In this document: piece by piece, positions 1 to 64,000 of the stretch | Layout: each line of letters opens with the position of its first letter | Numbering within the stretch: the first letter of the stretch is position 1 | Assembly (NCBI GenBank): GCA_025149125.1 | Contig: CP102272.1 | Location: 4,216,001 to 4,280,000 of the forward strand | Length of the DNA: 64,000 nt | Reading direction: 5' to 3' | Origin: [Clostridium] asparagiforme DSM 15981 | GTDB taxonomy: Bacteria; Bacillota; Clostridia; Lachnospirales; Lachnospiraceae | Position numbers and translations under genes: made by a program | The notes under the pieces: generated by a model | The model's database searches: none | The model's input: only the letters and a program-made list of their open reading frames with translations | What the model was told of the DNA's origin: nothing

Positions 1-333
1 TGTCAGTTCGCGCTCGGGGCGGATGAATAGCTCGCGCTGAATTTTTAGGGGTTTTACTTTGAATTGCGGACAGCCTGAAAATTCAGCAAAGCCGTTGATT
101 GCGGCCAGCATGGCGTTGACGGTGTTGGGGGCGTAGCGGGAAGTTAGGGTTTCCTTCCATCGGATCGCAGTTTCTTTGGTATATGAACGGCCGTCTAAAA
201 AGACTGCGAATGCCTTGAGGCTGCGCAGGTAGGATTGGATTGTAGGGTGGGATTTTTCCTGTTCGTAGAGGTGTTGTTGGTATTGAGATAGGGTTTGGAG
301 ATTGATTGTGCAATGGTTGTTTGAGTCATTCAT
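1..333 (-). CDS. Tyrosine recombinase, N-terminal part (runs off the left edge)
   Basis: The 111 visible residues form the N-terminal SAM-like core-binding domain of phage-type or XerC/D-type integrases: a helical segment beginning near SQYQQHLYEQEKSHPTI, then SYLRSLKAF and the APNTVNAMLAAINGFAEF stretch. The catalytic R-H-R-Y domain lies outside the window, so activity cannot be judged. The ATG at 331-333 was chosen because GGAGG lies 8 bases upstream. The gene starts about 180 bp from the old, degenerate end of the CRISPR array. It could belong to a mobile element flanking the CRISPR locus or be a stand-alone recombinase; the window cannot decide between these. Confidence 0.75.
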   Translation of the reverse strand, partial: MNDSNNHCTINLQTLSQYQQHLYEQEKSHPTIQSYLRSLKAFAVFLDGRSYTKETAIRWKETLTSRYAPNTVNAMLAAINGFAEFSGCPQFKVKPLKIQRELFIRPERELT

Positions 334-510
334 TTTGGGTTCCTCCTTTTCCGGTCTAGTGTTTATTGTACCGGATTTTGGGAGGAAGTATCCTGATGAG
401 GGGAAATTTTTTGGTGAAATGTTGGGGGGTTTTGGGTAGAAGGTGGATGGAGGGGGAATAAAGGCGGAGGCTGTGAGTCATCGGTTAGTAAATTAGCCAA
501 CCGCCTGTGT

Positions 511-1078
511 ATTCCAATCTACACAGCCTTCGCAGACCTCGACGAAGATGTGTTCGATCTTGTAAAAGCTCAGTCAATTTCAATCCACGAGGCCTTCGCA
601 AGCTGTGACCCAACCGTTTCCGCATTGCGGAGCTGGCTGGAAGAATTTCAATCCACACAGCCTTCGCAGGCTGTGACCGGAAAAGCTTATTTCCTATAAA
701 ACCAAGTGCCTATTTCAATCCACACAGCCTTCGCAGGCTGTGACGTACAGGATTATCCATCACGCTTGGAGATTTATATTTCAATCCACACAGCCTTCGC
801 AGGCTGTGACTAATTTTATCTAGTTGAATGGGGGAAAGTATGAAATTTCAATCCACACAGCCTTCGCAGGCTGTGACAATAATCTCAAAATTATGTGATA
901 AATCCATTGATATTTCAATCCACACAGCCTTCGCAGGCTGTGACGGTGATAGGCATCGAAAAGGATATTGTAGACATATTTCAATCCACACAGCCTTCGC
1001 AGGCTGTGACGCTTTCCATGTTATCCTCCTCTCATATGATAGTATATTTCAATCCACACAGCCTTCGCAGGCTGTGAC
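511..1078 (-). CRISPR. CRISPR array, 9 repeats of 33 bp and 8 spacers of 33-35 bp
   Basis: Repeats lie at 511-543, 577-609, 645-677, 712-744, 778-810, 845-877, 912-944, 978-1010 and 1046-1078. The seven right-hand copies are identical. The copy at 577 differs at a few bases (GAGG for CAGC and one A), and the copy at 511 is clearly decayed. On the minus strand each repeat starts GTCACAGCCTGCGAAGGC and ends GTGTGGATTGAAAT. The palindrome CACAGCCT-GCGA-AGGCTGTG gives an 8-bp stem with a GNRA loop, and the 3' ATTGAAAT is the usual type I/III 5' handle of the crRNA. Decay at low coordinates marks the trailer, so transcription is leftward from a leader next to the last cas gene. Spacers are all different; no target could be searched. 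Confidence 0.98.
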
Positions 1079-1227
1079 AGCAAATCTCACCAATTTTTCC
1101 TCACAAATCTCGATACTCTTATCTCATATTCTACACATTCCCTCCAACAAATCAACCCCTCTTCACACATTCTCCTCTTTTTCCTCCTCTTTCTCCTCCT
1201 AATCTCGGTGCGAATGTCCTGGGGTTT
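1079..1227 (-). promoter_or_regulatory. CRISPR leader, purine-rich on the transcribed strand
   Basis: These 149 bp lie between the stop codon of the last cas gene and the newest repeat. Read on the minus strand, the segment opens with a long AG-only run made of GGAGGA, GAAAGA and GGAGGAAA blocks, then becomes AT-rich toward the repeat. I see no convincing -35/-10 pair, so the array may be transcribed by read-through from the cas operon, by a non-consensus promoter in the leader, or both. Confidence 0.6.
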
Positions 1228-3129
1228 TTATGTGCGCTTAGGGTTCGCACGGTGGTATGCTTTTGGGGTTGCCTTTTTCGTATGCAGACGTTTTCCAGAA
1301 CTACTATTTGTATCCAGTTCCTCCTCTGGCTTTGGAAGTATTTTTGAAAATGCTGGTTGCTGCTTTTTCGAGTCTTCATTTATTTTGTTATTGTTGAACC
1401 AAATAAACGACTCCTTTTCGTCTCCCTCCACCTGCGGATAACTGACATCGTGGCGGAGAGGTTCTGCACAGGCCATTATTTTCAATGTTTTTACCGGCTC
1501 GCATTCCGTCGCTATATCCATCCCCAAATCCTTATAGGTTTTTCTCACCAGTTTCACCGTTCCTGTATCTCCGTCAACCTCCCGAATTTCCAAATCGCAG
1601 ATTTTTATCCGCACACTGCCCAGACCATAAGGCTTTCCCCTTCCGACCTTATGGGCGCAGACTTCATCCATAAAATCCAACGACCACCGCAACTGTCCCA
1701 GTTCTTTCCGATTTAGCTTATCAAAATACACCCGAAAATGAAATGTTTGCTTCCTTCCTGTCTCCTTCCCCGGAAGAAGAGGACGTATCCGCTGCTTAAG
1801 CTGGTTGTCCAACAGTTCACTTTTATCCAGTTTTTTCCATCCATCATGGTGCCAATAGAACTTACGCCCCCTCAATTTAGGTAGTGATGGTGGCAGCAAT
1901 CTAAGGTATTCATTTTGATCCGTTTTGACACGTACATGGTCATATGTCCAGTATCCTTCTGTTTTCCAGTATTTCTTTTCATTATCCTCGTAGGGCGATT
2001 CCGTATAGAACTCGACTGTATCTGGATGCGGTGCTCCAACTTCGGGCAGTATCATGTAATCACCATAACAGTTTACAGCGTTTTCTTTCCCCATATCTTC
2101 ATCTAGCCGGGCATCCGTAAAACGCACTCTAGTACTGACTGAGCCTGTATTTCCATGCTCTCGTGAAACCATCCCAAATACCTTGCAAGACGGACATATC
2201 TGCATGGCAGAGACACAGGGCTGAAAACCTCCGTTCTCTTTCAGGATCGCTTCTAATGTTTTCTGATAACAGTTTCGTTCCAGAAAGGCCGGAGACAGGT
2301 ATCTGGGTTTATTCTTTTCCTCGGCATAATAGACTGGAATACAGCTATTGCTTTCTGAAAATCCAGGCTGCGCAACTTCACCTCGGCAGCTCTTGACGAT
2401 CTGCTCAAATACCTCATATTCTTCCGTCTGGATCAGCTCTTTCGCCTTCTCATCCGCGCAATAAAATACATACTTATATGGATATTTTCCACCAGACGAT
2501 TTCTTATTGTGAATCCACCCCCGATAATAATCAGAGGGTTTGTTTCTTCCATCCGGTATCTGATAATCCTTCACGCTCATATTAAAAAATGATTTGCCAT
2601 TCTGATCGTGGTACATTTTTTCCAGTTTGACCCAGATTTCCTGACCCTCTCTAAAACACTGCCTCGCATTAAACGTCGCGCGTTTACATGGTATGAAGCA
2701 GCATTTGTTTTCCGCTTCTCTCACCAAAACCCCCGGATATGTTTTCTCAGGAATCTCCTGTCCCACAACCGTATCCACCCGCATCGTAGACGCACATCCC
2801 CCAAACGCCGCCTCATACACGCTCCGCACCGCCCCCCTGATTTCGCTCCCGGGGATCACCGGGTCTTTGGGGCCGGTCTTTCCTGGCTGGGTGTTCCCGG
2901 AGAGGTCTTCGTAGGAACAGAACTCGTATCCGGTATATTGATGACTTTGCTCCTCCTCGTTGCATAGGGCATATTTGTTGGAGGTGTTGGGAATGAACAG
3001 CGGGGTCAGAAGCTCCAGCTCGCATTCAAAGTAGCCGGTCATGCACTCCTGAGGCCCCAGGTTCAGCGGCTCCCGCCGGCAGGTTCCCGTAAACGGCACA
3101 AAATTGTATGGATTTGTAAAATATTCCAC
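1228..3129 (-). CDS. Type III-D RAMP protein with insertion (Cas7-insertion type, TIGR03986-like)
   Basis: The product is 633 aa, far longer than a single Cas7 (about 230 aa). It opens with the NPYNFVPF signature of the TIGR03986 RAMP family. The core holds PGSEIRGAVRSVYEAAFG (the RAMP fold helix after the PGS turn), a Cys pair at CPSCKVFGMVSREHGNTGSVS, and a closing glycine-rich HKVGRGKPYGLGSVRIKI. The long middle insert and the charged tail are lineage-specific. In the III-Dv complex the matching subunit caps the Cas7 backbone around the crRNA. GTG at 3127-3129 overlaps the csx19 stop (TAGTG) and has AGGGGG 8 bases upstream; a GTG three codons earlier lacks room for a ribosome site. It is the last gene before the array leader. 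Confidence 0.85.
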   Translation of the reverse strand: MEYFTNPYNFVPFTGTCRREPLNLGPQECMTGYFECELELLTPLFIPNTSNKYALCNEEEQSHQYTGYEFCSYEDLSGNTQPGKTGPKDPVIPGSEIRGAVRSVYEAAFGGCASTMRVDTVVGQEIPEKTYPGVLVREAENKCCFIPCKRATFNARQCFREGQEIWVKLEKMYHDQNGKSFFNMSVKDYQIPDGRNKPSDYYRGWIHNKKSSGGKYPYKYVFYCADEKAKELIQTEEYEVFEQIVKSCRGEVAQPGFSESNSCIPVYYAEEKNKPRYLSPAFLERNCYQKTLEAILKENGGFQPCVSAMQICPSCKVFGMVSREHGNTGSVSTRVRFTDARLDEDMGKENAVNCYGDYMILPEVGAPHPDTVEFYTESPYEDNEKKYWKTEGYWTYDHVRVKTDQNEYLRLLPPSLPKLRGRKFYWHHDGWKKLDKSELLDNQLKQRIRPLLPGKETGRKQTFHFRVYFDKLNRKELGQLRWSLDFMDEVCAHKVGRGKPYGLGSVRIKICDLEIREVDGDTGTVKLVRKTYKDLGMDIATECEPVKTLKIMACAEPLRHDVSYPQVEGDEKESFIWFNNNKINEDSKKQQPAFSKILPKPEEELDTNSSSGKRLHTKKATPKAYHRANPKRT

Positions 3130-3707
3130 TATACACACCCCCTGTTATCCGGCCACGGGCAGAAGCCTAACAGCCGTTCGTCTATCTGCGACACCAGACC
3201 GCGTTTTTCCGTTGCATCCGGGAATTCATAGTATTTGCGGACCCGCAGGCCTATCGCTCCGCCGACTCTTCCCAGCACTTCCGGTACCCAGATCGAAGCG
3301 CCCCGGCTTGACTTAAGCACGCTCCACGCCTCGTCGGCCCTCTGCCCTTCTCCCCACATTTTCTGTTCCTCGTCCATCACATACGCCAGGCTGTTGCAGA
3401 TCCCGTCGCGGCGCAGCCTTCCGCAAAAATGCAGGCCGCGGCGAACCAACCTGAGCTCCTGTTCCTCGTCGAATATGATCATTTTCTGCACATTTTCCCA
3501 CAGAAAAGCATTCTGAATCCCCTGGCCGTCTGTGCGGACCTGCCAGGTTCCCCGGTCGTACCGGCCCAGAAGGACCTGATCGTCCATTTCCAGGTAAAGC
3601 CCGGCTTCCCCCGGAAATTCCTCCCTCACGATTTCCTCAATCTGCTCCTGTGTCAATTCCGCCTCATCGCGCACGCATGTGGACGTAATCTGGCGTATTT
3701 TGCCCAT
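3129..3707 (-). CDS. csx19: Type III-D CRISPR-associated protein Csx19
   Basis: The product is 192 aa. A typical Csx19 pattern is visible: an acidic N-terminal part, KMIIFDEEQELRLVRRGLHF, a run of arginines, then DEEQKMWGEGQ, the DEExxLWG-like block. Csx19 is a small protein found only with type III-D effectors; in III-Dv complexes it is a structural subunit, and no catalytic motif is seen here. The ATG at 3705-3707 has AAGGAGG 7 bases upstream. The gene start overlaps the end of the double Cas7 gene by 44 bp, and its stop shares one base with the next start, so translation is probably coupled. Confidence 0.82.
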   Translation of the reverse strand: MGKIRQITSTCVRDEAELTQEQIEEIVREEFPGEAGLYLEMDDQVLLGRYDRGTWQVRTDGQGIQNAFLWENVQKMIIFDEEQELRLVRRGLHFCGRLRRDGICNSLAYVMDEEQKMWGEGQRADEAWSVLKSSRGASIWVPEVLGRVGGAIGLRVRKYYEFPDATEKRGLVSQIDERLLGFCPWPDNRGCV

Positions 3708-5139
3708 CCTGTACCTCCTTCTGCCGTCTGCACCAGCGAGCCGCCGCCTGCAAATATGCTTCCTCTTTCTCCACAGGCTCTCCGTCCAGAAGCATGCTCT
3801 TTTCCGCTTCAAATATCCCTCTGCCGGCTCCGCTTTCTCCGCCTACAGTCAACAGACCGCTGCCAAGCCCCTGAGCCGCCCACAAAAGCATACCGGGCAG
3901 CGCCTTCTTTTCCAGTTCGTCCAATCCCTGCTCCTGCCAGCGGATGGTGAGCCGCACGTTCCCTCCGGCCCACAGCGTTTCACCGAACAGCGCTCCCCTG
4001 GCGGCCCCTCCGGTGAAACGGTCCACTGCGGTTCTGTACACCGGCAGACTGTGGCCCCCGGAAATCTTCGTTTCCTCGAACACGAGACGGGAGGCGCGCA
4101 GCGCATTGCGGGTCCTGCCTGTGCTCCAGGTTCCCCAGAATGGTTCCAGCGCCTTTTGCGCGTCTTCCCAGCTTCCAAAGCCTCCGATCTGCCTCGCCAA
4201 ATCCGCAATGTAGCTGCGGACCGCACCGGCCCAAGTGCTCCCCGGAATCACGGCGGCGCCGTCTTTGAGCGTAAGCTGCCCGCAATCCGCGCTCATGTCC
4301 CGGTCCGGTTCTGAACCGGATTCTTTGCCCCACCTGGGGTTTGCATAGCTGCGGACCAGAAGGGTGCCGCTGAGGGTGAGGGGAATCTGCATGCAGTGCT
4401 CTCCCTCCGGCCTTTCCGCCAAAAGCGCTTCTGCGCCCCACTCCTCACTGCCGTCAAAGGCGTCCGCCTGGTCCCAGCTCCAATCCAGCCACGCCTGGAA
4501 ATCATCGCGGTTCTCCATCCTGAATGTCCGGTAATGCACCCCGCGCACCTCCAGCTTTCCAAATCCTCTGTTTTTCCTGGCCCCCAAACGCAGACTTCCA
4601 CGTTTTAAACCGCTGATGCAGTATTTCACTCTGGCCAGATCCCGGTCGATGGCAGCGTCCAGAGTGTCCGTTACCTGATTTTCCCTTACAATAATTTCCA
4701 GCCGAATACGGCAGTCAGCCCCCGTTTCCACGGCCTGCATGTCAAACTTCATATTCTCATCGGAGGTTTTTCCCTCGTTCAGCCGGACGCCATCCCGCCG
4801 GGCCGGATCGCTGTTCTCCAAACATGTATCGTATATCAGAATCCGGCTCTGAAATTCAAGGGTTTTGCCGTCCTTGTCCAGATTCTCACCGGGGCGCTGC
4901 GTCCAGCCCAGGGTTCCGAACAGCGCTTCCGCCTCGCGCAGCCCTGCCGCCTGTTCCAGATAGGACCTGAGCACTCCGGCCATGGAGCTTCCCGGTATAA
5001 ATGGAATCCCGTCCGCAGTCAGCAGCTGGTCTATATCCGCCTTCTCGTCTTCGCCGGAAGCGACCAGCAGAGGCGCGTCCAGGTATCCATCGATGTCAAC
5101 CATAATCCGCGCGCGGATTCTATTTTCCTTGTTTTCCAT
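3664..5139 (-). CDS. Double Cas7 RAMP protein (Cas7-2x type) of the type III-Dv effector
   Basis: The product is 491 aa with two Cas7/Csm3-like units in tandem. Unit 1 (about 10-215) has DGIPFIPGSSMAGVLRSYL and the glycine-rich GLKRGSLRLGARKNRGFG. Unit 2 (about 245-460) repeats the layout with DGAAVIPGSTWAGAVRSYI and GGESGAGRGIFEAE. Aspartates precede each PGS turn (ADIDQ and DRDMSAD), where Csm3-type subunits carry the residue that cuts target RNA, so one or both units could be nucleolytic. This duplication is diagnostic for III-Dv. The ATG has GGGAGG 9 bases upstream. The start lies inside the 3' end of the cas7-5-11 fusion gene. Confidence 0.85.
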   Translation of the reverse strand: MENKENRIRARIMVDIDGYLDAPLLVASGEDEKADIDQLLTADGIPFIPGSSMAGVLRSYLEQAAGLREAEALFGTLGWTQRPGENLDKDGKTLEFQSRILIYDTCLENSDPARRDGVRLNEGKTSDENMKFDMQAVETGADCRIRLEIIVRENQVTDTLDAAIDRDLARVKYCISGLKRGSLRLGARKNRGFGKLEVRGVHYRTFRMENRDDFQAWLDWSWDQADAFDGSEEWGAEALLAERPEGEHCMQIPLTLSGTLLVRSYANPRWGKESGSEPDRDMSADCGQLTLKDGAAVIPGSTWAGAVRSYIADLARQIGGFGSWEDAQKALEPFWGTWSTGRTRNALRASRLVFEETKISGGHSLPVYRTAVDRFTGGAARGALFGETLWAGGNVRLTIRWQEQGLDELEKKALPGMLLWAAQGLGSGLLTVGGESGAGRGIFEAEKSMLLDGEPVEKEEAYLQAAARWCRRQKEVQDGQNTPDYVHMRAR

Positions 5140-7318
5140 TACCTGCCGCCTCCCTTCTCGCGCTCCATTTGCTGTTCAACAAATAGAAATAAATAAACTC
5201 GTGCGTCTTTCCCTCACAGGGCCGCAAAAATTCCTGCGCCCTGTTCTTTTTTTGCTCATCCCGTATATTATCGATCTGTTTTTTAAGCTCCGTGTAGGAA
5301 TAGTCCTCATGTTCCTCCATCAGCGCAATCAGCTGCTCGATTGTCACCGCACTGGGCAGCGCTGCCTGGGTGCTCATTGCCTCCCGGCGCTGCATTTCCC
5401 GCTCTTTCTCCCGCTCCTGGTATGCCTCCAGCTCCAAAACCAATATGCCAGGGGCCGCCGGATCGCCCTTCTCCACGGCGTTCGTACCGTCCGCCGCCGC
5501 CGTTTGGCAGTTCTTCATGGGCTTTGTGACATCGTCCCAGGACAATGCCTTTACCTGACCGTTGCCTCTACCGGTCATATCTCCCCAGAATTCGGATTCC
5601 AGCTGGGCGGTGCAGAGGTTTTTCTTCACCTCGATACAGATGACGGAACCGGGCGCCAGCGCCGTATATTGGGGCAGGGGGAGGTTCCATTTGCCGTTAT
5701 AGCCGCCGATTCTGGTGTATTTTAAAATTGCATCTTTGATCTCCACCGGACAGCCCAGACGGTTTTCCAGCTGCTTTTTCAAATGCTTTTCTTCTAACGT
5801 CCGTCCCTGACCGCTCTTATCGGAGCATACGTTGTATTCATCTTGTTCTGACGCCTCTTTCTGACCGCTCTCACCGACGAAAACCATGGGAGACAACAGC
5901 CACAGCGCCCACTGGCCGGACCTGACCTCCTGCTGTCCGCTCCCTGCCGGGAACAGGCGTATCCTGGCGTTCCCATACTCCGCAGTGCGGGAGCGGCCCA
6001 GCCTCAGATTCCAGTCCCGTTTCTCCAGGCAGGCGGCAAGCTCTCGCAAATCCCCGGCATTTCCCCGGATCACCCCGGAAAAACGCTGTCCCCCGGAAAT
6101 GCACATGTAGGAGAAGAATTGTCCCATATCCACCGCGCCGGCCTGGATGAGGTCGTTGACCGCGTGCCCGATGCCTCTGTCCTTTGGACGCTGGTGGTGC
6201 AGCCTGACCTCCTTTTCCACATCGGCCAGATAAACCTTACCGTCTCCCCAGTCAAATGCCGTCTGGCCGGAAAGTTCTTTTCTCCGCTTTTTCTCATCGT
6301 CCCCGTTCAGGCGGTTGATCAGCCGGCCCTCTCCCCGCTTTTCCAACGCCAGGAAGGCCGGAGCCGGGTAAAAGGTTCTGTCCCGGCCGCCCGCGGCGGC
6401 TTTCAGGAAACCATTTCCGAAGCGCACTCCATCCCGGAGGAAGATTCTGGAAAATGCCTCGTCCCGGTGGGCGTCTGCGCCAAGCCCATGGTCCGCTATG
6501 TACATGGCGGCCAGCGCGCCCATAATCGCGGAGCCAGGAATATAGTCGCAGCAATCCTCATACAGCCCTCTGCTGCCGGAAAACAGCACCGGATTCTGCA
6601 GCTCGATCTCGTATTCCATAGCATTTTCGCCCGGAAAATCCTTGGGAATCCCACTGTCCTTCGCAGCGTCCTGCTCATGCGCTACATACTCTGTGAGGGT
6701 GCAGGACACCTCCCCATAGCCTCTCGTGATGCCCAGGCCCACATGGCGCAGCGCCTTTACGCACCATTTCAGCAGCTGCGGCGGCGTCTGGCCCTGAGCG
6801 TCCGAAAGCTCCAAGAGGCTGCGGAATACGATCCCCCGAGGGACGACCTGCATGGTCCGCAGGGTGGTTTTCTGCGCATTTTTCAGCTCCTTGTCAATGG
6901 CGGTGCGAGTCCGCAGCCTGGTAAGGAGCCGCTCCGCCAAATCTTCACTGAGTTTTGGATGGCGGATCAGTTCCCTCAGCTCCTTTTCGTAGTTCTCCAG
7001 CACCACGTCGCCGTCCGCATGCTCCTTCCCCAACAGGAAACCGGGAATGCGGTAAATGTGCGCATCTCCGATATGGAGACGGGCGGGATGGGAGGCACCG
7101 GGGCGGCCGAACAGATCGGCCAGTTCGGTTGGCGCTGCAAAGCCGTTTGATACGATTTCCTTTCCTTCATTTAACAGACAGCCCTTCAGCCGCTTGGCGG
7201 GGATGATGGGCAGGCCGTGTTCCAGCGCTGTTTTCATATTTGTGACTGCCTGCTCGCTGTCCCCTGTCGCCGCGCACAGATCGCTTTTCAATGTAATTTC
7301 AAGCCACCAGCGTTTCAT
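5120..7318 (-). CDS. Cas7-Cas5-Cas11 fusion protein (Csx10-containing) of the type III-Dv effector
   Basis: The product is 732 aa. Residues 1-210 form a Cas7-like RAMP unit: GLPIIPAKRLKGCLLNEG near the start and VGLGITRGYGEVSCTL at its end. Residues about 235-575 resemble Csx10/Cas5: CDYIPGSAIMGALAAMY, the RFGNGF block, GQRFSGVIRG, LRLGRSRTAEYG and GGYNGKWNLPLPQ followed by PGSVI. The last 130 residues are charged and helical (QEREKEREMQRREAM onward) and fit a fused Cas11 small subunit. This three-part fusion is the hallmark of the III-Dv variant. The ATG overlaps the cas10 stop as ATGA, with AAGGAGG 7 bases upstream. The catalytic Asp of Csm3 is not evident in the first unit. Confidence 0.85.
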   Translation of the reverse strand: MKRWWLEITLKSDLCAATGDSEQAVTNMKTALEHGLPIIPAKRLKGCLLNEGKEIVSNGFAAPTELADLFGRPGASHPARLHIGDAHIYRIPGFLLGKEHADGDVVLENYEKELRELIRHPKLSEDLAERLLTRLRTRTAIDKELKNAQKTTLRTMQVVPRGIVFRSLLELSDAQGQTPPQLLKWCVKALRHVGLGITRGYGEVSCTLTEYVAHEQDAAKDSGIPKDFPGENAMEYEIELQNPVLFSGSRGLYEDCCDYIPGSAIMGALAAMYIADHGLGADAHRDEAFSRIFLRDGVRFGNGFLKAAAGGRDRTFYPAPAFLALEKRGEGRLINRLNGDDEKKRRKELSGQTAFDWGDGKVYLADVEKEVRLHHQRPKDRGIGHAVNDLIQAGAVDMGQFFSYMCISGGQRFSGVIRGNAGDLRELAACLEKRDWNLRLGRSRTAEYGNARIRLFPAGSGQQEVRSGQWALWLLSPMVFVGESGQKEASEQDEYNVCSDKSGQGRTLEEKHLKKQLENRLGCPVEIKDAILKYTRIGGYNGKWNLPLPQYTALAPGSVICIEVKKNLCTAQLESEFWGDMTGRGNGQVKALSWDDVTKPMKNCQTAAADGTNAVEKGDPAAPGILVLELEAYQEREKEREMQRREAMSTQAALPSAVTIEQLIALMEEHEDYSYTELKKQIDNIRDEQKKNRAQEFLRPCEGKTHEFIYFYLLNSKWSARREAAGNGKQGK

Positions 7319-8853
7319 AGAGCGTCCTCCTTATTAACTGCTTCCCAAAAGCCGCGCCAAATGTTCCCGTCGTAAAAGTCCAGCGTTTCCAGCGCGTCAA
7401 AGATGCCGCCGTCCTTCCGGCCGGAGGTCACTGCGCGCTCTCCTGTCAGCTGCGAGACAGTGTAACCCCGGGAGGCGTATTCTTTTTTCAGTAAATCCAC
7501 ATGATCCTGGCCCAGACGGTACGCCTGATACAGGCGGCGCAGCCTGGTCATAGGCCACTGCCCCTGTATCCCGCCGTCGGGCGCCATCCGCCCCAGGGTC
7601 TGGCGCAGACGGTCGATGGAATCCTCGGACCGCAGGTCCACTTTTTCCGCAACGCGAAATGGGCGGACTCTAAGTGTTTCCAGCTGCGCTTCGTCCTTGA
7701 GTCCCTTTACAAATGCGCCCTGAACCACCTGAAAATCCAGGTATGCCGTTTTGTCGTCTTTCTCCTGGTACCAGCGGTTTTTCGCTCTGGAACAGCACGC
7801 CTCCGCAGCCTCGTAGGCGACGCTGAAGGGGAAATGATTGTGGACAAATGCGATGCCGGCGCAGGCCGAGAGCGGCAGCTTCTGATCCGAGAGCTGAAGC
7901 AGCCTTCGCAGACAGGCAACCGCGGCCCCGATTCCGGCCTTGCAGCAGCAGAGAAACGTCATGTCGTCCCCGTCCATGATCAGCGGTCGCAGGGGAAACG
8001 GTTCCCTGTCAAATACGGACGCAAAGGCCGTCTCCATGGCTTCGCTGGCCTGGCGGTTCCGCTGTGCGATTCCGGCGGAAAGCTGCCGCATGGCCGGAAC
8101 TGCCGTCTCGTAGGTTGGGTTTTGATCCATGAGTTTTTGAACCAGCTCCCCCATGTTGTTGCCGTCGATGTGAATCACCGCGATATAGCTGTTTTCTCCT
8201 TTTTGTTCCGCCAAGTCCTCCATCTCCAGCGCGTACTGCCCGGGCTGGGTTTTTGCGCCGTTGGACAGGCTGGCCCTGCGCTTTTCATATCGCAATTCGG
8301 ATAGTTTTGTGCTTGCTTCCCCACGGATTTCCAGGTGGGTGACCGGGCTGCCGTCGAACCCGTCCTGTTCCACAACTGCATAGGAGGACAAGGGCTGGGG
8401 ACGGCGCAGACGGCGCTTTATTTGGGCCATTTCCTGGTTTAAGCGCTTCAAGTCGCCGGGGAAATCGTCCGGGGTTGCTTCCACATAGGCGGAAAGCACG
8501 GTCACGCCCTGGCATTGTTCCATCATTTTCATGGCGAACAGTCTGCTGACCTGATTGTAGGCAGTTTCTTCGCGGTAAACAACAAAGGCGTTTCCGCCGC
8601 CAATGTATAAAATTTCTGCCAGCAGCTCCTTGGTTTGGGGCAGGGAAAATTCCCAGTTTTCAGAGTTGTCCCAGTTGGTCCTCACGGTATCCGGGCTGGA
8701 TGCTGCCCACTCCGTCAGTACGCCAGGGAGGGTTTCCTTCAGGATTTGCCCGACGTTTTGGGAGGCACCCACATTTTCCCGCAGCTGCCTTGAGGCGAAA
8801 ATGTAGCTCTGAATTCCACTCACATCGTATTTTGCAAGAATATATTGACTCAC
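7315..8853 (-). CDS. cas10: Cas10-type large subunit without an HD domain
   Basis: The product is 512 aa, short for Cas10. It starts directly in the first palm domain (YDVSGIQSYIF at 9-19, YIGGGNAFVVY at 83-93). The second palm has IHIDGNNMGE at 228-236 and MDGDDMTF at 293-300. The cyclase signature is thus DGDD rather than GGDD; Asp230, Asp296 and Asp297 remain, so metal binding and cyclic oligoadenylate synthesis are possible but unproven. There is no N-terminal HD nuclease, so this subunit should not cut DNA. GTG at 8851-8853 is used, with GGAGG 8 bases upstream. It sits 3 bp after the DUF6602 gene and overlaps the next gene by 4 bp. No CARF-domain ring nuclease or RNase is seen in the window. 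Confidence 0.9.
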   Translation of the reverse strand: MSQYILAKYDVSGIQSYIFASRQLRENVGASQNVGQILKETLPGVLTEWAASSPDTVRTNWDNSENWEFSLPQTKELLAEILYIGGGNAFVVYREETAYNQVSRLFAMKMMEQCQGVTVLSAYVEATPDDFPGDLKRLNQEMAQIKRRLRRPQPLSSYAVVEQDGFDGSPVTHLEIRGEASTKLSELRYEKRRASLSNGAKTQPGQYALEMEDLAEQKGENSYIAVIHIDGNNMGELVQKLMDQNPTYETAVPAMRQLSAGIAQRNRQASEAMETAFASVFDREPFPLRPLIMDGDDMTFLCCCKAGIGAAVACLRRLLQLSDQKLPLSACAGIAFVHNHFPFSVAYEAAEACCSRAKNRWYQEKDDKTAYLDFQVVQGAFVKGLKDEAQLETLRVRPFRVAEKVDLRSEDSIDRLRQTLGRMAPDGGIQGQWPMTRLRRLYQAYRLGQDHVDLLKKEYASRGYTVSQLTGERAVTSGRKDGGIFDALETLDFYDGNIWRGFWEAVNKEDAL

Positions 8854-8856
8854 GGT

Positions 8857-9813
8857 TTAATCCTCCTGTATTTTTCCGCCCAGGTTTTTCGTAAACATTC
8901 TTGCATAGGCTCTGTGCGGGAACAGCATGGGGTTGTTGAGGAACATTAGAAGCTGGTTGAGCTGGAAGGTGAGGGACAGGATGGTGTTCTCCTCTTCTTG
9001 ATGGTTTGTGACGCGGAGTTGGGTGAGGTTGCGCCTCTTTAGGGACTCTATGGAGTTTAACGCATCCTTCTTCCTTCCCATCATATATTCCGCTTCTTCT
9101 TTCTCCCGGTCACTGTGCATAAAATGGTTCAGATTATCATTCCACTGGATAAAATTCTTCTCCTCACCAGGAATCTGTTTTACCAGCCTTGCCTTTTTCT
9201 TCCCATCTTTGCCAGTGCCGACGTCCTCCACGAACAAAAGTATGTCAAATTCGTTCAGCAATTTCGTCCGCATTGATCTGCCCATTTCCGTCGCGCACAG
9301 TATCGTGATTGGGCGTGTTGAAGTCTGGGTGAGAATTTTGCTGTGCAGGCTTCGGTCATAATTATCTACCAAATCCATAATAGTCCTTGTAACAGAGTCC
9401 ATTGAAGTCTTTAGCGCTTTAACTGTATTGACCCACTCTATCGCATTTTCCGTAGTTGCCGTATCATTAACCCCGCTCTTACACTGCACCACCACCGCTA
9501 CCGCCTCAATGGGAATAAACTTGATTTCCCCATAATTAAAGATATAAGGCGTATACATTTCATCATACACCGCCAGGTCCACCTCTCTGGAGATATTCCC
9601 ATAGGAGTCAATGATGAAAACACTCTGCTCAATACAATACTTTTTCGGGATGATCATCTCGAAAAGGCTTTTCCAGACCCGCTCCCTGTATGTACCAACC
9701 GTCAACTGGTGGTTCGGCACCTGCAGCCGGAGCTGATTCACCAGGGACTGCTCCAGCTGGTTATAATTCTCTGCAAGTTTTTCAATCGCCTGATTCATCG
9801 TTTGTTCCGTCAT
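8857..9813 (-). CDS. DUF6602-family protein, putative PD-(D/E)XK nuclease embedded in the cas operon
   Basis: The product is 318 aa. Residues 17-115 fit the DUF6602 pattern: NYNQLEQSLVNQLR, then TYRERVWKSLFEMIIP, ISREVDLAVYDE and IEAVAVVVQCKSG. Glu77/Asp79, Asp84, Glu103 and Q110-x-K112 match the D...E...QxK layout of Mrr-like PD-(D/E)XK enzymes, so nuclease activity is inferred. Residues 155-225 (RPITILCATEMG, DILLFVEDVG) and the helical C-terminal third are unassigned; no CARF or SAVED fold is recognised. The ATG overlaps the cas6 stop as ATGA, with GGAGG 9 bases upstream, and the gene ends 3 bp before cas10. It is therefore co-expressed with the effector. It is not a known core subunit of III-Dv. 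It may supply DNA or RNA cutting that the HD-less Cas10 lacks. Confidence 0.65.
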   Translation of the reverse strand: MTEQTMNQAIEKLAENYNQLEQSLVNQLRLQVPNHQLTVGTYRERVWKSLFEMIIPKKYCIEQSVFIIDSYGNISREVDLAVYDEMYTPYIFNYGEIKFIPIEAVAVVVQCKSGVNDTATTENAIEWVNTVKALKTSMDSVTRTIMDLVDNYDRSLHSKILTQTSTRPITILCATEMGRSMRTKLLNEFDILLFVEDVGTGKDGKKKARLVKQIPGEEKNFIQWNDNLNHFMHSDREKEEAEYMMGRKKDALNSIESLKRRNLTQLRVTNHQEEENTILSLTFQLNQLLMFLNNPMLFPHRAYARMFTKNLGGKIQED

Positions 9814-10739
9814 ACCGTAAACCCTCCGTCATAATACAGTTCATACCTGCCAAACCCAATCGTAGTATTTTTCCCCACATGCAGATAACGCCCCGCCTCC
9901 AGATAAGGCACAAATGCCCCCAGATCGCCCTCGTACAGCGCCCAGCCGGTCCGGGCGGGCAGTTCCAGCTTTCCGCTGGGACTGTTGATGGAATACCGGG
10001 AAAAATCCAGATAATTCCAATGCTCGGCCACGGTCTTAACCTGTGCGGCCTGCCTGAGCATCTCCTCCTGATCCCACTCCATCAAGTAGTCCGTATACGC
10101 CTGGGTCATTTGCGCAAAGCGTCCCATCAGGAAACGCACCAGCTCCTGGAAAGGCAGGCTGGTAAACAGCGTTTTCCCCGCAACGATCCGCACCGGCGTC
10201 CGGAAGGAGACCATGACGCTTCTGGCGTTTATAGGCCGGATCTCCATGGCGTGGGACGTGAGATTGCGCAGATACGGCCTGCCTGCTCCGAAAATCAGCC
10301 TGCCTGTCTCCCAGTCCACCACCCGGTTCAGCGCGAAGGGGATCTTGGCTACTCCCCATCCCCGCCTCTCCATTGCCAGCAGAGCGTCAATGTAGATTCC
10401 CGGGCTCTCCGCCGCAGCTCCGAACAGCGTCAGGTGGAACCTGCACTCGTCCCCCGGCTTCCACTCCGTCTTTCCCTGGGTGCAGGGCAAAAGCACATAA
10501 GGATTGATTGCGCCTCCCTGTCCGCCGGTGTTGGCAAAATTGCGCACATAGAGACAACCGGACTGCTTTTCACAGGCAAAACACTTGGTGGCCCGCATAT
10601 CGCAGACAAAATCCCGGAAGCAGTGCCCCAATATTCCGCGTATGGTAGATCCAAGATACTCCGGCAGCCGCCCGGCCCCCCTTGCGGTAAATACTGCCTC
10701 CAGGGTTGTTACCTTCAAATATTCAAACAAAAATCCCAC
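9810..10739 (-). CDS. cas6: Cas6-family CRISPR RNA endoribonuclease
   Basis: The product is up to 309 aa with the Cas6 RAMP plan: an N-terminal segment with LPEYLGSTIRGILGH, then a cysteine set CDMRATKCFACEKQSGC (likely zinc site, common in clostridial Cas6), and the C-terminal glycine-rich loop KNTTIGFGRYEL. Cas6 cuts pre-crRNA at the base of the repeat hairpin to leave the ATTGAAAT handle. This is the first gene of the cas operon; its stop overlaps the next start (ATGA). The start is uncertain: GTG at 10737-10739 has no clear ribosome site, while TTG at 10728-10730 has AAGGTGG 5 bases upstream. No strong promoter was identified in the 120 bp upstream. Confidence 0.82.
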   Translation of the reverse strand: MGFLFEYLKVTTLEAVFTARGAGRLPEYLGSTIRGILGHCFRDFVCDMRATKCFACEKQSGCLYVRNFANTGGQGGAINPYVLLPCTQGKTEWKPGDECRFHLTLFGAAAESPGIYIDALLAMERRGWGVAKIPFALNRVVDWETGRLIFGAGRPYLRNLTSHAMEIRPINARSVMVSFRTPVRIVAGKTLFTSLPFQELVRFLMGRFAQMTQAYTDYLMEWDQEEMLRQAAQVKTVAEHWNYLDFSRYSINSPSGKLELPARTGWALYEGDLGAFVPYLEAGRYLHVGKNTTIGFGRYELYYDGGFTV

Positions 10740-10862
10740 CTTCTTCCATATTCTTTTAGTTTACCACATAATATCCAGAAAATCACCCCCATCCCCGACA
10801 AGCTTCGACATATTGTACACATTTCCCCAAAAACTCCTATCCGCTTCCCCTCTCCCAAGCGC

Positions 10863-10899
10863 AAAAAAATCCCCCGCAGCCATCCGGCCACAGGGGAAA
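10863..10899 (-). terminator. Rho-independent terminator after the DUF1292 gene
   Basis: On the minus strand a CCCC-rich arm, a GGAT-type loop and a GGGG-rich arm form an imperfect GC-rich stem, followed by seven T. It separates the DUF1292 gene from the cas operon, whose expression must therefore start downstream of it. Confidence 0.8.
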
Positions 10900-10932
10900 T
10901 AGGATTCATCGATTCATTTGTCCTGCAACAGT

Positions 10933-11268
10933 TTACTCTTCTTCCTCCAGCTCATCCTCGCCTACCAGCTCGTCGTACTCCTGCTCGTCCAGCAGCTCGT
11001 CGAATGCCTCGGCCACGATCTCGTACTCGTCGTCGTCCTCGATGTTGTCCAGGGTAGGCGCGCCGTCCTCGCTCTCGCTGTAACGGTAGAGATAAACCTC
11101 CCCTTCCTCCGAATCTGCGCCTTCCATGGGAAGCAGTGCGATGTACTCGCGCTCGCCAGCCTTAAAGATGGTCAGGACTACACACTCTACCTCCGTATCG
11201 TCGTCCAGGGTGAGGGTGACGGTCATCTCCTGATCTTCCTCTTCATTCAGATTCTTCTCATCTGCCAT
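10933..11268 (-). CDS. DUF1292 family protein
   Basis: The product is a 111-aa, very acidic protein. The conserved DUF1292 core is EMTVTLTLDDDTEVECVVL-like (residues 14-32), then YIALLPME and GEVYLYRY, ending in a run of Glu and Asp (EDELEEEE). Function is unknown; in clostridia the family often sits near recombination or cell-cycle genes, which is not the case here. The ATG has GAGAGG about 10 bases upstream. It is a single-gene unit with its own terminator. Confidence 0.85.
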   Translation of the reverse strand: MADEKNLNEEEDQEMTVTLTLDDDTEVECVVLTIFKAGEREYIALLPMEGADSEEGEVYLYRYSESEDGAPTLDNIEDDDEYEIVAEAFDELLDEQEYDELVGEDELEEEE

Positions 11269-11348
11269 GTTTCAATACCTCTCTTAAATTGTAATATTTT
11301 ACAGGTTCTTCTGTTTACACTCTATCAGACTATAGCCAAAAATGCAAG

Positions 11349-12098
11349 TTAATATTCTACGCCTTTTCTGGCTCCCACTCCTTTTTCGTAAGGGTGCTTC
11401 ACCGCCCGCATCTCCGTCACATAGTCGGCCCGGGAGAGCAGCTCCTCAGACGGTCCGCGGCCGGTCAGCACCACCTCCAGGCCGTACGGCCGGTGATCCA
11501 GGGCTGCTAAAAGGCGCTCGTTTGCCACAAATCCGCTGTTTACCGCGGCCATAATCTCGTCCAGCACCAGCAGCGCCCGGATTTCACAGGGCGGGGAGGT
11601 AAGGGGCGCGGAGGCGGGGGGTGTGGAGACGGGGGACCCAGAAACAGGGGACCCAGAGACGGGAGACCCAGAGACGGGGGACCCAGAAACGGAGGACCCA
11701 GTACCACAAGCACCGATATCCCGTCGACTGGAACCATCTGACACAGAATCGCTCCCCCAGTTTTCCCCAGCCATGCAGCCATCCGCCTTTCCAGCGCCCT
11801 CCACATCCTCTTGCGCCGTCTTACACCCCAGCTCCCACGCGCGCTCGAATAGCCCAGTGAAATACTCCCCCGCTTCCACCTTCTGCGCCTCGCTCATCGT
11901 CCAGGTAAATCCGAACTGGCGCTCACAGGGAAACAAATACACGCCGGGTACATTTTCCAGAATCCCCACTTCCCCGGACCCGTCGTTTTTCAAAAACCGG
12001 GCGATCATCACCGGGACGCCGTTGCCCGCGGCCCGCAGGGCCAGCCCCAGGGCCGCGGTGGTCTTACCCTTGCCGTCCCCGCAGTAAATATGCACCAT
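11349..12098 (-). CDS. btuR: Cob(I)alamin adenosyltransferase, CobA/BtuR type, with a repetitive insertion
   Basis: The protein transfers the adenosyl group from ATP to reduced corrinoid. The N-terminus MVHIYCGDGKGKTTAALG carries the CobA P-loop (GDGKGKTT, residues 7-14), and the C-terminal half has LLVLDEIMAAVNSG and LEVVLTGRGP, as in the family. Between them, about residues 105-170 form an unusual Ser/Gly/Pro-rich insert with repeated SGSPV units, encoded by a 15-bp tandem repeat at 11626-11700. Length is 249 aa against about 175-200 for the family, and the difference is this insert. The ATG lies 5 bp after the helicase stop; an alternative TTG at 12107 has a better spaced GGAG. It is the third gene of the gltX operon. 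Confidence 0.88.
   Translation of the reverse strand: MVHIYCGDGKGKTTAALGLALRAAGNGVPVMIARFLKNDGSGEVGILENVPGVYLFPCERQFGFTWTMSEAQKVEAGEYFTGLFERAWELGCKTAQEDVEGAGKADGCMAGENWGSDSVSDGSSRRDIGACGTGSSVSGSPVSGSPVSGSPVSGSPVSTPPASAPLTSPPCEIRALLVLDEIMAAVNSGFVANERLLAALDHRPYGLEVVLTGRGPSEELLSRADYVTEMRAVKHPYEKGVGARKGVEY
11626..11700. repeat. Five tandem 15-bp units inside the btuR coding region
   Basis: Units start at 11626, 11641, 11656, 11671 and 11686 and read GAGACGGGGGACCCA with one to three changes each. The 15-bp period keeps the reading frame and encodes repeats of SGSPV on the minus strand. Confidence 0.93.
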
Positions 12099-12103
12099 AC
12101 CGT

Positions 12104-13933
12104 TCAAATAATCTCCGCCTCCTCCACAAAACGCGATACCGTCTGTTTCTTGTGATACCGCTCTTTCACATAATAGACATGAAGCCGGTCCTTGGCCCTG
12201 GTCATGGCCACGTAGAACATCCGGCGTTCCTCCTCCAGGTCCGCGTCCAGCGCAGCCTTGTGATGGGGCGTCACGCCCTCGTTGGCGTCCAAAATGAACA
12301 CCACCCGGAACTCCAGCCCCTTGGAGCTGTGCATGGTCATGAGATGCACGCCCTCCTGCCGGAGCTGCCGGGACGCCGCCTGCTCCTCCAATTTCCGCCT
12401 GTAGTTCTCCATGTACGTCTCCCACTCCTCCAAAGAGGCGTGAGGCATGGCGCTCTCCTGGAGCTGGTCCAATACCTCCCGCAGCTCCTCAGGGTCCAGC
12501 TGGCGCTCCCCCGCGTATTCCCGCAGATAATCATCGTAGCCCACCGCCTTGCGGATATAGTTCACCGCCTTGCCAGGGGGTAGGGTGCGGATATTTTTCA
12601 GATCGTACTCCAACTGCTCCACACGCTCCACCATCCACTCCCGGTCCTGGTAAAAGGATTTCACCGCCTCCAGGGAGATGGTCTTTCCGTCCAGAGCGTC
12701 CCGGCTGATGTACCGGATGGGCCGGTTGACGATCCGCAGCAGGTTTGCCCGGCTCATGTCCCCCGCCGCAGCCCGCAGATAGGCCAGGATATCTCTGGCG
12801 ATCCAGTGCTCGTAGAGATTCGGCAATTTGTCCCGCATGTGGAAGGGAATATTATACTCCATCAGCACCTCCACCAGACGGCGGGGACCGATGTTGGTGC
12901 GGTACAGCACGGCTATATCCTCGTAGGGCACTCCCAACCGCACGTAATCCCGCAGCTGGGCGGCGATGGCCCTGGCCTCCGCTCCCGGATCGGCGAACTC
13001 CTTTGCCACCACGGAGCGCCCCGGCCCCCGGACCGCCGTGATGTCCTTGGAAAAACGGGTTTTGTTGTGGTCGATCAGCCGGCCGGCCGCCCCGATGATC
13101 TGTTCGGTAGAGCGGTAATTCTGATCCAGAAGAATCTTCTCGGTTCCCGGGTAGTCCTTCTCAAATCCCAGCATGATCTCCGGCCTGGCTCCCCGGAACC
13201 GGTAAATGGACTGGTCGTCGTCGCCCACGATAAACAGGTTGTTCTCCGGCAGGGCCATCATACGGATCACCTCGTACTGGATGCGGTTGATGTCCTGGAA
13301 CTCATCGATTAGTATGTACCGGTATTTCCTCTGCCATGCCTGCAAAATATCCGCCCGCTGGTCAAACAGTTCCCGGCACATCACCAGCATGTCGTCGAAA
13401 TCCAGAAGTCCCGCTCCCCGCAGGGCCGCCTCATAACCCTTGTAAAGCCGCCGGAACACGTCGGCGGAGCAGCTCTTGGCGTAGTAGTGCTCCACGCCGA
13501 TCATCTCCCCTTTGACCATGCTGATCTCACTGAGCACGCCGGAGATAAACTCGCTCTCGTCCTCCGTCTCGATCTCGTACCGCCTTAACAGCTCCCGCAG
13601 AAATTCCACCCGCTGCTCCTCCCGCACAATGCTGCCCGCATCGTAGCGGTAGGCCAGTTTGAGTATCATAAAAAAGACAGAATGGAAGGTCCCGAAGGCG
13701 GGCTTTGCACATCCTGTCTGCGTCATCTGTTCATAGCGTTTCTGCATCTCCGTGGCCGCGGCCCGGGTAAAGGTAATCACCAGAATGGAGGAGGGGTTTA
13801 CGCCCTCCTCCTCAGTCAGAAAACGGATGCGGTTGGTAATCACCGTGGTTTTTCCGGAACCGGGGCCAGCCAGAATCAGAGCCGGGCCGTCCCCATGCCG
13901 GATCGCTTTTAACTGGGCTTCATTAAACGCCAT
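12104..13933 (-). CDS. UvrD/PcrA-like superfamily 1 DNA helicase
   Basis: The product is 609 aa. Helicase motifs appear in order: Q-motif FNEAQLKAI, Walker A AGPGSGKTTVI (about 22-32), TFTRAAATEM (Ia), LIDEFQDIN (II), VGDDDQSIYRFRGA (III), LDQNYRST (IV), HLMTMHSSKGLEF (V) and YVAMTRAKDRLHVYY (VI). It is shorter than PcrA (about 730 aa) and lacks the extended C-terminal region, so it fits the compact clostridial helicases rather than classic UvrD. It translocates 3' to 5' on DNA using ATP. It lies 12 bp after gltX and directly before btuR, so it is probably co-transcribed. Confidence 0.92.
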   Translation of the reverse strand: MAFNEAQLKAIRHGDGPALILAGPGSGKTTVITNRIRFLTEEEGVNPSSILVITFTRAAATEMQKRYEQMTQTGCAKPAFGTFHSVFFMILKLAYRYDAGSIVREEQRVEFLRELLRRYEIETEDESEFISGVLSEISMVKGEMIGVEHYYAKSCSADVFRRLYKGYEAALRGAGLLDFDDMLVMCRELFDQRADILQAWQRKYRYILIDEFQDINRIQYEVIRMMALPENNLFIVGDDDQSIYRFRGARPEIMLGFEKDYPGTEKILLDQNYRSTEQIIGAAGRLIDHNKTRFSKDITAVRGPGRSVVAKEFADPGAEARAIAAQLRDYVRLGVPYEDIAVLYRTNIGPRRLVEVLMEYNIPFHMRDKLPNLYEHWIARDILAYLRAAAGDMSRANLLRIVNRPIRYISRDALDGKTISLEAVKSFYQDREWMVERVEQLEYDLKNIRTLPPGKAVNYIRKAVGYDDYLREYAGERQLDPEELREVLDQLQESAMPHASLEEWETYMENYRRKLEEQAASRQLRQEGVHLMTMHSSKGLEFRVVFILDANEGVTPHHKAALDADLEEERRMFYVAMTRAKDRLHVYYVKERYHKKQTVSRFVEEAEII

Positions 13934-13945
13934 TCTGATCCCGCC

Positions 13946-15394
13946 TTATGATAATTTCTCGATTCCCTTGCGGATTCTGGACAGGGATTCCTCCTTGCCC
14001 AGCACCTCCATGATCTCCGTAGCGCCCGCCGGGGTCATCTGCTTACCGGAAACGGCGGTGCGGATGGGCCACATCACAAAACCGGTCTTGACGCCGGTGT
14101 CCGCGACGTACTTGGAGATGGCCTCATAGAGGCCGTCGTTGGTGAAATCCTCCTGGGCTTCCAGGATGGGCAGCACATCAGTGAGCACCTTCAGGGAAGT
14201 CTCGCTGTTGGTCTTCATCTTCTTGTGGGTGTACATGGCTGCGTCGTACTCGGGCAGCTCCTCGAAGAAATCGATGTGTCCGGCAATGTCCGGGAACACC
14301 TCGATACGGGTTTTCACCATGGAGGCGATCTTCTTTAAATCCAGATCCTTATGAATCACTTCCTTAATATAAGGAAGGGCCATCTCAAAGAAGCGGTCAA
14401 AGTCCATGGACTTCATATACTCGCTGTTCATCCAGCGCAGCTTGGTCATATCAAATACGGCCGGGGACTTGCTCATGCGGCGGTAATCGAACTCCTTCAC
14501 CATCTCCTCCAGGGAGAAGATCTCCCGGTTGTCCTCCGGGGACCAGCCGAGAAGGGCCACGTAGTTTACCACGGCCTCGGACAGAAAGCCCTGCTCTAAC
14601 AGGTCCTCAAATGAGGAATGTCCGCTGCGCTTGCTCAGCTTGTGGTGGTTCTCGTCGGTGATCAGCGGGCAGTGCACGTACACCGGCACTTCCCAGCCAA
14701 ATGCCTCGTAGAGGCGGTTATACTTGGGCGAGGAGGACAGGTACTCGTTGCCCCGCACCACGTGGGAGATGGACATCAGATGGTCGTCCACCACGTTGGC
14801 GAAGTTGTAGGTGGGGTAGCCGTCGGACTTGATTAACACCATGTCGTCCAGCTCGGAGTTGTCCACCGTGATATCCCCGTAAATCTCGTCGTTGAAGGTG
14901 GTGGTCCCGGTGGTGGGGTTGTTCTGGCGGATCACAAAGGGCATCCCGGCCTTTAAGTTGGCCTCCACTTCTTCCCTGGACAGGCTCAGACAGTGCTTGT
15001 CGTAGCTCATGATCTCCTCGCCGTTCACCGTGCGGCGCAGGCTCTCCAGGCGCTCCGGGGTACAGAAGCAGTAGTATGCCTCTCCCTTTTCCACCAGCAT
15101 TTTAGCGTACTCCATATAGATTCCGGCTTTGTGGCGCTCGCTCTGGACATAGGGGCCGCAACCGCCGTCCTTGTCCGGTCCCTCGTCGTGGATCAGGCCC
15201 GTGTCCTTTAAGGTCTGGTAGATAATCTCCACCGCGCCCTCCACATAGCGCTCCTGGTCTGTATCTTCAATGCGGAGCAGGAAGTCTCCGCCTTCATGTT
15301 TTGCAATCAGATATGCGTACAGCGCCGTTCTCAGATTTCCCACATGCATCCGGCCGGTGGGGCTCGGTGCATACCTTGTCCTAACTCTGTTCAT
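13946..15394 (-). CDS. gltX: Glutamyl-tRNA synthetase
   Basis: The product is a 482-aa class I synthetase that charges tRNA with glutamate. The N-terminal [20 protein letters not shown] holds the HIGH-type motif as HVGN, and KLSKRSG (about residue 250) is the KMSKS-type loop. The anticodon-binding helical C-terminus is complete. No zinc Cys cluster is obvious. Whether it is discriminating or non-discriminating cannot be told from sequence. The ATG has GGAG 8 bases upstream. It is the first gene of a gltX-helicase-btuR operon. Confidence 0.96.
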
Positions 15395-15434
15395 CTCACG
15401 ATCTCCTATCGTTTTGTTCTGTTTCCATTAACAC

Positions 15435-15463
15435 ATTATATAACGCTCCATGAAAAAAGACAA
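15435..15463 (-). promoter_or_regulatory. gltX promoter
   Basis: On the minus strand TTGTCT (15458-15463) and TATAAT (15435-15440) are 17 bp apart, upstream of the gltX start at 15394. The -35 box lies within an arm of the pnp terminator. Confidence 0.75.
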
Positions 15464-15490
15464 TGCCTGATTTTCACCGGCATTGTCTTT
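15453..15490 (-). terminator. Rho-independent terminator of pnp
   Basis: GACAATGCC at 15479-15487 (minus-strand reading) pairs with GGCATTGTC at 15459-15467, a perfect 9-bp stem, followed on the minus strand by six T. It lies about 45 bp after the pnp stop. Confidence 0.92.
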
Positions 15491-15532
15491 TCCGTCACGT
15501 TATTTCGGACTGTATTTCAGAGCGGATCCCAC

Positions 15533-17641
15533 TTACTTGGACTCCTTCTTGGGAGCCAGGTCGCTGGGCTTCATGCTCAGGTTGATTCTGCCCATCTTGT
15601 CGACCTCGATTACCTTAACCGTAACCTCGTCGCCAATGTTGACCACGTCCTCGACCGTGTTCACGCGCTTCTCGGACAGCTTGGAAATATGGATCATGCC
15701 GTCCTTGCCAGGAGCCAGCTCCACAAATGCGCCAAAGTTCATCAGACGTACCACCTTGCCGGTAAAGATCATGCCGGGCTCGATCTCGGTCACAATGCTC
15801 TTGATAATCTGAACCGCGCGGTTGATCATCGCCTCGTCGGTACCGCAGACGTTCACGGAGCCGTCGTCGTTGATGTCGATCTTCACGCCGGTCTCCTCGA
15901 TGATCTTGTTGATCACCTTACCCTGCTTGCCGACCACATCGCCGATCTTCTGAGGATCGATGTTGATCTGGATAATCTTGGGGGCGTAGGGGCTTAAGTG
16001 CTTTCTGGGCTCGGAGATCACCGGGCGCATCACATCGTCCAGAATGTGGATTCTGGCCTCTCTGGTCCTGGAGATAGCCTCCTCGATGATCGGCCGGGTC
16101 AGGCCGTGGATCTTGATATCCATCTGAATGGCGGTGATACCCTTCTTGGTACCTGCCACCTTGAAGTCCATGTCGCCGAAGAAATCTTCCAGACCCTGGA
16201 TATCGGTCAGAACCAGGTAATCGTCGTCGGTCTCGCCGGTCACCAGACCGCAGGAGATTCCGGCCACCATATCCTTGATCGGCACGCCGGCGGCCATCAG
16301 GGACAGAGTGGAGGCACAGATGCTGGCCTGGGAGGTGGAGCCGTTGGACTCCATGGTCTCAGACACGGTGCGGATGGCGTAGGGGAACTCTTCCTCGGAG
16401 GGAAGCACCGGCACCAGCGCGCGCTCCGCTAAAGCGCCATGGCCGATCTCGCGGCGGCCCGGTCCTCTGCTGGGCTTGGTCTCGCCAACGGAGAAGGACG
16501 GGAAATTGTAGTGGTGCATATAGCGCTTGCTGGTCTCGTTCTCATCCAGTCCGTCCAGGCGCTGTGCCTCGGACAGGGGAGCCAGGGTGCAGGCGTTTAA
16601 AATCTGAGTCTGTCCGCGGGTGAACATACCGGAGCCGTGCACTCTGGGCAGCAGGTCCACTTCTGCGGCCAGGCGGCGGATCTCGGTAACCGCGCGGCCG
16701 TCGGGACGCTTGTGGTCCTTTAAGATCATCTTGCGGACGGTCTTTTTCTGGTACTGGTAAACCGCTTCGTCGATCAGACCCAGCCACTCCTCGTTCTCGG
16801 CAAATGCCTCCTCAAGGCGCTCGCTGATCGCGCGGATATTGCCCTCGCGGGTCTGCTTGTCGTCGGTAAATACCGCTTCCTCCATCTCTGCCGGAGGAAC
16901 CAGCTCTTTGATGGCTGCGAACAGCTCTTCCGGAATCGCGCAGCTCTCGTAGGTGTGCTTTTCCTTGCCGCACTCGGCCACGATGGTGTCGATGAATGCG
17001 ATGATCTCCTTGTTGACCTGGTCAGCCTTGAAAATGGCTTCGATCATCTTGTCCTCCGGAACCTCGTTGGCACCGGCCTCGATCATGATCACCTTCTCCC
17101 GGGTGGAGGCCACGGTCAGGGCCAGATCGCTCACATGCTTCTGGTCCGCTGTGGGGTTGATGATGAACTCGCCGTCGATCATGCCAACCTGGGTGGTGGC
17201 GCAGGGACCGGCGAAGGGGATATCGGAAATGGACGTTGCGATGGCGGAACCCAGCATAGCGGTCAGCTCAGGGCTGCAGTTGGGGTCCACGGACATCACG
17301 ATGTTGTCCAGCGTCACGTCGTTGCGGTAATCCTTGGGGAACAGGGGACGCATGGGGCGGTCGATCACGCGGGCGGTCAGCACTGCGTTCTCGGAAGCCT
17401 TTCCCTCTCTCTTGTTGAAGCCGCCGGGGATCTTACCCACAGCGTAAAGCTTCTCCTCGAACTCCACGCTCAGGGGGAAGAAATCGATGCCCTCTCTGGG
17501 TTTGGTGGATGCGGTTGCGGTGGACAGTACCACTGTGTCGCCATAGTGCATGAAAACGGCGCCGTTTGCCTGGGCAGCCACTCTGCCTACCTCAACGGTC
17601 AGCTTGCGCCCTGCCAGGTCCATACTGTAACTTTTGAACAT
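15533..17641 (-). CDS. pnp: Polyribonucleotide nucleotidyltransferase (PNPase)
   Basis: The product is 702 aa, normal for PNPase, a phosphorolytic 3'-5' exoribonuclease. Two RNase PH domains are visible (first about 10-140; second about 310-540, with RPDGRAVTEIRRL and EFPYAIRTVSE), then a KH domain with IGKQGKVINKIIEETG and a C-terminal S1 domain (FTGKVVRLMNFGAFVEL). The ATG has AAAGGAG 7 bases upstream. It follows rpsO, the widely conserved order, with about 275 bp between, which contains a stable hairpin. Confidence 0.97.
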   Translation of the reverse strand: MFKSYSMDLAGRKLTVEVGRVAAQANGAVFMHYGDTVVLSTATASTKPREGIDFFPLSVEFEEKLYAVGKIPGGFNKREGKASENAVLTARVIDRPMRPLFPKDYRNDVTLDNIVMSVDPNCSPELTAMLGSAIATSISDIPFAGPCATTQVGMIDGEFIINPTADQKHVSDLALTVASTREKVIMIEAGANEVPEDKMIEAIFKADQVNKEIIAFIDTIVAECGKEKHTYESCAIPEELFAAIKELVPPAEMEEAVFTDDKQTREGNIRAISERLEEAFAENEEWLGLIDEAVYQYQKKTVRKMILKDHKRPDGRAVTEIRRLAAEVDLLPRVHGSGMFTRGQTQILNACTLAPLSEAQRLDGLDENETSKRYMHHYNFPSFSVGETKPSRGPGRREIGHGALAERALVPVLPSEEEFPYAIRTVSETMESNGSTSQASICASTLSLMAAGVPIKDMVAGISCGLVTGETDDDYLVLTDIQGLEDFFGDMDFKVAGTKKGITAIQMDIKIHGLTRPIIEEAISRTREARIHILDDVMRPVISEPRKHLSPYAPKIIQINIDPQKIGDVVGKQGKVINKIIEETGVKIDINDDGSVNVCGTDEAMINRAVQIIKSIVTEIEPGMIFTGKVVRLMNFGAFVELAPGKDGMIHISKLSEKRVNTVEDVVNIGDEVTVKVIEVDKMGRINLSMKPSDLAPKKESK

Positions 17642-17878
17642 ATGGTTATCTCCTTTTCTTTGAAATCATATCTTACACTGGCAGAAGACGCCGAAACTAC
17701 TGATCTGTCCGCAAATCGCCGTTTTACGGCCACATCAGCGGTCTCGGGGTAATTCCTCTGCCAGAGAGAATGCAGAACTAAATCGTCCCTTGTCCGTATT
17801 CCCCGGGGGCTTTGCCGCCGTTTGCGCGCTCTGTAAAGGGCGCTGCAGTGGGAACAAAGGGAACAGTAACTGCAAATA

Positions 17879-17907
17879 TAGGGTGGAGCTCTGAAAACTC
17901 CACCCTA
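17879..17907 (-). terminator. Strong hairpin between rpsO and pnp
   Basis: TAGGGTGGAG pairs with CTCCACCCTA (10 bp, 9-nt loop) 10 bp after the rpsO stop. The following minus-strand sequence TATATTTG is only weakly T-rich, so this may be a partial terminator or an RNA-stability or processing element. Confidence 0.7.
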
Positions 17908-17917
17908 ACGTTTGAAA

Positions 17918-18184
17918 TTACTTTCTGATGCCTAATTTCTCGATTAAAGCACGGTAGCCTTCCAGGTCGGTCTTCTTTAAATAGTCCAGAAGTCCTCTTC
18001 TCTGTCCAACCATCATCAGAAGTCCTCTTCTGGAGTGATGATCTTTCTTGTTGTCCTGTAAGTGCTGGGTCAGCTCGGCAATTCTGGCGGTCAGGATCGC
18101 GATCTGTACCTCAGGTGAACCGGTATCTCCGGGCTTGCGGCCATACTCCGCGATGATCTGTGCTTTCTTTTCCTTAGAAATCAT
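17918..18184 (-). CDS. rpsO: 30S ribosomal protein S15
   Basis: The product is 88 aa, typical for S15, with the hallmark [17 protein letters not shown] and [21 protein letters not shown]. It binds 16S rRNA in the platform of the small subunit. The ATG at 18182-18184 was chosen because GGAGGAAACATC precedes it directly and the family begins MISKEKK; the frame stays open further upstream but without a ribosome site. Confidence 0.98.
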
Positions 18185-18513
18185 GATGTTTCCTCCTAAA
18201 TTAAAATTAGTCTTACCGTAAACCAGGCCGTCGGCTGGAGTCACCGGACAACCGGGCATCGGCGTCATTTCATACCGATTCAGTATATCACACTCCGGTT
18301 CGGTTGTAAACCGGATTTTTGAGTAATTAAAAAACTTTGAAAAACATTAACAGGATTTCCATTTTAAAAATTCTTATACCATTTTATCCCGTTTTTCTCC
18401 GCATCACTTCCCCTCGGCCTTGAGCCATTACAATAATCGCGATTATGTTGCATTGCTCTCTACTATCGAAAACGAGGGGGGTATTGTTTTTCCCCGCCTC
18501 CGTAAAACATTTT
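18185..18513. other. Intergenic region holding the rpsO leader and promoter
   Basis: The right half contains the rpsO promoter and about 90 bp of leader with GC-rich self-complementary stretches. The part nearest the MATE gene shows only a GGGG/CCCC hairpin near 18475-18500 that may terminate MATE transcripts weakly. No gene is seen. Confidence 0.5.
18282..18310 (-). promoter_or_regulatory. rpsO promoter with extended -10
   Basis: On the minus strand TTTACA (18305-18310) and TATACT (18282-18287) are 17 bp apart, with TGA directly before the -10 as a TGn extension. The start of transcription would lie about 90 bp before the rpsO ATG. Confidence 0.8.
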
Positions 18514-19923
18514 TCAGCCGGGTAACTTCCGTTTTACCGCCCCGCCGGTCTTCCCGGCCTCGAGGCTCGCCGGTTCGGCGGGAATCCCGTCTTCGATCCG
18601 CTCCCGCTCCTCTCGTCCCGCCATGCCCCGCACAAACAGCAGGGTGATTCCCAGGCAGACCGCTTCAGACACCATGGGCGCCCACCATATGCCCTCGCCT
18701 CCGAACAGGGCGATACAGCCGGCCAGAGCCGCAAACAGGATTACCACGCCGCGTCCCAGGGAGATGACCAGGGATTCCTTCGGCCGCTCAACCGCCGTGA
18801 AATATCCGGATCCCACCACGTTGAAGCCCACGATCAGAAAGGAGACGCTGAAGATCCGGAACACGGATGCGGAATACGCCCGCAATTCGGTCAGCTCCTT
18901 TGAGATAAAGACATTGACCAACAGCTGCGCCCCGCCCATGCAGGCAAGAAACGCGGCCCCGGCCAGGCCCACGGTGGCGGCCAGGGAGTAGCGCAGCAGC
19001 TTTTTGCAGACCTCATGGTTCTGTTTCCCGTAGTAGAAGCTGATCAGCGGCTGGATGCCCTGGCTGATGCCCGCCATGGACATAACCACGATCATATTGA
19101 CATAGGCGATGATGGTGTAACTCACCACGCCCTGCTCCCCGATGTAGCGCAGAATGGCGTGATTGAACATGAACACCGTGATTCCCGCCGACAGCTCGGT
19201 AAGGCCGGAAGACAGGCCGATCTTCACCACCCGGACCAGCTGCCCGAAGTCCCAGGACGGCTTTGCAAACCGGATGACGGCCTTTGGCCCGAGGAAATGC
19301 TTCAGGTATAAAAAGACAGGGATCATCTGGGAGATGCCCGTGGCCACTCCGGCGCCGGCCACCCCCCAGTGAAACACCATGACGAACAGGTAGTCCAGAA
19401 TGCAGTTGATCACAGCGCCCAGGGAAACCACGATGGTGGCGAACCTGGGGTAGCCGTCGGTTTTCACCAGCGTCTCAAAGGTGTAGGAAAGGATGAAACA
19501 CCAGGCAAAGGGAAGGATGGACAGGATATAATGGCGCGCATACTCCATGGTGGCCTCCGTAGCCCCCAGAAACCGGACCGCTGGGTTCACTCCCAGCCAC
19601 ATGACCACGGTGATCAACAGGGACACCGCCGCAGAAACGATCAGGTTCTGGGTGTTGGCCTGGTTGGCCTCCAGGTGTTTTCCCTGGCCCAGATAGATGG
19701 CCACGATGGTGGACGTGCCCACCGCGAAGAGAATGGACACGGAAAACAGGAAGTTCACAAAGGGAGAGACAATGTTCACCGCGGCCAGCGCCGACTCGGA
19801 CACGCCTCTCGCCACAAACATACCGTCCACCATGGTGTACAGCGCAAAGATCCACTGGGCCACCACCGACGGCCAGACAAATCTCCAGAAATTTTTCTTC
19901 AGCGAAATACCTTCGAAATTCAT
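18514..19923 (-). CDS. MATE family multidrug efflux transporter
   Basis: The product is 469 aa with about 12 hydrophobic segments. The MATE layout is clear: FVWPSVVAQWIFALYTMVDG near the start, FLFSVSILFAVGTSTIVA, and in the second half AGISQGIQPLISFYYG, the duplicated family signature. It should export cationic or drug-like compounds using a sodium or proton gradient. The last 30 residues are charged and cytoplasmic. The ATG has GGGGG 6 bases upstream. It is divergent from a MerR regulator whose operator lies in the shared 130-bp gap, so it is probably the target of that regulator. Confidence 0.92.
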   Translation of the reverse strand: MNFEGISLKKNFWRFVWPSVVAQWIFALYTMVDGMFVARGVSESALAAVNIVSPFVNFLFSVSILFAVGTSTIVAIYLGQGKHLEANQANTQNLIVSAAVSLLITVVMWLGVNPAVRFLGATEATMEYARHYILSILPFAWCFILSYTFETLVKTDGYPRFATIVVSLGAVINCILDYLFVMVFHWGVAGAGVATGISQMIPVFLYLKHFLGPKAVIRFAKPSWDFGQLVRVVKIGLSSGLTELSAGITVFMFNHAILRYIGEQGVVSYTIIAYVNMIVVMSMAGISQGIQPLISFYYGKQNHEVCKKLLRYSLAATVGLAGAAFLACMGGAQLLVNVFISKELTELRAYSASVFRIFSVSFLIVGFNVVGSGYFTAVERPKESLVISLGRGVVILFAALAGCIALFGGEGIWWAPMVSEAVCLGITLLFVRGMAGREERERIEDGIPAEPASLEAGKTGGAVKRKLPG

Positions 19924-19983
19924 AAAATTCCCCCTTTTATTTCAGCGCGGACAGCGCAGATAACTCCGTTTTGACAACCGCCG

Positions 19984-20021
19984 TTGCAATTTCAGTATAA
20001 ACCTTGGTATAATACCAAGGT
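19984..20021 (+). promoter_or_regulatory. MerR-type operator and promoter between the MATE and merR-like genes
   Basis: ACCTTGGTAT and ATACCAAGGT form a perfect 10-bp inverted repeat around one central A (20001-20021). On the plus strand TTGCAA (19984-19989) and TATAAT (20008-20013) are 18 bp apart, and the -10 box lies within the operator, as expected for autoregulation. A second possible plus-strand pair, TTGACA at 19971 and TATAAA at 19996, has 19-bp spacing. On the minus strand TATACT lies beside the operator toward the MATE gene. Confidence 0.8.
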
Positions 20022-20056
20022 ATACAGCAAAATTTGCCAGATTTGGAGGGGATTCC

Positions 20057-20854
20057 ATGTCTACATATTATAAAATCGGTGAGATCGCGGCCTTATACGG
20101 CATCAGCACGGACATTCTGCGCTATTACGAGGAGCTTGGCATCCTGGTGCCCCGGCGGGCGCCAAACGGATACCGGATCTACCGCACCGAGGATCTGTGG
20201 TGCCTGAATGTGATCCGCGACCTGCGGGATTTGGGATTTTCCATGGACCAGATCCGGTCCTATATCGAGAACAGAAGCGTGGGCTCCACCCTGGAGCTGT
20301 TTCAGCAGGAAATGTGCCTGATCGACCAGCAGATCGCCCGGCTTCAGGGGCTGCGGGACAACATTATCACCCGCCGCGAGACCATCGCCCAGGCAGTCCG
20401 GCTGCCGCTGGGGATCATTTCCTTAAAGACGCTGCCCGAACGGCCCTGCCACCGGATCATGCAGAGCTATGAGACGGACGAGGAGATGGACGTCCTCATC
20501 AAGCAGCTGGTGGCATTTGAGCCGGACCGCCAGTATATTATCGGCAACAACCAGATGGGTTCCTTCCTGAACCTGTCGGATGCTCTGGACGGGCGCTGCC
20601 AGCAATATGAGGCGGTGTTCCTCCTCCACCCGGAGGGAGAACATTCCATCGAGGCGGGACCCTATCTGTCCGTCTGTTACAGCGGCAGCTTCCGGCAGAC
20701 CCGCCGGTTCGTGCCCCAGCTCCTGCAATATGCCCGGGACCACGGCATGGCGGCCTGCGGCCCCCTGCTGGAGCTGCTCTGGATCGACAACCACACCACC
20801 AAACATGTGGAGGAGCAGGTGACGGAACTTCAGCTGAAGGTTGCGCTGCCTTAG
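20057..20854 (+). CDS. MerR family transcriptional regulator
   Basis: The product is 265 aa. Residues 3-72 are the winged-helix MerR domain (YKIGEIAALYGISTDILRYY, then NGYRIYRTEDL). A coiled coil follows (about 78-115), then a roughly 150-residue effector domain of the GyrI-like, drug-sensing kind. The ATG has GGAGGGG 7 bases upstream. Ligand binding would twist the long-spacer operator DNA and switch on the divergent MATE gene; this is inferred from the architecture and the site at 20001-20021. Confidence 0.9.
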   Translation: MSTYYKIGEIAALYGISTDILRYYEELGILVPRRAPNGYRIYRTEDLWCLNVIRDLRDLGFSMDQIRSYIENRSVGSTLELFQQEMCLIDQQIARLQGLRDNIITRRETIAQAVRLPLGIISLKTLPERPCHRIMQSYETDEEMDVLIKQLVAFEPDRQYIIGNNQMGSFLNLSDALDGRCQQYEAVFLLHPEGEHSIEAGPYLSVCYSGSFRQTRRFVPQLLQYARDHGMAACGPLLELLWIDNHTTKHVEEQVTELQLKVALP

Positions 20855-20909
20855 AGAGGCAGATGCGCGCTTAGAGTTTTTCGGATTGCACAGATATGCA
20901 CCGGTCCGC

Positions 20910-22013
20910 TCAGATATCCTCCGGCCCACACAGCCGGTCCGCCCCAAGCTCCGCCAAAATACGGTTTTTTTCATTCATGGCTCCGAAATGATCCGGGCAG
21001 CAGATCACCCGGCCGCAGGCTTTCAGCACTTCGGCCGCCCGGGCAAACGCCTCCTCTCCGATGGGTTCAAAGGCCCGCTCTGCGATCAGACGGGAGGCAA
21101 GGGCCTTTGCCACCGGATAGTCGATGTCGTTTTCGTGGAGCACCCCGGCGGCAAAGGGAATTCCCCTGCGCTGGAGCCTGCGGTAAACGGGGATTCCGCT
21201 GCCGTTTCCCCCGATGACAAAGACCCGGGGAGGCCCCTGTGCCGGTTCCATTTCCAGACAGCCAAGTTCCGCCTGGTAGCTGCCCTTGGTAATCCCGTAA
21301 AGTCTGGTAATGTATGCGGAGGTGAAGATTTCCTCCGGGGTGCCGCAGCGCTCGATGGAATTTCCGTTGACGCATACAATATAATCGGAAATCTTCTGCG
21401 CCAGGTCCAGCTCGTGGAGGGACATCAGCACCGCGACCCGTTTCCGGTGTACCAGATCCTTTAAGATGGTGAGTAATTCCAGCTTGTGCCGGATGTCCAG
21501 GAACGACGTGGGCTCGTCCAGCACAATGGCCTCCGGCTCCTGGCAGACGGCGCGGGCCAGGAGCACGCGCTGCTTCTGGCCGTCGCTTACCTCCGTGAAA
21601 TACCGCCCGGCCAGATCGTTCGCGTGCACCAGCTCCAGGGCCTCCCGCACTTTTTTCCGGTCCTGCGCGCTCAGAATTCCCATTCTGCCCGTGTAGGGAT
21701 AGCGGCCGGTGCCCGCCACGTCCTCGCAGGTCATAAGCTCCGGGTGGATCCGCTCCGTCATCAGGATCGCCATGCGCCTGGCGATCTCCTTCTCCGGCAT
21801 GTCCTGCATCCGTGCGCCGTCCAGATAGACCGCGCCGCCCAACAGGTTTAGCTGCCGGATCACGCTCTTTAAAATTGTGGATTTTCCCGCTCCGTTGGGT
21901 CCGATCAGGGTCACGATCTCCCCCGGCCTGACGTGGAGTTCAATCTGCCGGATGAGGGGAACGCTCCCGTAGCCCACGTCCATCTGTTCCGCGTAAATGT
22001 AATCGCCCGTCAT
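20910..22013 (-). CDS. ABC transporter ATP-binding protein of the iron/cobalamin uptake family, with extra C-terminal domain
   Basis: The product is 367 aa; the first 255 are a FecE/BtuD-type ATPase: Walker A GPNGAGKSTI (about 38-47), signature VSDGQKQRVLLARA, Walker B AIVLDEPTSFLD and the switch His in LMSLHELDLA. The last 110 residues are an added domain starting PPRVFVIGGNGSGIPVYRRL, with a Rossmann-like glycine pattern, and ending near FGAMNEKNRILAELG. ATP hydrolysis powers import through the permease encoded just upstream in the operon. The ATG has GGAGG 8 bases upstream. It is the last gene of the riboswitch-controlled operon. Confidence 0.9.
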   Translation of the reverse strand: MTGDYIYAEQMDVGYGSVPLIRQIELHVRPGEIVTLIGPNGAGKSTILKSVIRQLNLLGGAVYLDGARMQDMPEKEIARRMAILMTERIHPELMTCEDVAGTGRYPYTGRMGILSAQDRKKVREALELVHANDLAGRYFTEVSDGQKQRVLLARAVCQEPEAIVLDEPTSFLDIRHKLELLTILKDLVHRKRVAVLMSLHELDLAQKISDYIVCVNGNSIERCGTPEEIFTSAYITRLYGITKGSYQAELGCLEMEPAQGPPRVFVIGGNGSGIPVYRRLQRRGIPFAAGVLHENDIDYPVAKALASRLIAERAFEPIGEEAFARAAEVLKACGRVICCPDHFGAMNEKNRILAELGADRLCGPEDI

Positions 22014-22026
22014 GGATTCCGCCTCC

Positions 22027-23046
22027 TCACTGCATGTTCCTTCTGCCGCGCACCATCATATAGATGACGATGGGCGCCCCGAACACCGCCGTAACCGAGC
22101 TGATCCCCAGCTCTGTTGGGGCGAACACCGTCCTCGCGATCAGGTCGCAAAACAGGCAGAACACCGCGCCGCCCAGAAAACAGCCCGGGATCAAAAGCAG
22201 CGGTTTTGCGGTCCCAAACAGGCTTTTCACCAGTTGGGGAACCGCGATGCCCACAAAGGAAATGGGACCGGCAAAGGCGGTCACGCAGGCCGAGAGCAGA
22301 CTGGAGAGCAAAATCAGCTCCACCCGAAACCGCAGGATGTTCACGCCCATGTTTTGGGCGTAGACCTCCCCCATCTGATAGGCCCCGATGGGCTTGGCCA
22401 GCAAAAATACCAGAACGAGGGCAAGAAACGTCACCACCGCCATCACCCGTATGTTCTCCCAGGACATTCCTGAAAAGCTGCCCATGGACCAGTTGTGCAG
22501 ATTGACAATGTTGGCGTCGTCCGCAAAGGTGACCACAAAATCCGTGACCGCGGAGCAGATGTAGCCGATCATCACGCCGCAGATCACCAGCATGGACATC
22601 TTCTTCACCTTTCCGGAGATCAGCAGCACGAACCCCATGGAGATCATGGCCCCCGCAAAGGCCGCCAGGATCATTCCCCCTGAGCCAACAGGCAGGCCGC
22701 GGCTTAAAAATGCGATCATCACCAGCGAGACCACCAGCTTTGCACCCGAGGAGATGCCCAGCACAAAGGGCCCGGCAATGGGGTTGGCAAAAAAGGTCTG
22801 CAGCAGAAAACCGGACACCGACAGGCCGCCGCCCAGGATCGCCGCCGCCAAAATCCGCGGAAAGCGGATGTCCCAGACAATGCGCCGGGCGGTTTCTTCC
22901 CCGGCCCGCCGGAACAAAATCCGGCCGATCTCCCCTACGGACAGGGGCACGCTGCCGGAATTGAGATTCCAAATCATTAGCATACACATCAAAGCTGCCA
23001 GCACGGCAAATGAGAGGCCATGCCTCAGGAAAGATCGTTTTGTCAT
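22027..23046 (-). CDS. FecCD/BtuC family ABC transporter permease
   Basis: The product is 339 aa with about ten membrane helices. Family motifs are WDIRFPRILAAAILGGGLSVSG (early helix) and the coupling region with FAGPISFVGIAVPQLVK. It forms the membrane dimer for uptake of iron chelates, heme or corrinoids. The ATG has AGGAG 8 bases upstream; it follows the binding protein gene and precedes the ATPase by 13 bp. The cobalamin riboswitch upstream of the operon argues for a corrinoid, cobalt or tetrapyrrole substrate rather than a siderophore. Confidence 0.92.
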   Translation of the reverse strand: MTKRSFLRHGLSFAVLAALMCMLMIWNLNSGSVPLSVGEIGRILFRRAGEETARRIVWDIRFPRILAAAILGGGLSVSGFLLQTFFANPIAGPFVLGISSGAKLVVSLVMIAFLSRGLPVGSGGMILAAFAGAMISMGFVLLISGKVKKMSMLVICGVMIGYICSAVTDFVVTFADDANIVNLHNWSMGSFSGMSWENIRVMAVVTFLALVLVFLLAKPIGAYQMGEVYAQNMGVNILRFRVELILLSSLLSACVTAFAGPISFVGIAVPQLVKSLFGTAKPLLLIPGCFLGGAVFCLFCDLIARTVFAPTELGISSVTAVFGAPIVIYMMVRGRRNMQ

Positions 23047-23077
23047 AAAGATTGCTCCTATGGGTTCGCGCTCTGCG

Positions 23078-24370
23078 TCAGCGCAGAGGATAGATGTAGG
23101 TCATTTCCGACGGATCCGGGTCCTCCTCCGTGAGCATCCGGTGGATGTCCAGGATCATCGTTCCCAGCCCCATGCTCTCCTGAAACAGATTTTTTTCCGT
23201 ACACCACACACGGCCTTCCTTTACCGCTTTAAAATCGGCCAGAAGGCTGCTCTTGGCCAGCAGCGCATCCAGGGATTTCAGCTCCCCGTCGATGGTGCTG
23301 TTGTAGATGATGTAGTCCGCGTCCTTGGCTGCGGCATAGAAGGCTTCCATCTGCATGTTCATGGTGGAGAGGGCATTTTCCGGTTCCGCCGGATTCCGGG
23401 GCGCATAGGTCCCCCCTGCCAGCTCGATCATTTTCGCCACATAGTCGCCGGGTTTTCTCACATTGACGTAACCGTTGGAGCTGACATAGAAAAATGCCAC
23501 GGTTTTGCCCGTGGGCTCCTGCCCCATCACGGCGTTCAGCGCGCTCATCTGCCGGTTAAACAGTTCCCCGGCCAATTCCTCCCTGCCAAGCAGCACTGCG
23601 TACAGCTTCAGCCATTCCATCCGCCCCAGAGGATGGCTCTCATAGCTGGACCGCTCCACCAACACGGGGATGCCCAGCGTTTCCAGCTGCTCCTTCACCT
23701 CCGGGGAGTGATAGATCATGGTGGACTCCACGGCCAGATCGCAGGATTTGGAAAGGATCAGCTCATAGTCCGGGGCGTTGTATTTGCCCGCGTAGGACAT
23801 GATTCCGCTCTCAATGGCCTGACGGGCTTCCCGGATGTACCAGCCGGAGGCGTCCGTGCCGGACAGAGTGATCCGGTCCACGGCGTCCAGGCTGCAAAAC
23901 AGATCCATGGCCGAGGTTGCCACCAGATAAATGTTGTTCAACGGGCGGCGGACCACGGTCACACCGTCCGGGATGCCGTTCGGAACCGCCTCCCCCTCCG
24001 GAACTACAAGATAACGGTTATCGTCCGCGATTGTAATCATGGCAAAGCCGTCGTCATAGTAATCCACGGAAAACTGGTCAGCGTAGAGAAGCTCCATGCT
24101 GTGGTCGACCCGCATGTCGGACCAGTTTTGGGGGATGGCGGGGGCGGCGACCTTACCGGGAGCCGCTGTACCGCCGGATGATGGGGGCTCGGCATCGCCA
24201 GGTATGGGGGCGATAGCTGAGGCATCGGAGCCGGTTCCCGCTAAGCCGCTCTCCCGCTCCGATACCGGGCGCTCCGGGCCTGCGTTTTGCCCCGCGCGGC
24301 CGGAGCAGCCGCTGGCCGCGGCGGCAAACAGCGCGGCGGCGATTATGATTGTAAATATTTTACATTTCAT
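23078..24370 (-). CDS. ABC transporter substrate-binding lipoprotein (helical-backbone TroA/BtuF type)
   Basis: The product is about 430 aa with a lipoprotein signal (basic KCK, hydrophobic IIIAAALFAAAASGC; lipobox Cys near residue 20), so it is anchored outside the membrane. After a Gly/Pro-rich linker comes the binding fold: NIYLVATSAMDLFCSLDAVDR, DLAVESTMIYHSPEVKEQL and LGIPVLVERSSYESHPLGRMEW, typical for metal-chelate binding proteins. Three possible starts lie together: ATG at 24370 with GGGTGG 7 bases upstream is preferred, ATG at 24373 and TTG at 24376 are alternatives. The start overlaps or abuts the preceding gene end. Confidence 0.88.
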   Translation of the reverse strand: MKCKIFTIIIAAALFAAAASGCSGRAGQNAGPERPVSERESGLAGTGSDASAIAPIPGDAEPPSSGGTAAPGKVAAPAIPQNWSDMRVDHSMELLYADQFSVDYYDDGFAMITIADDNRYLVVPEGEAVPNGIPDGVTVVRRPLNNIYLVATSAMDLFCSLDAVDRITLSGTDASGWYIREARQAIESGIMSYAGKYNAPDYELILSKSCDLAVESTMIYHSPEVKEQLETLGIPVLVERSSYESHPLGRMEWLKLYAVLLGREELAGELFNRQMSALNAVMGQEPTGKTVAFFYVSSNGYVNVRKPGDYVAKMIELAGGTYAPRNPAEPENALSTMNMQMEAFYAAAKDADYIIYNSTIDGELKSLDALLAKSSLLADFKAVKEGRVWCTEKNLFQESMGLGTMILDIHRMLTEEDPDPSEMTYIYPLR

Positions 24371-24372
24371 CA

Positions 24373-25350
24373 TCAATCCACCCGCTTCAGTGTGGCGGAG
24401 TCAAAGGTCAGCGTATATTCGATCTCGTGGGGCTGGCTCATGGCGATGGTGTCCGCGATGACCGGCATTCTCCAGTCAAATCCGGTCACCGGAATCTCAA
24501 ACGTGGAATTGCCCTCCGCGGCGGCCAGGCCATATTTCTCTCCGTCCACTTTCATGTAATCGTAGTTTGCACTGCCCCAGACAATGGTGGCGGTAACATG
24601 TTTGTCCTCCACCCGCAGCGCGGCGGGCGACTCCACCGCTGCCCGCCCGGAACCGCCGTCCAGCCTGACCTCACAGGTGTAAACGCCGTCCTCCAGCTTC
24701 AGGCTCTCCGCAGTGGCGATTTTCCCATCCGCAAATGCTTCGGCCGGCAGGGAGTCCGCCCGGAATACCAGCTCCCGGTCGTACCATTTCTCTTTCTTCT
24801 TGCTGAAGGCGCTGCAATCGATTCCCATGTCCAGAGCTTCCACCGGAACCGCATAGGTGTAAGCGCCGTCCGCCGTCTCCACATATGGAATGCAGTCCGC
24901 TTCGGAAGCCTGCGCCGCCTCCTCTCCGGTACCCATGAACAGCTTTAAATAGCCGGTCCCGCTGGTAGCCATGACCGCGCTCATGACGCCGTCCTTCACC
25001 GTCAGCTCGCAGGATGTGATTCGGAACATGCTGGAACTGGAATCCACTTTTATGGGGTAAACGCCATCCTTTATTTCCGTCCCATAAACCGGTACCATTC
25101 CCGCTTCCACTACATTTTTAGGACTGACCGTCTCTTTTTCCGAGGCCACCTGTCCGCCGAGGGCGGCACTTGCGCTCTGCGCGCCGGGGGCCTCCGAATG
25201 ATCCGGCGCTCCGGCTGTGGTCCCTGTCACCTCTGCCGTCTCCGCGGCCGCGGCCGTCCCGTCCGTTCCTGCGGCTTTGCCGCCACAGCCTCCTGTCATC
25301 AGGACTGCGGCAAGAATGGCGGCGGATAAACGCAATTTATGTATACGCAT
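24373..25350 (-). CDS. Lipoprotein with two beta-rich domains, possibly NEAT-like heme or metal binding
   Basis: The product is 325 aa. The start at 25350 gives a clean lipoprotein signal (MRIHKLRLSAAILAAV, then lipobox GGC). After an Ala/Thr-rich linker come two similar halves: KDGVYPIKVDSSSSMFRITS...GTGYLKLFMGTG and EDGVYTCEVRLDGG...TIVWGSANYDYMKVDGEKY. The second block resembles the YxxxVDGxKY pattern of NEAT-type heme-binding domains, but the match is by eye only. Placed between a CbiK lipoprotein and an ABC importer, it could pass a metal or tetrapyrrole to the binding protein. The stop overlaps the region of the next start. Confidence 0.6.
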   Translation of the reverse strand: MRIHKLRLSAAILAAVLMTGGCGGKAAGTDGTAAAAETAEVTGTTAGAPDHSEAPGAQSASAALGGQVASEKETVSPKNVVEAGMVPVYGTEIKDGVYPIKVDSSSSMFRITSCELTVKDGVMSAVMATSGTGYLKLFMGTGEEAAQASEADCIPYVETADGAYTYAVPVEALDMGIDCSAFSKKKEKWYDRELVFRADSLPAEAFADGKIATAESLKLEDGVYTCEVRLDGGSGRAAVESPAALRVEDKHVTATIVWGSANYDYMKVDGEKYGLAAAEGNSTFEIPVTGFDWRMPVIADTIAMSQPHEIEYTLTFDSATLKRVD

Positions 25351-25479
25351 TTTTATTTTACCTTCAAAAGGGCGATCAGCACATTTCCCCGACCGCCCCA
25401 TCTTTCTTTTTTATTTACTTCGCCGGAACTTAAGCCCCGCCGAGGGCGTATTCCGGCCAATCGACTGCCGGGAACTATG

Positions 25480-26526
25480 CTACTTTGCCAGACTGTCCAC
25501 AGCCGCCCTGGCGTGCTCCACAAAAATCTGCTGAATTCCTTCCATCTCGCCCAAACCGCGGACCAGGCAGGTTACCTCATAACCGGCGTTCTCAAAGGTT
25601 GTTTTCCAGGAGTCCTCCTCGTCGCCTGCCATGTCGTTGTTGGCGTGATCGCCCGCAACAATCATGAGCGGCTCCAGAACCACGCTCTTATAATCGCCGG
25701 CCTGAACCATAGCCAGCACGTCGTCCAGACCGGGAGCCGCCTCGACGGTTCCCACATAATAATTTTTATAACCGGCCGCAGTCAGCATTTCCTGCATCTT
25801 GGCGTACACCTGGTTGGACTCCGCCTCCGTGCCGTGACCCATAAAGCAGATCGCGGTCTCGCCGTCGTCGTACTGGGCGGTGGCTTCCGTGATCACCTTG
25901 ATCACCGCCTTGAAGTCGTCCTCAGAGGTCAACAACGGCTGGCCCACAGCCACCTGGTCAAAGGCGTCGGAATACTCCGCCACCTCGTTCACAAGGTCCG
26001 TGTACTCCAGACCGTTCATCAGATGGGTCGGCTGGATTACCAGATTCTTAACTCCATTTTTTTCCGCCCGCGCCAGGGCCTCCCCCACATTGTCGATGGC
26101 GATGTTGTCCCGCGTTTTCACGTGGTCAATGATAATCTGGCTGGTGAAACCTCTCCTCACGGAGTAATCCGGAAACGCTTTCTCAATGGCTTCCTCGATG
26201 GCTCCGATGGTCAGCCGCCGGTTATCATTGTAGCTGGTGCCGAAGCTGACGACCATCAGCTCATTCTCACCAATTTCATCCTGATTTCTCACATTGTCCC
26301 TGGACGCATCTCCCGTATCGTAGTTCTCCCCGTCCATCTCCTCCGCTGCCGCAGTTGTCTCCGCCATGGTTGTCTCCTCCGCTGTGGTCTCCGCCTCTGT
26401 GGTTTTTGAAGAAGTCTCAGCCTCGGACTCTGCCGCGCTCTCCTTCTGTCCGCCGGAGCAGCCTGCCACCATCACCGCCGACAGCGCCGCTGCCGCAAAT
26501 ACGACCGCCAGTTTGTTCAGTCTCAT
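25480..26526 (-). CDS. cbiK: Surface-anchored sirohydrochlorin cobaltochelatase, CbiK type
   Basis: The product is 348 aa. It begins with a lipoprotein signal (AVVFAAAALSAVMVAGC), unlike cytosolic CbiK, followed by a Glu/Thr-rich linker of about 55 residues. The enzyme part has LMVVSFGTSYNDNRRLTIGAIE, VIQPTHLMNGLEY, AICFMGHGTEAESN and VLEPLMIVAGDHANNDM; the His residues in THLMNG, GHG and GDHA match the metal-binding and catalytic sites of CbiK. It inserts cobalt (or iron) into sirohydrochlorin or a similar tetrapyrrole. The ATG has AGGAGG 8 bases upstream; the frame extends upstream without a ribosome site. It is the first gene after a cobalamin riboswitch. Confidence 0.9.
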   Translation of the reverse strand: MRLNKLAVVFAAAALSAVMVAGCSGGQKESAAESEAETSSKTTEAETTAEETTMAETTAAAEEMDGENYDTGDASRDNVRNQDEIGENELMVVSFGTSYNDNRRLTIGAIEEAIEKAFPDYSVRRGFTSQIIIDHVKTRDNIAIDNVGEALARAEKNGVKNLVIQPTHLMNGLEYTDLVNEVAEYSDAFDQVAVGQPLLTSEDDFKAVIKVITEATAQYDDGETAICFMGHGTEAESNQVYAKMQEMLTAAGYKNYYVGTVEAAPGLDDVLAMVQAGDYKSVVLEPLMIVAGDHANNDMAGDEEDSWKTTFENAGYEVTCLVRGLGEMEGIQQIFVEHARAAVDSLAK

Positions 26527-26925
26527 CTTCTTTTCCTCCTTTTTAAGATGCCATATCGCTGCGTAAAAGGTAGGGAATATGCCATCTGTCTGCATTGGAG
26601 GATGTGTCTCAAACTGGCGGGGCGCTGGGCAGCGCCGTAAAGCGGTTGCGCTATGACATAGGGCAGGAGCGCTATGCCGCGGAGCTGCCGCGCAATGCCA
26701 TAGGCAGCAGCACTATGCCACGGCGCTGCTGCGCAACGCCATAGGCCACCGCACTATGCCACGGAGCTGCTGCGCAACGCCATGGGCCGCCGTGCAGCGC
26801 CCGTCTCTCAGGGACGCACTGTCCCCGGAGCTAAATCCGTCACCGTTTGAGTCAGAGACCTGCGGCGGTAAACCGCAGACCGGCACAACCAATTACTCGT
26901 GATTTGGAACTTCTATTCCCGTACC
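26527..26925 (-). other. 400-bp leader between riboswitch and cbiK, without a gene
   Basis: This untranslated stretch holds the expression platform and a 41-bp tandem repeat. A GC hairpin (CTGCGG paired with CCGCAG near 26863-26880) is seen after the riboswitch but has no T-run. No open frame with a ribosome site was found. Confidence 0.6.
26655..26800. repeat. Tandem 41-42-bp repeat, three copies and a partial fourth
   Basis: Copies begin at CATAGG/CATGGG at 26657, 26699, 26740 and 26781, giving periods of 42, 41 and 41. Each unit contains CATAG...CTATG and GCAGCAG...CTGCTGC self-complementary pieces, so each can fold as an imperfect hairpin. Confidence 0.85.
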
Positions 26926-27115
26926 AACAGCCGGCAGGTTTCCTGGCTTGCAGATCCGCGCGCAATGACCGCCTTCCCAATTCCATTGGAATCAGTGACT
27001 GTCCATGACAATGGCCATGCACTCCCTGCTTACAGTGACGAGATCGTACAGGATTTTCACCTGTTTCCCTTTTACCCGCGTCCGCTAAACGGACTACGGC
27101 ACCAGCTGCTCTTTA
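26926..27115 (-). ncRNA. Cobalamin (adenosylcobalamin-class) riboswitch
   Basis: Read on the minus strand, conserved pieces occur in order: GGTGCCGTAG, GGGAAACAGGTGAAAATCC, CACTGTAAGCAGGGAG, CCAATGGAATTGGGAAGGC and the B12 box AAGCCAGGAAACCTGCC at 26933-26949. It precedes the CbiK/ABC transporter operon by 400 bp and should reduce its expression when cobalamin is abundant. Confidence 0.95.
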
Positions 27116-27295
27116 CCCGATATGTTCTATATCCTATCACCGAATGGCGAAAAATGCAATAAATTCCATCCGTTGTCCCGGGATTTCCCCGTCCTTTTCC
27201 CGCACAGCGGCACGATTTGCAAAAACAGCCGCGGGAGACAGCTTAGCTGCCGTTCTCACGACTGTTCTTCCGAATGAAACTCCATCTGCAATTCC

Positions 27296-29398
27296 TTATT
27301 TTTCCAAATAATATCCCGACACGCTCCAGCCGGTCTCCTCCCGTACCAATTCAACGTCAAGATAGGTGAAAGAATCCTCTCCCGCCACCCGGTATTCGCA
27401 CTGGACCTCCAGTTGGTCCCGATTTTCTGCGTTGCTCAAATCTCCTTTGATCTGAAACGCGTCCAGCCGGTCCCAGAGCTGCTCTCCCGCTCCTGCAATC
27501 TTCTTGGCCGCGCTTCCGGTCATGACCCGGGCCATGGCCGCGGGGTCGTCCCGGAAATACGCCTGAGCAAATTCCCCGACCACTGCCTTGACTGCCTCAG
27601 CCTCCGAATTCTCCGCCCCGGCTTCCGCATTCTCCGCCTCCGTTTCCGGCAATTCCGCTTCCGGTAAATCTGCCTCCGTCCTCTCCGGCTCTCCCGACGC
27701 CGGCGTCACCCCCACATTTCCTTCATCCGCCTCATCAACTTCCGCTTCATCCGCCGCTTCATCCGCGCCGCTCCACCCGGTGGGCACCCAGATTCCGTCA
27801 GCGCCAAAGGGGCGCTCCATCCGGATCACAACGCTGCTTCCATCGCGAAACTCATACGTCACCGAAGACTGATCCCCAACCGTTTCGGCGACGGCTCTCC
27901 CGCCCTCCAGGTTCAGCAGATAGGGGCCTGCCGTCTCCGGCGCAGCCAAAAACGCCATAACCGGATCGCCTTTTACATTCTCGTTGAGGGCTGCTCCCAT
28001 GCCGTTGGTCCGGTAATCCAAGGGCGTCCCTTCAATCCCCTGCCCGTAGGCAGCCTCAAATTCCGTCAGACCGGAGACCGCGTCAAAAATCGAGAGGGCT
28101 TCCCGGTCCACATAGTAAATTCCATCGGACTTCTCCCATTCCAACGTCTCCTTCCACACCCACAGGTGGGGCTCAGAGGTCATAGCATAGTAGGTAATCT
28201 GGGATCGCGTGTTCTCCGCCTGGATGTCGTACCGCCCGTCCATGGGCCAGGGACTGGACCAGCCGAAGCCCAGGTAGTTCCCGCTCTCATCCGTATTCAC
28301 CGGCTCCATCCCGTAAAAACCGTCCTGGCGTTCCTGACGGTACAGACCGGCCAGGGCCCGCCCGTCCCGACTGCAGAAATACTCCGCCCACAGCTCGGTC
28401 CGCTTCTGCACTCCCTGGGCGGGCCTGCCCGTATAGGTGCAGGCAATCAACGCCGCCGAGACCGCCAGAACCAAAGCGGCTGTAAGCGCCGTGGTCCTGG
28501 GCCGGGCCGCCAGCAGCGTGATGCGCTCCTTCATAGTCTTTCGCCCGAACACGAAGTCTGCGGAAATACAGAACAGGTCGGAGAACGCTCGTTTTCCGGC
28601 CGTCAGGGCGATCAGCGTCCGGCCATAGTCAAACCGCGATCCTTCACCCAGCCGCTTCACCGCCGCCTCGTCGCAGGCCAGCTCACAGTCGCGCTTGGAC
28701 AAATACGCGGCAAGAAACACTAAAGGATTGATCCAGTACGCGCAGACCAGCATACAGCGCAGCGCTCCCCACACCGGATCCAGGTGGCGGGCGTGGCACG
28801 TCTCATGGATCAGAATATGTTCAATCTGCTCCGGTTCCGCCTCCAGATCTTCGGGCAGATAGATGGACTGCTCGCCCAAAAACATGACCAGACACGGCGA
28901 CCGCAGATCCGGCACGCGGTAGACCGGCAGATGGGTAACGCCATAGACTGCGCCCCGGCAGCGCACCCTGGTCCGCCGCAGTCTGGCGGCAAAATGAAAA
29001 TTCACCCACAAAATCCACACCAGCAGCACCGCGCTCCCGGTCAGCCAGACCGCCAGAAACACCAGCTGCCAGTCCACCCCCACCAACTTCTGAGGCAGCG
29101 TATCGGGATTGGCGTATCCCCTGACCCGGCCGGTGAGAATATTGTCCACAAGCGGCTCCATTTCCGTGCCTGCAATCACCTGCTCGTGCAGGCGGTCCAC
29201 CGCGTTCATCACGCTGAAGGAGCTTCTCAGCGTTTTCAGCCACCGGTCCGCCGGGTAAAACAGCGGCATCAAAAGGCGCAGCGCCGGCAGCCCCCACATG
29301 GCGTACATAATCCGGGGACTGATCCGCCCTTTAAACAGCAGACGGAACGCGCAGATTCCCGCAATCAACGCGGACGATGTAATCAGAGTTTCAACCAT
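27296..29398 (-). CDS. M56 family (BlaR1/MecR1-like) membrane metallopeptidase
   Basis: The product is 700 aa. Residues 1-310 have the M56 layout: about four membrane helices, with zinc motif HETCHARHLD (HExxH) near residue 205 and PLVFLAAYLSKRDCELACDEAAVKRLG after it, the usual family block. A helix near residue 315 (ALTAALVLAVSAALIAC) leads to an outside domain of about 370 residues. That domain is not a penicillin-binding sensor: no SxxK/SxN/KTG set is seen. It contains a Glu/Ala-rich linker and ends in a roughly 110-residue piece resembling NTF2-like or DUF4829 folds. The partner BlaI-like repressor gene overlaps by 8 bp. Signal-induced cleavage of that repressor is inferred. Confidence 0.85.
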   Translation of the reverse strand: MVETLITSSALIAGICAFRLLFKGRISPRIMYAMWGLPALRLLMPLFYPADRWLKTLRSSFSVMNAVDRLHEQVIAGTEMEPLVDNILTGRVRGYANPDTLPQKLVGVDWQLVFLAVWLTGSAVLLVWILWVNFHFAARLRRTRVRCRGAVYGVTHLPVYRVPDLRSPCLVMFLGEQSIYLPEDLEAEPEQIEHILIHETCHARHLDPVWGALRCMLVCAYWINPLVFLAAYLSKRDCELACDEAAVKRLGEGSRFDYGRTLIALTAGKRAFSDLFCISADFVFGRKTMKERITLLAARPRTTALTAALVLAVSAALIACTYTGRPAQGVQKRTELWAEYFCSRDGRALAGLYRQERQDGFYGMEPVNTDESGNYLGFGWSSPWPMDGRYDIQAENTRSQITYYAMTSEPHLWVWKETLEWEKSDGIYYVDREALSIFDAVSGLTEFEAAYGQGIEGTPLDYRTNGMGAALNENVKGDPVMAFLAAPETAGPYLLNLEGGRAVAETVGDQSSVTYEFRDGSSVVIRMERPFGADGIWVPTGWSGADEAADEAEVDEADEGNVGVTPASGEPERTEADLPEAELPETEAENAEAGAENSEAEAVKAVVGEFAQAYFRDDPAAMARVMTGSAAKKIAGAGEQLWDRLDAFQIKGDLSNAENRDQLEVQCEYRVAGEDSFTYLDVELVREETGWSVSGYYLEK

Positions 29399-29774
29399 TC
29401 CGTCCCTCCTCCGCCTTTTTCAGAATCCCTTTCAGTTCCTCGATCTCCCGGTCCGAGAGCGACCGGCTGTTCACCATGGCGTCCACCATCAGTCCCAGGC
29501 TGCCGCTATACACCCGGTTCAAAAATCCCCGGGTCTCCTCCAGCGCCGTATCCTCCCGTGAAACCGCCGGATAAAACTGTTTGGCCCTCTCCCCCTCCTC
29601 GTGGCGCACCGCCCCCTTGGCTTCCAGGCGCTTTAACATGGTGATAATCACGTTCTTTCCCCACCCGGTATCCTCCTCCAGCGCCCTGGTGAGCTGGGTG
29701 ATGGTCTTGGGAGGTTCCTCCCAAAGCTCATCCATTAATTTCCATTCCGTCTCTGACAAACCGATTTTTTTCAT
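29391..29774 (-). CDS. BlaI/MecI/CopY family transcriptional repressor
   Basis: The product is 127 aa: an N-terminal winged helix (LSETEWKLMDELWEE, TITQLTRALEEDTGWGKNVI, TMLKRLEAKGAV) and a C-terminal dimerisation helix (SDREIEELKGILKKAEEG). It would bind the TACATATGTA palindrome just upstream and be inactivated by the M56 protein encoded next. The ATG has GGGAG 8 bases upstream. Confidence 0.93.
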   Translation of the reverse strand: MKKIGLSETEWKLMDELWEEPPKTITQLTRALEEDTGWGKNVIITMLKRLEAKGAVRHEEGERAKQFYPAVSREDTALEETRGFLNRVYSGSLGLMVDAMVNSRSLSDREIEELKGILKKAEEGRNG

Positions 29775-29805
29775 GCCGTTTTCTCCCGTTCAAATTCCCG
29801 AATTA

Positions 29806-29854
29806 GTATACATATGTATACCTTTATTATAGGACAGCAAAAACGGTCTGTCAA
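29806..29854 (-). promoter_or_regulatory. Consensus promoter and palindromic operator of the blaI-M56 operon
   Basis: On the minus strand TTGACA (29849-29854) and TATAAT (29826-29831) match consensus exactly with 17-bp spacing. Just downstream, GTATACATATGTATAC (29806-29821) is a perfect 16-bp palindrome containing TACA/TGTA half-sites as used by BlaI/MecI. A repressor bound there would cover the transcription start. Confidence 0.93.
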
Positions 29855-30041
29855 CCAATTCCGCAGCAACGGCCCATTGCAGCTCCAACCTTCAGGTTAA
29901 AGGCTGCTACAACAGCGCTGCAGCATAGCCCTTAACTTCGTATTTTAACAGAATCCCCGCGTTTTCCCGCTTGTGGGACAAACGGCTGCAAATCCGGGAC
30001 AATCGACAGGGCCGGAGCGGGCGGCCCCTGGAAATGGCAAG

Positions 30042-30081
30042 CAAAAAAGACGCGGGGTCTCAATCGACCTCACGCCTCTTT
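30042..30081 (-). terminator. Rho-independent terminator after the DUF1810 gene
   Basis: On the minus strand AAGAGGCGTGAGGTC pairs with GACCCCGCGTCTT with a small bulge, followed by TTTTTT, 15 bp after the DUF1810 stop. Confidence 0.85.
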
Positions 30082-30095
30082 ATTCTGCTATTTAA

Positions 30096-30527
30096 TTATT
30101 TAAAAACGTCTGCCTGCCGTGATATTGCCTGCACCGTATACTGGTCCTCTTCTCCGCCAAAATACTGTTCGAGCACCTGCCGGAACACGGGCTCACGGCT
30201 CACCAAACCGAACAGCGTCATAGACGATTTCAACTTTAAGTCGTCCGGCCAGCCCATGATTTCCCTGGCATCGGAGGATTTAAGCTTCAGAAGCTCGGAT
30301 GATATCTCCAACAGACGGCTTCCCAGAACTGGGTGGGCCATATACGCCGCTGCCTCAGCACGGTCTCTGATCGCGTAATACCGGGCAGTCTGGCTGTGCC
30401 CCAACCCGCTCAGCTGAGGAAAAATGTACCACATCCAATGGCTCGTCTTACGGCCGTTTTTGATCTCCTGCAAGGCACGGGCATAGCTGCCCTCCTGGGC
30501 CTGTACAAAACGCTCCAATCCGTCCAA
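30096..30527 (-). CDS. DUF1810 family protein
   Basis: The product is 143 aa. The family signature is clear: LERFVQAQEGSYARALQEI, then GRKTSHWMWYIFPQLSGLG, and PDDLKLKSSMTLF. Function is unknown; related proteins have been linked to phosphatase or NAD-related folds, but nothing catalytic can be asserted. TTG at 30525-30527 is preferred because GGAGG lies 5 bases upstream and the family starts there. It follows the flavin reductase gene with only about 20 bp between, so the two are probably co-transcribed. Confidence 0.85.
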   Translation of the reverse strand: MDGLERFVQAQEGSYARALQEIKNGRKTSHWMWYIFPQLSGLGHSQTARYYAIRDRAEAAAYMAHPVLGSRLLEISSELLKLKSSDAREIMGWPDDLKLKSSMTLFGLVSREPVFRQVLEQYFGGEEDQYTVQAISRQADVFK

Positions 30528-30549
30528 ATTTCCCTCCTCCCGCAAGTAC

Positions 30550-31110
30550 CTATTTCAGCTGGCTGCCGTCCTTAAACGCATTGCCGACCTTTTCGCCAAG
30601 CTTCAGGTAGGCGTTGTTGAAGGGGTCAAAGGTGATGGGGCAAAGCTTTTCGGGATCGACCTTTCCGGCCTCGTTCAGAATCCGCTCGTCCGCGCTGACG
30701 TTGACAATCTCGCCGAACAGATGGCCGGTGGCGGGATCATAGCTCAAAAGCCTGCACTCCAGGGATAATGGCAGCTCGTCGATCAGCGGAGCATCCACCA
30801 ACTCGCTCTTGGTGGTGTGAAATCCGGCTCTGGCCAGCTTATCCGGCACGTCGTTGGCCGACACCAGCCCCAGGTAATCGCACTCCGTCACATGGGCCTC
30901 GTCCGCCATGCTGACCGTGAACGCGCCCCGGGCCAGGATATTTTTCACCGTCTTGTGGCCCTTGCTCAGGCACATGCCGATCTCCGTGGTGTCGCTGATC
31001 CCGCCCCAGGCCGCGTTCATGGCGTCCGGGGTTCCGTCCTCGCCGTAGGTGGCCACGATGAGCACCGGCTGCGGGTACAGGTAGGGTTTTGCTCCGAAGT
31101 TCTTTCTCAT
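30550..31110 (-). CDS. Flavin reductase family (FMN-binding split barrel) protein
   Basis: The product is 186 aa. Pattern: PQPVLIVATYGEDGTPDAMNAAWGG, then a stretch containing SDTTEIGMCLSKGHKT and GAFTVSMADEAHV, typical of FMN-binding oxidoreductases of the DIM6/NTAB group. It probably reduces flavin or uses bound FMN with NAD(P)H; the physiological partner is unknown. The ATG at 31108-31110 has GGAGG 8 bases upstream; a TTG two codons earlier is too close to that site. Confidence 0.9.
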   Translation of the reverse strand: MRKNFGAKPYLYPQPVLIVATYGEDGTPDAMNAAWGGISDTTEIGMCLSKGHKTVKNILARGAFTVSMADEAHVTECDYLGLVSANDVPDKLARAGFHTTKSELVDAPLIDELPLSLECRLLSYDPATGHLFGEIVNVSADERILNEAGKVDPEKLCPITFDPFNNAYLKLGEKVGNAFKDGSQLK

Positions 31111-31214
31111 TTTCAATACCTCCTCGTGTTGTTCAACTTTGCTTCTTACAATTCAGGTAATATGATACTTTGTCACCAGCCGCCAGGCTGATGATAAGGG
31201 CTACGTTTCCTTAA

Positions 31215-32387
31215 TTATACTACAAATCCATGGGGCGTACCACTGGTATTTGTCAGGTAGGAACTGAGGTGTGTGTCTACGCATTCCCTGATATCATTGG
31301 CAATTCTTTTTGCACGTGTTTCCTTGATCCCGATTTCTCCCGCAATCGCCAGTATCTCCCCCATTCCGGGATTTACCCCGTTTCCAAATACAGTCGTTGC
31401 ATGCTCTCCTCCGATGGAGCTGCTGTATGTCAGATCGTAAGCCGGAGCCAAACGCCAGCGGCCTTCTCCCTCGCTGTACAGAAAGGAAAAGTTCCTGGAA
31501 TGATCATCTCTGTTGTGCGCAAATATGTTGAAGCACATCAGGCGAAACAGCTTTTCTACTTCCCCAAAGTCTTTTGTCAGCTCCAAAGTCAGTTTCATTA
31601 GAATACTGTAATCCAGATTGGGAATCCGATGGGAAGTTTCCAGCAATCCGCTGACCGATATCATGGGGATTTTCTGAATCCCCCCATCTATTTCAGGAGT
31701 ATCCGTCCTGTCAAAACGTTTCGTTCCAAAATATCCGGCACATTGCTTTGAAGAAAACAGCCGGGTCTCGGTCATTTCAATTCCACATTGCTTTGCACAG
31801 AGAGAGTAATCATATTCCTGCTTTCCCAGTTCCGGGTCATCTCTATGGGATGGAAATTTAATGATCCATTCTTCACCGTCTATCTGGGTAAATATCTTGG
31901 GCCTGGCGCCTCCCGAAGAGCCTCCCATCACAAACAGTTCATCCAGATAATCTGAGGACTGTCTTTTTAGAATTTTGGCGCACTCCTCCGCCATCCTGTC
32001 TAAATCCTGACAAACCTCGTCACTTTCAAAATGGTAATCCGGCTCGTATGACAGGGCACCCATTCCCGTCGCACCCACAATCGCCAAACGTTCTATATTC
32101 CCTAATGTTTTGGGATCTACATGATTCTTCTGCATAAGGCGGTCAACCAACAGCCTTCCCCAGCCATCGGGCAGGCTGTCCGCAAATACTCCGAAAATCC
32201 CTTCAAACGGATCTATTTTCGGAATAAATACTTTCTGTTCCAAGGGCAGGGAAAATGGGCTGATTGCAAAACCATCAATCAGCCACTCTTTGTCATATTC
32301 GAACGCGGCAAACCGTTCTTTGTACAACGCCATGGTACCCACTTTTCGTCCCCGGCAATATACATTTAGATGATTAATTGTTCTCAC
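31215..32387 (-). CDS. hipA: HipA-type serine/threonine kinase toxin
   Basis: The product is 390 aa. HipA kinase features are present: GATGMGALSYEP, the Gly-rich loop FVMGGSSGGARPKIF, KFPSHRD, and the catalytic FAHNRDDHSRNFSF with LAPAYDLTYS (metal-binding DL). HipA kinases phosphorylate tRNA synthetases or related targets and arrest growth. GTG at 32385-32387 has GGAG 7 bases upstream and overlaps hipB by 14 bp; the frame is open further upstream without a plausible start. The C-terminus after ECVDTHLSSYL is short. Confidence 0.9.
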   Translation of the reverse strand: MRTINHLNVYCRGRKVGTMALYKERFAAFEYDKEWLIDGFAISPFSLPLEQKVFIPKIDPFEGIFGVFADSLPDGWGRLLVDRLMQKNHVDPKTLGNIERLAIVGATGMGALSYEPDYHFESDEVCQDLDRMAEECAKILKRQSSDYLDELFVMGGSSGGARPKIFTQIDGEEWIIKFPSHRDDPELGKQEYDYSLCAKQCGIEMTETRLFSSKQCAGYFGTKRFDRTDTPEIDGGIQKIPMISVSGLLETSHRIPNLDYSILMKLTLELTKDFGEVEKLFRLMCFNIFAHNRDDHSRNFSFLYSEGEGRWRLAPAYDLTYSSSIGGEHATTVFGNGVNPGMGEILAIAGEIGIKETRAKRIANDIRECVDTHLSSYLTNTSGTPHGFVV

Positions 32388-32658
32388 GAATAATCTCCTC
32401 AATGGACGCCGGAGGAATATCCTCGAATAAGCACTCCAGCTGATCACTGATATCCAGCGCTATGGCAATTTTGATCAGAGACAGCAGCGATATCTCACCG
32501 CTCTGCTCAAACCGCTTCACAGACCCCAGGCTTACTCCTGACTTTTCGCTCAGTTTTATCTGTGACACTTTCTTTCTCTTGCGGATATCGCGGATCCGGC
32601 TCGACAGGAGACGTGCGGTCTCTGCGGGTGTTTTTTGCTTTAAAAATGATAGATTCAT
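32374..32658 (-). CDS. hipB: HipB-type antitoxin, helix-turn-helix regulator
   Basis: The product is 94 aa with a Cro/C1 HTH at about 20-75: RDIRKRKKVSQIKLSEKSGV, SLGSVKRFEQSGEI, SLLSLIKIAIAL. It should repress its own operon and bind HipA. The ribosome site before the ATG is weak. It is followed at once by the overlapping hipA. Confidence 0.9.
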   Translation of the reverse strand: MNLSFLKQKTPAETARLLSSRIRDIRKRKKVSQIKLSEKSGVSLGSVKRFEQSGEISLLSLIKIAIALDISDQLECLFEDIPPASIEEIIRENN

Positions 32659-32969
32659 AGATCATATTTTAGCTCAAATCAGTTTGATTTGCAAGTTTTA
32701 GCATATATATTAGCTTATTTTTTTCGCATTTTCTTTTTTCAGGTAAATAGCAAGGCGAGAGTCCCGTTTTGTAAATGAAAATCCCGTTTTGTAACCAAGA
32801 TTCCCGGGTTTTCATTTGTTCCTCGTTATGTTACAATAAGTTCAGCAATAAATTTGCGTACAGCAACCAGAGATCAATTCCCTCTCGAAATTTTTGTATT
32901 CGGAGAATCCATCCCTGTTATGACCGGGTATGATTGTTCTTTTCTGGCGGCTCCCTGCAAATTTATCTG
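32659..32969. other. Intergenic region: hipB control site and left flank of the IS30 element
   Basis: The part near hipB holds the promoter and operator. Near 32760-32800 the piece TCCCGTTTTGTAA occurs twice (about 20 bp apart), and the part from about 32915 belongs to the IS element. No gene is seen. Confidence 0.45.
32666..32694 (-). promoter_or_regulatory. hipBA promoter with operator between its boxes
   Basis: On the minus strand TTGCAA (32689-32694) and TAAAAT (32666-32671) are 17 bp apart. The inverted repeat CAAATCA-N3-TGATTTG (32675-32691) fills the spacer, so HipB binding would block RNA polymerase. Confidence 0.8.
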
Positions 32970-34305
32970 TTACTTTTTAAGAAGTTTGGGCTTTAAGATG
33001 ATGTTCTCGGCGGCTACCGGTGAACATCCCAGTTTCTTAAGCACATCTTCTCCGTAATAAAAGCTGAACGCTTCGTATGGGCTACGGTTGTTCAGCTTTT
33101 TTCTTTTATAGGAATTGATATGGTCCATCATCTGAAAAATATCTTTCTGCGTTAGATCATCAAAGCTGCTTCCCTTTGGCAGAATACGGCGTATCAGTTC
33201 ATGGTTCACTTCACAGGCGCCTTTTTGATATGGGGCACTGGGATCACAATAGAATACATTTGTTCTGTTACACGGAACAGTGGCACGTCGTTCGATTTCT
33301 TTTGGGTTCGAGAACTCACTTCCGTTATCTGTCAGAATGACTGGAAACAGACGGTCAAGCGTCTCAGTTCCCAGAACTTTATCCAGCAGGTGTATAACCT
33401 GTATCACAGAAGCAGATGTATTTGCATTCCGTAAAAACGCTAACATCAAACTGGTTTCCACAAAGTGTATCGTGAGGAGGCATTTGCCCCCTGTACGCCC
33501 GATAACGCTGTCCATCTGTACAATGGTCGTTTCTGGATGGTCGCCCAGGAACTTCTGGAAATCCGTGTAGCTCCGGCCAATACGGCAGCCCCTGTCGACT
33601 TTGAATTCCGGTTTCTTATAGCGTGGACGGTATTTTACCTTACGGGGCAGATCAATGTTTCTGATGTCAAACAGCTGGGCATCGACATAATTATACAGAG
33701 TCTTTTCACTGCACATCAGCTCATCAACATGGTCCAGGTAGATCTGATGGAGGGACTGCCCATTTCTGACCAGGGGACTGATGATCCGGTTGATTCTCGC
33801 TATATCATCTTCATTAGACAAAATACCGGTTCTGGCTTCTGAAATAGCATGATGTGCCATTTCATGTGCATCTGCCGGATCATAAATACGTTTTAGCAGC
33901 GTACATTTTGGGAGCTGACGGCATCCATTACAAACATAGGGTGGCTTCGTTTTAATAGAGCAAATATCTTCTGCAAAATCAGGACAGTGAAGCGCGCACT
34001 CAGAGCATAAGCTGCATTTGTAAGCAGATGGATGCGTACAGTTCGTTCCACAAAGTTTTTTCGCTTTGCAAGTGGTACGGAATTTACACGGATTATAAGG
34101 ATATCCGGGGCGGCCGATTTTCTTTTCATAAGAATACTTTTTAATTTCCTTAGCGATGGTTGTCCGGTCTTTCCCTAACTCTTTACCAATCGCACCAAAG
34201 GAGGCGTTCTCCTGAAGGCGCTGAGCAATGACCATTCGATCTTCATAGGATAAAAACTTTGACATGGTGGCTCCTTTCTGGCCGCCAGAAATCAAAGCAT
34301 AACAG
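32915..34305 (-). mobile_element. IS30-family insertion sequence
   Basis: One complete transposase gene sits between weak inverted ends: CTGTTATG plus TTTCTGGCGGC at 32915-32922 and 32941-32951, matched in reverse by 34298-34305 and 34281-34291, with different spacing inside. The ends and any target duplication are therefore uncertain. No flanking gene is visibly broken; the element lies between hipB and an MFS gene. Confidence 0.6.
32970..34265 (-). CDS. IS30 family transposase
   Basis: The product is 431 aa. An N-terminal helix-turn-helix (YEDRMVIAQRLQENASFGAI, GKDRTTIAKEIKKY) is followed by a cysteine-rich stretch with many CxxC pairs (residues about 60-120). The DDE core has VQMDSVIG (first Asp), VILTDNGSEF (second Asp) and KGACEVNHELIRR (Glu). 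All three catalytic residues are intact, so the element may be active. The ATG at 34263-34265 has AAAGGAG 6 bases upstream; the frame extends ten codons further without a ribosome site. Confidence 0.95.
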   Translation of the reverse strand: MSKFLSYEDRMVIAQRLQENASFGAIGKELGKDRTTIAKEIKKYSYEKKIGRPGYPYNPCKFRTTCKAKKLCGTNCTHPSAYKCSLCSECALHCPDFAEDICSIKTKPPYVCNGCRQLPKCTLLKRIYDPADAHEMAHHAISEARTGILSNEDDIARINRIISPLVRNGQSLHQIYLDHVDELMCSEKTLYNYVDAQLFDIRNIDLPRKVKYRPRYKKPEFKVDRGCRIGRSYTDFQKFLGDHPETTIVQMDSVIGRTGGKCLLTIHFVETSLMLAFLRNANTSASVIQVIHLLDKVLGTETLDRLFPVILTDNGSEFSNPKEIERRATVPCNRTNVFYCDPSAPYQKGACEVNHELIRRILPKGSSFDDLTQKDIFQMMDHINSYKRKKLNNRSPYEAFSFYYGEDVLKKLGCSPVAAENIILKPKLLKK

Positions 34306-34427
34306 AAAAGAGACCAACTATCCAGTCAGTCTCATTCTATTTGTAAAAGAAAATCCATACCTTTCTTTTGCATCAATAACGATTAACTTTTTATACTCAT
34401 CCGGGATGGCGGGTATGGAATCTCGGA

Positions 34428-35705
34428 TTACATTTCACGATTTTCTTTTTTCAACGTTTTCTTTTTCCAACGCAAACGCAAATACATTCCTCCATCGCAC
34501 TCCCGCACCGCCGGTACCCCAACACATAAAAACGCCGCCGCCAGCACCAGCGCGCCTGCGATGAGAAACCATTTCTCAACCCCATACCGCTCCGCAAACG
34601 CCCCCGAGACCACCAGACCCAGGGGGCCGCTGAGCAGCCGGATGCTGGAGGAGAGGGACAACACCCGGCCCAGGTAGCGGTCCTCGAAGTTGCTCTGAAG
34701 GAGCGGCGTGTACATTCCCCAGTAAAATGGACCGGACACGCCCATGAGCCAGGAACAGGCGGCGAACAGCCAGAAGCCGCCGGGCGGCAGCATGCCGGAG
34801 ATAAATAAGCTGAAGCTCATAAGAAGGAATGAACCAACAATGGTGTAAACCCTGTTTTTCGTCCCTCCCCATCTCGACAGCACCAGGGAACCAAACAGCA
34901 GGCCAACGGAAAATACCACCTCCACGATGCTGGCGTTTGTGCTGGTGCCGTTGAAATAGGACATGCTCATCAGGGGAAACAGGGCGCTGGTGGGCATCAG
35001 CGCCAGGGTGTACAGGCTGCCGATCAAAACCAGCCCCAGCATCCCCTTGTTGGTCTGAAGAATCCGAAATCCCTCCATCGCCTCCTGCAGCACCCGCACG
35101 CCGCCGCTGTTCTCATCCCGCTGCAATTCAGGTATCACGGCGATCCCCAGGGTAAATACCGCGATCAGCGCGCCGATGACGTCCAGGAAAACGATTCCGC
35201 TTAAGCTCCAGGAGCTGTAGAGCACGGCCGCCACCGCCGGGCTTAAAATCTGGGACACGGACTCCAGAGCCTGGGAGTAACCGGAGCACCTGGTCAGCTG
35301 GTCCGGCGGAACGATCTGAGGCGTGACCGCCTGCAGGCACGGCGTGTGGAAGGCGGCGCCCACGGAGCGGAGCAGCAGCACGACTAAAATCAGCTCCGTG
35401 GTCAGCGCCCCCATCCATCCGGCCGCCACCATGGCAAAGCTGGCCGCGGAAATCAGCAGGTCCGAGATGATCATGATCCGCTTTCGGCTGTACCGGTCGA
35501 TGAACACGCCGATAAACGGCCCCAGAACGCCCTGGGGCAGAAAGCCCATCATCATGGCGATGGTCAGCACCATGGCGGAGCCGGTTTGGTCCGTCAGATA
35601 CCACACGATGGCGAACTGGAGGACAGAGCTTGAAAACTGGGAAAAAGCCTGGCCGGTCCAGATGGTGAAGAAATTTTGTTTCCAGTTAGTTGATGCGGTG
35701 TTCAT
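34428..35705 (-). CDS. Major facilitator superfamily exporter (macrolide-efflux MefA-like)
   Basis: The product is 425 aa with about 12 membrane helices. The start NWKQNFFTIWTGQAFSQFSS and GPFIGVFIDRYSRKRIMI (loop 2-3 signature GxxxDRxxRK) are typical of the Mef/DHA3 group, which exports macrolides or other drugs with protons. The natural substrate is unknown. The charged tail RLRWKKKTLKKENREM is cytoplasmic. It is downstream of the IS30 element on the same strand and has its own upstream region of about 85 bp after the LysR gene. Confidence 0.88.
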   Translation of the reverse strand: MNTASTNWKQNFFTIWTGQAFSQFSSSVLQFAIVWYLTDQTGSAMVLTIAMMMGFLPQGVLGPFIGVFIDRYSRKRIMIISDLLISAASFAMVAAGWMGALTTELILVVLLLRSVGAAFHTPCLQAVTPQIVPPDQLTRCSGYSQALESVSQILSPAVAAVLYSSWSLSGIVFLDVIGALIAVFTLGIAVIPELQRDENSGGVRVLQEAMEGFRILQTNKGMLGLVLIGSLYTLALMPTSALFPLMSMSYFNGTSTNASIVEVVFSVGLLFGSLVLSRWGGTKNRVYTIVGSFLLMSFSLFISGMLPPGGFWLFAACSWLMGVSGPFYWGMYTPLLQSNFEDRYLGRVLSLSSSIRLLSGPLGLVVSGAFAERYGVEKWFLIAGALVLAAAFLCVGVPAVRECDGGMYLRLRWKKKTLKKENREM

Positions 35706-35789
35706 TTCGGTCCTCCCATGGTGTCCTCGCGTTTCTTCGCATAGTATACCATAAATCTTCAGGAGACACCACAGCGATATCTCGCGCCT

Positions 35790-36692
35790 CTATCTCAAAA
35801 ACGACTGAACCTTGTCCTCCGGCATAGATCCAAGCCGCTTATCCAGCAAATCCAAAAAGCGTCGGATAGCGGCAAGCTTTTTATTTCCATTAGCCAAATA
35901 ATAAATGATCTGATGGGGCGGAGCTTCCTTCAGCTCGTAGATGTAAGCGCCCTTCCTGCGAAAATGCTCTCCTGTGGTATAAGGGGCGAAGGTCCAGTAA
36001 TCGTCCCGCAGCAGGTACGCGGCCAGGGACGAGTGCTCCAGATACACATAAGGCGATATCTGTTCGTCAAAATGATCCGCATGCCAGGCTTTGAATTCCT
36101 TGTTCCACGCCACATAAATTTCCTTCTCCTCTTCCAGACATTCCGTGGTAACGAACCCATTTTCATTCGGCAGCTCCCGGTAGGTGGCCACCACAAAGGC
36201 TTCTGCGTAGGCCGGCCGGATCTGGGTCCTGGCGGGGAGAGGCTGAGTGTAATCCTGCAATGTGATGAATGCCAGGTCGTAAATTCCCCGCTCCATATAC
36301 TGGTAGGCGTCCTCGGAAAAGGCGTTATAAAGCCGGAGCAGATAGCCCAGCTTGATAAACTCGGGGAACAGATCGGTGAATAGATTGTGATTCAACGTAT
36401 CCACCGAGGCGATGGCAAGGGATTCCCTGGATTTATTAACGGTGATGGAATTGGTCTCCTCCCACAGCCGCTGCCATTTCCACGCGATATGGTAAAACTC
36501 AGCTCCCTGGTCGGTGAGCTGGGCTTCGCGCTGCCCCTTGCGACGGATGAACAGCGGATATCCCAGCTCCTGTTCCATGATCTGGATTCTCCTGGTCAGC
36601 GCCGGCTGGGTGATAAACAGATTTTGGGCCGCGGTAGACAGATTGCTGTACTTGACCACCGCCAGAAACGCCTCGATTTCCAAAAGTGTCAT
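35790..36692 (-). CDS. LysR family transcriptional regulator
   Basis: The product is 300 aa. The N-terminal winged helix reads TLLEIEAFLAVVKYSNLSTAAQNLFITQPALTRRI-like (residues 2-37), and a substrate-binding fold follows (LAIASVDTLNHNLF onward). It is divergent from the C-S lyase/transporter/deacylase operon, so it most likely controls that operon in response to a substrate or product. The ATG has GGGGGGAG 4 bases upstream. Confidence 0.93.
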   Translation of the reverse strand: MTLLEIEAFLAVVKYSNLSTAAQNLFITQPALTRRIQIMEQELGYPLFIRRKGQREAQLTDQGAEFYHIAWKWQRLWEETNSITVNKSRESLAIASVDTLNHNLFTDLFPEFIKLGYLLRLYNAFSEDAYQYMERGIYDLAFITLQDYTQPLPARTQIRPAYAEAFVVATYRELPNENGFVTTECLEEEKEIYVAWNKEFKAWHADHFDEQISPYVYLEHSSLAAYLLRDDYWTFAPYTTGEHFRRKGAYIYELKEAPPHQIIYYLANGNKKLAAIRRFLDLLDKRLGSMPEDKVQSFLR

Positions 36693-36824
36693 GACTCTCC
36701 CCCCTTAATATAAAATTCTATTTATATTTTATATCAGATACCGGCATTATTCAATTCAAACAGATTCCGGTATACTGAATTTACCAAAGCCATGGCAGGA
36801 AACATCAGGAGGTATACGAACACT
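36693..36824. promoter_or_regulatory. Divergent control region between lysR-type gene and C-S lyase operon
   Basis: This AT-rich 130 bp contains dyad-rich TATATTTTATATC stretches near 36722-36745 of the kind LysR proteins bind, and TATACT at 36771-36776 as a likely -10 box for the plus-strand operon with no good -35, consistent with an activator-dependent promoter. Confidence 0.5.
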
Positions 36825-37997
36825 ATGAAGTATCAATTTGACGTTACATTGGATCATCGGTTTACAGGATCCACGCGTTGGCTCCAGCCGGAAGGGCGGG
36901 AGGACGTGATTGGCATGGGAACTGCCGATCTGGACTTCGCCTGCCCCCCATGCGTAAAGGAAGCCACTCTGGCGGTATGCGGGGAAAACACCTTCAACTA
37001 CCGCTATAAACCCGCCCGTTATTACGACGCGATCATCAGCTGGTTTGACCGCAAGTATGGATTGGCGGTTCAACAGGAGTGGATCAGCAGCATCCCCGGG
37101 ACATTGGCGGCTATCCATATGGCTGTCCGGCTGTTTGGGAAGCCGGGGGATTACGTGCTGATGCAGACTCCCTATTTCACACCGTTAAAAGCAGGGATCG
37201 AGGGCGCGGGCTGCCGCTTTCTGGCAAATCCCATGGTGCAAAGGAATGGGCGCTACGAATTGGATTTTGATGATTTTGAGGAAAAAATACGCCGGTACAG
37301 GCCGTCGCTGTTTCTGCTGGTGAATCCTCATAATCCCACCGGACGCATTTTCACCATGGAGGAGCTGACGCAGATGGTGGACATCTGCGCCAGGTACAAC
37401 GTCCGCATTCTCTCGGACGAGGTGCATTTCCTGATCACCTATGACGGAAAGAAGCATATCCCTATCTACGCGGTGTCTGAACGGGCGAAGGAAATATCCA
37501 TTCTGATCTTCAGCTTCAGCAAGGGCTTCAACCTTATGAGCCTTCCCCACGCCGTGGTGATGATCGCCGACCGGGCCATGCGGGAACGGTGGGAGCGGTT
37601 CGTGTACTGCTACAATTTTAACTATGCCTCCAACTCCTTCTCCATCGCGGCCGTGACGGCGGTTGCAGGCGGTAGCGCCGATCTGTGGCTGGAGGAACTG
37701 ACCGCCTACCTCAAAGAGAATCGGGATCATTTTATCAGGACAGTAAGTGAAATTGGACTGCCCATCACGCCGCTTAAGCCGGAAGCCGGATTCCTGTTCT
37801 GGATCGACTGCAGCGAAAGCGGCATCAAACCGGAAGCCCTGGACCGGGTCTTTCTGGACAAGGCTGGAATTAGCCTGAACAACGGGCTGGCCCACGGGGA
37901 GGACGGGCGCGGCTTTGTGAGGATGAATTTCGGCGTTACCAAAAAAACCCTTCAAACGGCTCTGGATCGTATGAATACTATGTTTGACAAGAACTGA
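36825..37997 (+). CDS. MalY/PatB family pyridoxal-phosphate C-S beta-lyase
   Basis: The product is 390 aa, a fold-type I aminotransferase relative. Visible: TRWLQPEGREDVIGMGTADLDFACPP, the usual MalY/PatB start; NPHNPTGRIFTMEEL; LSDEVHFLI (Asp binding the PLP nitrogen); FSFSKGFNL with the PLP Lys; and the carboxylate Arg in RMNFGVTK. It cleaves the C-S bond of cystathionine or other cysteine S-conjugates to give thiol, pyruvate and ammonia. The ATG at 36825 has AGGAGG 12 bases upstream. It heads an operon with a transporter and an M20 deacylase. Confidence 0.88.
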   Translation: MKYQFDVTLDHRFTGSTRWLQPEGREDVIGMGTADLDFACPPCVKEATLAVCGENTFNYRYKPARYYDAIISWFDRKYGLAVQQEWISSIPGTLAAIHMAVRLFGKPGDYVLMQTPYFTPLKAGIEGAGCRFLANPMVQRNGRYELDFDDFEEKIRRYRPSLFLLVNPHNPTGRIFTMEELTQMVDICARYNVRILSDEVHFLITYDGKKHIPIYAVSERAKEISILIFSFSKGFNLMSLPHAVVMIADRAMRERWERFVYCYNFNYASNSFSIAAVTAVAGGSADLWLEELTAYLKENRDHFIRTVSEIGLPITPLKPEAGFLFWIDCSESGIKPEALDRVFLDKAGISLNNGLAHGEDGRGFVRMNFGVTKKTLQTALDRMNTMFDKN

Positions 37998-38037
37998 CAC
38001 CGCTCAAAACCTTTGATCTGTACACAGGAGGAATGAT

Positions 38038-39210
38038 ATGGATTCTTTATTTGCTTTTACGTTGATATTTATTGTATACGCCCTGGGCGATGCCGTCGCC
38101 ACAAAAACCAAAGGCGTCATTTCCATGATGTTGTTCGCATTTGTCTTCTATCTCATTGGATTCTGGACCTTTCTGCCCTCAACCGCACTGCAGGATTCCG
38201 GCTTTACCGCCGTATCCAACGCGCTGGTCTGCCTCTTGATGGTACATATCGGAACCACCATCAAACTCAGGGACTTTGTGGAGCAATGGAAAACCGTGGT
38301 CATCGCGCTGATCGCCTGCGCAGGCGTTTGCTTCGGCATCTGCCTGATCGCCACTCTGTTTATCGACCGGGGCTATGCGTTGGTGGGCGGACCCATTCTG
38401 TCCGGCGCCATTGTGGCGGCCCTGATCATGCAGGAAGCTGCCCAGGCTATCGGCCGGGAGGATCTGGTGGTGTTCGCCTCCGTTATACTGGTGGTACAAA
38501 ATTTTATCGGCATCCCCATCGCCTCCCTCTGTTTAAAAAGCGAGGCGAAGCGGCTGAAAGCCCTGATCACCGGCGGGGATCTGGACAGGACAGTGGAAAA
38601 TGGGGCGGCGCAGAACAAATCCGCCCTGTGCATCATTCCTCCGATTCCTGCGAAATACCTCTCCGGCAATGTGATCATCGCCAAACTGGCCATCGTCTCG
38701 GTGATCTCCACCGTGATTGCAAACGCCACCGACGGCAAGCTGAATAAACTGGTAGTGTGCCTGGTCCTGGGCGTACTGTTAAAGGAAATTGGCTTTTTGG
38801 AGGAAAGCTCCATCACCAAAGCCAACGGCAGCGTGTTTGTAATGGCCGCGGCTCCCATCGCCGCCTTTATCGGGCTGGTCAATGCCACTCCCCAGATGCT
38901 GCTGGGTCAGCTGGCTCCTCTGGCGGTTGTGGTGGTCATCGGTTTAATCTGCCTGGCAGTTTCTTCGGTGGTTGTTGGAAAACTTTTTCACTATAGCTGG
39001 CAGATGAGCACGGCCCTGGGCACATCCGCGCTGTTCGGCTTCCCCACCACTTACATTCTGGCCAATGAAATCGCGTGCAGCGTGGGCGAAAATGAGGCGG
39101 AGCAGAATTATCTGCGCAGCAAACTACAGCCCCACATGGTGATCGCGGGAATTGTGACCGTATCCATTTCCTCTGTGATCTTTGCGGGGATAGTAGCCAA
39201 CTGGCTGTAA
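38038..39210 (+). CDS. Multi-pass membrane transporter of unassigned family
   Basis: The product is 390 aa with about eleven hydrophobic segments and few charged loops. No family motif was recognised with certainty. The layout, two similar halves with a central hydrophilic loop near residues 165-210 (LKSEAKRLKALITGGDLD), resembles GltS-like or other carboxylate/amino acid transporters. Between a C-S lyase and an N-acyl amino acid hydrolase, it could import an N-acylated cysteine conjugate. The ATG has AGGAGG 6 bases upstream; the next gene starts 18 bp later. Confidence 0.7.
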   Translation: MDSLFAFTLIFIVYALGDAVATKTKGVISMMLFAFVFYLIGFWTFLPSTALQDSGFTAVSNALVCLLMVHIGTTIKLRDFVEQWKTVVIALIACAGVCFGICLIATLFIDRGYALVGGPILSGAIVAALIMQEAAQAIGREDLVVFASVILVVQNFIGIPIASLCLKSEAKRLKALITGGDLDRTVENGAAQNKSALCIIPPIPAKYLSGNVIIAKLAIVSVISTVIANATDGKLNKLVVCLVLGVLLKEIGFLEESSITKANGSVFVMAAAPIAAFIGLVNATPQMLLGQLAPLAVVVVIGLICLAVSSVVVGKLFHYSWQMSTALGTSALFGFPTTYILANEIACSVGENEAEQNYLRSKLQPHMVIAGIVTVSISSVIFAGIVANWL

Positions 39211-39228
39211 ACGGAAAGGAGAAATTTT

Positions 39229-40407
39229 ATGGAGATTCACAGATTAATCGAAGAGATTTATGAGGAGATGGTCGGCTGGAGGCGGAAGCTGCACGAAGAA
39301 CCGGAGCTGAGCTTTGAGGAGCATCAGACCGCAGCGTTTATTTATGACAAACTGGCGGAGTTCAAGTTGGACCGGGTGGATTATGTCTGTGAGACGGCGG
39401 TAGTGGCTCTGTTAAACGGCGGAAAGGGCGCTGGAAAATGCCTGGCCATCCGGGCGGATATCGACGCGCTGCCGGTGACGGAGCAGACAGGGTACGCCTT
39501 TGCCTCCAGGCGGGACGGGCTCATGCACGCCTGCGGCCACGACGGCCATGTGGCCATTCTGCTGGCAACAGCCAAAATCCTGGCTGAGCACCGGGATTCA
39601 TTTAAAGGATGTATCAAGTTCATTTTTGAACACGGGGAGGAGAAATTCCCCGGCGGCGCAAAGGCCCTGGTTCACGCGGGCGTTATGGAACATCCACATG
39701 TGGACTCCATCATTGGGCTTCACATCGTGCCCTCCGACGAGTGCGGCAGAATCCGTATCAAATCCGGTCCTGTGGCCATCGGCTGCGACGTGGTGAACGT
39801 GAAAATCAGAGGAAAAAGCGGCCATGCCGCCAGGCCCCACGAAGCTCACGACGCCCTTCTGGCGTCCTGCCAGTATGTAGTGGCGCTACAGCAGATCATC
39901 AGCCGGAATATCGATCCGAAAAATACGGAGATCATCAGCGTGGGGACCCTGAACGCGGGAACCGCCGTCAATATTATCGCCGATCATGCCAGATTGAGCA
40001 TGAACGTGCGCTCCTACGATATTGCGTCCCGTGATATCACAAAGCGTAAATTATATGATATCGCAGACGGAATCGGGAAAATCACGGATTGCGCCTTTGA
40101 GTTGGAGTATGTGGATGGGTATGAACCCACCATCAACCATGAAGGAGTTGCGGAACTGGTCGCGGACGCCTGCAGAAAGCATCTGGGCGGGGACTCCGTG
40201 GAGATCGGTGACTATGATCTGGGCAGCGACGATTTCAGTTACTACATGAATGCAACCGGCACTCCCGGTGCGTATTTCTTCCTGTTGGCCGGGTATGAGG
40301 GCGGCGGGCGGTATGTAAACCATCATCCGCGCTTTAGCTGGAAGGAGGCGGCTATGAAAACGGGAGTGGGGGCGTATCTGGCGGTAGTAAACGAATATTT
40401 GAGATAG
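39229..40407 (+). CDS. M20 family amidohydrolase (N-acyl-amino acid deacylase type)
   Basis: The product is 392 aa. M20 metal motifs: IRADIDALPVTEQTG, HACGHDGHVAILLATA, EHGEEKFPGGAKAL and the late His in NHHPRF. The bacterial exopeptidase dimerisation domain lies at about 185-290. The enzyme removes an acyl group, often acetyl, from an amino acid with two divalent metals. The ATG has AAGGAG 8 bases upstream. In this operon a sulfur amino acid conjugate is the likely substrate. Confidence 0.92.
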   Translation: MEIHRLIEEIYEEMVGWRRKLHEEPELSFEEHQTAAFIYDKLAEFKLDRVDYVCETAVVALLNGGKGAGKCLAIRADIDALPVTEQTGYAFASRRDGLMHACGHDGHVAILLATAKILAEHRDSFKGCIKFIFEHGEEKFPGGAKALVHAGVMEHPHVDSIIGLHIVPSDECGRIRIKSGPVAIGCDVVNVKIRGKSGHAARPHEAHDALLASCQYVVALQQIISRNIDPKNTEIISVGTLNAGTAVNIIADHARLSMNVRSYDIASRDITKRKLYDIADGIGKITDCAFELEYVDGYEPTINHEGVAELVADACRKHLGGDSVEIGDYDLGSDDFSYYMNATGTPGAYFFLLAGYEGGGRYVNHHPRFSWKEAAMKTGVGAYLAVVNEYLR

Positions 40408-40413
40408 CGAAAG

Positions 40414-40458
40414 AAGACCGCGTGGTATGAGGCGAATTGCCTGGCCGCGCGGTCTTTT
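40414..40458. terminator. Bidirectional terminator between the two convergent M20 genes
   Basis: AAGACCGCG (40414-40422) pairs with CGCGGTCTT (40448-40456); TTTT follows on the plus strand and a T-rich TTCTTTC on the minus strand. Confidence 0.88.
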
Positions 40459-40496
40459 GGAAAACTGATATGGCTATGATGGGTATTTGGGTAAAA

Positions 40497-41885
40497 TCAT
40501 AGTTCCCCCGGCGCCCTCATCCCTTCCGGCAGCGGACACCGATAAGGTTTTCCCTTTGTTGCCTTCCTGAATTCCTGTCCCGCCTTTTCCATAAGCTCCG
40601 GAACCGTGAGCAGTTCAAGGGCTGATTTTGCCAGTATTTTCGCCCCGTACAGCATCCCCTTCCAGCCGATGCTGTGGGCGGAGCAGGCAGTGATCTGCCA
40701 GCTGTGACCCGGCGCGCCAATATTGCTGCACGCCGTTGTAAAAAAGGCGGTGGGGACGATGTGGGCCACATCCCCGACGTCCGATGAGCTGCAATCGCCA
40801 TATGTAAGCATGGGGAGGACGCCCTCGTGGATCTCCATATTGTCCGGCAGATCGTACCGGTCCAGCACCGCCGCCCGGTTCGCCTCATAGAAGCGGTTCA
40901 GCTCAGACGCGTACGCGATCTCCTCCCCGGTCCAGGGTTCCTGCCTAGTCTCCAGCATGGCCCGGTGAACCACCTCCTCCAGCACGCTGTTGTTTAACGT
41001 ATCATAACACCCGCCCAGATACTCGACCTCCAGCTGGGTGCCGGTCATAAGGGCCGCCCCTCTCGCCACATCTACCAGCCGCTCATACACCTCCTCCACG
41101 TCCTCCCGCCTCGCCGCTCTCACAAAATACCAGACGCACGCCCGTTCCGGAACAATATTGGGCGCTGTCCCGCCTTCCGTGATCACATAATGGATTCTGG
41201 CGTCAGGCTTGATGTGTTCCCTGAGATAGTTCGCCCCGATGTCCATCAGTTCCACCGCGTCCAACGCCGAGCGGCCGTTGTAGGGATCCGCGGAGGCATG
41301 GGCGGAAATCCCCTTAAAATGGAACTTCGCCATATCCGCGGCGGCCATGTTTCCGCAGGTCGTCATGTTGCTCTCCATGGGGTGGAACGCCAGGGCCGCG
41401 TCCAGCCCGTCAAACAGACCTGCCCGCGCCATAAAGGGTTTTCCCGTGAGAACCTCTTCCGCCGGACAGCCGTAGAATACGATTGTACCCGGTATATGAT
41501 CCCGCTCCATCTGCGCTTTCAGGGCAATGACCGCGCCTGCGTTCGCGCCGCAGATCAGATTGTGGCCGCAGCCGTGGCCATAGTTCTGCCCGGGAACCGG
41601 CTCCGGCGCGCTGCTCCTTGCCTGGCTCAGGCCGGGGAGCGCGTCATATTCCCCCAGAAAACCGATGACCGGACGGCCTGCGCCATAGCGGGCTTTGATG
41701 GCGGTCTTAATCCCTCCGGCCTCCCGCTCCACCTCAAATCCGTGTTTCTCCAAAAGATCTGCGGTCCAGGCGCTGGCCTTGAACTCCTCATATGGTCCTT
41801 CCGGGTTCTCCCACAGATCGAGGCTCAGCTTTACGATCTCATCCCTGTTCCGTTCAATCTCCGAACTGATAAAATCCGCGTCCAT
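40497..41885 (-). CDS. M20 family metallopeptidase, AbgB-like amidohydrolase
   Basis: The product is 462 aa. Motifs: GFLGEYDALPGLSQ, YGHGCGHNLICGANAGAV, GCPAEEVLTGKPFM, AFHPMESN, and a long insert typical of the p-aminobenzoyl-glutamate hydrolase (AbgB) branch. Substrates in that branch are amides of amino acids; the exact one is not known here. The ATG at 41885 has GGAGG 5 bases upstream (a GTG one codon earlier is too close). It is the last gene of the ureohydrolase-transporter-M20 operon. Confidence 0.9.
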   Translation of the reverse strand: MDADFISSEIERNRDEIVKLSLDLWENPEGPYEEFKASAWTADLLEKHGFEVEREAGGIKTAIKARYGAGRPVIGFLGEYDALPGLSQARSSAPEPVPGQNYGHGCGHNLICGANAGAVIALKAQMERDHIPGTIVFYGCPAEEVLTGKPFMARAGLFDGLDAALAFHPMESNMTTCGNMAAADMAKFHFKGISAHASADPYNGRSALDAVELMDIGANYLREHIKPDARIHYVITEGGTAPNIVPERACVWYFVRAARREDVEEVYERLVDVARGAALMTGTQLEVEYLGGCYDTLNNSVLEEVVHRAMLETRQEPWTGEEIAYASELNRFYEANRAAVLDRYDLPDNMEIHEGVLPMLTYGDCSSSDVGDVAHIVPTAFFTTACSNIGAPGHSWQITACSAHSIGWKGMLYGAKILAKSALELLTVPELMEKAGQEFRKATKGKPYRCPLPEGMRAPGEL

Positions 41886-41910
41886 CACAACCTCCTCCCC
41901 ACAATCCTGA

Positions 41911-43107
41911 TCATAGGAAAATGTTTCCGGCCAGTATACCCAGTGCGTTGCCGATAATATATCCGTATACGCCGATCAGCACGGCCGGTATCATGAGCCT
42001 CTGCCACTTTTTGCTCCCAACGTAGGCACAGGCTGTGGCCGGTCCGCCGTAGCTGGAGTTGATTGAGATCAGGGCTTCCTCCAGATTCATTTTAAAGATT
42101 TTGGCAATCCCCAATGTGATCGTCATGATGAAGAAAATGATGATAATTTCAGCGACAACGATCATCGGGGCGATCTGAATGATTTCAATGATGCTGGCTC
42201 CCGTGCCCATCACCGTCATGAACAGCAGCAGCATAAAGGAGCCGATCTCCTGTCCAAACCGCATGGATTCCGCAAACCGCGGAAATGTGGTGACGATCAC
42301 CAGGGTCAGAACGGATGTGACCAGATAAATATTGCTGAACAACATATCAAAAACAGTGGGCAGTCCCAGAGAGCCCATGAAATTACAGATCAGCGTGGAC
42401 ACTCCCAGCACGCCGAAGGAGAAGGCCATCAGCTTCGCAAATCCCAGCACCGTATATCCAAGCGCCTCCCCGGCCGCTGCTGTCTCCACCTGCTGGGCCG
42501 GGCATACTTCCTGGGCTTCCAGCTCGTCCATATACGGGTGCCTGAAATTCTTTTTGAAAAACTTCAAGTTGGGGATCATCCCGATGATGACCAGGAAGGA
42601 CACCGCCACCAGATTGCTTCCCACCGCGGCCGCCCCCACCACGTCGTGGCTTACGTTAAAGGTTTTCGCCATTGCCGCCTGGTTTACCGTACCTCCGGTA
42701 CACACGCCCACCTCCATGGCCACATACCCGGCGATATCCTTTGCGAAGTAGGCGTTATTCCGAAACAGAAATCCCACTGCAATACCGCCGATCACAGCGC
42801 CCGCGCAGGCCACATTCATCAGAATAAACGAATGACCGCTCTCTTTTATGATTCGTTTGATGTTCGCCTCAAGCAGCACCATGGGGATTGCAAGAGGCAT
42901 AATGTAATCATAGACAACGTCATATGCGCCGGACGCAGTGGGCAGCACATGACAGGTGACCAGCGCAACGGCCGTGAATATGCTGACGCCCATACCGGAT
43001 AAAATACCGGCCCAGCGCCATTTTTTCTCGGCATACATTCCAAAGGCCGTGACTCCAATGATGATTGCAAAGATTAACAGGGTATCATTGATTAACACTC
43101 CATCCAT
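41911..43107 (-). CDS. DUF819-like multi-pass membrane protein, likely transporter
   Basis: The product is 398 aa with about ten membrane helices: LLIFAIIIGVTAFGMYAEKKWRW, IMPLAIPMVLLEANIKRII, CAGAVIGGIAVGFLF, GVCTGGTVNQAAMAKTF and a last part with INSSYGGPATACAYVGSKKW. The arrangement resembles DUF819/YjcL proteins, thought to be substrate transporters; the assignment is by eye. The ATG at 43107 has GGAGG 7 bases upstream. It lies between a ureohydrolase and an M20 hydrolase, so it may import the substrate of one of them. Confidence 0.65.
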   Translation of the reverse strand: MDGVLINDTLLIFAIIIGVTAFGMYAEKKWRWAGILSGMGVSIFTAVALVTCHVLPTASGAYDVVYDYIMPLAIPMVLLEANIKRIIKESGHSFILMNVACAGAVIGGIAVGFLFRNNAYFAKDIAGYVAMEVGVCTGGTVNQAAMAKTFNVSHDVVGAAAVGSNLVAVSFLVIIGMIPNLKFFKKNFRHPYMDELEAQEVCPAQQVETAAAGEALGYTVLGFAKLMAFSFGVLGVSTLICNFMGSLGLPTVFDMLFSNIYLVTSVLTLVIVTTFPRFAESMRFGQEIGSFMLLLFMTVMGTGASIIEIIQIAPMIVVAEIIIIFFIMTITLGIAKIFKMNLEEALISINSSYGGPATACAYVGSKKWQRLMIPAVLIGVYGYIIGNALGILAGNIFL

Positions 43108-43151
43108 ATGTATTCCTCCGCTTTCGTAACGGTTCAAGGTCTGCCGGTTCT

Positions 43152-44096
43152 CTATCTCTCTTTTGATTTCAAAATATAGCCCATAAATTCAATCATCATT
43201 CTGGCCGCAAAGATCCCAGTATACCCGGACGGATCATACTGGGGCGCAACCTCCACCAGGTCGAATCCCACAACCTCCCCCTTCTTTGTGATTCCGTAGA
43301 GAAGATCATTGATTTCATAGTAGTCAAGTCCGCCGGCGGAGGGGGTTCCCGTTCCCGTGACCAGAGCCGGGTCCGTTCCGTCGATATCGTATGTGATATA
43401 GTAACGCTCGGCCGGTGGAATCTGGCTGAGGGCGTAATCAATCCCCTTCTTTTTCACATCTCTGGCGGAAATGATCACGCTTCCATACGCCCGAGCCGCC
43501 TCGAAGTCAGACTTCATGCTGCTGCCAAGGCCCCGGATTCCCACCTGGGCCATGCCGTCTACGTGTTTCATCTCGGAAAGCCTGCGCATGGGACTTCCCT
43601 GCCCCAATTTCTGTCCTGCCCGCTCGTCGCACCAGTCCAGATGGGCGTCGATCTGGACCACGCAGACCGGTCCCAGGCTGTCCAACGCCCTGACAACCGG
43701 TATTGTGATGGAATGGTCTCCCCCCATCACCACGGGTATAGCGCCCCTTGCAACGATCTTGCGTACCGATTCCTCGATATTCCGAAAACTCTGCTCCAGG
43801 TCGCCGTGGACGATATCGGCGTCGCCGCAATCCACGATGCGCCAGCGGCTGTCCAGAAACATCTCATCCCGGTCCGGATCATATACCCCGTCGTCGTTGG
43901 TAAAAGCCGTCAGCTTGGAACCGGCCCGGATGCATTCCGGACCCTGATTGGTGCCGGAGCGGTATTGGATTCCCATATCATAGGGCACGCCAAGAACCGC
44001 CACATCGGCCTCCAACCGATCCAAATCCGTGCAGATTTCCTTTTTCATAAATGAACAGATGCCTGTCATCGGCAGATTTAATCGCTTTCCATCCAT
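43152..44096 (-). CDS. Ureohydrolase family enzyme (agmatinase/arginase/guanidino-acid hydrolase type)
   Basis: The product is 314 aa. The dinuclear manganese motifs are intact: VVMGGDHSITIPVV, VQIDAHLDWCDE and YDIDGTDPALVTGTGTP. Such enzymes release urea from agmatine, arginine or guanidino acids; the active-site loop is not specific enough to choose. The start at 44096 has GGAGG 7 bases upstream; the frame extends 26 codons upstream without a ribosome site. It heads an operon with a DUF819-like transporter and an M20 hydrolase, divergent from a PAS/AAA+ regulator. Confidence 0.9.
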   Translation of the reverse strand: MDGKRLNLPMTGICSFMKKEICTDLDRLEADVAVLGVPYDMGIQYRSGTNQGPECIRAGSKLTAFTNDDGVYDPDRDEMFLDSRWRIVDCGDADIVHGDLEQSFRNIEESVRKIVARGAIPVVMGGDHSITIPVVRALDSLGPVCVVQIDAHLDWCDERAGQKLGQGSPMRRLSEMKHVDGMAQVGIRGLGSSMKSDFEAARAYGSVIISARDVKKKGIDYALSQIPPAERYYITYDIDGTDPALVTGTGTPSAGGLDYYEINDLLYGITKKGEVVGFDLVEVAPQYDPSGYTGIFAARMMIEFMGYILKSKER

Positions 44097-44161
44097 ATCA
44101 TAACCTCCATAAGAAACTTGGTTGAATCGTTCCGCTTCAGGGCCCCTCAGCTTTGACCTCC

Positions 44162-44190
44162 ATCTTATATGCATGTCCCGAACCGGTCAA
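44162..44190 (-). promoter_or_regulatory. Promoter of the ureohydrolase operon
   Basis: On the minus strand TTGACC (44185-44190) and TAAGAT (44162-44167) are 17 bp apart, about 65 bp before the ATG. It is a sigma-70-type promoter; no -24/-12 sigma-54 element was found in this gap. Confidence 0.65.
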
Positions 44191-44257
44191 CGGCAAAAAC
44201 AATTCAATTTTGAATTATAATGCTGAATTGTCCGTTCACGTTTTATGGTATCATATG

Positions 44258-44347
44258 AACACTTGACGAGGTCTTTTCGGATCTAGTGAGAATACATGCC
44301 GAAACACTTAGCGAAGTCTTTCACGAGCTTAGTGTTTTTGGTATAAT
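44258..44347 (+). repeat. Two 45-bp direct repeats with dyad symmetry before the PAS/AAA+ regulator
   Basis: Copies start AACACTT at 44258 and 44303. Each contains an imperfect inverted repeat CACTTxx...xxTAGTG of about 30 bp (44260-44288 and 44305-44334). TATAAT at 44342-44347 follows the second copy and is the likely -10 box of the regulator gene. Likely regulator binding sites; the second copy plus TTTTT could also act as an attenuator. Confidence 0.65.
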
Positions 44348-44382
44348 TAAAGTAACGCAGGAAACAAACAAGGGGGATCATT

Positions 44383-46455
44383 ATGGACGCAAAATACGTT
44401 GATCGTGTTCCAATTTTTTACTTTAATCAGAGTATCCGGGATTTGCTCCACTATCTGCTGCAAAATGATATTGACAATGATCACATCATTTTGTGCGACG
44501 CCAGGAGAAAACCCTGCGGAATCATTCACACCGGCAAGCTCTATAAGGAGATTGCCTTTGGCCTGCAATTCGATCATGTATTGGAGTCCATAAGCGACAG
44601 CAGCTATGTGACGCTCTCGCAGAACTGCCGCTTCATCAACCCGGAACTGATCGCGGGCAAAACCATTGTGGTAACCGATGAGGACGGCCGCTGCGTCGGG
44701 ATCGCCAATCAAACGGCCCTCCTGCTGGATCACATTAAATCCGACGACACCTACCGGAAAAAAATCAGCAAATCCTTCCTGGCCGATCTCAATTTTGGTT
44801 TCATGTTCTCGGATATACATGGAAATATCCTGAGCATGAACACGGCCGCCAACCGTCTGCTCTGCAAAACCGGCCTGTCCAGCCTCGGGCGGATCGACGA
44901 TATCCTCCCCAGATTTAACTACTCCAATCTCAAGCAGACCTATCAGGCCGTATACCGCGACATCAGCCTGGAGATTCAATCCTATCCCTATTACGAGGCG
45001 GACGAACCGGTCAAAATCGCGCTGTTCCTGTTCAATCTGTCGGGTCTGCATGCCAGCAAAAAATCTTTAGCCGAGGTAAAGGCGAAGTACAAGGAACTGC
45101 TGGAGATCGCCAACCACTCTTACGACGAGATATACGTCACGGACAACGCCTGTATGTGTGTGTTTGTAAACAAGGCATGCGAGCGGATCTACGGACTGAG
45201 GCGGGAAGAGATGCTGGGAAAAACAAGCGCGCAGATGAAGGCGGGCGGGTTTATTTCCTCGGACCTCAGCGAAAAGGTCATCCAAACGAAGCGCCGGCTC
45301 CAGGAGGTCCAGACGACTAAAATCGGGCAGAAAATCCTGGTCATCGCAAGTCCTATACTGGACAAAAACGGGGATGTGCGCAGAGTTGTGATCAATTCCA
45401 GAGAAATTTCCGATATGATCGACGTCAGGGTCTCGGCGGACAATCTGAGCCGCCAGAACTGCTCCAATATTGCGGACAAGCTCATGGACCTGACCCTGAC
45501 CTCGAATAAGATTGTGGCCGAATCCGGGATCATGCGCAAGGTGATCAAACAGGTGACCCGCATCTCCCAGACAGACGCACACGTTCTGATCTCAGGGGAG
45601 ACCGGCGTGGGTAAAGACGTGATCGCCACTCTGATCCACGAAATCAGCAGCAGGCGCGGCCACAATTTGGTCCGACTGGACTGCGGGGCTCTTTCCGGCG
45701 GACTCATCGAGTCGGAACTGTTCGGCAGCGAAACGCCGGCTGCGGCCGGGCGGAACGCCGGAAGACCGGGTTTATTAGCCCTTGCGGACAAAAGCACCCT
45801 GTTTCTGGACAAAATTGACGAGTTTCCCTATGACCTCCAGGGGAAGCTTTTGCACGCAATCGACGACAAATGCTATACGCCCATGGGCAGCAGTCGATCC
45901 GTCAACAGCGATTTCCGGCTTGTCGCAGCCACAAGCAAAAATCTTCCCGAGCTCGTCCGGGAAGGGCGGTTTCGGGAAGATTTATACTACAGACTGAATG
46001 TAATGTCGGTGGTGATTCCCCCGCTCAGGGAACGCCGGGAGGATATTCCGTTTCTGATTCAAAGCTTTTTAAGCGGCATCAATAAAGCGGCGGGAACCCA
46101 GAAGCGCATCAGCCCGGGGACGATTGAACAGCTGAAGCGGCATCAATGGGGCGGAAATCTGCGGGAGCTGAAAAATATACTGGAACAGCTCTGCGTGCTA
46201 TCCGACGGGGACCAAATCGAGGAAAAGGATCTGTTTCTTTTGCCTGAATTTGCAGCGAATGAGGCGGAGCCTGCCGACGATTATACCTCCCTGATCGGAC
46301 AGCGGGAGCTGCCCGCCATACTGGATCTGTTGGAGGAAAAGCTGCTCAGGAGTTCGGTCAAGCAGTGCGATTCAACTTACAGCCTTGGGAAGCTGTTGGG
46401 GATCAGCCAGGCTACAGCAGTGCGGAAATTGCAAAAATACGGGCTAAGATTTTAA
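44383..46455 (+). CDS. PAS-AAA+-Fis regulator with degenerate sigma-54 interaction region
   Basis: The product is 690 aa. Residues 10-125 look like a CBS pair or similar sensory module (SIRDLLHYLLQNDI, IVVTDEDGRCVGIAN), then two PAS domains (about 135-235 and 240-350), an AAA+ domain (380-610) and a C-terminal Fis-type helix-turn-helix (YSLGKLLGISQATAVRKLQK). Walker A GETGVGKD and the REDLYYRLNV block are intact. But the loop after ELFGSE reads TPAAAGRNAGRPG instead of GAFTGA, and Walker B is FLDKIDE instead of FLDEIxE. It therefore probably does not open sigma-54 promoters and may work like TyrR with sigma-70. It is divergent from the ureohydrolase operon. The ATG has AAGGGGG 6 bases upstream. 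Confidence 0.85.
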   Translation: MDAKYVDRVPIFYFNQSIRDLLHYLLQNDIDNDHIILCDARRKPCGIIHTGKLYKEIAFGLQFDHVLESISDSSYVTLSQNCRFINPELIAGKTIVVTDEDGRCVGIANQTALLLDHIKSDDTYRKKISKSFLADLNFGFMFSDIHGNILSMNTAANRLLCKTGLSSLGRIDDILPRFNYSNLKQTYQAVYRDISLEIQSYPYYEADEPVKIALFLFNLSGLHASKKSLAEVKAKYKELLEIANHSYDEIYVTDNACMCVFVNKACERIYGLRREEMLGKTSAQMKAGGFISSDLSEKVIQTKRRLQEVQTTKIGQKILVIASPILDKNGDVRRVVINSREISDMIDVRVSADNLSRQNCSNIADKLMDLTLTSNKIVAESGIMRKVIKQVTRISQTDAHVLISGETGVGKDVIATLIHEISSRRGHNLVRLDCGALSGGLIESELFGSETPAAAGRNAGRPGLLALADKSTLFLDKIDEFPYDLQGKLLHAIDDKCYTPMGSSRSVNSDFRLVAATSKNLPELVREGRFREDLYYRLNVMSVVIPPLRERREDIPFLIQSFLSGINKAAGTQKRISPGTIEQLKRHQWGGNLRELKNILEQLCVLSDGDQIEEKDLFLLPEFAANEAEPADDYTSLIGQRELPAILDLLEEKLLRSSVKQCDSTYSLGKLLGISQATAVRKLQKYGLRF

Positions 46456-49199
46456 TTCCCGCCGATTTCCGCCTGCGGGCTTTTTATGTATTTTTCTTCA
46501 TACTCTGAAATCGGTATCGGTCTGCTGAACAGATAGCCCTGCACGGTTTTGACTCCGTATTCTCTCACAACGTCTAACTGCTGCTCGTCCTCGATGCCTT
46601 CGGCAATTAATTGAATGCCCATTTCTTCGCACATTTCCGTCATGGTCCCGATGATTATCTGCGCTCTCTTATTTGTAACAATATCTTTTACAAAGCTTTT
46701 ATCGATTTTCAACACGTCGATTTTCACGAAGGACAGCATCGCCAGATTCGAACTTTCCACCCCGAAATCGTCCATCGCAACGCTGAACCCTGAATTTCTC
46801 ATCTGATCAATTCTGGCTACCAGCGTGTCCAAATCTGTAACCTTTGCGCTTTCCGTAATCTCGATCTCCAAATACTTTCGTTGCACATGATACTTCTCGC
46901 TAATCGCTTCGATCCGTTTTACAAACTGGTCCTCCATAAACGTGATTCTCGAAAAGTTGCTGGATACCGTAATCCCAGACTTTCCCTGCTGATTCCAGGC
47001 GCTCAGGGCTTTGCATACCTCCTCAAATACATAATAATCAATCTTACTGATCAGGTATGTATCTTCCAGCACCGGAATAAATCGATCCGGCGCAACGATC
47101 GATCCATTTTCATCCCGGTAACGGATCAGCGCTTCCGCTCCCGCCATCCTGCCGCCTTCCACATCTATTTTAGCTTGTAAATATACGGTGAACTCATGAT
47201 TCTCTATTTTTTGCTTTAATACATCGGGATCGGCCAAAAATCTCAACACGTCGTTATTATGTCTGTAGCGGCCGGTAGCGTGATGCCCCTGATAAAATTT
47301 CTTTTTATCGCTGTACATTAATTCGTCCGCTTCCTTGATAATCTCCTGGATATCAGCCGATTCTTCACTCCATTTGCACCCGATCGCAGCCTGACATGCA
47401 CTCTTCTCAAAAGCATTTTTTAACAGCTGAACCTTGTCGTAAAAATCCCCCTTCGCGATATCCAGATAGATTATGACGAACTCATCGCCTCCTATGCGGT
47501 AAAGATTTTTTGAGGCTGCGCTTTTTTTCATAATATCGGCGCACGCCTTAATCAATTTATCGCCCGCATCGTGGCCAAACGAGTCGTTCGTCTCCTTCAG
47601 CCCATTGATATCTAAATAGACCACCCCAACGGAAGCTTTGCGCTCTTTTAATTCCGATACGTCCTGAATAAAGCGATTCCGATTATAAAAAGAAGTCAGC
47701 CGGTCGATTTGACTCAACTCAAACAGCATCTTTTCATTTTCATTTCTCTGCATGGTAAGAGAGAGAAAATACTGGACGGTCTGCAAAAACGGCACCGCGA
47801 TCTCAGCCATCCCCAAATCCTGATTATCCAATCCGATTGTCCCGTTTACCGTTCCATTCTTAATCAGGGGCACCCATATAATATTTCGTATCCCCTGCTG
47901 CGTGAGCAGCTCATAGCCAACATGGAATGAATCCTTTATTTCTTCCACATCGTTAATCACTACCTTTTTGTGTTTCTCCAGCTCATCCAGCCATACCTGA
48001 TAATCGCCGATGGGAATATTTTGCAGGTTATCAATCTCCGGCAAAATACCTTCCTTACACCATTCCGCAATATTGGAATAATAATTGTCATGAAACAGGA
48101 ATACATAGGAGCGTTCAGCCAGAAACAATTTTCCAATATATTCCAGAACCTTTGTGATTGCGTTTTCTATGTCGCGGTTATTGTAAAGCTCTCTTACGCA
48201 GGCAAGGCGTATATCGTCCCGTTCCAGCCTTCTTTTCAATTCATTCTTTTCATTGTTGGCTTCCGTGATGTCAAACGCGATCTCCATTCTCGCGATGCGT
48301 CCATCCCATTCAATCAAACGGTCTTTCAAAAGATAATGTTTTTTTATGATCGGGTTTGTATACTCCCAGGAATAGGTTTCATCCAGCTTAAGAAATTGAT
48401 TCGTGCAAAAAGGACACGGTTCTTCAAAACCCTGCAGCACTTTATAACATTTTAAATTGGGCAGGCTGTCATCCACCTGAAACATTCTCTTTCCCGCTTC
48501 ATTGACAAACAGCAGGTTATACGTGTCCATATCCGAGACATACATCAATTCTGATATCTCATTCATGGGCGCCATTAATTCCTGCGCCCGTTTTGACAGC
48601 TGTTCGCTCCTTTTTATATTTTCCTTCTCCGCTTCGATGAGCTTTATCTGGCGTTTTTCCTGATAAAAGGTAAAAACAGAGCTGCCGATCGCCATTAATA
48701 TAAATATAAAGTTCGCTGTCACAAGCGACGTTCTTGCGTGCTGCACCGTCTGTTCCGTATATTCTTCCGCGGTGAACACGGTGTCATTGGCCAGTTTAAA
48801 GTAGTCTTCGCTCAGTTCATAGAGAAGCTGGCTGGAGGCGCCTTCCCGATACTGATCGATCTGCACTTTGAGATCCTCCCAGTCATCTCTCATTTCGATT
48901 AACCGAGTCTGGAATTCTTCACTGTCAAGCTTGATCAGATTTAATTCTTCACTTCCATTTGAAAGTCCCAACAAAATATGATCCAGATAGAGAATCAGCT
49001 CATCGTCCGGATCATGATTCAATTCCTTTTTGATCAGTCTCTGCGTTGCACCGCGTACGATGCCGATATAATTTATGACCCTGGCATTTCCCTGTAAATC
49101 GTCCGTTAAATTCAGCGACATGGTTGCTGTATAGATCAGCGCTATGCAAAAAATGATCGGAACTAAAATGCCGCCTAATTTCGCTATCATTTTCTTCAT
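46452..49199 (-). CDS. Membrane GGDEF-EAL cyclic-di-GMP protein with PilJ-like, PAS and GAF domains
   Basis: The product is 915 aa. Helix 8-27 and a helix near 160-180 flank an outside region with VINYIGIVRGATQRLIKKEL, the PilJ/NarX-type helical sensor signature. Inside: a PAS domain (about 205-320) carrying PCPFCTNQ, a GAF domain (about 330-480), GGDEF (RIGGDEFVII, intact active loop) and EAL (GAEALIRYRD, with DDFGVESSNL). Both catalytic domains keep key residues, so it may make and degrade cyclic-di-GMP. The ATG has GGAGG 8 bases upstream. Its stop overlaps that of the convergent regulator gene by 3-4 bp. Confidence 0.93.
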   Translation of the reverse strand: MKKMIAKLGGILVPIIFCIALIYTATMSLNLTDDLQGNARVINYIGIVRGATQRLIKKELNHDPDDELILYLDHILLGLSNGSEELNLIKLDSEEFQTRLIEMRDDWEDLKVQIDQYREGASSQLLYELSEDYFKLANDTVFTAEEYTEQTVQHARTSLVTANFIFILMAIGSSVFTFYQEKRQIKLIEAEKENIKRSEQLSKRAQELMAPMNEISELMYVSDMDTYNLLFVNEAGKRMFQVDDSLPNLKCYKVLQGFEEPCPFCTNQFLKLDETYSWEYTNPIIKKHYLLKDRLIEWDGRIARMEIAFDITEANNEKNELKRRLERDDIRLACVRELYNNRDIENAITKVLEYIGKLFLAERSYVFLFHDNYYSNIAEWCKEGILPEIDNLQNIPIGDYQVWLDELEKHKKVVINDVEEIKDSFHVGYELLTQQGIRNIIWVPLIKNGTVNGTIGLDNQDLGMAEIAVPFLQTVQYFLSLTMQRNENEKMLFELSQIDRLTSFYNRNRFIQDVSELKERKASVGVVYLDINGLKETNDSFGHDAGDKLIKACADIMKKSAASKNLYRIGGDEFVIIYLDIAKGDFYDKVQLLKNAFEKSACQAAIGCKWSEESADIQEIIKEADELMYSDKKKFYQGHHATGRYRHNNDVLRFLADPDVLKQKIENHEFTVYLQAKIDVEGGRMAGAEALIRYRDENGSIVAPDRFIPVLEDTYLISKIDYYVFEEVCKALSAWNQQGKSGITVSSNFSRITFMEDQFVKRIEAISEKYHVQRKYLEIEITESAKVTDLDTLVARIDQMRNSGFSVAMDDFGVESSNLAMLSFVKIDVLKIDKSFVKDIVTNKRAQIIIGTMTEMCEEMGIQLIAEGIEDEQQLDVVREYGVKTVQGYLFSRPIPISEYEEKYIKSPQAEIGGN

Positions 49200-49354
49200 A
49201 TCGTCACCCTCCTTTGTTCTTTGTAATTTATGGTGATTCGTAGGTGCCGCATCGCCGTGCGGAGATCTAACGCACCGGAAACGAACCCCTGCGGCATAAA
49301 AGTCTGTCGAGAGTAACAGCAGCGCTGGGTCTGCTCATAGAAAGACTAACTATG

Positions 49355-49383
49355 ATTTTAATCCTTTCCTGTAAAGCTGTCAA
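49355..49383 (-). promoter_or_regulatory. Promoter of the GGDEF-EAL gene
   Basis: On the minus strand TTGACA (49378-49383) and TAAAAT (49355-49360) are exactly 17 bp apart, giving a 5' leader of about 150 nt. Confidence 0.85.
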
Positions 49384-49439
49384 ACAAAACCAGCAGTTGG
49401 CGGACATTTTCCCCACTTACGCTGTAAATTCGTTTACAC

Positions 49440-49474
49440 AAAAAAAGGCCAGCTCCGTCCGATCGGCTGACCTT
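49440..49474 (-). terminator. Rho-independent terminator ending the glycyl radical enzyme operon
   Basis: On the minus strand AAGGTCAGC pairs with GCTGGCCTT (one G-U pair), followed by seven T, about 37 bp after the MBL gene stop. Confidence 0.92.
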
Positions 49475-49511
49475 GAAATTTTGCTATATCCGTTAAAAAT
49501 CTCCTGGGTAA

Positions 49512-50807
49512 TCAACGCAATGGATTCCCGCCGCTCTCCCCCGATTCCAGCTCATACGCGCTCACCAGATAATAGTGCCTCCCGTTCGCGCTGGTCTCCA
49601 TCGCCGCAAGCTTCCTCAGCGCCGCCGCCTTCCACCTTCGGGCCTCCGGGGTCATTTCCCCGGCATTTAACAGCAGGTCGCAGAGCTCCAGCGCCCACTG
49701 GTATTCCCTCTCCTCCACCGCAGCTTGAACCGCGCGCAGAACCGCCTGGGGGCCGCCCATCAGGGCGACGGCCTTTTCGCCCCTTTTTCCTGGGGCCAGG
49801 GGGCGCAGATGGGTGGGGTTGCCGTCGAACCATCCCGCGTACGCCGTAAAGATCGCCCGGACCGTCCACTCGACCGTACCGTAATACTCCCCGAGATAGG
49901 GCAGGTTTGCATATTTCTCCGGCAGGGCGATCTCAGCGGCCAAGGTATCCATGTCCTTGCCCTCGTTCATGCCGCGGAGGGTCTCTTCCAGCACATAGGC
50001 GATGGCGTTGCGGAAATTGCCCAGCACCTCCTCCACCTGTTCCCGGCCGCAAACAGGCTTCGTATGCCCGGGCAGCAGGTACTCCGCCTGATAAGAACGG
50101 ATCTTGTCAAGGCTTCTGACCCAGGCGGCGATATCCCGGTACTGGCCGCCCCGGATGGCGTAGAGATTGGGCCAGCAGCCATAATAATTATCGCCGCAGC
50201 AGAGCACTTTTTTCTCAGGAAGCCAGACCATAATCTGATCGTCGGTTTCACCCTGAATCCGCGTCATCTCCACGGTGACGCCGTCGATTTCCCGGATCAC
50301 CTGATCCTGGTTGTAAACAACGGTCGGCTTGCGGAATGCCCTGGACTCCCCGTACACCGCGCCGGTACGGATTCCGATTCCCTGGGAAATGTTCTCCTCG
50401 TCGCTCAGGGTAAAGCCGAACTGCCGCGCGCCCCGTTTGTTCAGGATATCCTGCACCATGCCGCTGTGTTCCAGCACCGGGACACAGGGTGAAAAGGCAA
50501 TGGTCTCCGGGTCCGAGGGATCGAAGGCTCCGCCGCCGCCCCTGTGGTCCACGTGGCTGTGGGTGTAGATGATGGTCCCCACCTCTTTCCCGGTTGTAGC
50601 GTGGATGATCTCCCGGAGGCGCTCTCCCCGTTTGCCGGTGTCAAGGGTGTCAATCAGGATGATGGAGGTATTGCCTTCGATAAAGATTGCGTTGCTGTGG
50701 CCGATGCTTAAAGCGATCCAGACGCCCGGAACAATCTCCTCCACTGATTCCTGGAAGGTATTCTCTGTAAAATTCCTTAAATCCTGTTCTCCGTTTTGTT
50801 TCAACAT
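49512..50807 (-). CDS. Metallo-beta-lactamase-fold alkylsulfatase-like hydrolase
   Basis: The product is 431 aa. The metal-binding HxHxDH motif is THSHVDHRGGGGAFDP (residues about 85-100), with further ligands in LEHSG, CCGDNYYGCWPN and LLPGHTKPV. The layout, including AEIALPEKYANLPYLGEYYGTVEWTVRAIF-type helical dimerisation region after the lactamase fold, matches SdsA1-type alkylsulfatases; it stops before a complete sterol-carrier C-terminal domain. It probably hydrolyses a sulfate or related ester. The ATG at 50807 has GAGGG 8 bases upstream. It is the last gene of the long operon, about 120 bp after the UPF0303 gene. Confidence 0.82.
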   Translation of the reverse strand: MLKQNGEQDLRNFTENTFQESVEEIVPGVWIALSIGHSNAIFIEGNTSIILIDTLDTGKRGERLREIIHATTGKEVGTIIYTHSHVDHRGGGGAFDPSDPETIAFSPCVPVLEHSGMVQDILNKRGARQFGFTLSDEENISQGIGIRTGAVYGESRAFRKPTVVYNQDQVIREIDGVTVEMTRIQGETDDQIMVWLPEKKVLCCGDNYYGCWPNLYAIRGGQYRDIAAWVRSLDKIRSYQAEYLLPGHTKPVCGREQVEEVLGNFRNAIAYVLEETLRGMNEGKDMDTLAAEIALPEKYANLPYLGEYYGTVEWTVRAIFTAYAGWFDGNPTHLRPLAPGKRGEKAVALMGGPQAVLRAVQAAVEEREYQWALELCDLLLNAGEMTPEARRWKAAALRKLAAMETSANGRHYYLVSAYELESGESGGNPLR

Positions 50808-50930
50808 TTTGATTTCCCTCTGTTTCGCGTTTATTAGTTTTATCTTAGCCAATATTCCAGGGATTGTAAAGCAAAAGACGGAAACAGCCGCGCAGATATC
50901 TCCGCCCAACTGTTTCCGTTTCCGCTTCCA

Positions 50931-51422
50931 TTATTCCCGCTCCACGGCCGTCTCCCCCGCGATCATCTCCCGCAGGACCGAGACCACCAGCGCGTGGTCC
51001 TCATGCTCGGCCAGGCCGGATACCGTCACCGTGCCCACAATGCCTGCGCCCTTCACGCACACCGGGACCGAACCCCCGGCGGCCGCGTAAAGCCCGTCCT
51101 CCAGGCCGTACCGCGGCCCTATGGAATCCCCTTTCAGCTTCATATACAAAGACATTTCATAGGAGCTCTTGAAAAACTTGTAGACAGTATTTTCTTTTCT
51201 CCTGACCCACTCGTCGTTGATGGGAGTGGTTCCCGCCATGGCGCAGGCAAAGAGCCGCCTGCGGTTCAGGGTTATGGAAATGGCCACCGCATACCCCTTC
51301 TCCCGGGCGATCTGGCGGAGGCGGTTTCCCGTCTCCCAGGCCGTCTGTTCGTCAAAAGCGCCGAATACCAGCTCCTCCTGCTCCCGTCTGATTCTCTCTA
51401 TCTCTTTTTGCAGCTCTTCCAT
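50931..51422 (-). CDS. UPF0303 / heme-degrading-like (HbpS/GlcG fold) protein
   Basis: The product is 163 aa. Pattern: AVAISITLNRRRLFACAMAGT, NDEWVRRKENTVYKFFKSSY, GGSVPVCVKGAGIVGTVTVSGL and EHEDHALVVSVL, as in UPF0303/YBR137W proteins of the HbpS-like fold. The biochemical role is unknown; the fold binds small ligands or heme degradation products. It starts two bases after the fructose-6-phosphate-aldolase stop (TGATATG), so translation is probably coupled. The family often accompanies carbohydrate catabolism genes. Confidence 0.8.
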   Translation of the reverse strand: MEELQKEIERIRREQEELVFGAFDEQTAWETGNRLRQIAREKGYAVAISITLNRRRLFACAMAGTTPINDEWVRRKENTVYKFFKSSYEMSLYMKLKGDSIGPRYGLEDGLYAAAGGSVPVCVKGAGIVGTVTVSGLAEHEDHALVVSVLREMIAGETAVERE

Positions 51423-51423
51423 A

Positions 51424-52104
51424 TCACTTGCTGGTCTCCATGGTAACCCCTTTGCCGCACAGGCCCTCGAAATCCTTCACAAAAGCCTCCACCGCCATGG
51501 CTACGGAATCATTTTTGATCAGTGCCTCAATGACGTCCGGGGAAATGGTGGCGGCTCCGATCCCATACTCGCACAGCTCCTGTACCTGCTGGGAATTCTT
51601 GAAACTGGCCGCCAGCACCTGGCAGTCCAGGCCGTTCTTCCGGAAGATGTCGTGAATATCCTGGGCCGTCTTCACGCCGTCGCCGCCCAGATTGTCAATG
51701 CGGTTCACGTAGGGCGCCGCGTAGTCCGCCCCCGCCTTGGCCGCGAGAAACGCCTGCATCCGGGTGTAAATGGCCGTGGCCGTGACCCGGATGCCCTCCG
51801 CGTGAAGCAGCTTCATGGCTCTCAGGCCTTCCTTTGTGGTGGGCACCTTGACGTAGGTATTTTTTCCAAGCACCTCCACGATCCGATGACCGTCCCGCAC
51901 CATGCCCTCGGCGTCCGGTGCGATCACCTGCACGTGCAGTTCCGCATCCGGCCCGATGAACTCCCTGATTTCCGTGAGAACCTCGTAGGGCTGCCGGCCG
52001 CTTTTGGCCAGGATCGACGGGTTGGTGGTCACCCCATCCACTGCAAAGGTGTTGTAAATATCCTTGATTTTTGCAATATCCGCATCATCGATAATAAATT
52101 TCAT
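51424..52104 (-). CDS. Fructose-6-phosphate aldolase / transaldolase-like protein
   Basis: The product is 226 aa, the size of FSA/TalC enzymes. MKFIIDDADIAKIKDIYNTF and DGVTTNPSILAKSG match the family start; VKVPTTKEGLRAMKLL and VLAASFKNSQQV contain the conserved Lys positions, with the Schiff-base Lys in KVPTT and the second in ASFKN. These enzymes cleave or join ketose 6-phosphates using dihydroxyacetone or hydroxyacetone as donor. Location next to a glycyl radical enzyme and a PTS suggests cleavage of a phosphorylated sugar product. Confidence 0.92.
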   Translation of the reverse strand: MKFIIDDADIAKIKDIYNTFAVDGVTTNPSILAKSGRQPYEVLTEIREFIGPDAELHVQVIAPDAEGMVRDGHRIVEVLGKNTYVKVPTTKEGLRAMKLLHAEGIRVTATAIYTRMQAFLAAKAGADYAAPYVNRIDNLGGDGVKTAQDIHDIFRKNGLDCQVLAASFKNSQQVQELCEYGIGAATISPDVIEALIKNDSVAMAVEAFVKDFEGLCGKGVTMETSK

Positions 52105-52113
52105 ATTCTGTAC

Positions 52114-53025
52114 CTATCCTTCCACAATAACATTTCTGACTCCATTTTCCCGCGCCGTCCGGGCAAATGCTTCCATCTCCTCCGCCGTGTAGCGCCCGGG
52201 ATTCTCTTTGAAACAGAACTCCCGGTCCACCAGATGATATTTGGCTTCCGCCAGCGGATTGTAATTGAGCAGCTCCCAGGCGACGTCAGGGTAGATGCCC
52301 GACAAAAGCCTGGCGATTCCGGCGATATTTTCCCGGTACGCCGTAAATTCAGGGATCAGGGGCGTCCTGATGACGGCCCGGTCCCGCTTTTCGGATGTGA
52401 GCAGCAGCTCCAGATTGTCCAGAATCTGCTCATTGGAGGCCCCCACATACCGTCTGTGGCGTTCCCTGTCACAAATCTTCACGTCCGCATAGATCAGATC
52501 CAGGTGCGGCAGCACCATACGCAGCGCCTCCGAACCGGCGTAAAGGGACGTCTCCATGGCCGTGTGGACGCCTTCCTCCTGCATCCCTTTCAGCACAGCG
52601 GCCGCAAATTCCGGCTGGAGAAGCGGCTCCCCGCCCGAGAGGGTAATCCCGCCCCCATATTTAAAAAATGCCCTGTCTTTCAAAAGCTCCTCCACAGCCT
52701 GGCCGACGGTAACCGTCCTGGAATCCCAGGCCAGGGCCCCGGCCGGACAGGCGTCCACCAGTGCAGGCCAGTCCTCCTGGCGGTCCGGGTGAAGCCGCAC
52801 GCCCCCGTCCTCCCGGGTCATTCCGCCATGCTTTGCCAGGCGGCAGCAGATGCCGCAGCCCATGCATTTGGTTGGAAAATGCAGGGGCCTGGGCTCCACG
52901 GAGATTCCCTCCGGGTTGTGGCACCAGACGCAGGACAGGGGGCAGCCCTTCATGAACATGGTGGTCCTGATTCCGCCCCCGTCATGGGTGGAAAATCGTC
53001 TGACATCAAAGATGGTTCCCGTCAT
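52114..53025 (-). CDS. Glycyl radical enzyme activating protein (radical SAM)
   Basis: The product is 303 aa. The radical SAM cluster motif is CPLSCVWC (CxxxCxxC, about residues 29-36); KCMGCGICC followed by CPAGAL is a ferredoxin-like insert for an extra iron-sulfur cluster, as in PflC/PflE-type activases; ITLSGGEPL is the SAM-binding GGE motif. It makes the glycyl radical in the enzyme encoded just upstream in the operon. The ATG has GGGAGG 7 bases upstream and lies 15 bp after that gene. Confidence 0.95.
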   Translation of the reverse strand: MTGTIFDVRRFSTHDGGGIRTTMFMKGCPLSCVWCHNPEGISVEPRPLHFPTKCMGCGICCRLAKHGGMTREDGGVRLHPDRQEDWPALVDACPAGALAWDSRTVTVGQAVEELLKDRAFFKYGGGITLSGGEPLLQPEFAAAVLKGMQEEGVHTAMETSLYAGSEALRMVLPHLDLIYADVKICDRERHRRYVGASNEQILDNLELLLTSEKRDRAVIRTPLIPEFTAYRENIAGIARLLSGIYPDVAWELLNYNPLAEAKYHLVDREFCFKENPGRYTAEEMEAFARTARENGVRNVIVEG

Positions 53026-53040
53026 TCGTCAGCCTCCCCG

Positions 53041-55401
53041 TCAGATATCCGTATAGCTGGTTCTGGCTATAATTTCCCGTTGGAGCTCATCCGCCAGCTC
53101 CGTAAAGTAGGCGGTATATCCGGCCACGCGAATGGTCAGCCCCCGGTACTGCTCAGGATTCTCCCTTGCGGCGATCAGATCCTCCCTGCGCACTACGTTG
53201 AACTGAATGTGGGGGATCTCCAGGTCCACAAAGGTTCTGAGGAATGCGGCAAACTGATCGATTCCCGTCTCCGTCCTGAAAAACTCCGGCAGGAATTTCA
53301 TGTTCAGAAGGCCCCCGTTGCTGGTCAGGTTCCGGTCCAGACGGGCTACGGAGTTCAGCACGGCCGTGGGGCCGGAGACGTCTCTCCCGTACGCCGGCGA
53401 CATTCCGCCGTCGGCCAGCGGCGTCCCGGACAGCCTTCCGTCCGGTCCGGCCCCCACGTTCTCCCCCATGGGCACATGGGCCGAAACCGTATACATGCCG
53501 GTGTGGTAGCGTCCGCCCCTGTAATTCGTATAATGGGACAGCCGGTCCTTAAAATATTCCGCCCATTTGGCCCCCAGCCGGTCCACCCACTCCACATCGT
53601 TGCCGTATTTGGGCGCTTTGTTGAGGAGTGTAACGCGCAGGACCTCATCTCCCTCGAAATTGTGCTCCAGGGCCCGCAGCAGTTCCTCCCTGCCGATGCG
53701 CTTCTCGTCAAATACCAGCTTTTTTAAAGCCGCCAGGCTGTCCGCCAGGTTCGCCACCTGGATCATCTGGATGCCGGACAGGTTGTACCGGGCTCCGCCC
53801 GCGGTCACGTCCATTCCCTTCTCCATGCAGTCGCCGATCACCGCGGAGAGGAAGGGCGAGGGCAAAAGCTCCATATGGGCCTTTTCCACCACCTCACAGG
53901 CTTTGACCATCCGGTCCATGTACTCGTCCAGATACCGTTTCAGCACAGCCTCCAGCTTTTCGTAGGTGTCATAGGTGGTCAGATCGCCGTAGTCCAGACC
54001 CAGTTTTGCGCCGGTCAGAAGGCATTTTCCGCCGGTGAGGGTCAGCTCCAGGGCCTTGTTCAGATTGAACATGGCAGCGTCGCTCCATCCCAGGTTGTTC
54101 CCCTGGGTGGTCAGCTCCACGCAGCCCACCACGGCGTAGTCCCTGGCGTCCTTTTCGTCGATTCCCAGTTCCTCCAGAGCCGGTATCACCGCCTTGTCGT
54201 TGAAGAACTGGGGCATCCCGCTGCCCTTTGCCACCACCCGGATGGCCGCCTTCAAAAACTCGTCCCCGGTCCCCGGGTGGAGCCGGACGGAGAGATTGGG
54301 CTGGGGCAGGCCCAGATGCTCCTGGGCTTTCAAAAACAGGAAGGATAAGTCGTTGACAAAATCATTTCCGTTCTCATCCTGGCCGCCGGTGACAATATTG
54401 AAGCCGATGGGAAAGCCCGCGAAGAATTTGGCGCTGTTGGCGTTTCTCAGATAGACGATCTGGTTGAATTTCAGCCACAGGCACTCGATGATCTCCAGCG
54501 CCTTTTCCCGGTCCAACGTCCCGGCCTCAATATCTCTATTATAATACGGCGCCAGGTAACTGTCCATCCGGCCCGGCGAAAAGGACGAGGCGTTGGACTC
54601 CATATGCAGGATGACGAACAGAAACCAGATGGACTGCACGGCCTCGTGAAAGGTTTCCGCCGGCCGCTTTGAAAGGTTCCGGCAGTTTTCCGCCACGGAC
54701 CGCATGCTCTCCTGAAGCTTCGGGTCCTGTTCCTGACCGGCCAGTTTCTCCATCAGATCGTGATAGCGGTCCATGAACGCCATGGCGCCTTCCATCACCA
54801 GCGCGACGCTCCGGTAGAAATCCGTCTCCGGGCCCTGGCCGTCCGCAGTCTTAAGGTGCTCAAGGGCCTCCTCCCGCAGCGCCGCCGGGCCCATTTTCAG
54901 CCATCGGGCGCAGTCCGGGCAGATGTGGCCCTGGGCGTGGTCCTTCTGGTTGATCTTTACCACTTTCGCGATCTGGTCCAGCTCCCCGCCGTATCGCGCC
55001 CGCAGCACGTCCTCCAGGGATTTCCCCGCCCAGTAGGGTTTTATCTCCTCCCGGAAGCAGCGGATATCCTCCTCCCGCACCTGAAAACGGTCCTGAGGGC
55101 GGGTGGGCAGCGTTTCAAACTCCCGGTCCACCCAGGAACTTCCGCTCTCGGGAAATACCACCCCGTAGCGGACTCCCGCCGTCCGGTTGCCCACGATCAG
55201 CTCCTCCGGCTCCACCCGGATCTCCATCTGCTCCAGCGCGGCTTTCAGCGCCAGAGCCCTCTGGATGATCCTGGGTTTCTCTTCATTGGCCTGGTAGGTT
55301 TTTGTGATAATTTTTGCCTGTTCAATGGACGCGTACCGCGGCTCGGACAGCATCCGCTCCTTCAGCCGCCCGATCCGGGCGTTCATCTTTAATTCTTCCA
55401 C
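53041..55401 (-). CDS. Glycyl radical enzyme, PflD/YbiW-like
   Basis: The product is 786 aa. The C-terminal radical motif RVAGYTAYF holds the glycine near residue 762; the active-site cysteine is in VGCVELTTQGNN near residue 426, with a single Cys and neighbouring Glu as in lyase/dehydratase members, not the Cys-Cys of true pyruvate formate-lyase. The name formate acetyltransferase would thus be misleading. Its neighbours (activase, FSA-type aldolase, fructose-type PTS) match the E. coli pflD and ybiW settings. GTG at 55399-55401 has GGGAGG 9 bases upstream; ATG five codons later has no good site. Confidence 0.92.
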   Translation of the reverse strand: MEELKMNARIGRLKERMLSEPRYASIEQAKIITKTYQANEEKPRIIQRALALKAALEQMEIRVEPEELIVGNRTAGVRYGVVFPESGSSWVDREFETLPTRPQDRFQVREEDIRCFREEIKPYWAGKSLEDVLRARYGGELDQIAKVVKINQKDHAQGHICPDCARWLKMGPAALREEALEHLKTADGQGPETDFYRSVALVMEGAMAFMDRYHDLMEKLAGQEQDPKLQESMRSVAENCRNLSKRPAETFHEAVQSIWFLFVILHMESNASSFSPGRMDSYLAPYYNRDIEAGTLDREKALEIIECLWLKFNQIVYLRNANSAKFFAGFPIGFNIVTGGQDENGNDFVNDLSFLFLKAQEHLGLPQPNLSVRLHPGTGDEFLKAAIRVVAKGSGMPQFFNDKAVIPALEELGIDEKDARDYAVVGCVELTTQGNNLGWSDAAMFNLNKALELTLTGGKCLLTGAKLGLDYGDLTTYDTYEKLEAVLKRYLDEYMDRMVKACEVVEKAHMELLPSPFLSAVIGDCMEKGMDVTAGGARYNLSGIQMIQVANLADSLAALKKLVFDEKRIGREELLRALEHNFEGDEVLRVTLLNKAPKYGNDVEWVDRLGAKWAEYFKDRLSHYTNYRGGRYHTGMYTVSAHVPMGENVGAGPDGRLSGTPLADGGMSPAYGRDVSGPTAVLNSVARLDRNLTSNGGLLNMKFLPEFFRTETGIDQFAAFLRTFVDLEIPHIQFNVVRREDLIAARENPEQYRGLTIRVAGYTAYFTELADELQREIIARTSYTDI

Positions 55402-55420
55402 CGGCGCTCACCTCCCACGG

Positions 55421-55747
55421 TCAAGCCGTTTCATTCTTCTCGTTCAACAGTTTTTCAATTTTTCCGATAATGGCGTCGGCCTTCTTGATCGCGTCCCCAA
55501 TCCACACTCTCACAATGGGAATATCCTTAAAACGCTCCTCGCCCAGAATCGACATATCCTTTGTCAGAATAATGGCGTCGGCCGCCGCTACGTCCTCGGC
55601 CGTAATCTCATTTTCCACTCCGATGGACCCCTGGGTCTCCACTTTGATCTGGATTCCATGTTTCTTAGCCGCCTTCTGCAAGGCCTCGGCCGCCATATAG
55701 GTATGGGCAACGCCCGATGGACAAGATGTAATTGCCAGTAATTTCAT
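55421..55747 (-). CDS. PTS fructose-type EIIB component
   Basis: The product is 108 aa. MKLLAITSCPSGVAHTYMAAE holds the phosphorylated Cys9 of fructose-family IIB (CPSGVAHT). It passes phosphate from IIA to the sugar during import through the IIC encoded upstream. The ATG has AAGGAG 10 bases upstream. It lies 20 bp before the glycyl radical enzyme gene. Confidence 0.95.
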   Translation of the reverse strand: MKLLAITSCPSGVAHTYMAAEALQKAAKKHGIQIKVETQGSIGVENEITAEDVAAADAIILTKDMSILGEERFKDIPIVRVWIGDAIKKADAIIGKIEKLLNEKNETA

Positions 55748-55768
55748 AATCTATGTTCTCCTTTCAAT

Positions 55769-56827
55769 CTACTCAAAGCTGATATCGATATCGTCCCCGG
55801 AATCGTCCGCCGCTTTTTCAGCGGCCGGTTTTTTCACCAGGTTCACCAGAATCGCCGTCACCGCGGCTCCCACCAGCACGGAGATGATCCAGCCGATCCG
55901 GTTGCTGATGGCCGGAAGTACGATGAATCCGCCCCATGCAACGGTGCAGGTGGTATTGAGGGTGAAGGCCAGGGCGCTGCCCACGGCGTCGCCGATCATC
56001 AGACAGGGGATGACGCGCAGGGGATCGTTGGCCGCAAAGGGGATGGCTCCCTCCGTGATTCCCACGCAGCCCATGGCCAGCGCGGCCTTTCCGGCTTCCT
56101 TCTCCTCAGAGGTGTACTTCTTTGGGGCCAAAAATGTAGCCAGCGCCATGCCCAGCGGAGGGATACAAACGGCGGCAGCGGAGGGTCCCGCGTAGGTATA
56201 GATTCCCGCGCTGACCGTTCCAACACAGAATGCATAAGAAACCTTGTTCACCGGTCCGCCCATATCAAAGGCCGTCATCAAACCGCAGATCACGCCCAGA
56301 AGAATTTTGTTGCCCTGGGACATTCCGGTCAGCCATGCGGTCAGCGCTTCCATCAGGCCCGCGATGGGGGTTCCGATTACCCAGTACATGATGCCCGCGG
56401 ATACCGTCACGCCCACAACCGGGATAATGATGATGGATTTCAGCGAACTAAGCGATTTCGGCAGTTTGATTTTTTTCAGATAAAAGCATGTCACACCGGC
56501 GATAAAGCCGCCTGCGATGCCGCCTAAAAATCCCGCTCCGATGCTGTTTGCGATGAAACCGGCGGCCATGCCGGGGGCCAGACCAGGACGGTCGGCAATG
56601 GAAAATGCGATAAATCCGGCCAGAATCGGCACCATGAAGCCCATGGCGGCGGCGCCCAGCGCCCACAGGTCAGCCGCAAATCCGGTATCGGGAACCGCGC
56701 CCTCCCCGTTGATGATCACCGCAGCGGCAAACAGCACGCCGCCTGCCACCACGAAGGGGATCATGTGCGACACGCCCTTCATCAAATGTTTCCTTGCATC
56801 CCTTAAAATCCCTAATAATTCATTCAT
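55769..56827 (-). CDS. PTS fructose-type EIIC permease
   Basis: The product is 352 aa with about nine membrane segments. HLMKGVSHMIPFVVAGGVLFA is the hallmark start of fructose IIC proteins, and DMGGPVNKVSYAFC and GITEGAIPFAANDP are the conserved substrate-path loops. It transports and phosphorylates a hexose-like substrate together with IIA and IIB; the true substrate may not be fructose. The ATG has GGAGG 11 bases upstream. Confidence 0.95.
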   Translation of the reverse strand: MNELLGILRDARKHLMKGVSHMIPFVVAGGVLFAAAVIINGEGAVPDTGFAADLWALGAAAMGFMVPILAGFIAFSIADRPGLAPGMAAGFIANSIGAGFLGGIAGGFIAGVTCFYLKKIKLPKSLSSLKSIIIIPVVGVTVSAGIMYWVIGTPIAGLMEALTAWLTGMSQGNKILLGVICGLMTAFDMGGPVNKVSYAFCVGTVSAGIYTYAGPSAAAVCIPPLGMALATFLAPKKYTSEEKEAGKAALAMGCVGITEGAIPFAANDPLRVIPCLMIGDAVGSALAFTLNTTCTVAWGGFIVLPAISNRIGWIISVLVGAAVTAILVNLVKKPAAEKAADDSGDDIDISFE

Positions 56828-56875
56828 ATTCCCTAAACCCTCCTATATTATTTTCGTCTATTGTAATGATACAGG

Positions 56876-57328
56876 CTACTGAACCCCAATCTGGTCCCCG
56901 ATCAATGCCAGAATCTCCTCTGCGCTGGCCGCCGCCGCAATCTGATCCCTGAATTCGTCGTAGATCAGCTTCCGCGAGAGGGCCGCCAGAATTTGTAAAT
57001 GAAGGTCCCCCGCCCCCGTACAGGGCACAGCCAGCTGGAAAATCATGGTGACGTCGTCGTCCTCATCCCAGTGGATGGCCTTTTTGAGGCGGGCAAAGGC
57101 CACGCTGGCCGTCTTTACCGCATCCGTCTTGGCATGGGGCGTCGCCACCGAGAATCCAACTCCCGTGGCGTAGGTTTCCTCCCGTTTGAAAACCTCCGCA
57201 ATATACGTTTCCCTGTCATTGAGTCTCCCGGCCCCGTCAAGCTTCTCCGCCAGCAGGCGGATAACGTCCTCCTTGGACTCCGCCTCCACATCCAGGCAGA
57301 CCAAATCCGTTGTAATGACCTGTTCCAT
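56876..57328 (-). CDS. PTS fructose-type EIIA component
   Basis: The product is 150 aa. GVGFSVATPHAKTDAV contains the phosphorylated His (about residue 66). It receives phosphate from HPr. The ATG has GGGGAG 6 bases upstream; the gene lies 30 bp after the regulator and 48 bp before the permease gene. Confidence 0.94.
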   Translation of the reverse strand: MEQVITTDLVCLDVEAESKEDVIRLLAEKLDGAGRLNDRETYIAEVFKREETYATGVGFSVATPHAKTDAVKTASVAFARLKKAIHWDEDDDVTMIFQLAVPCTGAGDLHLQILAALSRKLIYDEFRDQIAAAASAEEILALIGDQIGVQ

Positions 57329-57357
57329 ATCAATCTCCCCTCTCTGTTGTTGCTAAA

Positions 57358-59391
57358 TTACACACAATTCTCCGATATCACCCGGATCAGTTCCCCCGGA
57401 CTTGTCACGCCCCGCAAAAGCTCCACAATCTTCACTTCGCAGGTCAGGTGATAAAAACCGTTGAAAAATGCCCTGGTGCTCTCGATATCTTTAAAGTTCA
57501 GCGCCAGCATGAAGATCAGACTGACCGGCTCCCCCGCCCAGTCCATACTCTCCTCCAGGCGCACCACGCTGACCGCAGGGCGGTTGACGTACCCGGACAC
57601 TCCGTGGGGAATCGCCACGCCAAATCCCAGAGCCGTGCTCCCCCGGCTCTCTCTGGCCATAACGTCCTCCAGAAACTGTTCCGTCACATACCCTTTCTGC
57701 TCCAGTCCCTCCGCCATAAAGCGCAGCACCTGATCCTTGTCTCTCCCCTGGTAATCCAGAACGATCAGGTCCTCGTCCAGCAGACCGGCCAGGCCGTTCC
57801 GGCAGGTCTCGGCCTTGGTGTAGACTTCGGCGCAGGCCCGGTTTAAAAGCTTTAAATCCCGCTCTCCCAGCACCGGTGAGATGAGCACCGACGGGCAGGG
57901 GGTCTGAATGCCGCTCACCGTGGTGATCACCAGCTGGGGGCGCAGCCTTGCGGCCTCCCTGACCTGCTCCGAGCCGAAGATTCCCAGAATCATCAGCTGG
58001 GGAAGCCGGTCTCTCAGCTTCCTTGCCAGAATCTGGGAGGTTCCCACCCCTCCGTTGCAGATCACCACAGCGCTGATCTTCTTCTCCGACCGGACAATGG
58101 CTCCTCCGATCAGGAGAGAAAGGTAGGAGACCTCATTTTCCGAAAGCTCCTCGCCCGTCACCCTGGGGTAGATCACGCTGCCCGCTGCAAAGCAGGCTGA
58201 GAACACAGCGGGGTAGGTCTTTTTTACATCCTCCAAAAACGGATTCTCCAGCTCGATCCCGTACCGGCACCGCAGCGCGGAGGACCGGTGATACCAGTTC
58301 AGGGTCTGCCTCAAAAGCGTGTCGCCAGTGAAATCCAGGCCGATGACGCCGGAGACGTAGCGGATCAGGTCGTCGGTCAGGAGTTCGGCCTCGGTTTTCG
58401 CGGGCTTGTCGGCGATTCCGGCTCCCCCGGACCCGGCGGCATTTTCCCCTGCCTTGGCTTCGTCTCCCCAGACCTCCGGCGGCTCCCCCGCCTCGGTCTC
58501 CACCTGTCCCTGGTATTCCATGCAGTCTAAAAGCAGCTGCACGTAAGCCCGCTCCTCCTTTGGCAGCTCCAGAGCCTTTGCCAGGAATGCGGCCTGCTTC
58601 GCGGCCCCCTCACAGTTCTCACCCTCGCCGGCCCTGAAGCCCTTCTGGATCACATGGCCGTTCTTTGCCCTGAGACTGGTGACGATCAGATATTCCGTCA
58701 GCGCTTCCAGGGCCCGGTCGGACAGCTTTCTCCCCCAGCTAGCCTCCATTTTCCGGATCAACTCCACGCAGGTCTTTACACGGCAGCCACGATAGCAGGT
58801 CTCCAGCCTGACGAAGGTCTCTGCCTTCATCCGGCAGTCCCCGGTATCCCGTTTCGGCTGATTCCCAGCCCCCTTTTCGTCCGGGCCGGCCATGCGGTTC
58901 ACCCGCACCATGGCCCGCCTGAGCTTGGGCTCCGGTCCCTGGACATAGATACCGGCTCCCGTCTTTTTCACTACCTCCAGACCCATCCGGTTCAGCTGTT
59001 CCTCCGCCCGCTTTAAATCCTGGCAGACCGTATTCTTCGACACCTTCAAGTCCTCGGCAAAGAGCGCCGTGGTGTAACTGTTCCAGTTGTTTAGGAGAAC
59101 CCGGACCATATAGCGGACCCTGGAATCCGGGGAATCCGCCCGGCCGATCTGTCCCGAGAGAAGCCTCGCAAGCTCCTCCTCCCTTCCGGGACAGCAAACC
59201 GCGATTCCCACTCCGGTCTTATTGCTCACGCGGATGTTCTCTTCCCGGCAGAAGTCGTAGACCTCTTTCAAATATGTATTGACGCTGCGCTCCGAGATTC
59301 CCAGCGCACCGGCGATCTTTCCGGCCGTCATGGTCCTATTTTCATGCCGGATCAACAATAACAATATCTTTGCAGCCTTTTCCGACAGCAT
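57358..59391 (-). CDS. PTS-regulated transcriptional activator (MtlR/LicR/BglG family)
   Basis: The product is 677 aa. Domains: N-terminal HTH (MLSEKAAKILLLLIRHENR, GALGISERSVNTYLKEV), a second HTH/Mga-like region (DLKVSKNTVCQDLKRAEEQL), two PRDs (about 180-440), an EIIB-like domain with CNGGVGTSQILARKL (active Cys) and a C-terminal EIIA-like domain with FGVAIPHGVSGYVN (active His). Phosphorylation by the PTS sets its activity, so it senses transport of its own substrate and probably drives this operon. ATG at 59391 with GGGGG 5 bases upstream follows the preceding stop; earlier TTG frames overlap that gene without a ribosome site. Confidence 0.92.
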   Translation of the reverse strand: MLSEKAAKILLLLIRHENRTMTAGKIAGALGISERSVNTYLKEVYDFCREENIRVSNKTGVGIAVCCPGREEELARLLSGQIGRADSPDSRVRYMVRVLLNNWNSYTTALFAEDLKVSKNTVCQDLKRAEEQLNRMGLEVVKKTGAGIYVQGPEPKLRRAMVRVNRMAGPDEKGAGNQPKRDTGDCRMKAETFVRLETCYRGCRVKTCVELIRKMEASWGRKLSDRALEALTEYLIVTSLRAKNGHVIQKGFRAGEGENCEGAAKQAAFLAKALELPKEERAYVQLLLDCMEYQGQVETEAGEPPEVWGDEAKAGENAAGSGGAGIADKPAKTEAELLTDDLIRYVSGVIGLDFTGDTLLRQTLNWYHRSSALRCRYGIELENPFLEDVKKTYPAVFSACFAAGSVIYPRVTGEELSENEVSYLSLLIGGAIVRSEKKISAVVICNGGVGTSQILARKLRDRLPQLMILGIFGSEQVREAARLRPQLVITTVSGIQTPCPSVLISPVLGERDLKLLNRACAEVYTKAETCRNGLAGLLDEDLIVLDYQGRDKDQVLRFMAEGLEQKGYVTEQFLEDVMARESRGSTALGFGVAIPHGVSGYVNRPAVSVVRLEESMDWAGEPVSLIFMLALNFKDIESTRAFFNGFYHLTCEVKIVELLRGVTSPGELIRVISENCV

Positions 59392-59410
59392 ATGATCCCC
59401 CACCGTTCTG

Positions 59411-60226
59411 TCAGCCAATTCCTCCGAATTTCTCAATCAACGCCTGTTCCATCACATCGTAGTCCGGGCGGATTCCCAGATACAGCTCATCCTGGGCAAT
59501 GGCCTGAAGTATCAGCATTTTCGTTCCCCGCACCACCCGGCAGCCTGCCTTCAAGGCCTCTGCCGCAAAGGTGGTGTGTATGGGGTTGAACACCACATCC
59601 AGCACCACAATGCCCGGCGGAAATTCCTCCGCCATTAAAAGCGTCTCGCTGGACTGATTCCCCACCGGGGTGGCGTTGATCAGCACATCCCAGCCGGCGT
59701 TTTTGTCAAATGCCCCAGGCAGACCGCCGAACTGCGCGCCCATCTCCCGGCACAGGGCCTCCGCCTGTTCAGGAAGCACATTGTACACGGTCACCCTGGC
59801 CCCCTCCTTTAAGAGTCCATAGAGAATGGCCCTACCCACTCCCCCGGAGCCAAACAGCGCGACCTTCTTATCCCGCAGCCCGGTCTCCTCCAGCAACCCG
59901 TCGATGGCCCCACGGTAGTCCGTGTTGTACCCGGTCAGCTTTCCCTGGTCATTGACAATGGTATTCACCGCCCCTATGGCGGCCGCCGTCTCGTCAATCT
60001 CGTCCAGATACTCCATGATCTCCGTCTTGTAGGGCATTGTGACGCCCATTCCGCGGATTCCCAGATTTCTCATGGCCTCCACCGCTTCCTTTGCCCCTGT
60101 GGGCTCAAAGGATACATAGACTGCCTCGAGCCCCGCCTTCTGGTAGGCCCTGTTGTGCATCACAACTCCCAGTCCCCCGATCTTCCCCGCGATGGAACCG
60201 CAGAGTATGGGTTTTGATCCCGGCAT
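59411..60226 (-). CDS. Shikimate-dehydrogenase-like NAD(P) oxidoreductase, divergent
   Basis: The product is 271 aa with AroE architecture: GVTMPYKTEIMEYLDEID (catalytic Lys in MPYK), NTDYRGAIDGLLEE (catalytic Asp), Rossmann VALFGSGGVGRAILYGL and NATPVGN. The substrate-binding Ser pair of true AroE (the SxSP motif before HN) is absent: here GKIGGLGVVMHNRAY. So the substrate is probably not shikimate; in this operon it may be a hydroxy acid or sugar-derived compound. ATG at 60226 has GGAGG 7 bases upstream; an ATG two codons earlier is too close. It is placed between the two regulators. Confidence 0.8.
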   Translation of the reverse strand: MPGSKPILCGSIAGKIGGLGVVMHNRAYQKAGLEAVYVSFEPTGAKEAVEAMRNLGIRGMGVTMPYKTEIMEYLDEIDETAAAIGAVNTIVNDQGKLTGYNTDYRGAIDGLLEETGLRDKKVALFGSGGVGRAILYGLLKEGARVTVYNVLPEQAEALCREMGAQFGGLPGAFDKNAGWDVLINATPVGNQSSETLLMAEEFPPGIVVLDVVFNPIHTTFAAEALKAGCRVVRGTKMLILQAIAQDELYLGIRPDYDVMEQALIEKFGGIG

Positions 60227-60238
60227 ATACATCCCTCC

Positions 60239-60997
60239 TTATTCCAGCAATACGCCTGCCTTCTGGGCTTTTTCCCCGATCTCCCGATCCGGTTCCCGGT
60301 CCAGAATCACCGCTTCAAACTGGGTCAGCCTGGCAAATTCATAATTGCCGTCCTTGTGAAACTTCTCCTGCTCCGCCACCAGAAACGCTCTTCTGCACGA
60401 CCGGATCGCGGCGCTCTTCACACTGCCGTCCTCCAGATCGTAAGTGAACGCCCCTCCGGTGTCCACATCCATACCCACGGCCCCGAAGAAGCCCTTGTCA
60501 AAGCGGAATCTTTCAATGAACCGGATCGCGCCCGAACCCCAGAAACCGTCGCCGGTTCTGTTGAGCTCCCCTCCGGTGAAGAACAACTGAATTCCACCCG
60601 AGGCGGCCAGGGGAATCAAGTCCACCATGTTGGTCACCACCTTGACCTCCAGACTGTTTCGCACAATCTCCTTCATCAGCTCTAAGTTGGAGGTGGAAAT
60701 ATCCAGATACACCGTATCCCCTCTGGACAGATGGGCAAACGCCTTTTTGGCGATCATCTGTTTCCCCTCGATATCTTCCGATTTCCGGTCGCTGACATGA
60801 AATTTATGCGGATTGCTGCGAAGCTCCATGGCTCCCCCGTAGGTTCTCTTTAAAAACCCCTGATTCTCCAGAAACGCCAGGTCCTTGCGGATGCAATCCT
60901 CCGTCACGGCAAACCGCTCGCTCAAGTCCTTCACCAGCACCGTTCCATCCTGGTGCAACACCTGAAGAATCACGTCCCTACGCTCCTGTGCAAACAT
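60239..60997 (-). CDS. DeoR family transcriptional repressor
   Basis: The product is 252 aa. N-terminal HTH: RRDVILQVLHQDGTVLVKDL, FAVTEDCIRKDLAFLENQGFLKR-like (residues 6-52), with GGA following, then the DeoR sensor domain with DTVYLDISTSNLELMK, FFTGGELNR and GAVGMDVDTGGAF. Ligands of this family are sugar phosphates. It is the first gene of the operon, so it probably represses the operon until the phosphorylated substrate appears. The ATG has GGAGG 7 bases upstream. Confidence 0.93.
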   Translation of the reverse strand: MFAQERRDVILQVLHQDGTVLVKDLSERFAVTEDCIRKDLAFLENQGFLKRTYGGAMELRSNPHKFHVSDRKSEDIEGKQMIAKKAFAHLSRGDTVYLDISTSNLELMKEIVRNSLEVKVVTNMVDLIPLAASGGIQLFFTGGELNRTGDGFWGSGAIRFIERFRFDKGFFGAVGMDVDTGGAFTYDLEDGSVKSAAIRSCRRAFLVAEQEKFHKDGNYEFARLTQFEAVILDREPDREIGEKAQKAGVLLE

Positions 60998-61241
60998 CCT
61001 TTCACCTCCCTGTTGTCAATCCTGTTCTGTGACTTTACTTTACTATTATTCTTTATCATTGTCAATCGTTTAGAATTGTTTTCATTTGTTTGTTATCCTT
61101 CTTTTTCGGTATGATACTGCAAAAAAGAAGCCGGAGGCCTGGTTGGGGCTGTCCGACTCCTGTTTGCTCATCTTTCGATATTTTAAGTGTTCCATTCACT
61201 TTTATCGTTTTAGGTTCTATATTCAACCAGTTTTTATAACC
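60998..61241. other. Intergenic region upstream of the deoR operon
   Basis: The part next to deoR carries the promoter; the remaining AT-rich 150 bp up to the nitroreductase remnant shows no gene. Confidence 0.5.
61037..61065 (-). promoter_or_regulatory. Promoter of the deoR-PTS-glycyl radical enzyme operon
   Basis: On the minus strand TTGACA (61060-61065) and TAAAGT (61037-61042) are 17 bp apart, about 40 bp before the deoR ATG. Repeated ATTGACAA and GATTGACAA pieces on either side could be DeoR contacts. Confidence 0.8.
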
Positions 61242-61544
61242 TTACCGACCTTCAATATAAGTAACCACTTCGTCCAAAGGATTACGAGTTGTGGCGCTGG
61301 GAGCGTTGATTCCAGCCATCAGTATCGTCTCAATGTCATCGTCATTTACCGTTTCAACCGTAAAAAATTGGGTGGTTGCAATGTCGCTAACCAGTTCTAC
61401 TGCATTGAAACGCTATGTTTGTTCTGTACCAGAGGATTCCTGGCTTAAATTGTCGCTCGTCTTGGAATTGGTTTGGGAACAACCGCAGATCAGGCAAAAC
61501 GCAGATATCGCTGCAACAAGAGGGAGGCACTTTGCTTTCATCAT
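61242..61544 (-). pseudogene. Remnant of a nitroreductase-family lipoprotein gene
   Basis: ATG at 61544 opens a lipoprotein signal MMKAKCLPLVAAISAF with lipobox CGCS and a Ser/Thr/Gln linker, stopped by an in-frame TAG at 61413-61415 after 43 codons. Beyond it the same frame continues for 56 codons with TVETVNDDDIETILMAGINAPSATTRNP; the part DIETILMAGINAPSA is the start of the nitroreductase fold. It then ends within a dozen residues (LDEVVTYIEGR, stop at 61242), so the roughly 140-residue core is missing. A nonsense mutation and a large in-frame deletion are both indicated. Confidence 0.75.
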
Positions 61545-61597
61545 ACACTCGCCGTCCTTTCTAAAAATAATTCAGTTGTTGTCTAAGCTTACCGAAA

Positions 61598-61823
61598 TCA
61601 GTGTTTATATGTCTTCGCCACGACCAGACCAATGGCAAGCACAGCCACCGAAGCGGCGATCCAGATCCAGCCGGTCCGCTCGGATGGAGAGTTTTCGGTA
61701 CCATCCGTGTCAAAGCTGAAATCACCGCTGGGCGTTTGTATTTTGAAGCCGGATGGCTGGTCCGAGAAATTGCCGGGCAGGCAGATTCTTGGAAGCCGAT
61801 TTCCTGCCTGCCCGATTACGGTA
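61598..61823 (-). pseudogene. Possible leftover C-terminal membrane anchor coding segment
   Basis: After the stop of the repeat protein gene, another minus-strand frame stays open to 61598. It ends with a clear membrane helix, GWIWIAASVAVLAIGLVVA, and a short basic tail, preceded by Ser/Asp-rich DFSFDTDGTENSPSE. No start codon with a ribosome site is present, so it may be the detached end of a surface protein rather than a gene. Confidence 0.35.
61774..61814 (-). terminator. Hairpin after the repeat protein gene, terminator-like
   Basis: CGGGCAGGCAG (61774-61784) pairs perfectly with CTGCCTGCCCG (61804-61814), 10 bp after the stop codon. There is no T-run, so it is either a weak terminator or an RNA-stabilising element. 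Confidence 0.55.
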
Positions 61824-61824
61824 C

Positions 61825-64000
61825 TTAAGATTCCTTTTTCGCCTCTCCGTTCCACACGCCATTTTTATCCACATACCAGCCGTCAATCCAGGCATCCTCA
61901 ATCATGATTCCTTTCTTTCCGTCCGATAGCGGATTAAAATAACGCCATTGCCCGTCAATCAGCTGCCAGCCTGTTTTCATGCCGGAGTTAATGTCTATGT
62001 AGAAATATCCGCCCAAAGCCGGGTCCGGAACAAGGCCATTTTTTGCATAACCGTCTGCTCCGAATGCATACCAAGCGCCGTTTATCATTTCCCATGCGGG
62101 CTGTTCATAAGTGCTGCCGTCAGCGGCCGCTGCTATGGTTCCTGAGGCAAAGGTGCCATCCGCATACCGGAGTTTCCAACCCGTATTGTCCTGATTCCAG
62201 CTGGAATATCCGTCTCCGGTTCCTGTGATAATTCCGGTCAGGGTATTTACCATACCCTTTTTGGCATCGGCTGATGTAGTTCCCGCCGGCCTGGAAGCAC
62301 TGCCCCCGCCTCTGGAGCTTCCGCCTGAGGAACCGCCTGATCCGCCGGAGGAGCCGCCTGACCCACCGCTGTACCGCGCTGCGGTAATACTCCCATTTAT
62401 CTCACCTGTAACGTCCTGTATGCCGTCTTTGGCAAGGGTCACGGTAAATAAGAAGCTGCCGTTTGTGCCGTTTGGATTTTCCGGGGTACCGGAAACTGCC
62501 GCGTGGAAGCTGTTGTCTGTAAAAATAATATCGCCTGCGGTTATCACAACACCGGATTTCTTTAGACCCGGCAAAGCGTTTATGGTTTCTGCCAGCCAGG
62601 ATTTTATGGCGTCCTCCGTGTTGGCGGCTCCTTGTTCTGCTGTATATAAAGCGCCGCCGCCCTCGATGATCCCTTTTAATAACTCCAGGATCTGCTGGTC
62701 GGATTGGCCGCTGTACGGCATTGCAATGATGATTCCTTCTTTCTCGGTGGTGGTTTCATTTACGTTGCCCCTGTGAAGAGACACGTTGAAGCGGAAACTT
62801 CCGTTAGTTCCTGCTGGTTTTTCCGGGGTCCCCGAGGCCGCCGCACGGAAACTTCCGGGCGTAATGGTAATGTCTTCCGCCTTAACGGAGATACCGGCCG
62901 TGTTCATGCCGGGCAGGTCATTGATTCTGCCGGCCAGCCACACCTTCACATCACCTTCCGTATTGGCAGAAGCCTGGTCTGCCGTGTAGATGGATGACCC
63001 GCTGTTCTCAATCGCCGCCTTTGCCGCCTCCACCGACTGCTGGTCCGTCTGTCCGGTATATGGGGTCGCTGTTATAATACCGCTCGTCATGTTTGTCTCG
63101 ACGGAGGCGCCGCCTTTGCTCAAGGAGACCGTAAACCGGAATCCGCCATCCGTTCCTGTGGAAGTCGCTGCATTCCCCGCTTCGGCAGGCTGGAAGCTTT
63201 GCTGTTCCATGCTGATATCCCCGGCCCCCACGGTAATACCCGCTGCCTTTATACCAGGCAGCGCGTTTACAGTCTCCACAAGCCATGCCTGGACCTCAGA
63301 CAGTGTGTTGGCTGTCGCCTGCCTTACCATATAAGCGGAAGCGCTGTTCTCTATAACTGCCTTTGCCACATCCACTGCCTGCTGGTCGTTCTGCACCGCA
63401 TACGCCCTGGCGGTAATGATTCCGCTCCTTTCGCCGGATACAAGGCTCTGACTGCCCTTTGTAAATGACACCTTGAACCGGAAGCTACCGTTCGTACCTG
63501 CCGGTGTGATGGCGCTTCCCTCTACGGCGGGCTGGAAGTCTGTCAGGGTAATGTCTGCCGCGGTTACGGATATGCCCGTTTCATGGATGCCGGGCAGTCC
63601 TTCTATCATACGGGCCAGCCATTCCTGTACGGTCTCTCCCGTGTTCGCCGTTTCCTGCCCGATGGTATAGAGGGCGTCACCGCTGCTCTCAAATGCTTCC
63701 TTTGCCTCTGTCACAAGCTCCAGATCCGTCTTGCCGCCGTAGACCGTGGCAGTGATGGTTCCGTCCTTCGGCCCGGCCTCTGTCTGCGCAAATCCTTTGG
63801 CCAGTTTCACCGTGAACCGGAAGCTTCCGTCTGTCCCCGGCTGGCCGGAATCACCGGCAACCGCGGCACGGAAACCGCCGCTTGTAAAAGTAATGTCACC
63901 TGCCGAAACGGTAATCCCCGTTCCGCTCATTCCTTCCGTGGCATTGATTGTTTCCACCAGCCAGTTTTTCACGGCATCCTGGGTATTCGCCGTGTTCTGG
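61825..64000 (-). CDS. Large repetitive surface protein with cell-wall-binding repeats, C-terminal part (runs off the right edge)
   Basis: About 725 residues are visible and the frame is open to the edge. Five units of 112-115 aa follow one another at 63960-63619, 63618-63283, 63282-62938, 62937-62596 and 62595-62371. Each has the order LxxxINxLPG, GIxVxAxDI, GTNGSFRFTVxLxKG, GIITAxxY, then QQxxExAKxxIE and YTxxQxxANT. A Gly/Ser linker and a last part with aromatic cell-wall-binding motifs (GWKLRYADGTFASG, AWYAFGADGYAKNG, GWQLIDGQWRYFNP) end the protein. It is probably secreted and bound to wall polymers. The function of the repeat is not recognised. Confidence 0.85.
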   Translation of the reverse strand, partial: QNTANTQDAVKNWLVETINATEGMSGTGITVSAGDITFTSGGFRAAVAGDSGQPGTDGSFRFTVKLAKGFAQTEAGPKDGTITATVYGGKTDLELVTEAKEAFESSGDALYTIGQETANTGETVQEWLARMIEGLPGIHETGISVTAADITLTDFQPAVEGSAITPAGTNGSFRFKVSFTKGSQSLVSGERSGIITARAYAVQNDQQAVDVAKAVIENSASAYMVRQATANTLSEVQAWLVETVNALPGIKAAGITVGAGDISMEQQSFQPAEAGNAATSTGTDGGFRFTVSLSKGGASVETNMTSGIITATPYTGQTDQQSVEAAKAAIENSGSSIYTADQASANTEGDVKVWLAGRINDLPGMNTAGISVKAEDITITPGSFRAAASGTPEKPAGTNGSFRFNVSLHRGNVNETTTEKEGIIIAMPYSGQSDQQILELLKGIIEGGGALYTAEQGAANTEDAIKSWLAETINALPGLKKSGVVITAGDIIFTDNSFHAAVSGTPENPNGTNGSFLFTVTLAKDGIQDVTGEINGSITAARYSGGSGGSSGGSGGSSGGSSRGGGSASRPAGTTSADAKKGMVNTLTGIITGTGDGYSSWNQDNTGWKLRYADGTFASGTIAAAADGSTYEQPAWEMINGAWYAFGADGYAKNGLVPDPALGGYFYIDINSGMKTGWQLIDGQWRYFNPLSDGKKGIMIEDAWIDGWYVDKNGVWNGEAKKES

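Follow-up and report, generated by a model that had tools for sequence, protein, structure and literature searches.

Which protein cuts nucleic acid in a type III CRISPR system whose Cas10 carries no recognisable HD nuclease domain? The question is raised by a 64,000-nucleotide stretch of the [Clostridium] asparagiforme DSM 15981 genome (contig CP102272.1), hereafter the window, in which a gene for a DUF6602 protein is embedded in a type III-D operon. The original prediction suggested a Mrr-like nuclease site in this protein, which may be the missing DNA- or RNA-cutting effector or an accessory triggered by Cas10 nucleotides, and rated it the best candidate for an undescribed system. Our analysis shows that the DUF6602 protein is a homologue of NucC, so that the search for a nuclease to go with the HD-less Cas10 ends at an already known kind of protein. 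NucC is a self-destruct DNA-cutting enzyme that is switched on by a small signal molecule from CRISPR systems. The gene product is very probably the NucC effector that serves this type III-D system: its homology, its coupling to the operon and its link to Cas10 are observed, and its activity would follow from analogy with characterised NucC proteins. The arrangement of nucC with a CRISPR operon is largely known; the real departure is a natural active-site variant.

The type III-D operon and its CRISPR array

The nucC-like gene (8857..9813, minus strand) is an open reading frame of 318 amino acids with an ATG start, and residues 32-134 of its product match Pfam DUF6602 with 80.9 bits (cut-off 27; E-value 7.1e-23). 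A literature search for DUF6602 gave no match. The predicted frame and its placement are confirmed by the sequence: the gene overlaps with cas6 by ATGA, and the GTG of cas10 begins 3 bp past its stop codon, with a ribosome-site-like AGGAGG inside the 3' end of the nucC-like gene just ahead of this GTG. Residues E77, D79, D84, E103 and Q110-C-K112, on which the prediction of a PD-(D/E)XK site was based, are found at the predicted positions; D79, Q110 and K112 form the active site discussed below.

The operon lies on the minus strand and consists of cas6, the nucC-like gene, cas10, a gene for a Csx10-type subunit with an N-terminal RAMP part, a double Cas7, csx19 and a large Cas7-like gene, followed by a CRISPR array in the same direction. 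PADLOC and NCBIfam profiles (Cas10d, Cas5_IIId/Csx10, two Cas7_IIId, Csx19 and Cas6) place it in type III-D. The cas6 product (9810..10739) matches PADLOC Cas6 at 2.2e-74 and Pfam CRISPR_Cas6 at 2.2e-13. The III-D type Cas10 (7315..8853, 512 amino acids) matches PADLOC Cas10d at 1.4e-150 and Pfam palm2 at 6.9e-08, and has a DGDD cyclase motif at residues 294-297; as originally predicted, no HD family is found among its Pfam matches. The Cas5_IIId/Csx10-type subunit (5120..7318, 732 amino acids; PADLOC Cas5_IIId 3.5e-281) has Pfam RAMPs at residues 8-204, and the 491-residue Cas7_IIId (3664..5139; PADLOC 1.9e-182) matches Pfam RAMPs in two stretches. The csx19 frame spans 3129..3812 when counted from the first TTG; its NCBIfam match (TIGR03984, 2.1e-31) starts at residue 59, so translation probably begins downstream of this codon. 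The last gene encodes a Cas7-like RAMP protein of 636 amino acids (1228..3138; PADLOC Cas7_IIId 1.2e-191, TIGR03986 5.1e-64).

The CRISPR array (505..1078, minus strand) contains seven intact and two degenerate repeats; on the minus strand the repeat ends with ATTGAAAT. In 100 shuffles, zero intact repeats were expected, and with up to three mismatches the repeat has seven matches genome-wide, all of them inside this array. Pieces of 22-24 bases from four of the eight spacers had no matches in viral_contigs. The sole Cas1 match in the genome is about 0.8 Mb distant from the operon. No second effector came to light in 16.5 kb on the other side of the array, where nine of the 20 listed open reading frames were searched, or upstream of cas6 up to 24 kb of the window, where one protein was searched (DUF1292) and the others were read by eye. 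Immediately past the array, on the side away from the operon, is a phage-integrase-family gene (L125:15377-16234).

Identification of the DUF6602 protein as a NucC homologue

The PADLOC NucC profile matches the protein at 1.6e-78, with residues 5-309 aligned to profile positions 6-241 of 243. A phmmer search against solved structures returned the NucC proteins of Vibrio metoecus (2e-14) and Serratia (1.4e-13), ORF C62 (1.5e-12) and E. coli NucC (3.3e-12), and the first match after the NucC entries reached only 0.034. An alignment of the window protein with 53 of the 86 sequences from the 80 related loci described below was used for profile and profile-profile searches: the resulting 54-sequence profile finds NucC among the solved structures with a best match of 1e-19, and the profile-profile comparison reaches a probability of 99.1 over 167 columns. 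The CBASS NucC of a Klebsiella plasmid itself matches Pfam DUF6602 at 5.2e-30, thus the name DUF6602 covers the NucC catalytic domain. No NCBIfam model matches the nucC-like protein.

These matches bear out the original assignment to PD-(D/E)XK-type nucleases and reject that of an undescribed effector. Nor is the system as a whole undescribed, since NucC with type III systems, with HD-less Cas10 and with type III-D is already in print (PMC8682760, PMC11229360, PMC9704534). The Mrr-like nuclease is rejected as well, with no Mrr family among the Pfam, PADLOC and NCBIfam matches listed at E-values up to 1. The suggestion of RNA cutting finds no support, and characterised NucC cuts dsDNA.

In the sequence searches, similarity to the solved NucC structures is limited to approximately the first 135 residues, the rest being aligned with gaps and inserts. 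The window protein exceeds CBASS NucC by 77 residues. Inserts within the region of residues 138-273 account for much of this difference, and long-form copies of this kind have a median length of 314 amino acids in our survey. Residues R53, Y81 and T226 of E. coli NucC, which we take to be those that contact cyclic tri-adenylate (cA3), align with K58, Y87 and N294, so that only the tyrosine is identical. Among intact copies from the best 80 of 132 relatives and three added sequences, K58 and N294 are present in 84 of 84 and Y87 in 99%. Judged by its sequence, the gene is a NucC homologue, and a glutamine variant of the NucC family rather than a canonical NucC.

Glutamine in place of the catalytic glutamate

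D79, Q110 and K112 align with D73, E104 and K106 of the Klebsiella CBASS NucC with the same 30-residue spacing. Relative to the NucC motif IDx30EAK, the window form is VD79-x30-QCK: the aspartate and lysine are present at the right spacing and the catalytic glutamate is absent. By the constant offset in the phmmer alignment, D79 and Q110 correspond to D83 and E114 of Serratia NucC. According to PMC13060164, mutation of either of these residues abolishes interference by the Serratia system, and the E114A protein is inactive. A glutamine is naturally common where a glutamate is required in a studied NucC, a contrast that is directly testable.

The frequency of the variant was assessed in a set of relatives. 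A genome_contigs search with the single window sequence gave no relatives, and the same search with an alignment of 12 sequences gave 132, of which the best 80 were kept. The 86 sequences from these 80 loci, together with the window protein, a Paenibacillus copy and one Cmr-associated copy (L026), make up 89 long-form sequences. Residue 110 is glutamine in 57 of them and glutamate in 27, the site being lost in five; D-(E/Q)-K is kept in the other 84, with no third residue at position 110. Given this share of glutamine, glutamate is not a mark of the type III branch. Among the best 80 of 132 relatives, the III-D-profile group has glutamine in 25 of its 26 intact copies. Here and below, loci are labelled III-D, III-A or III-B after whichever of three home-made profiles, built from sequences of this analysis, scores best, and the typing is unsafe for L050, L059, L062, L064, L066 and L092, which score only 28-45 bits.

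We read the exchange as an allowed active-site variant, which would not amount to loss of function. It could instead mark a protein that is NucC by descent with a changed chemistry, namely slower cutting, nicking or another substrate, and tuned for dormancy rather than death; the prevalence of glutamine, above all in the III-D-profile group, and the inactivity of the Serratia mutant both speak for such a change, which we nevertheless consider rather unlikely. At least nine switches between glutamate and glutamine occur on a quick tree of 91 rows with the active-site columns removed, while D79 and K112 stay; this number is approximate because 29 of the 88 inner branches are poorly supported. 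The restriction of position 110 to two residues also counts against altered chemistry. Moreover, Mrr and TnsA are examples of PD-(D/E)XK nucleases with functional QxK sites.

Association with Cas10 in related genomes

The original prediction asked for a recurrent association with type III loci, and a Cas10 gene was found in 77 of the 80 related loci (the best 80 of 132, with up to 9 kb fetched on each side; a raw count among nucC loci). The three loci without it are L099, where the gene adjoins csm5, L103, where it adjoins cas6 at a contig end, and L046. In L046 the long-form NucC (8920-9978) has no cas gene nearby, as judged with home-made profiles and with PADLOC on four neighbours; the gene at 5584-6381 has a match to mad3 of PADLOC (5.4e-22).

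Within this set of 80, nucC lies immediately before cas10 in 23 of 25 III-D-profile loci and in 22 of 26 III-A-profile loci. In three of the 23 (L058, L073, L098), the gene ahead of cas10 is an empty NucC copy and cas10 itself is a fusion with nucC. The III-B-profile group is arranged otherwise: nucC adjoins cas10 in none of its 26 loci, cmr1 lying between them in nine and nucC following cmr3 and cmr4 in 17. The tight order in the first two groups, the three fusions and one published fusion (PMC11229360) could indicate that NucC is docked on the Cas10 complex and cuts locally in time or place, rather than acting as a free diffusible effector. We regard this as improbable to about the same degree as altered chemistry, given the uniformly separated genes of the III-B-profile loci and the activity of Vibrio NucC when purified on its own (PMC8682760). 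Far less credible is a DUF6602 protein outside cyclic oligoadenylate signalling, a restriction-like or Mrr-like nuclease merely sitting in the operon: distant DUF6602-like proteins do exist at L033, L028 and L029, in surroundings with no annotated or recognised cas gene, but both the NucC homology and the Cas10 count oppose it strongly.

The reading as a NucC effector of type III systems agrees with closer relatives. A sample of 397 genomes of the same family contained 14 with a match and, counting the window, 12 long-form copies. Five of the 12 belong to III-D operons with the same gene order (the window and L016-L019), five occur with a Csm-like set (L020-L024; PADLOC on L020 and L022), and one with Cmr (L026). 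Cas10 is beside or near 11 of the 12; the exception (L025:3804-6556) has adjacent cas6, nucC and csm4 on a 7.7-kb contig where cas10 and csm3 were not found. The remaining three family matches are distant; among them, L027 has cas genes in its vicinity and is a canonical NucC of the short form.

Of 72,556 plasmid records 94 match; a single match covers 80% or more of the query and adjoins cmr genes. The Paenibacillus plasmid copy (L030) sits directly before an annotated cmr operon. Only two of 50,697 phage records match, both of Klebsiella phages and covering 25% of the query, and a single-sequence search of viral_contigs found no relative of the protein; a viral or phage origin was rejected on these grounds.

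The link of the nucC-like gene to a cyclic oligonucleotide synthase is seen both in the adjacent cas10 with its DGDD motif and in the survey. The cyclase motif xG(D/E)D is present in 76 of the 77 Cas10 proteins from the best 80 of 132 loci, the exception (L113) being in two pieces. A scan of the first 250 residues of the same proteins found an HD dipeptide in ten, at scattered positions. An intact cyclase together with the rarity of the HD dipeptide fits a division of labour that leaves DNA cutting to the effector instead of Cas10. Eight NucC-associated Cas10 proteins of the III-B-profile group (L104, L112, L110, L069, L089, L086, L108 and L068) have the motif as GGED, the letters usual in diguanylate cyclases; the other intact III-B-profile proteins have GGDD. 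In the published type III collection, HD was reported in 3% of III-D Cas10 and NucC in 35 of 1113 loci (PMC11229360).

Proposed mechanism and likeness to described systems

In Vibrio, NucC responds to the cA3 made by a III-B Cas10 that has no HD domain (PMC8682760), and a hexamer model of NucC appears in a review (PMC9704534). By analogy, the Cas10-Csx10-Cas7 complex with its crRNA would bind a matching phage transcript, and Cas10, with its cyclase motif intact and no recognisable HD nuclease, would make cA3. NucC trimers with bound cA3 would pair into hexamers, which would cut dsDNA with no sequence preference, and the infected cell would be killed or stalled, that is, undergo abortive infection. 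For the window protein, the ligand, the hexamer, the DNA cutting and the abortive infection are all inferred from characterised NucC; as originally suggested, the protein is an accessory probably triggered by Cas10 nucleotides.

The V. metoecus III-B NucC (PDB 6uxf) has a homologous nuclease domain and an HD-less, cyclase-bearing Cas10 as its partner (PMC8682760); unlike the window protein, it has 245 rather than 318 amino acids, a glutamate active site and a III-B operon. The Serratia III-A NucC (PDB 7zgv) is likewise a type III effector with a homologous domain, whereas its active site is ExK and its Cas10 still has a degenerate HD domain (PMC13060164). The CBASS proteins of E. coli (6p7o) and the Klebsiella plasmid (L031) have the equally spaced aspartate and lysine, and L031 the same Pfam domain; they differ in depending on a CBASS cyclase instead of Cas10, in their length of 241 amino acids, in the glutamate and in the C-terminal motif, SGTVP where the window protein has NNPMLFPH. 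The Virgibacillus pantothenticus locus is also of type III-D with NucC beside Cas10, but a NucC-Cas10 fusion and a standalone copy are described there (PMC11229360), in contrast to the single unfused copy of the window.

Paired NucC copies in Bacilli

A few related systems point to a pseudo-nuclease partner of NucC. In five III-D loci of Bacilli, a catalytically empty NucC copy (L058:8072-9004, L071:2245-3156, L073:2257-3264, L078:8067-9023, L098:8198-9004) comes immediately upstream of a Q-type copy whose site is intact. Three of these loci (L058, L073, L098) have the intact copy fused to Cas10. D79 and residue 110 are missing from all five empty copies and K112 from four. A careful tree was built from 36 of the 91 rows, those of III-D and six more. 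It unites the empty copies in one clade (support 100/100) and the intact partners in a second (100/99), whereas a single group of all ten paired copies has a support of only 68/61. Intact NucC has 57 conserved positions, of which 46 are retained by every empty copy and three by some, and eight are lost in every copy (E77, D79, residue 110, S113, F66, H35, G40 and R43), the losses of H35, G40 and R43 falling in a gapped region. By this pattern of conservation, the empty copy looks like a retained non-catalytic subunit.

No NucC with a pseudonuclease was found in a literature search, and the main text of PMC11229360, the source of the Virgibacillus pair, contains none of the terms "inactive", "catalytically dead" or "pseudo". 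We speculate that Bacillota type III systems possess a separate branch of NucC, which has an active site tolerant of either Glu or Gln and works beside or on Cas10. One Bacilli lineage could then have turned it into a two-part enzyme, with an active NucC, in some cases fused to Cas10, and a conserved empty NucC in a mixed hexamer that would nick DNA or tune its cutting. This model is tentative and, in our judgement, only a little more plausible than altered chemistry or docking. A survey with the dead copy matched at 1e-20 in two of 397 genomes of the order of L078. As these two include the genome that supplied the query, the paired form seems to be rare in this order. Another tandem arrangement is seen in L041 (2640-4824), where two NucC copies, both D-Q-K, precede a III-D cas10.
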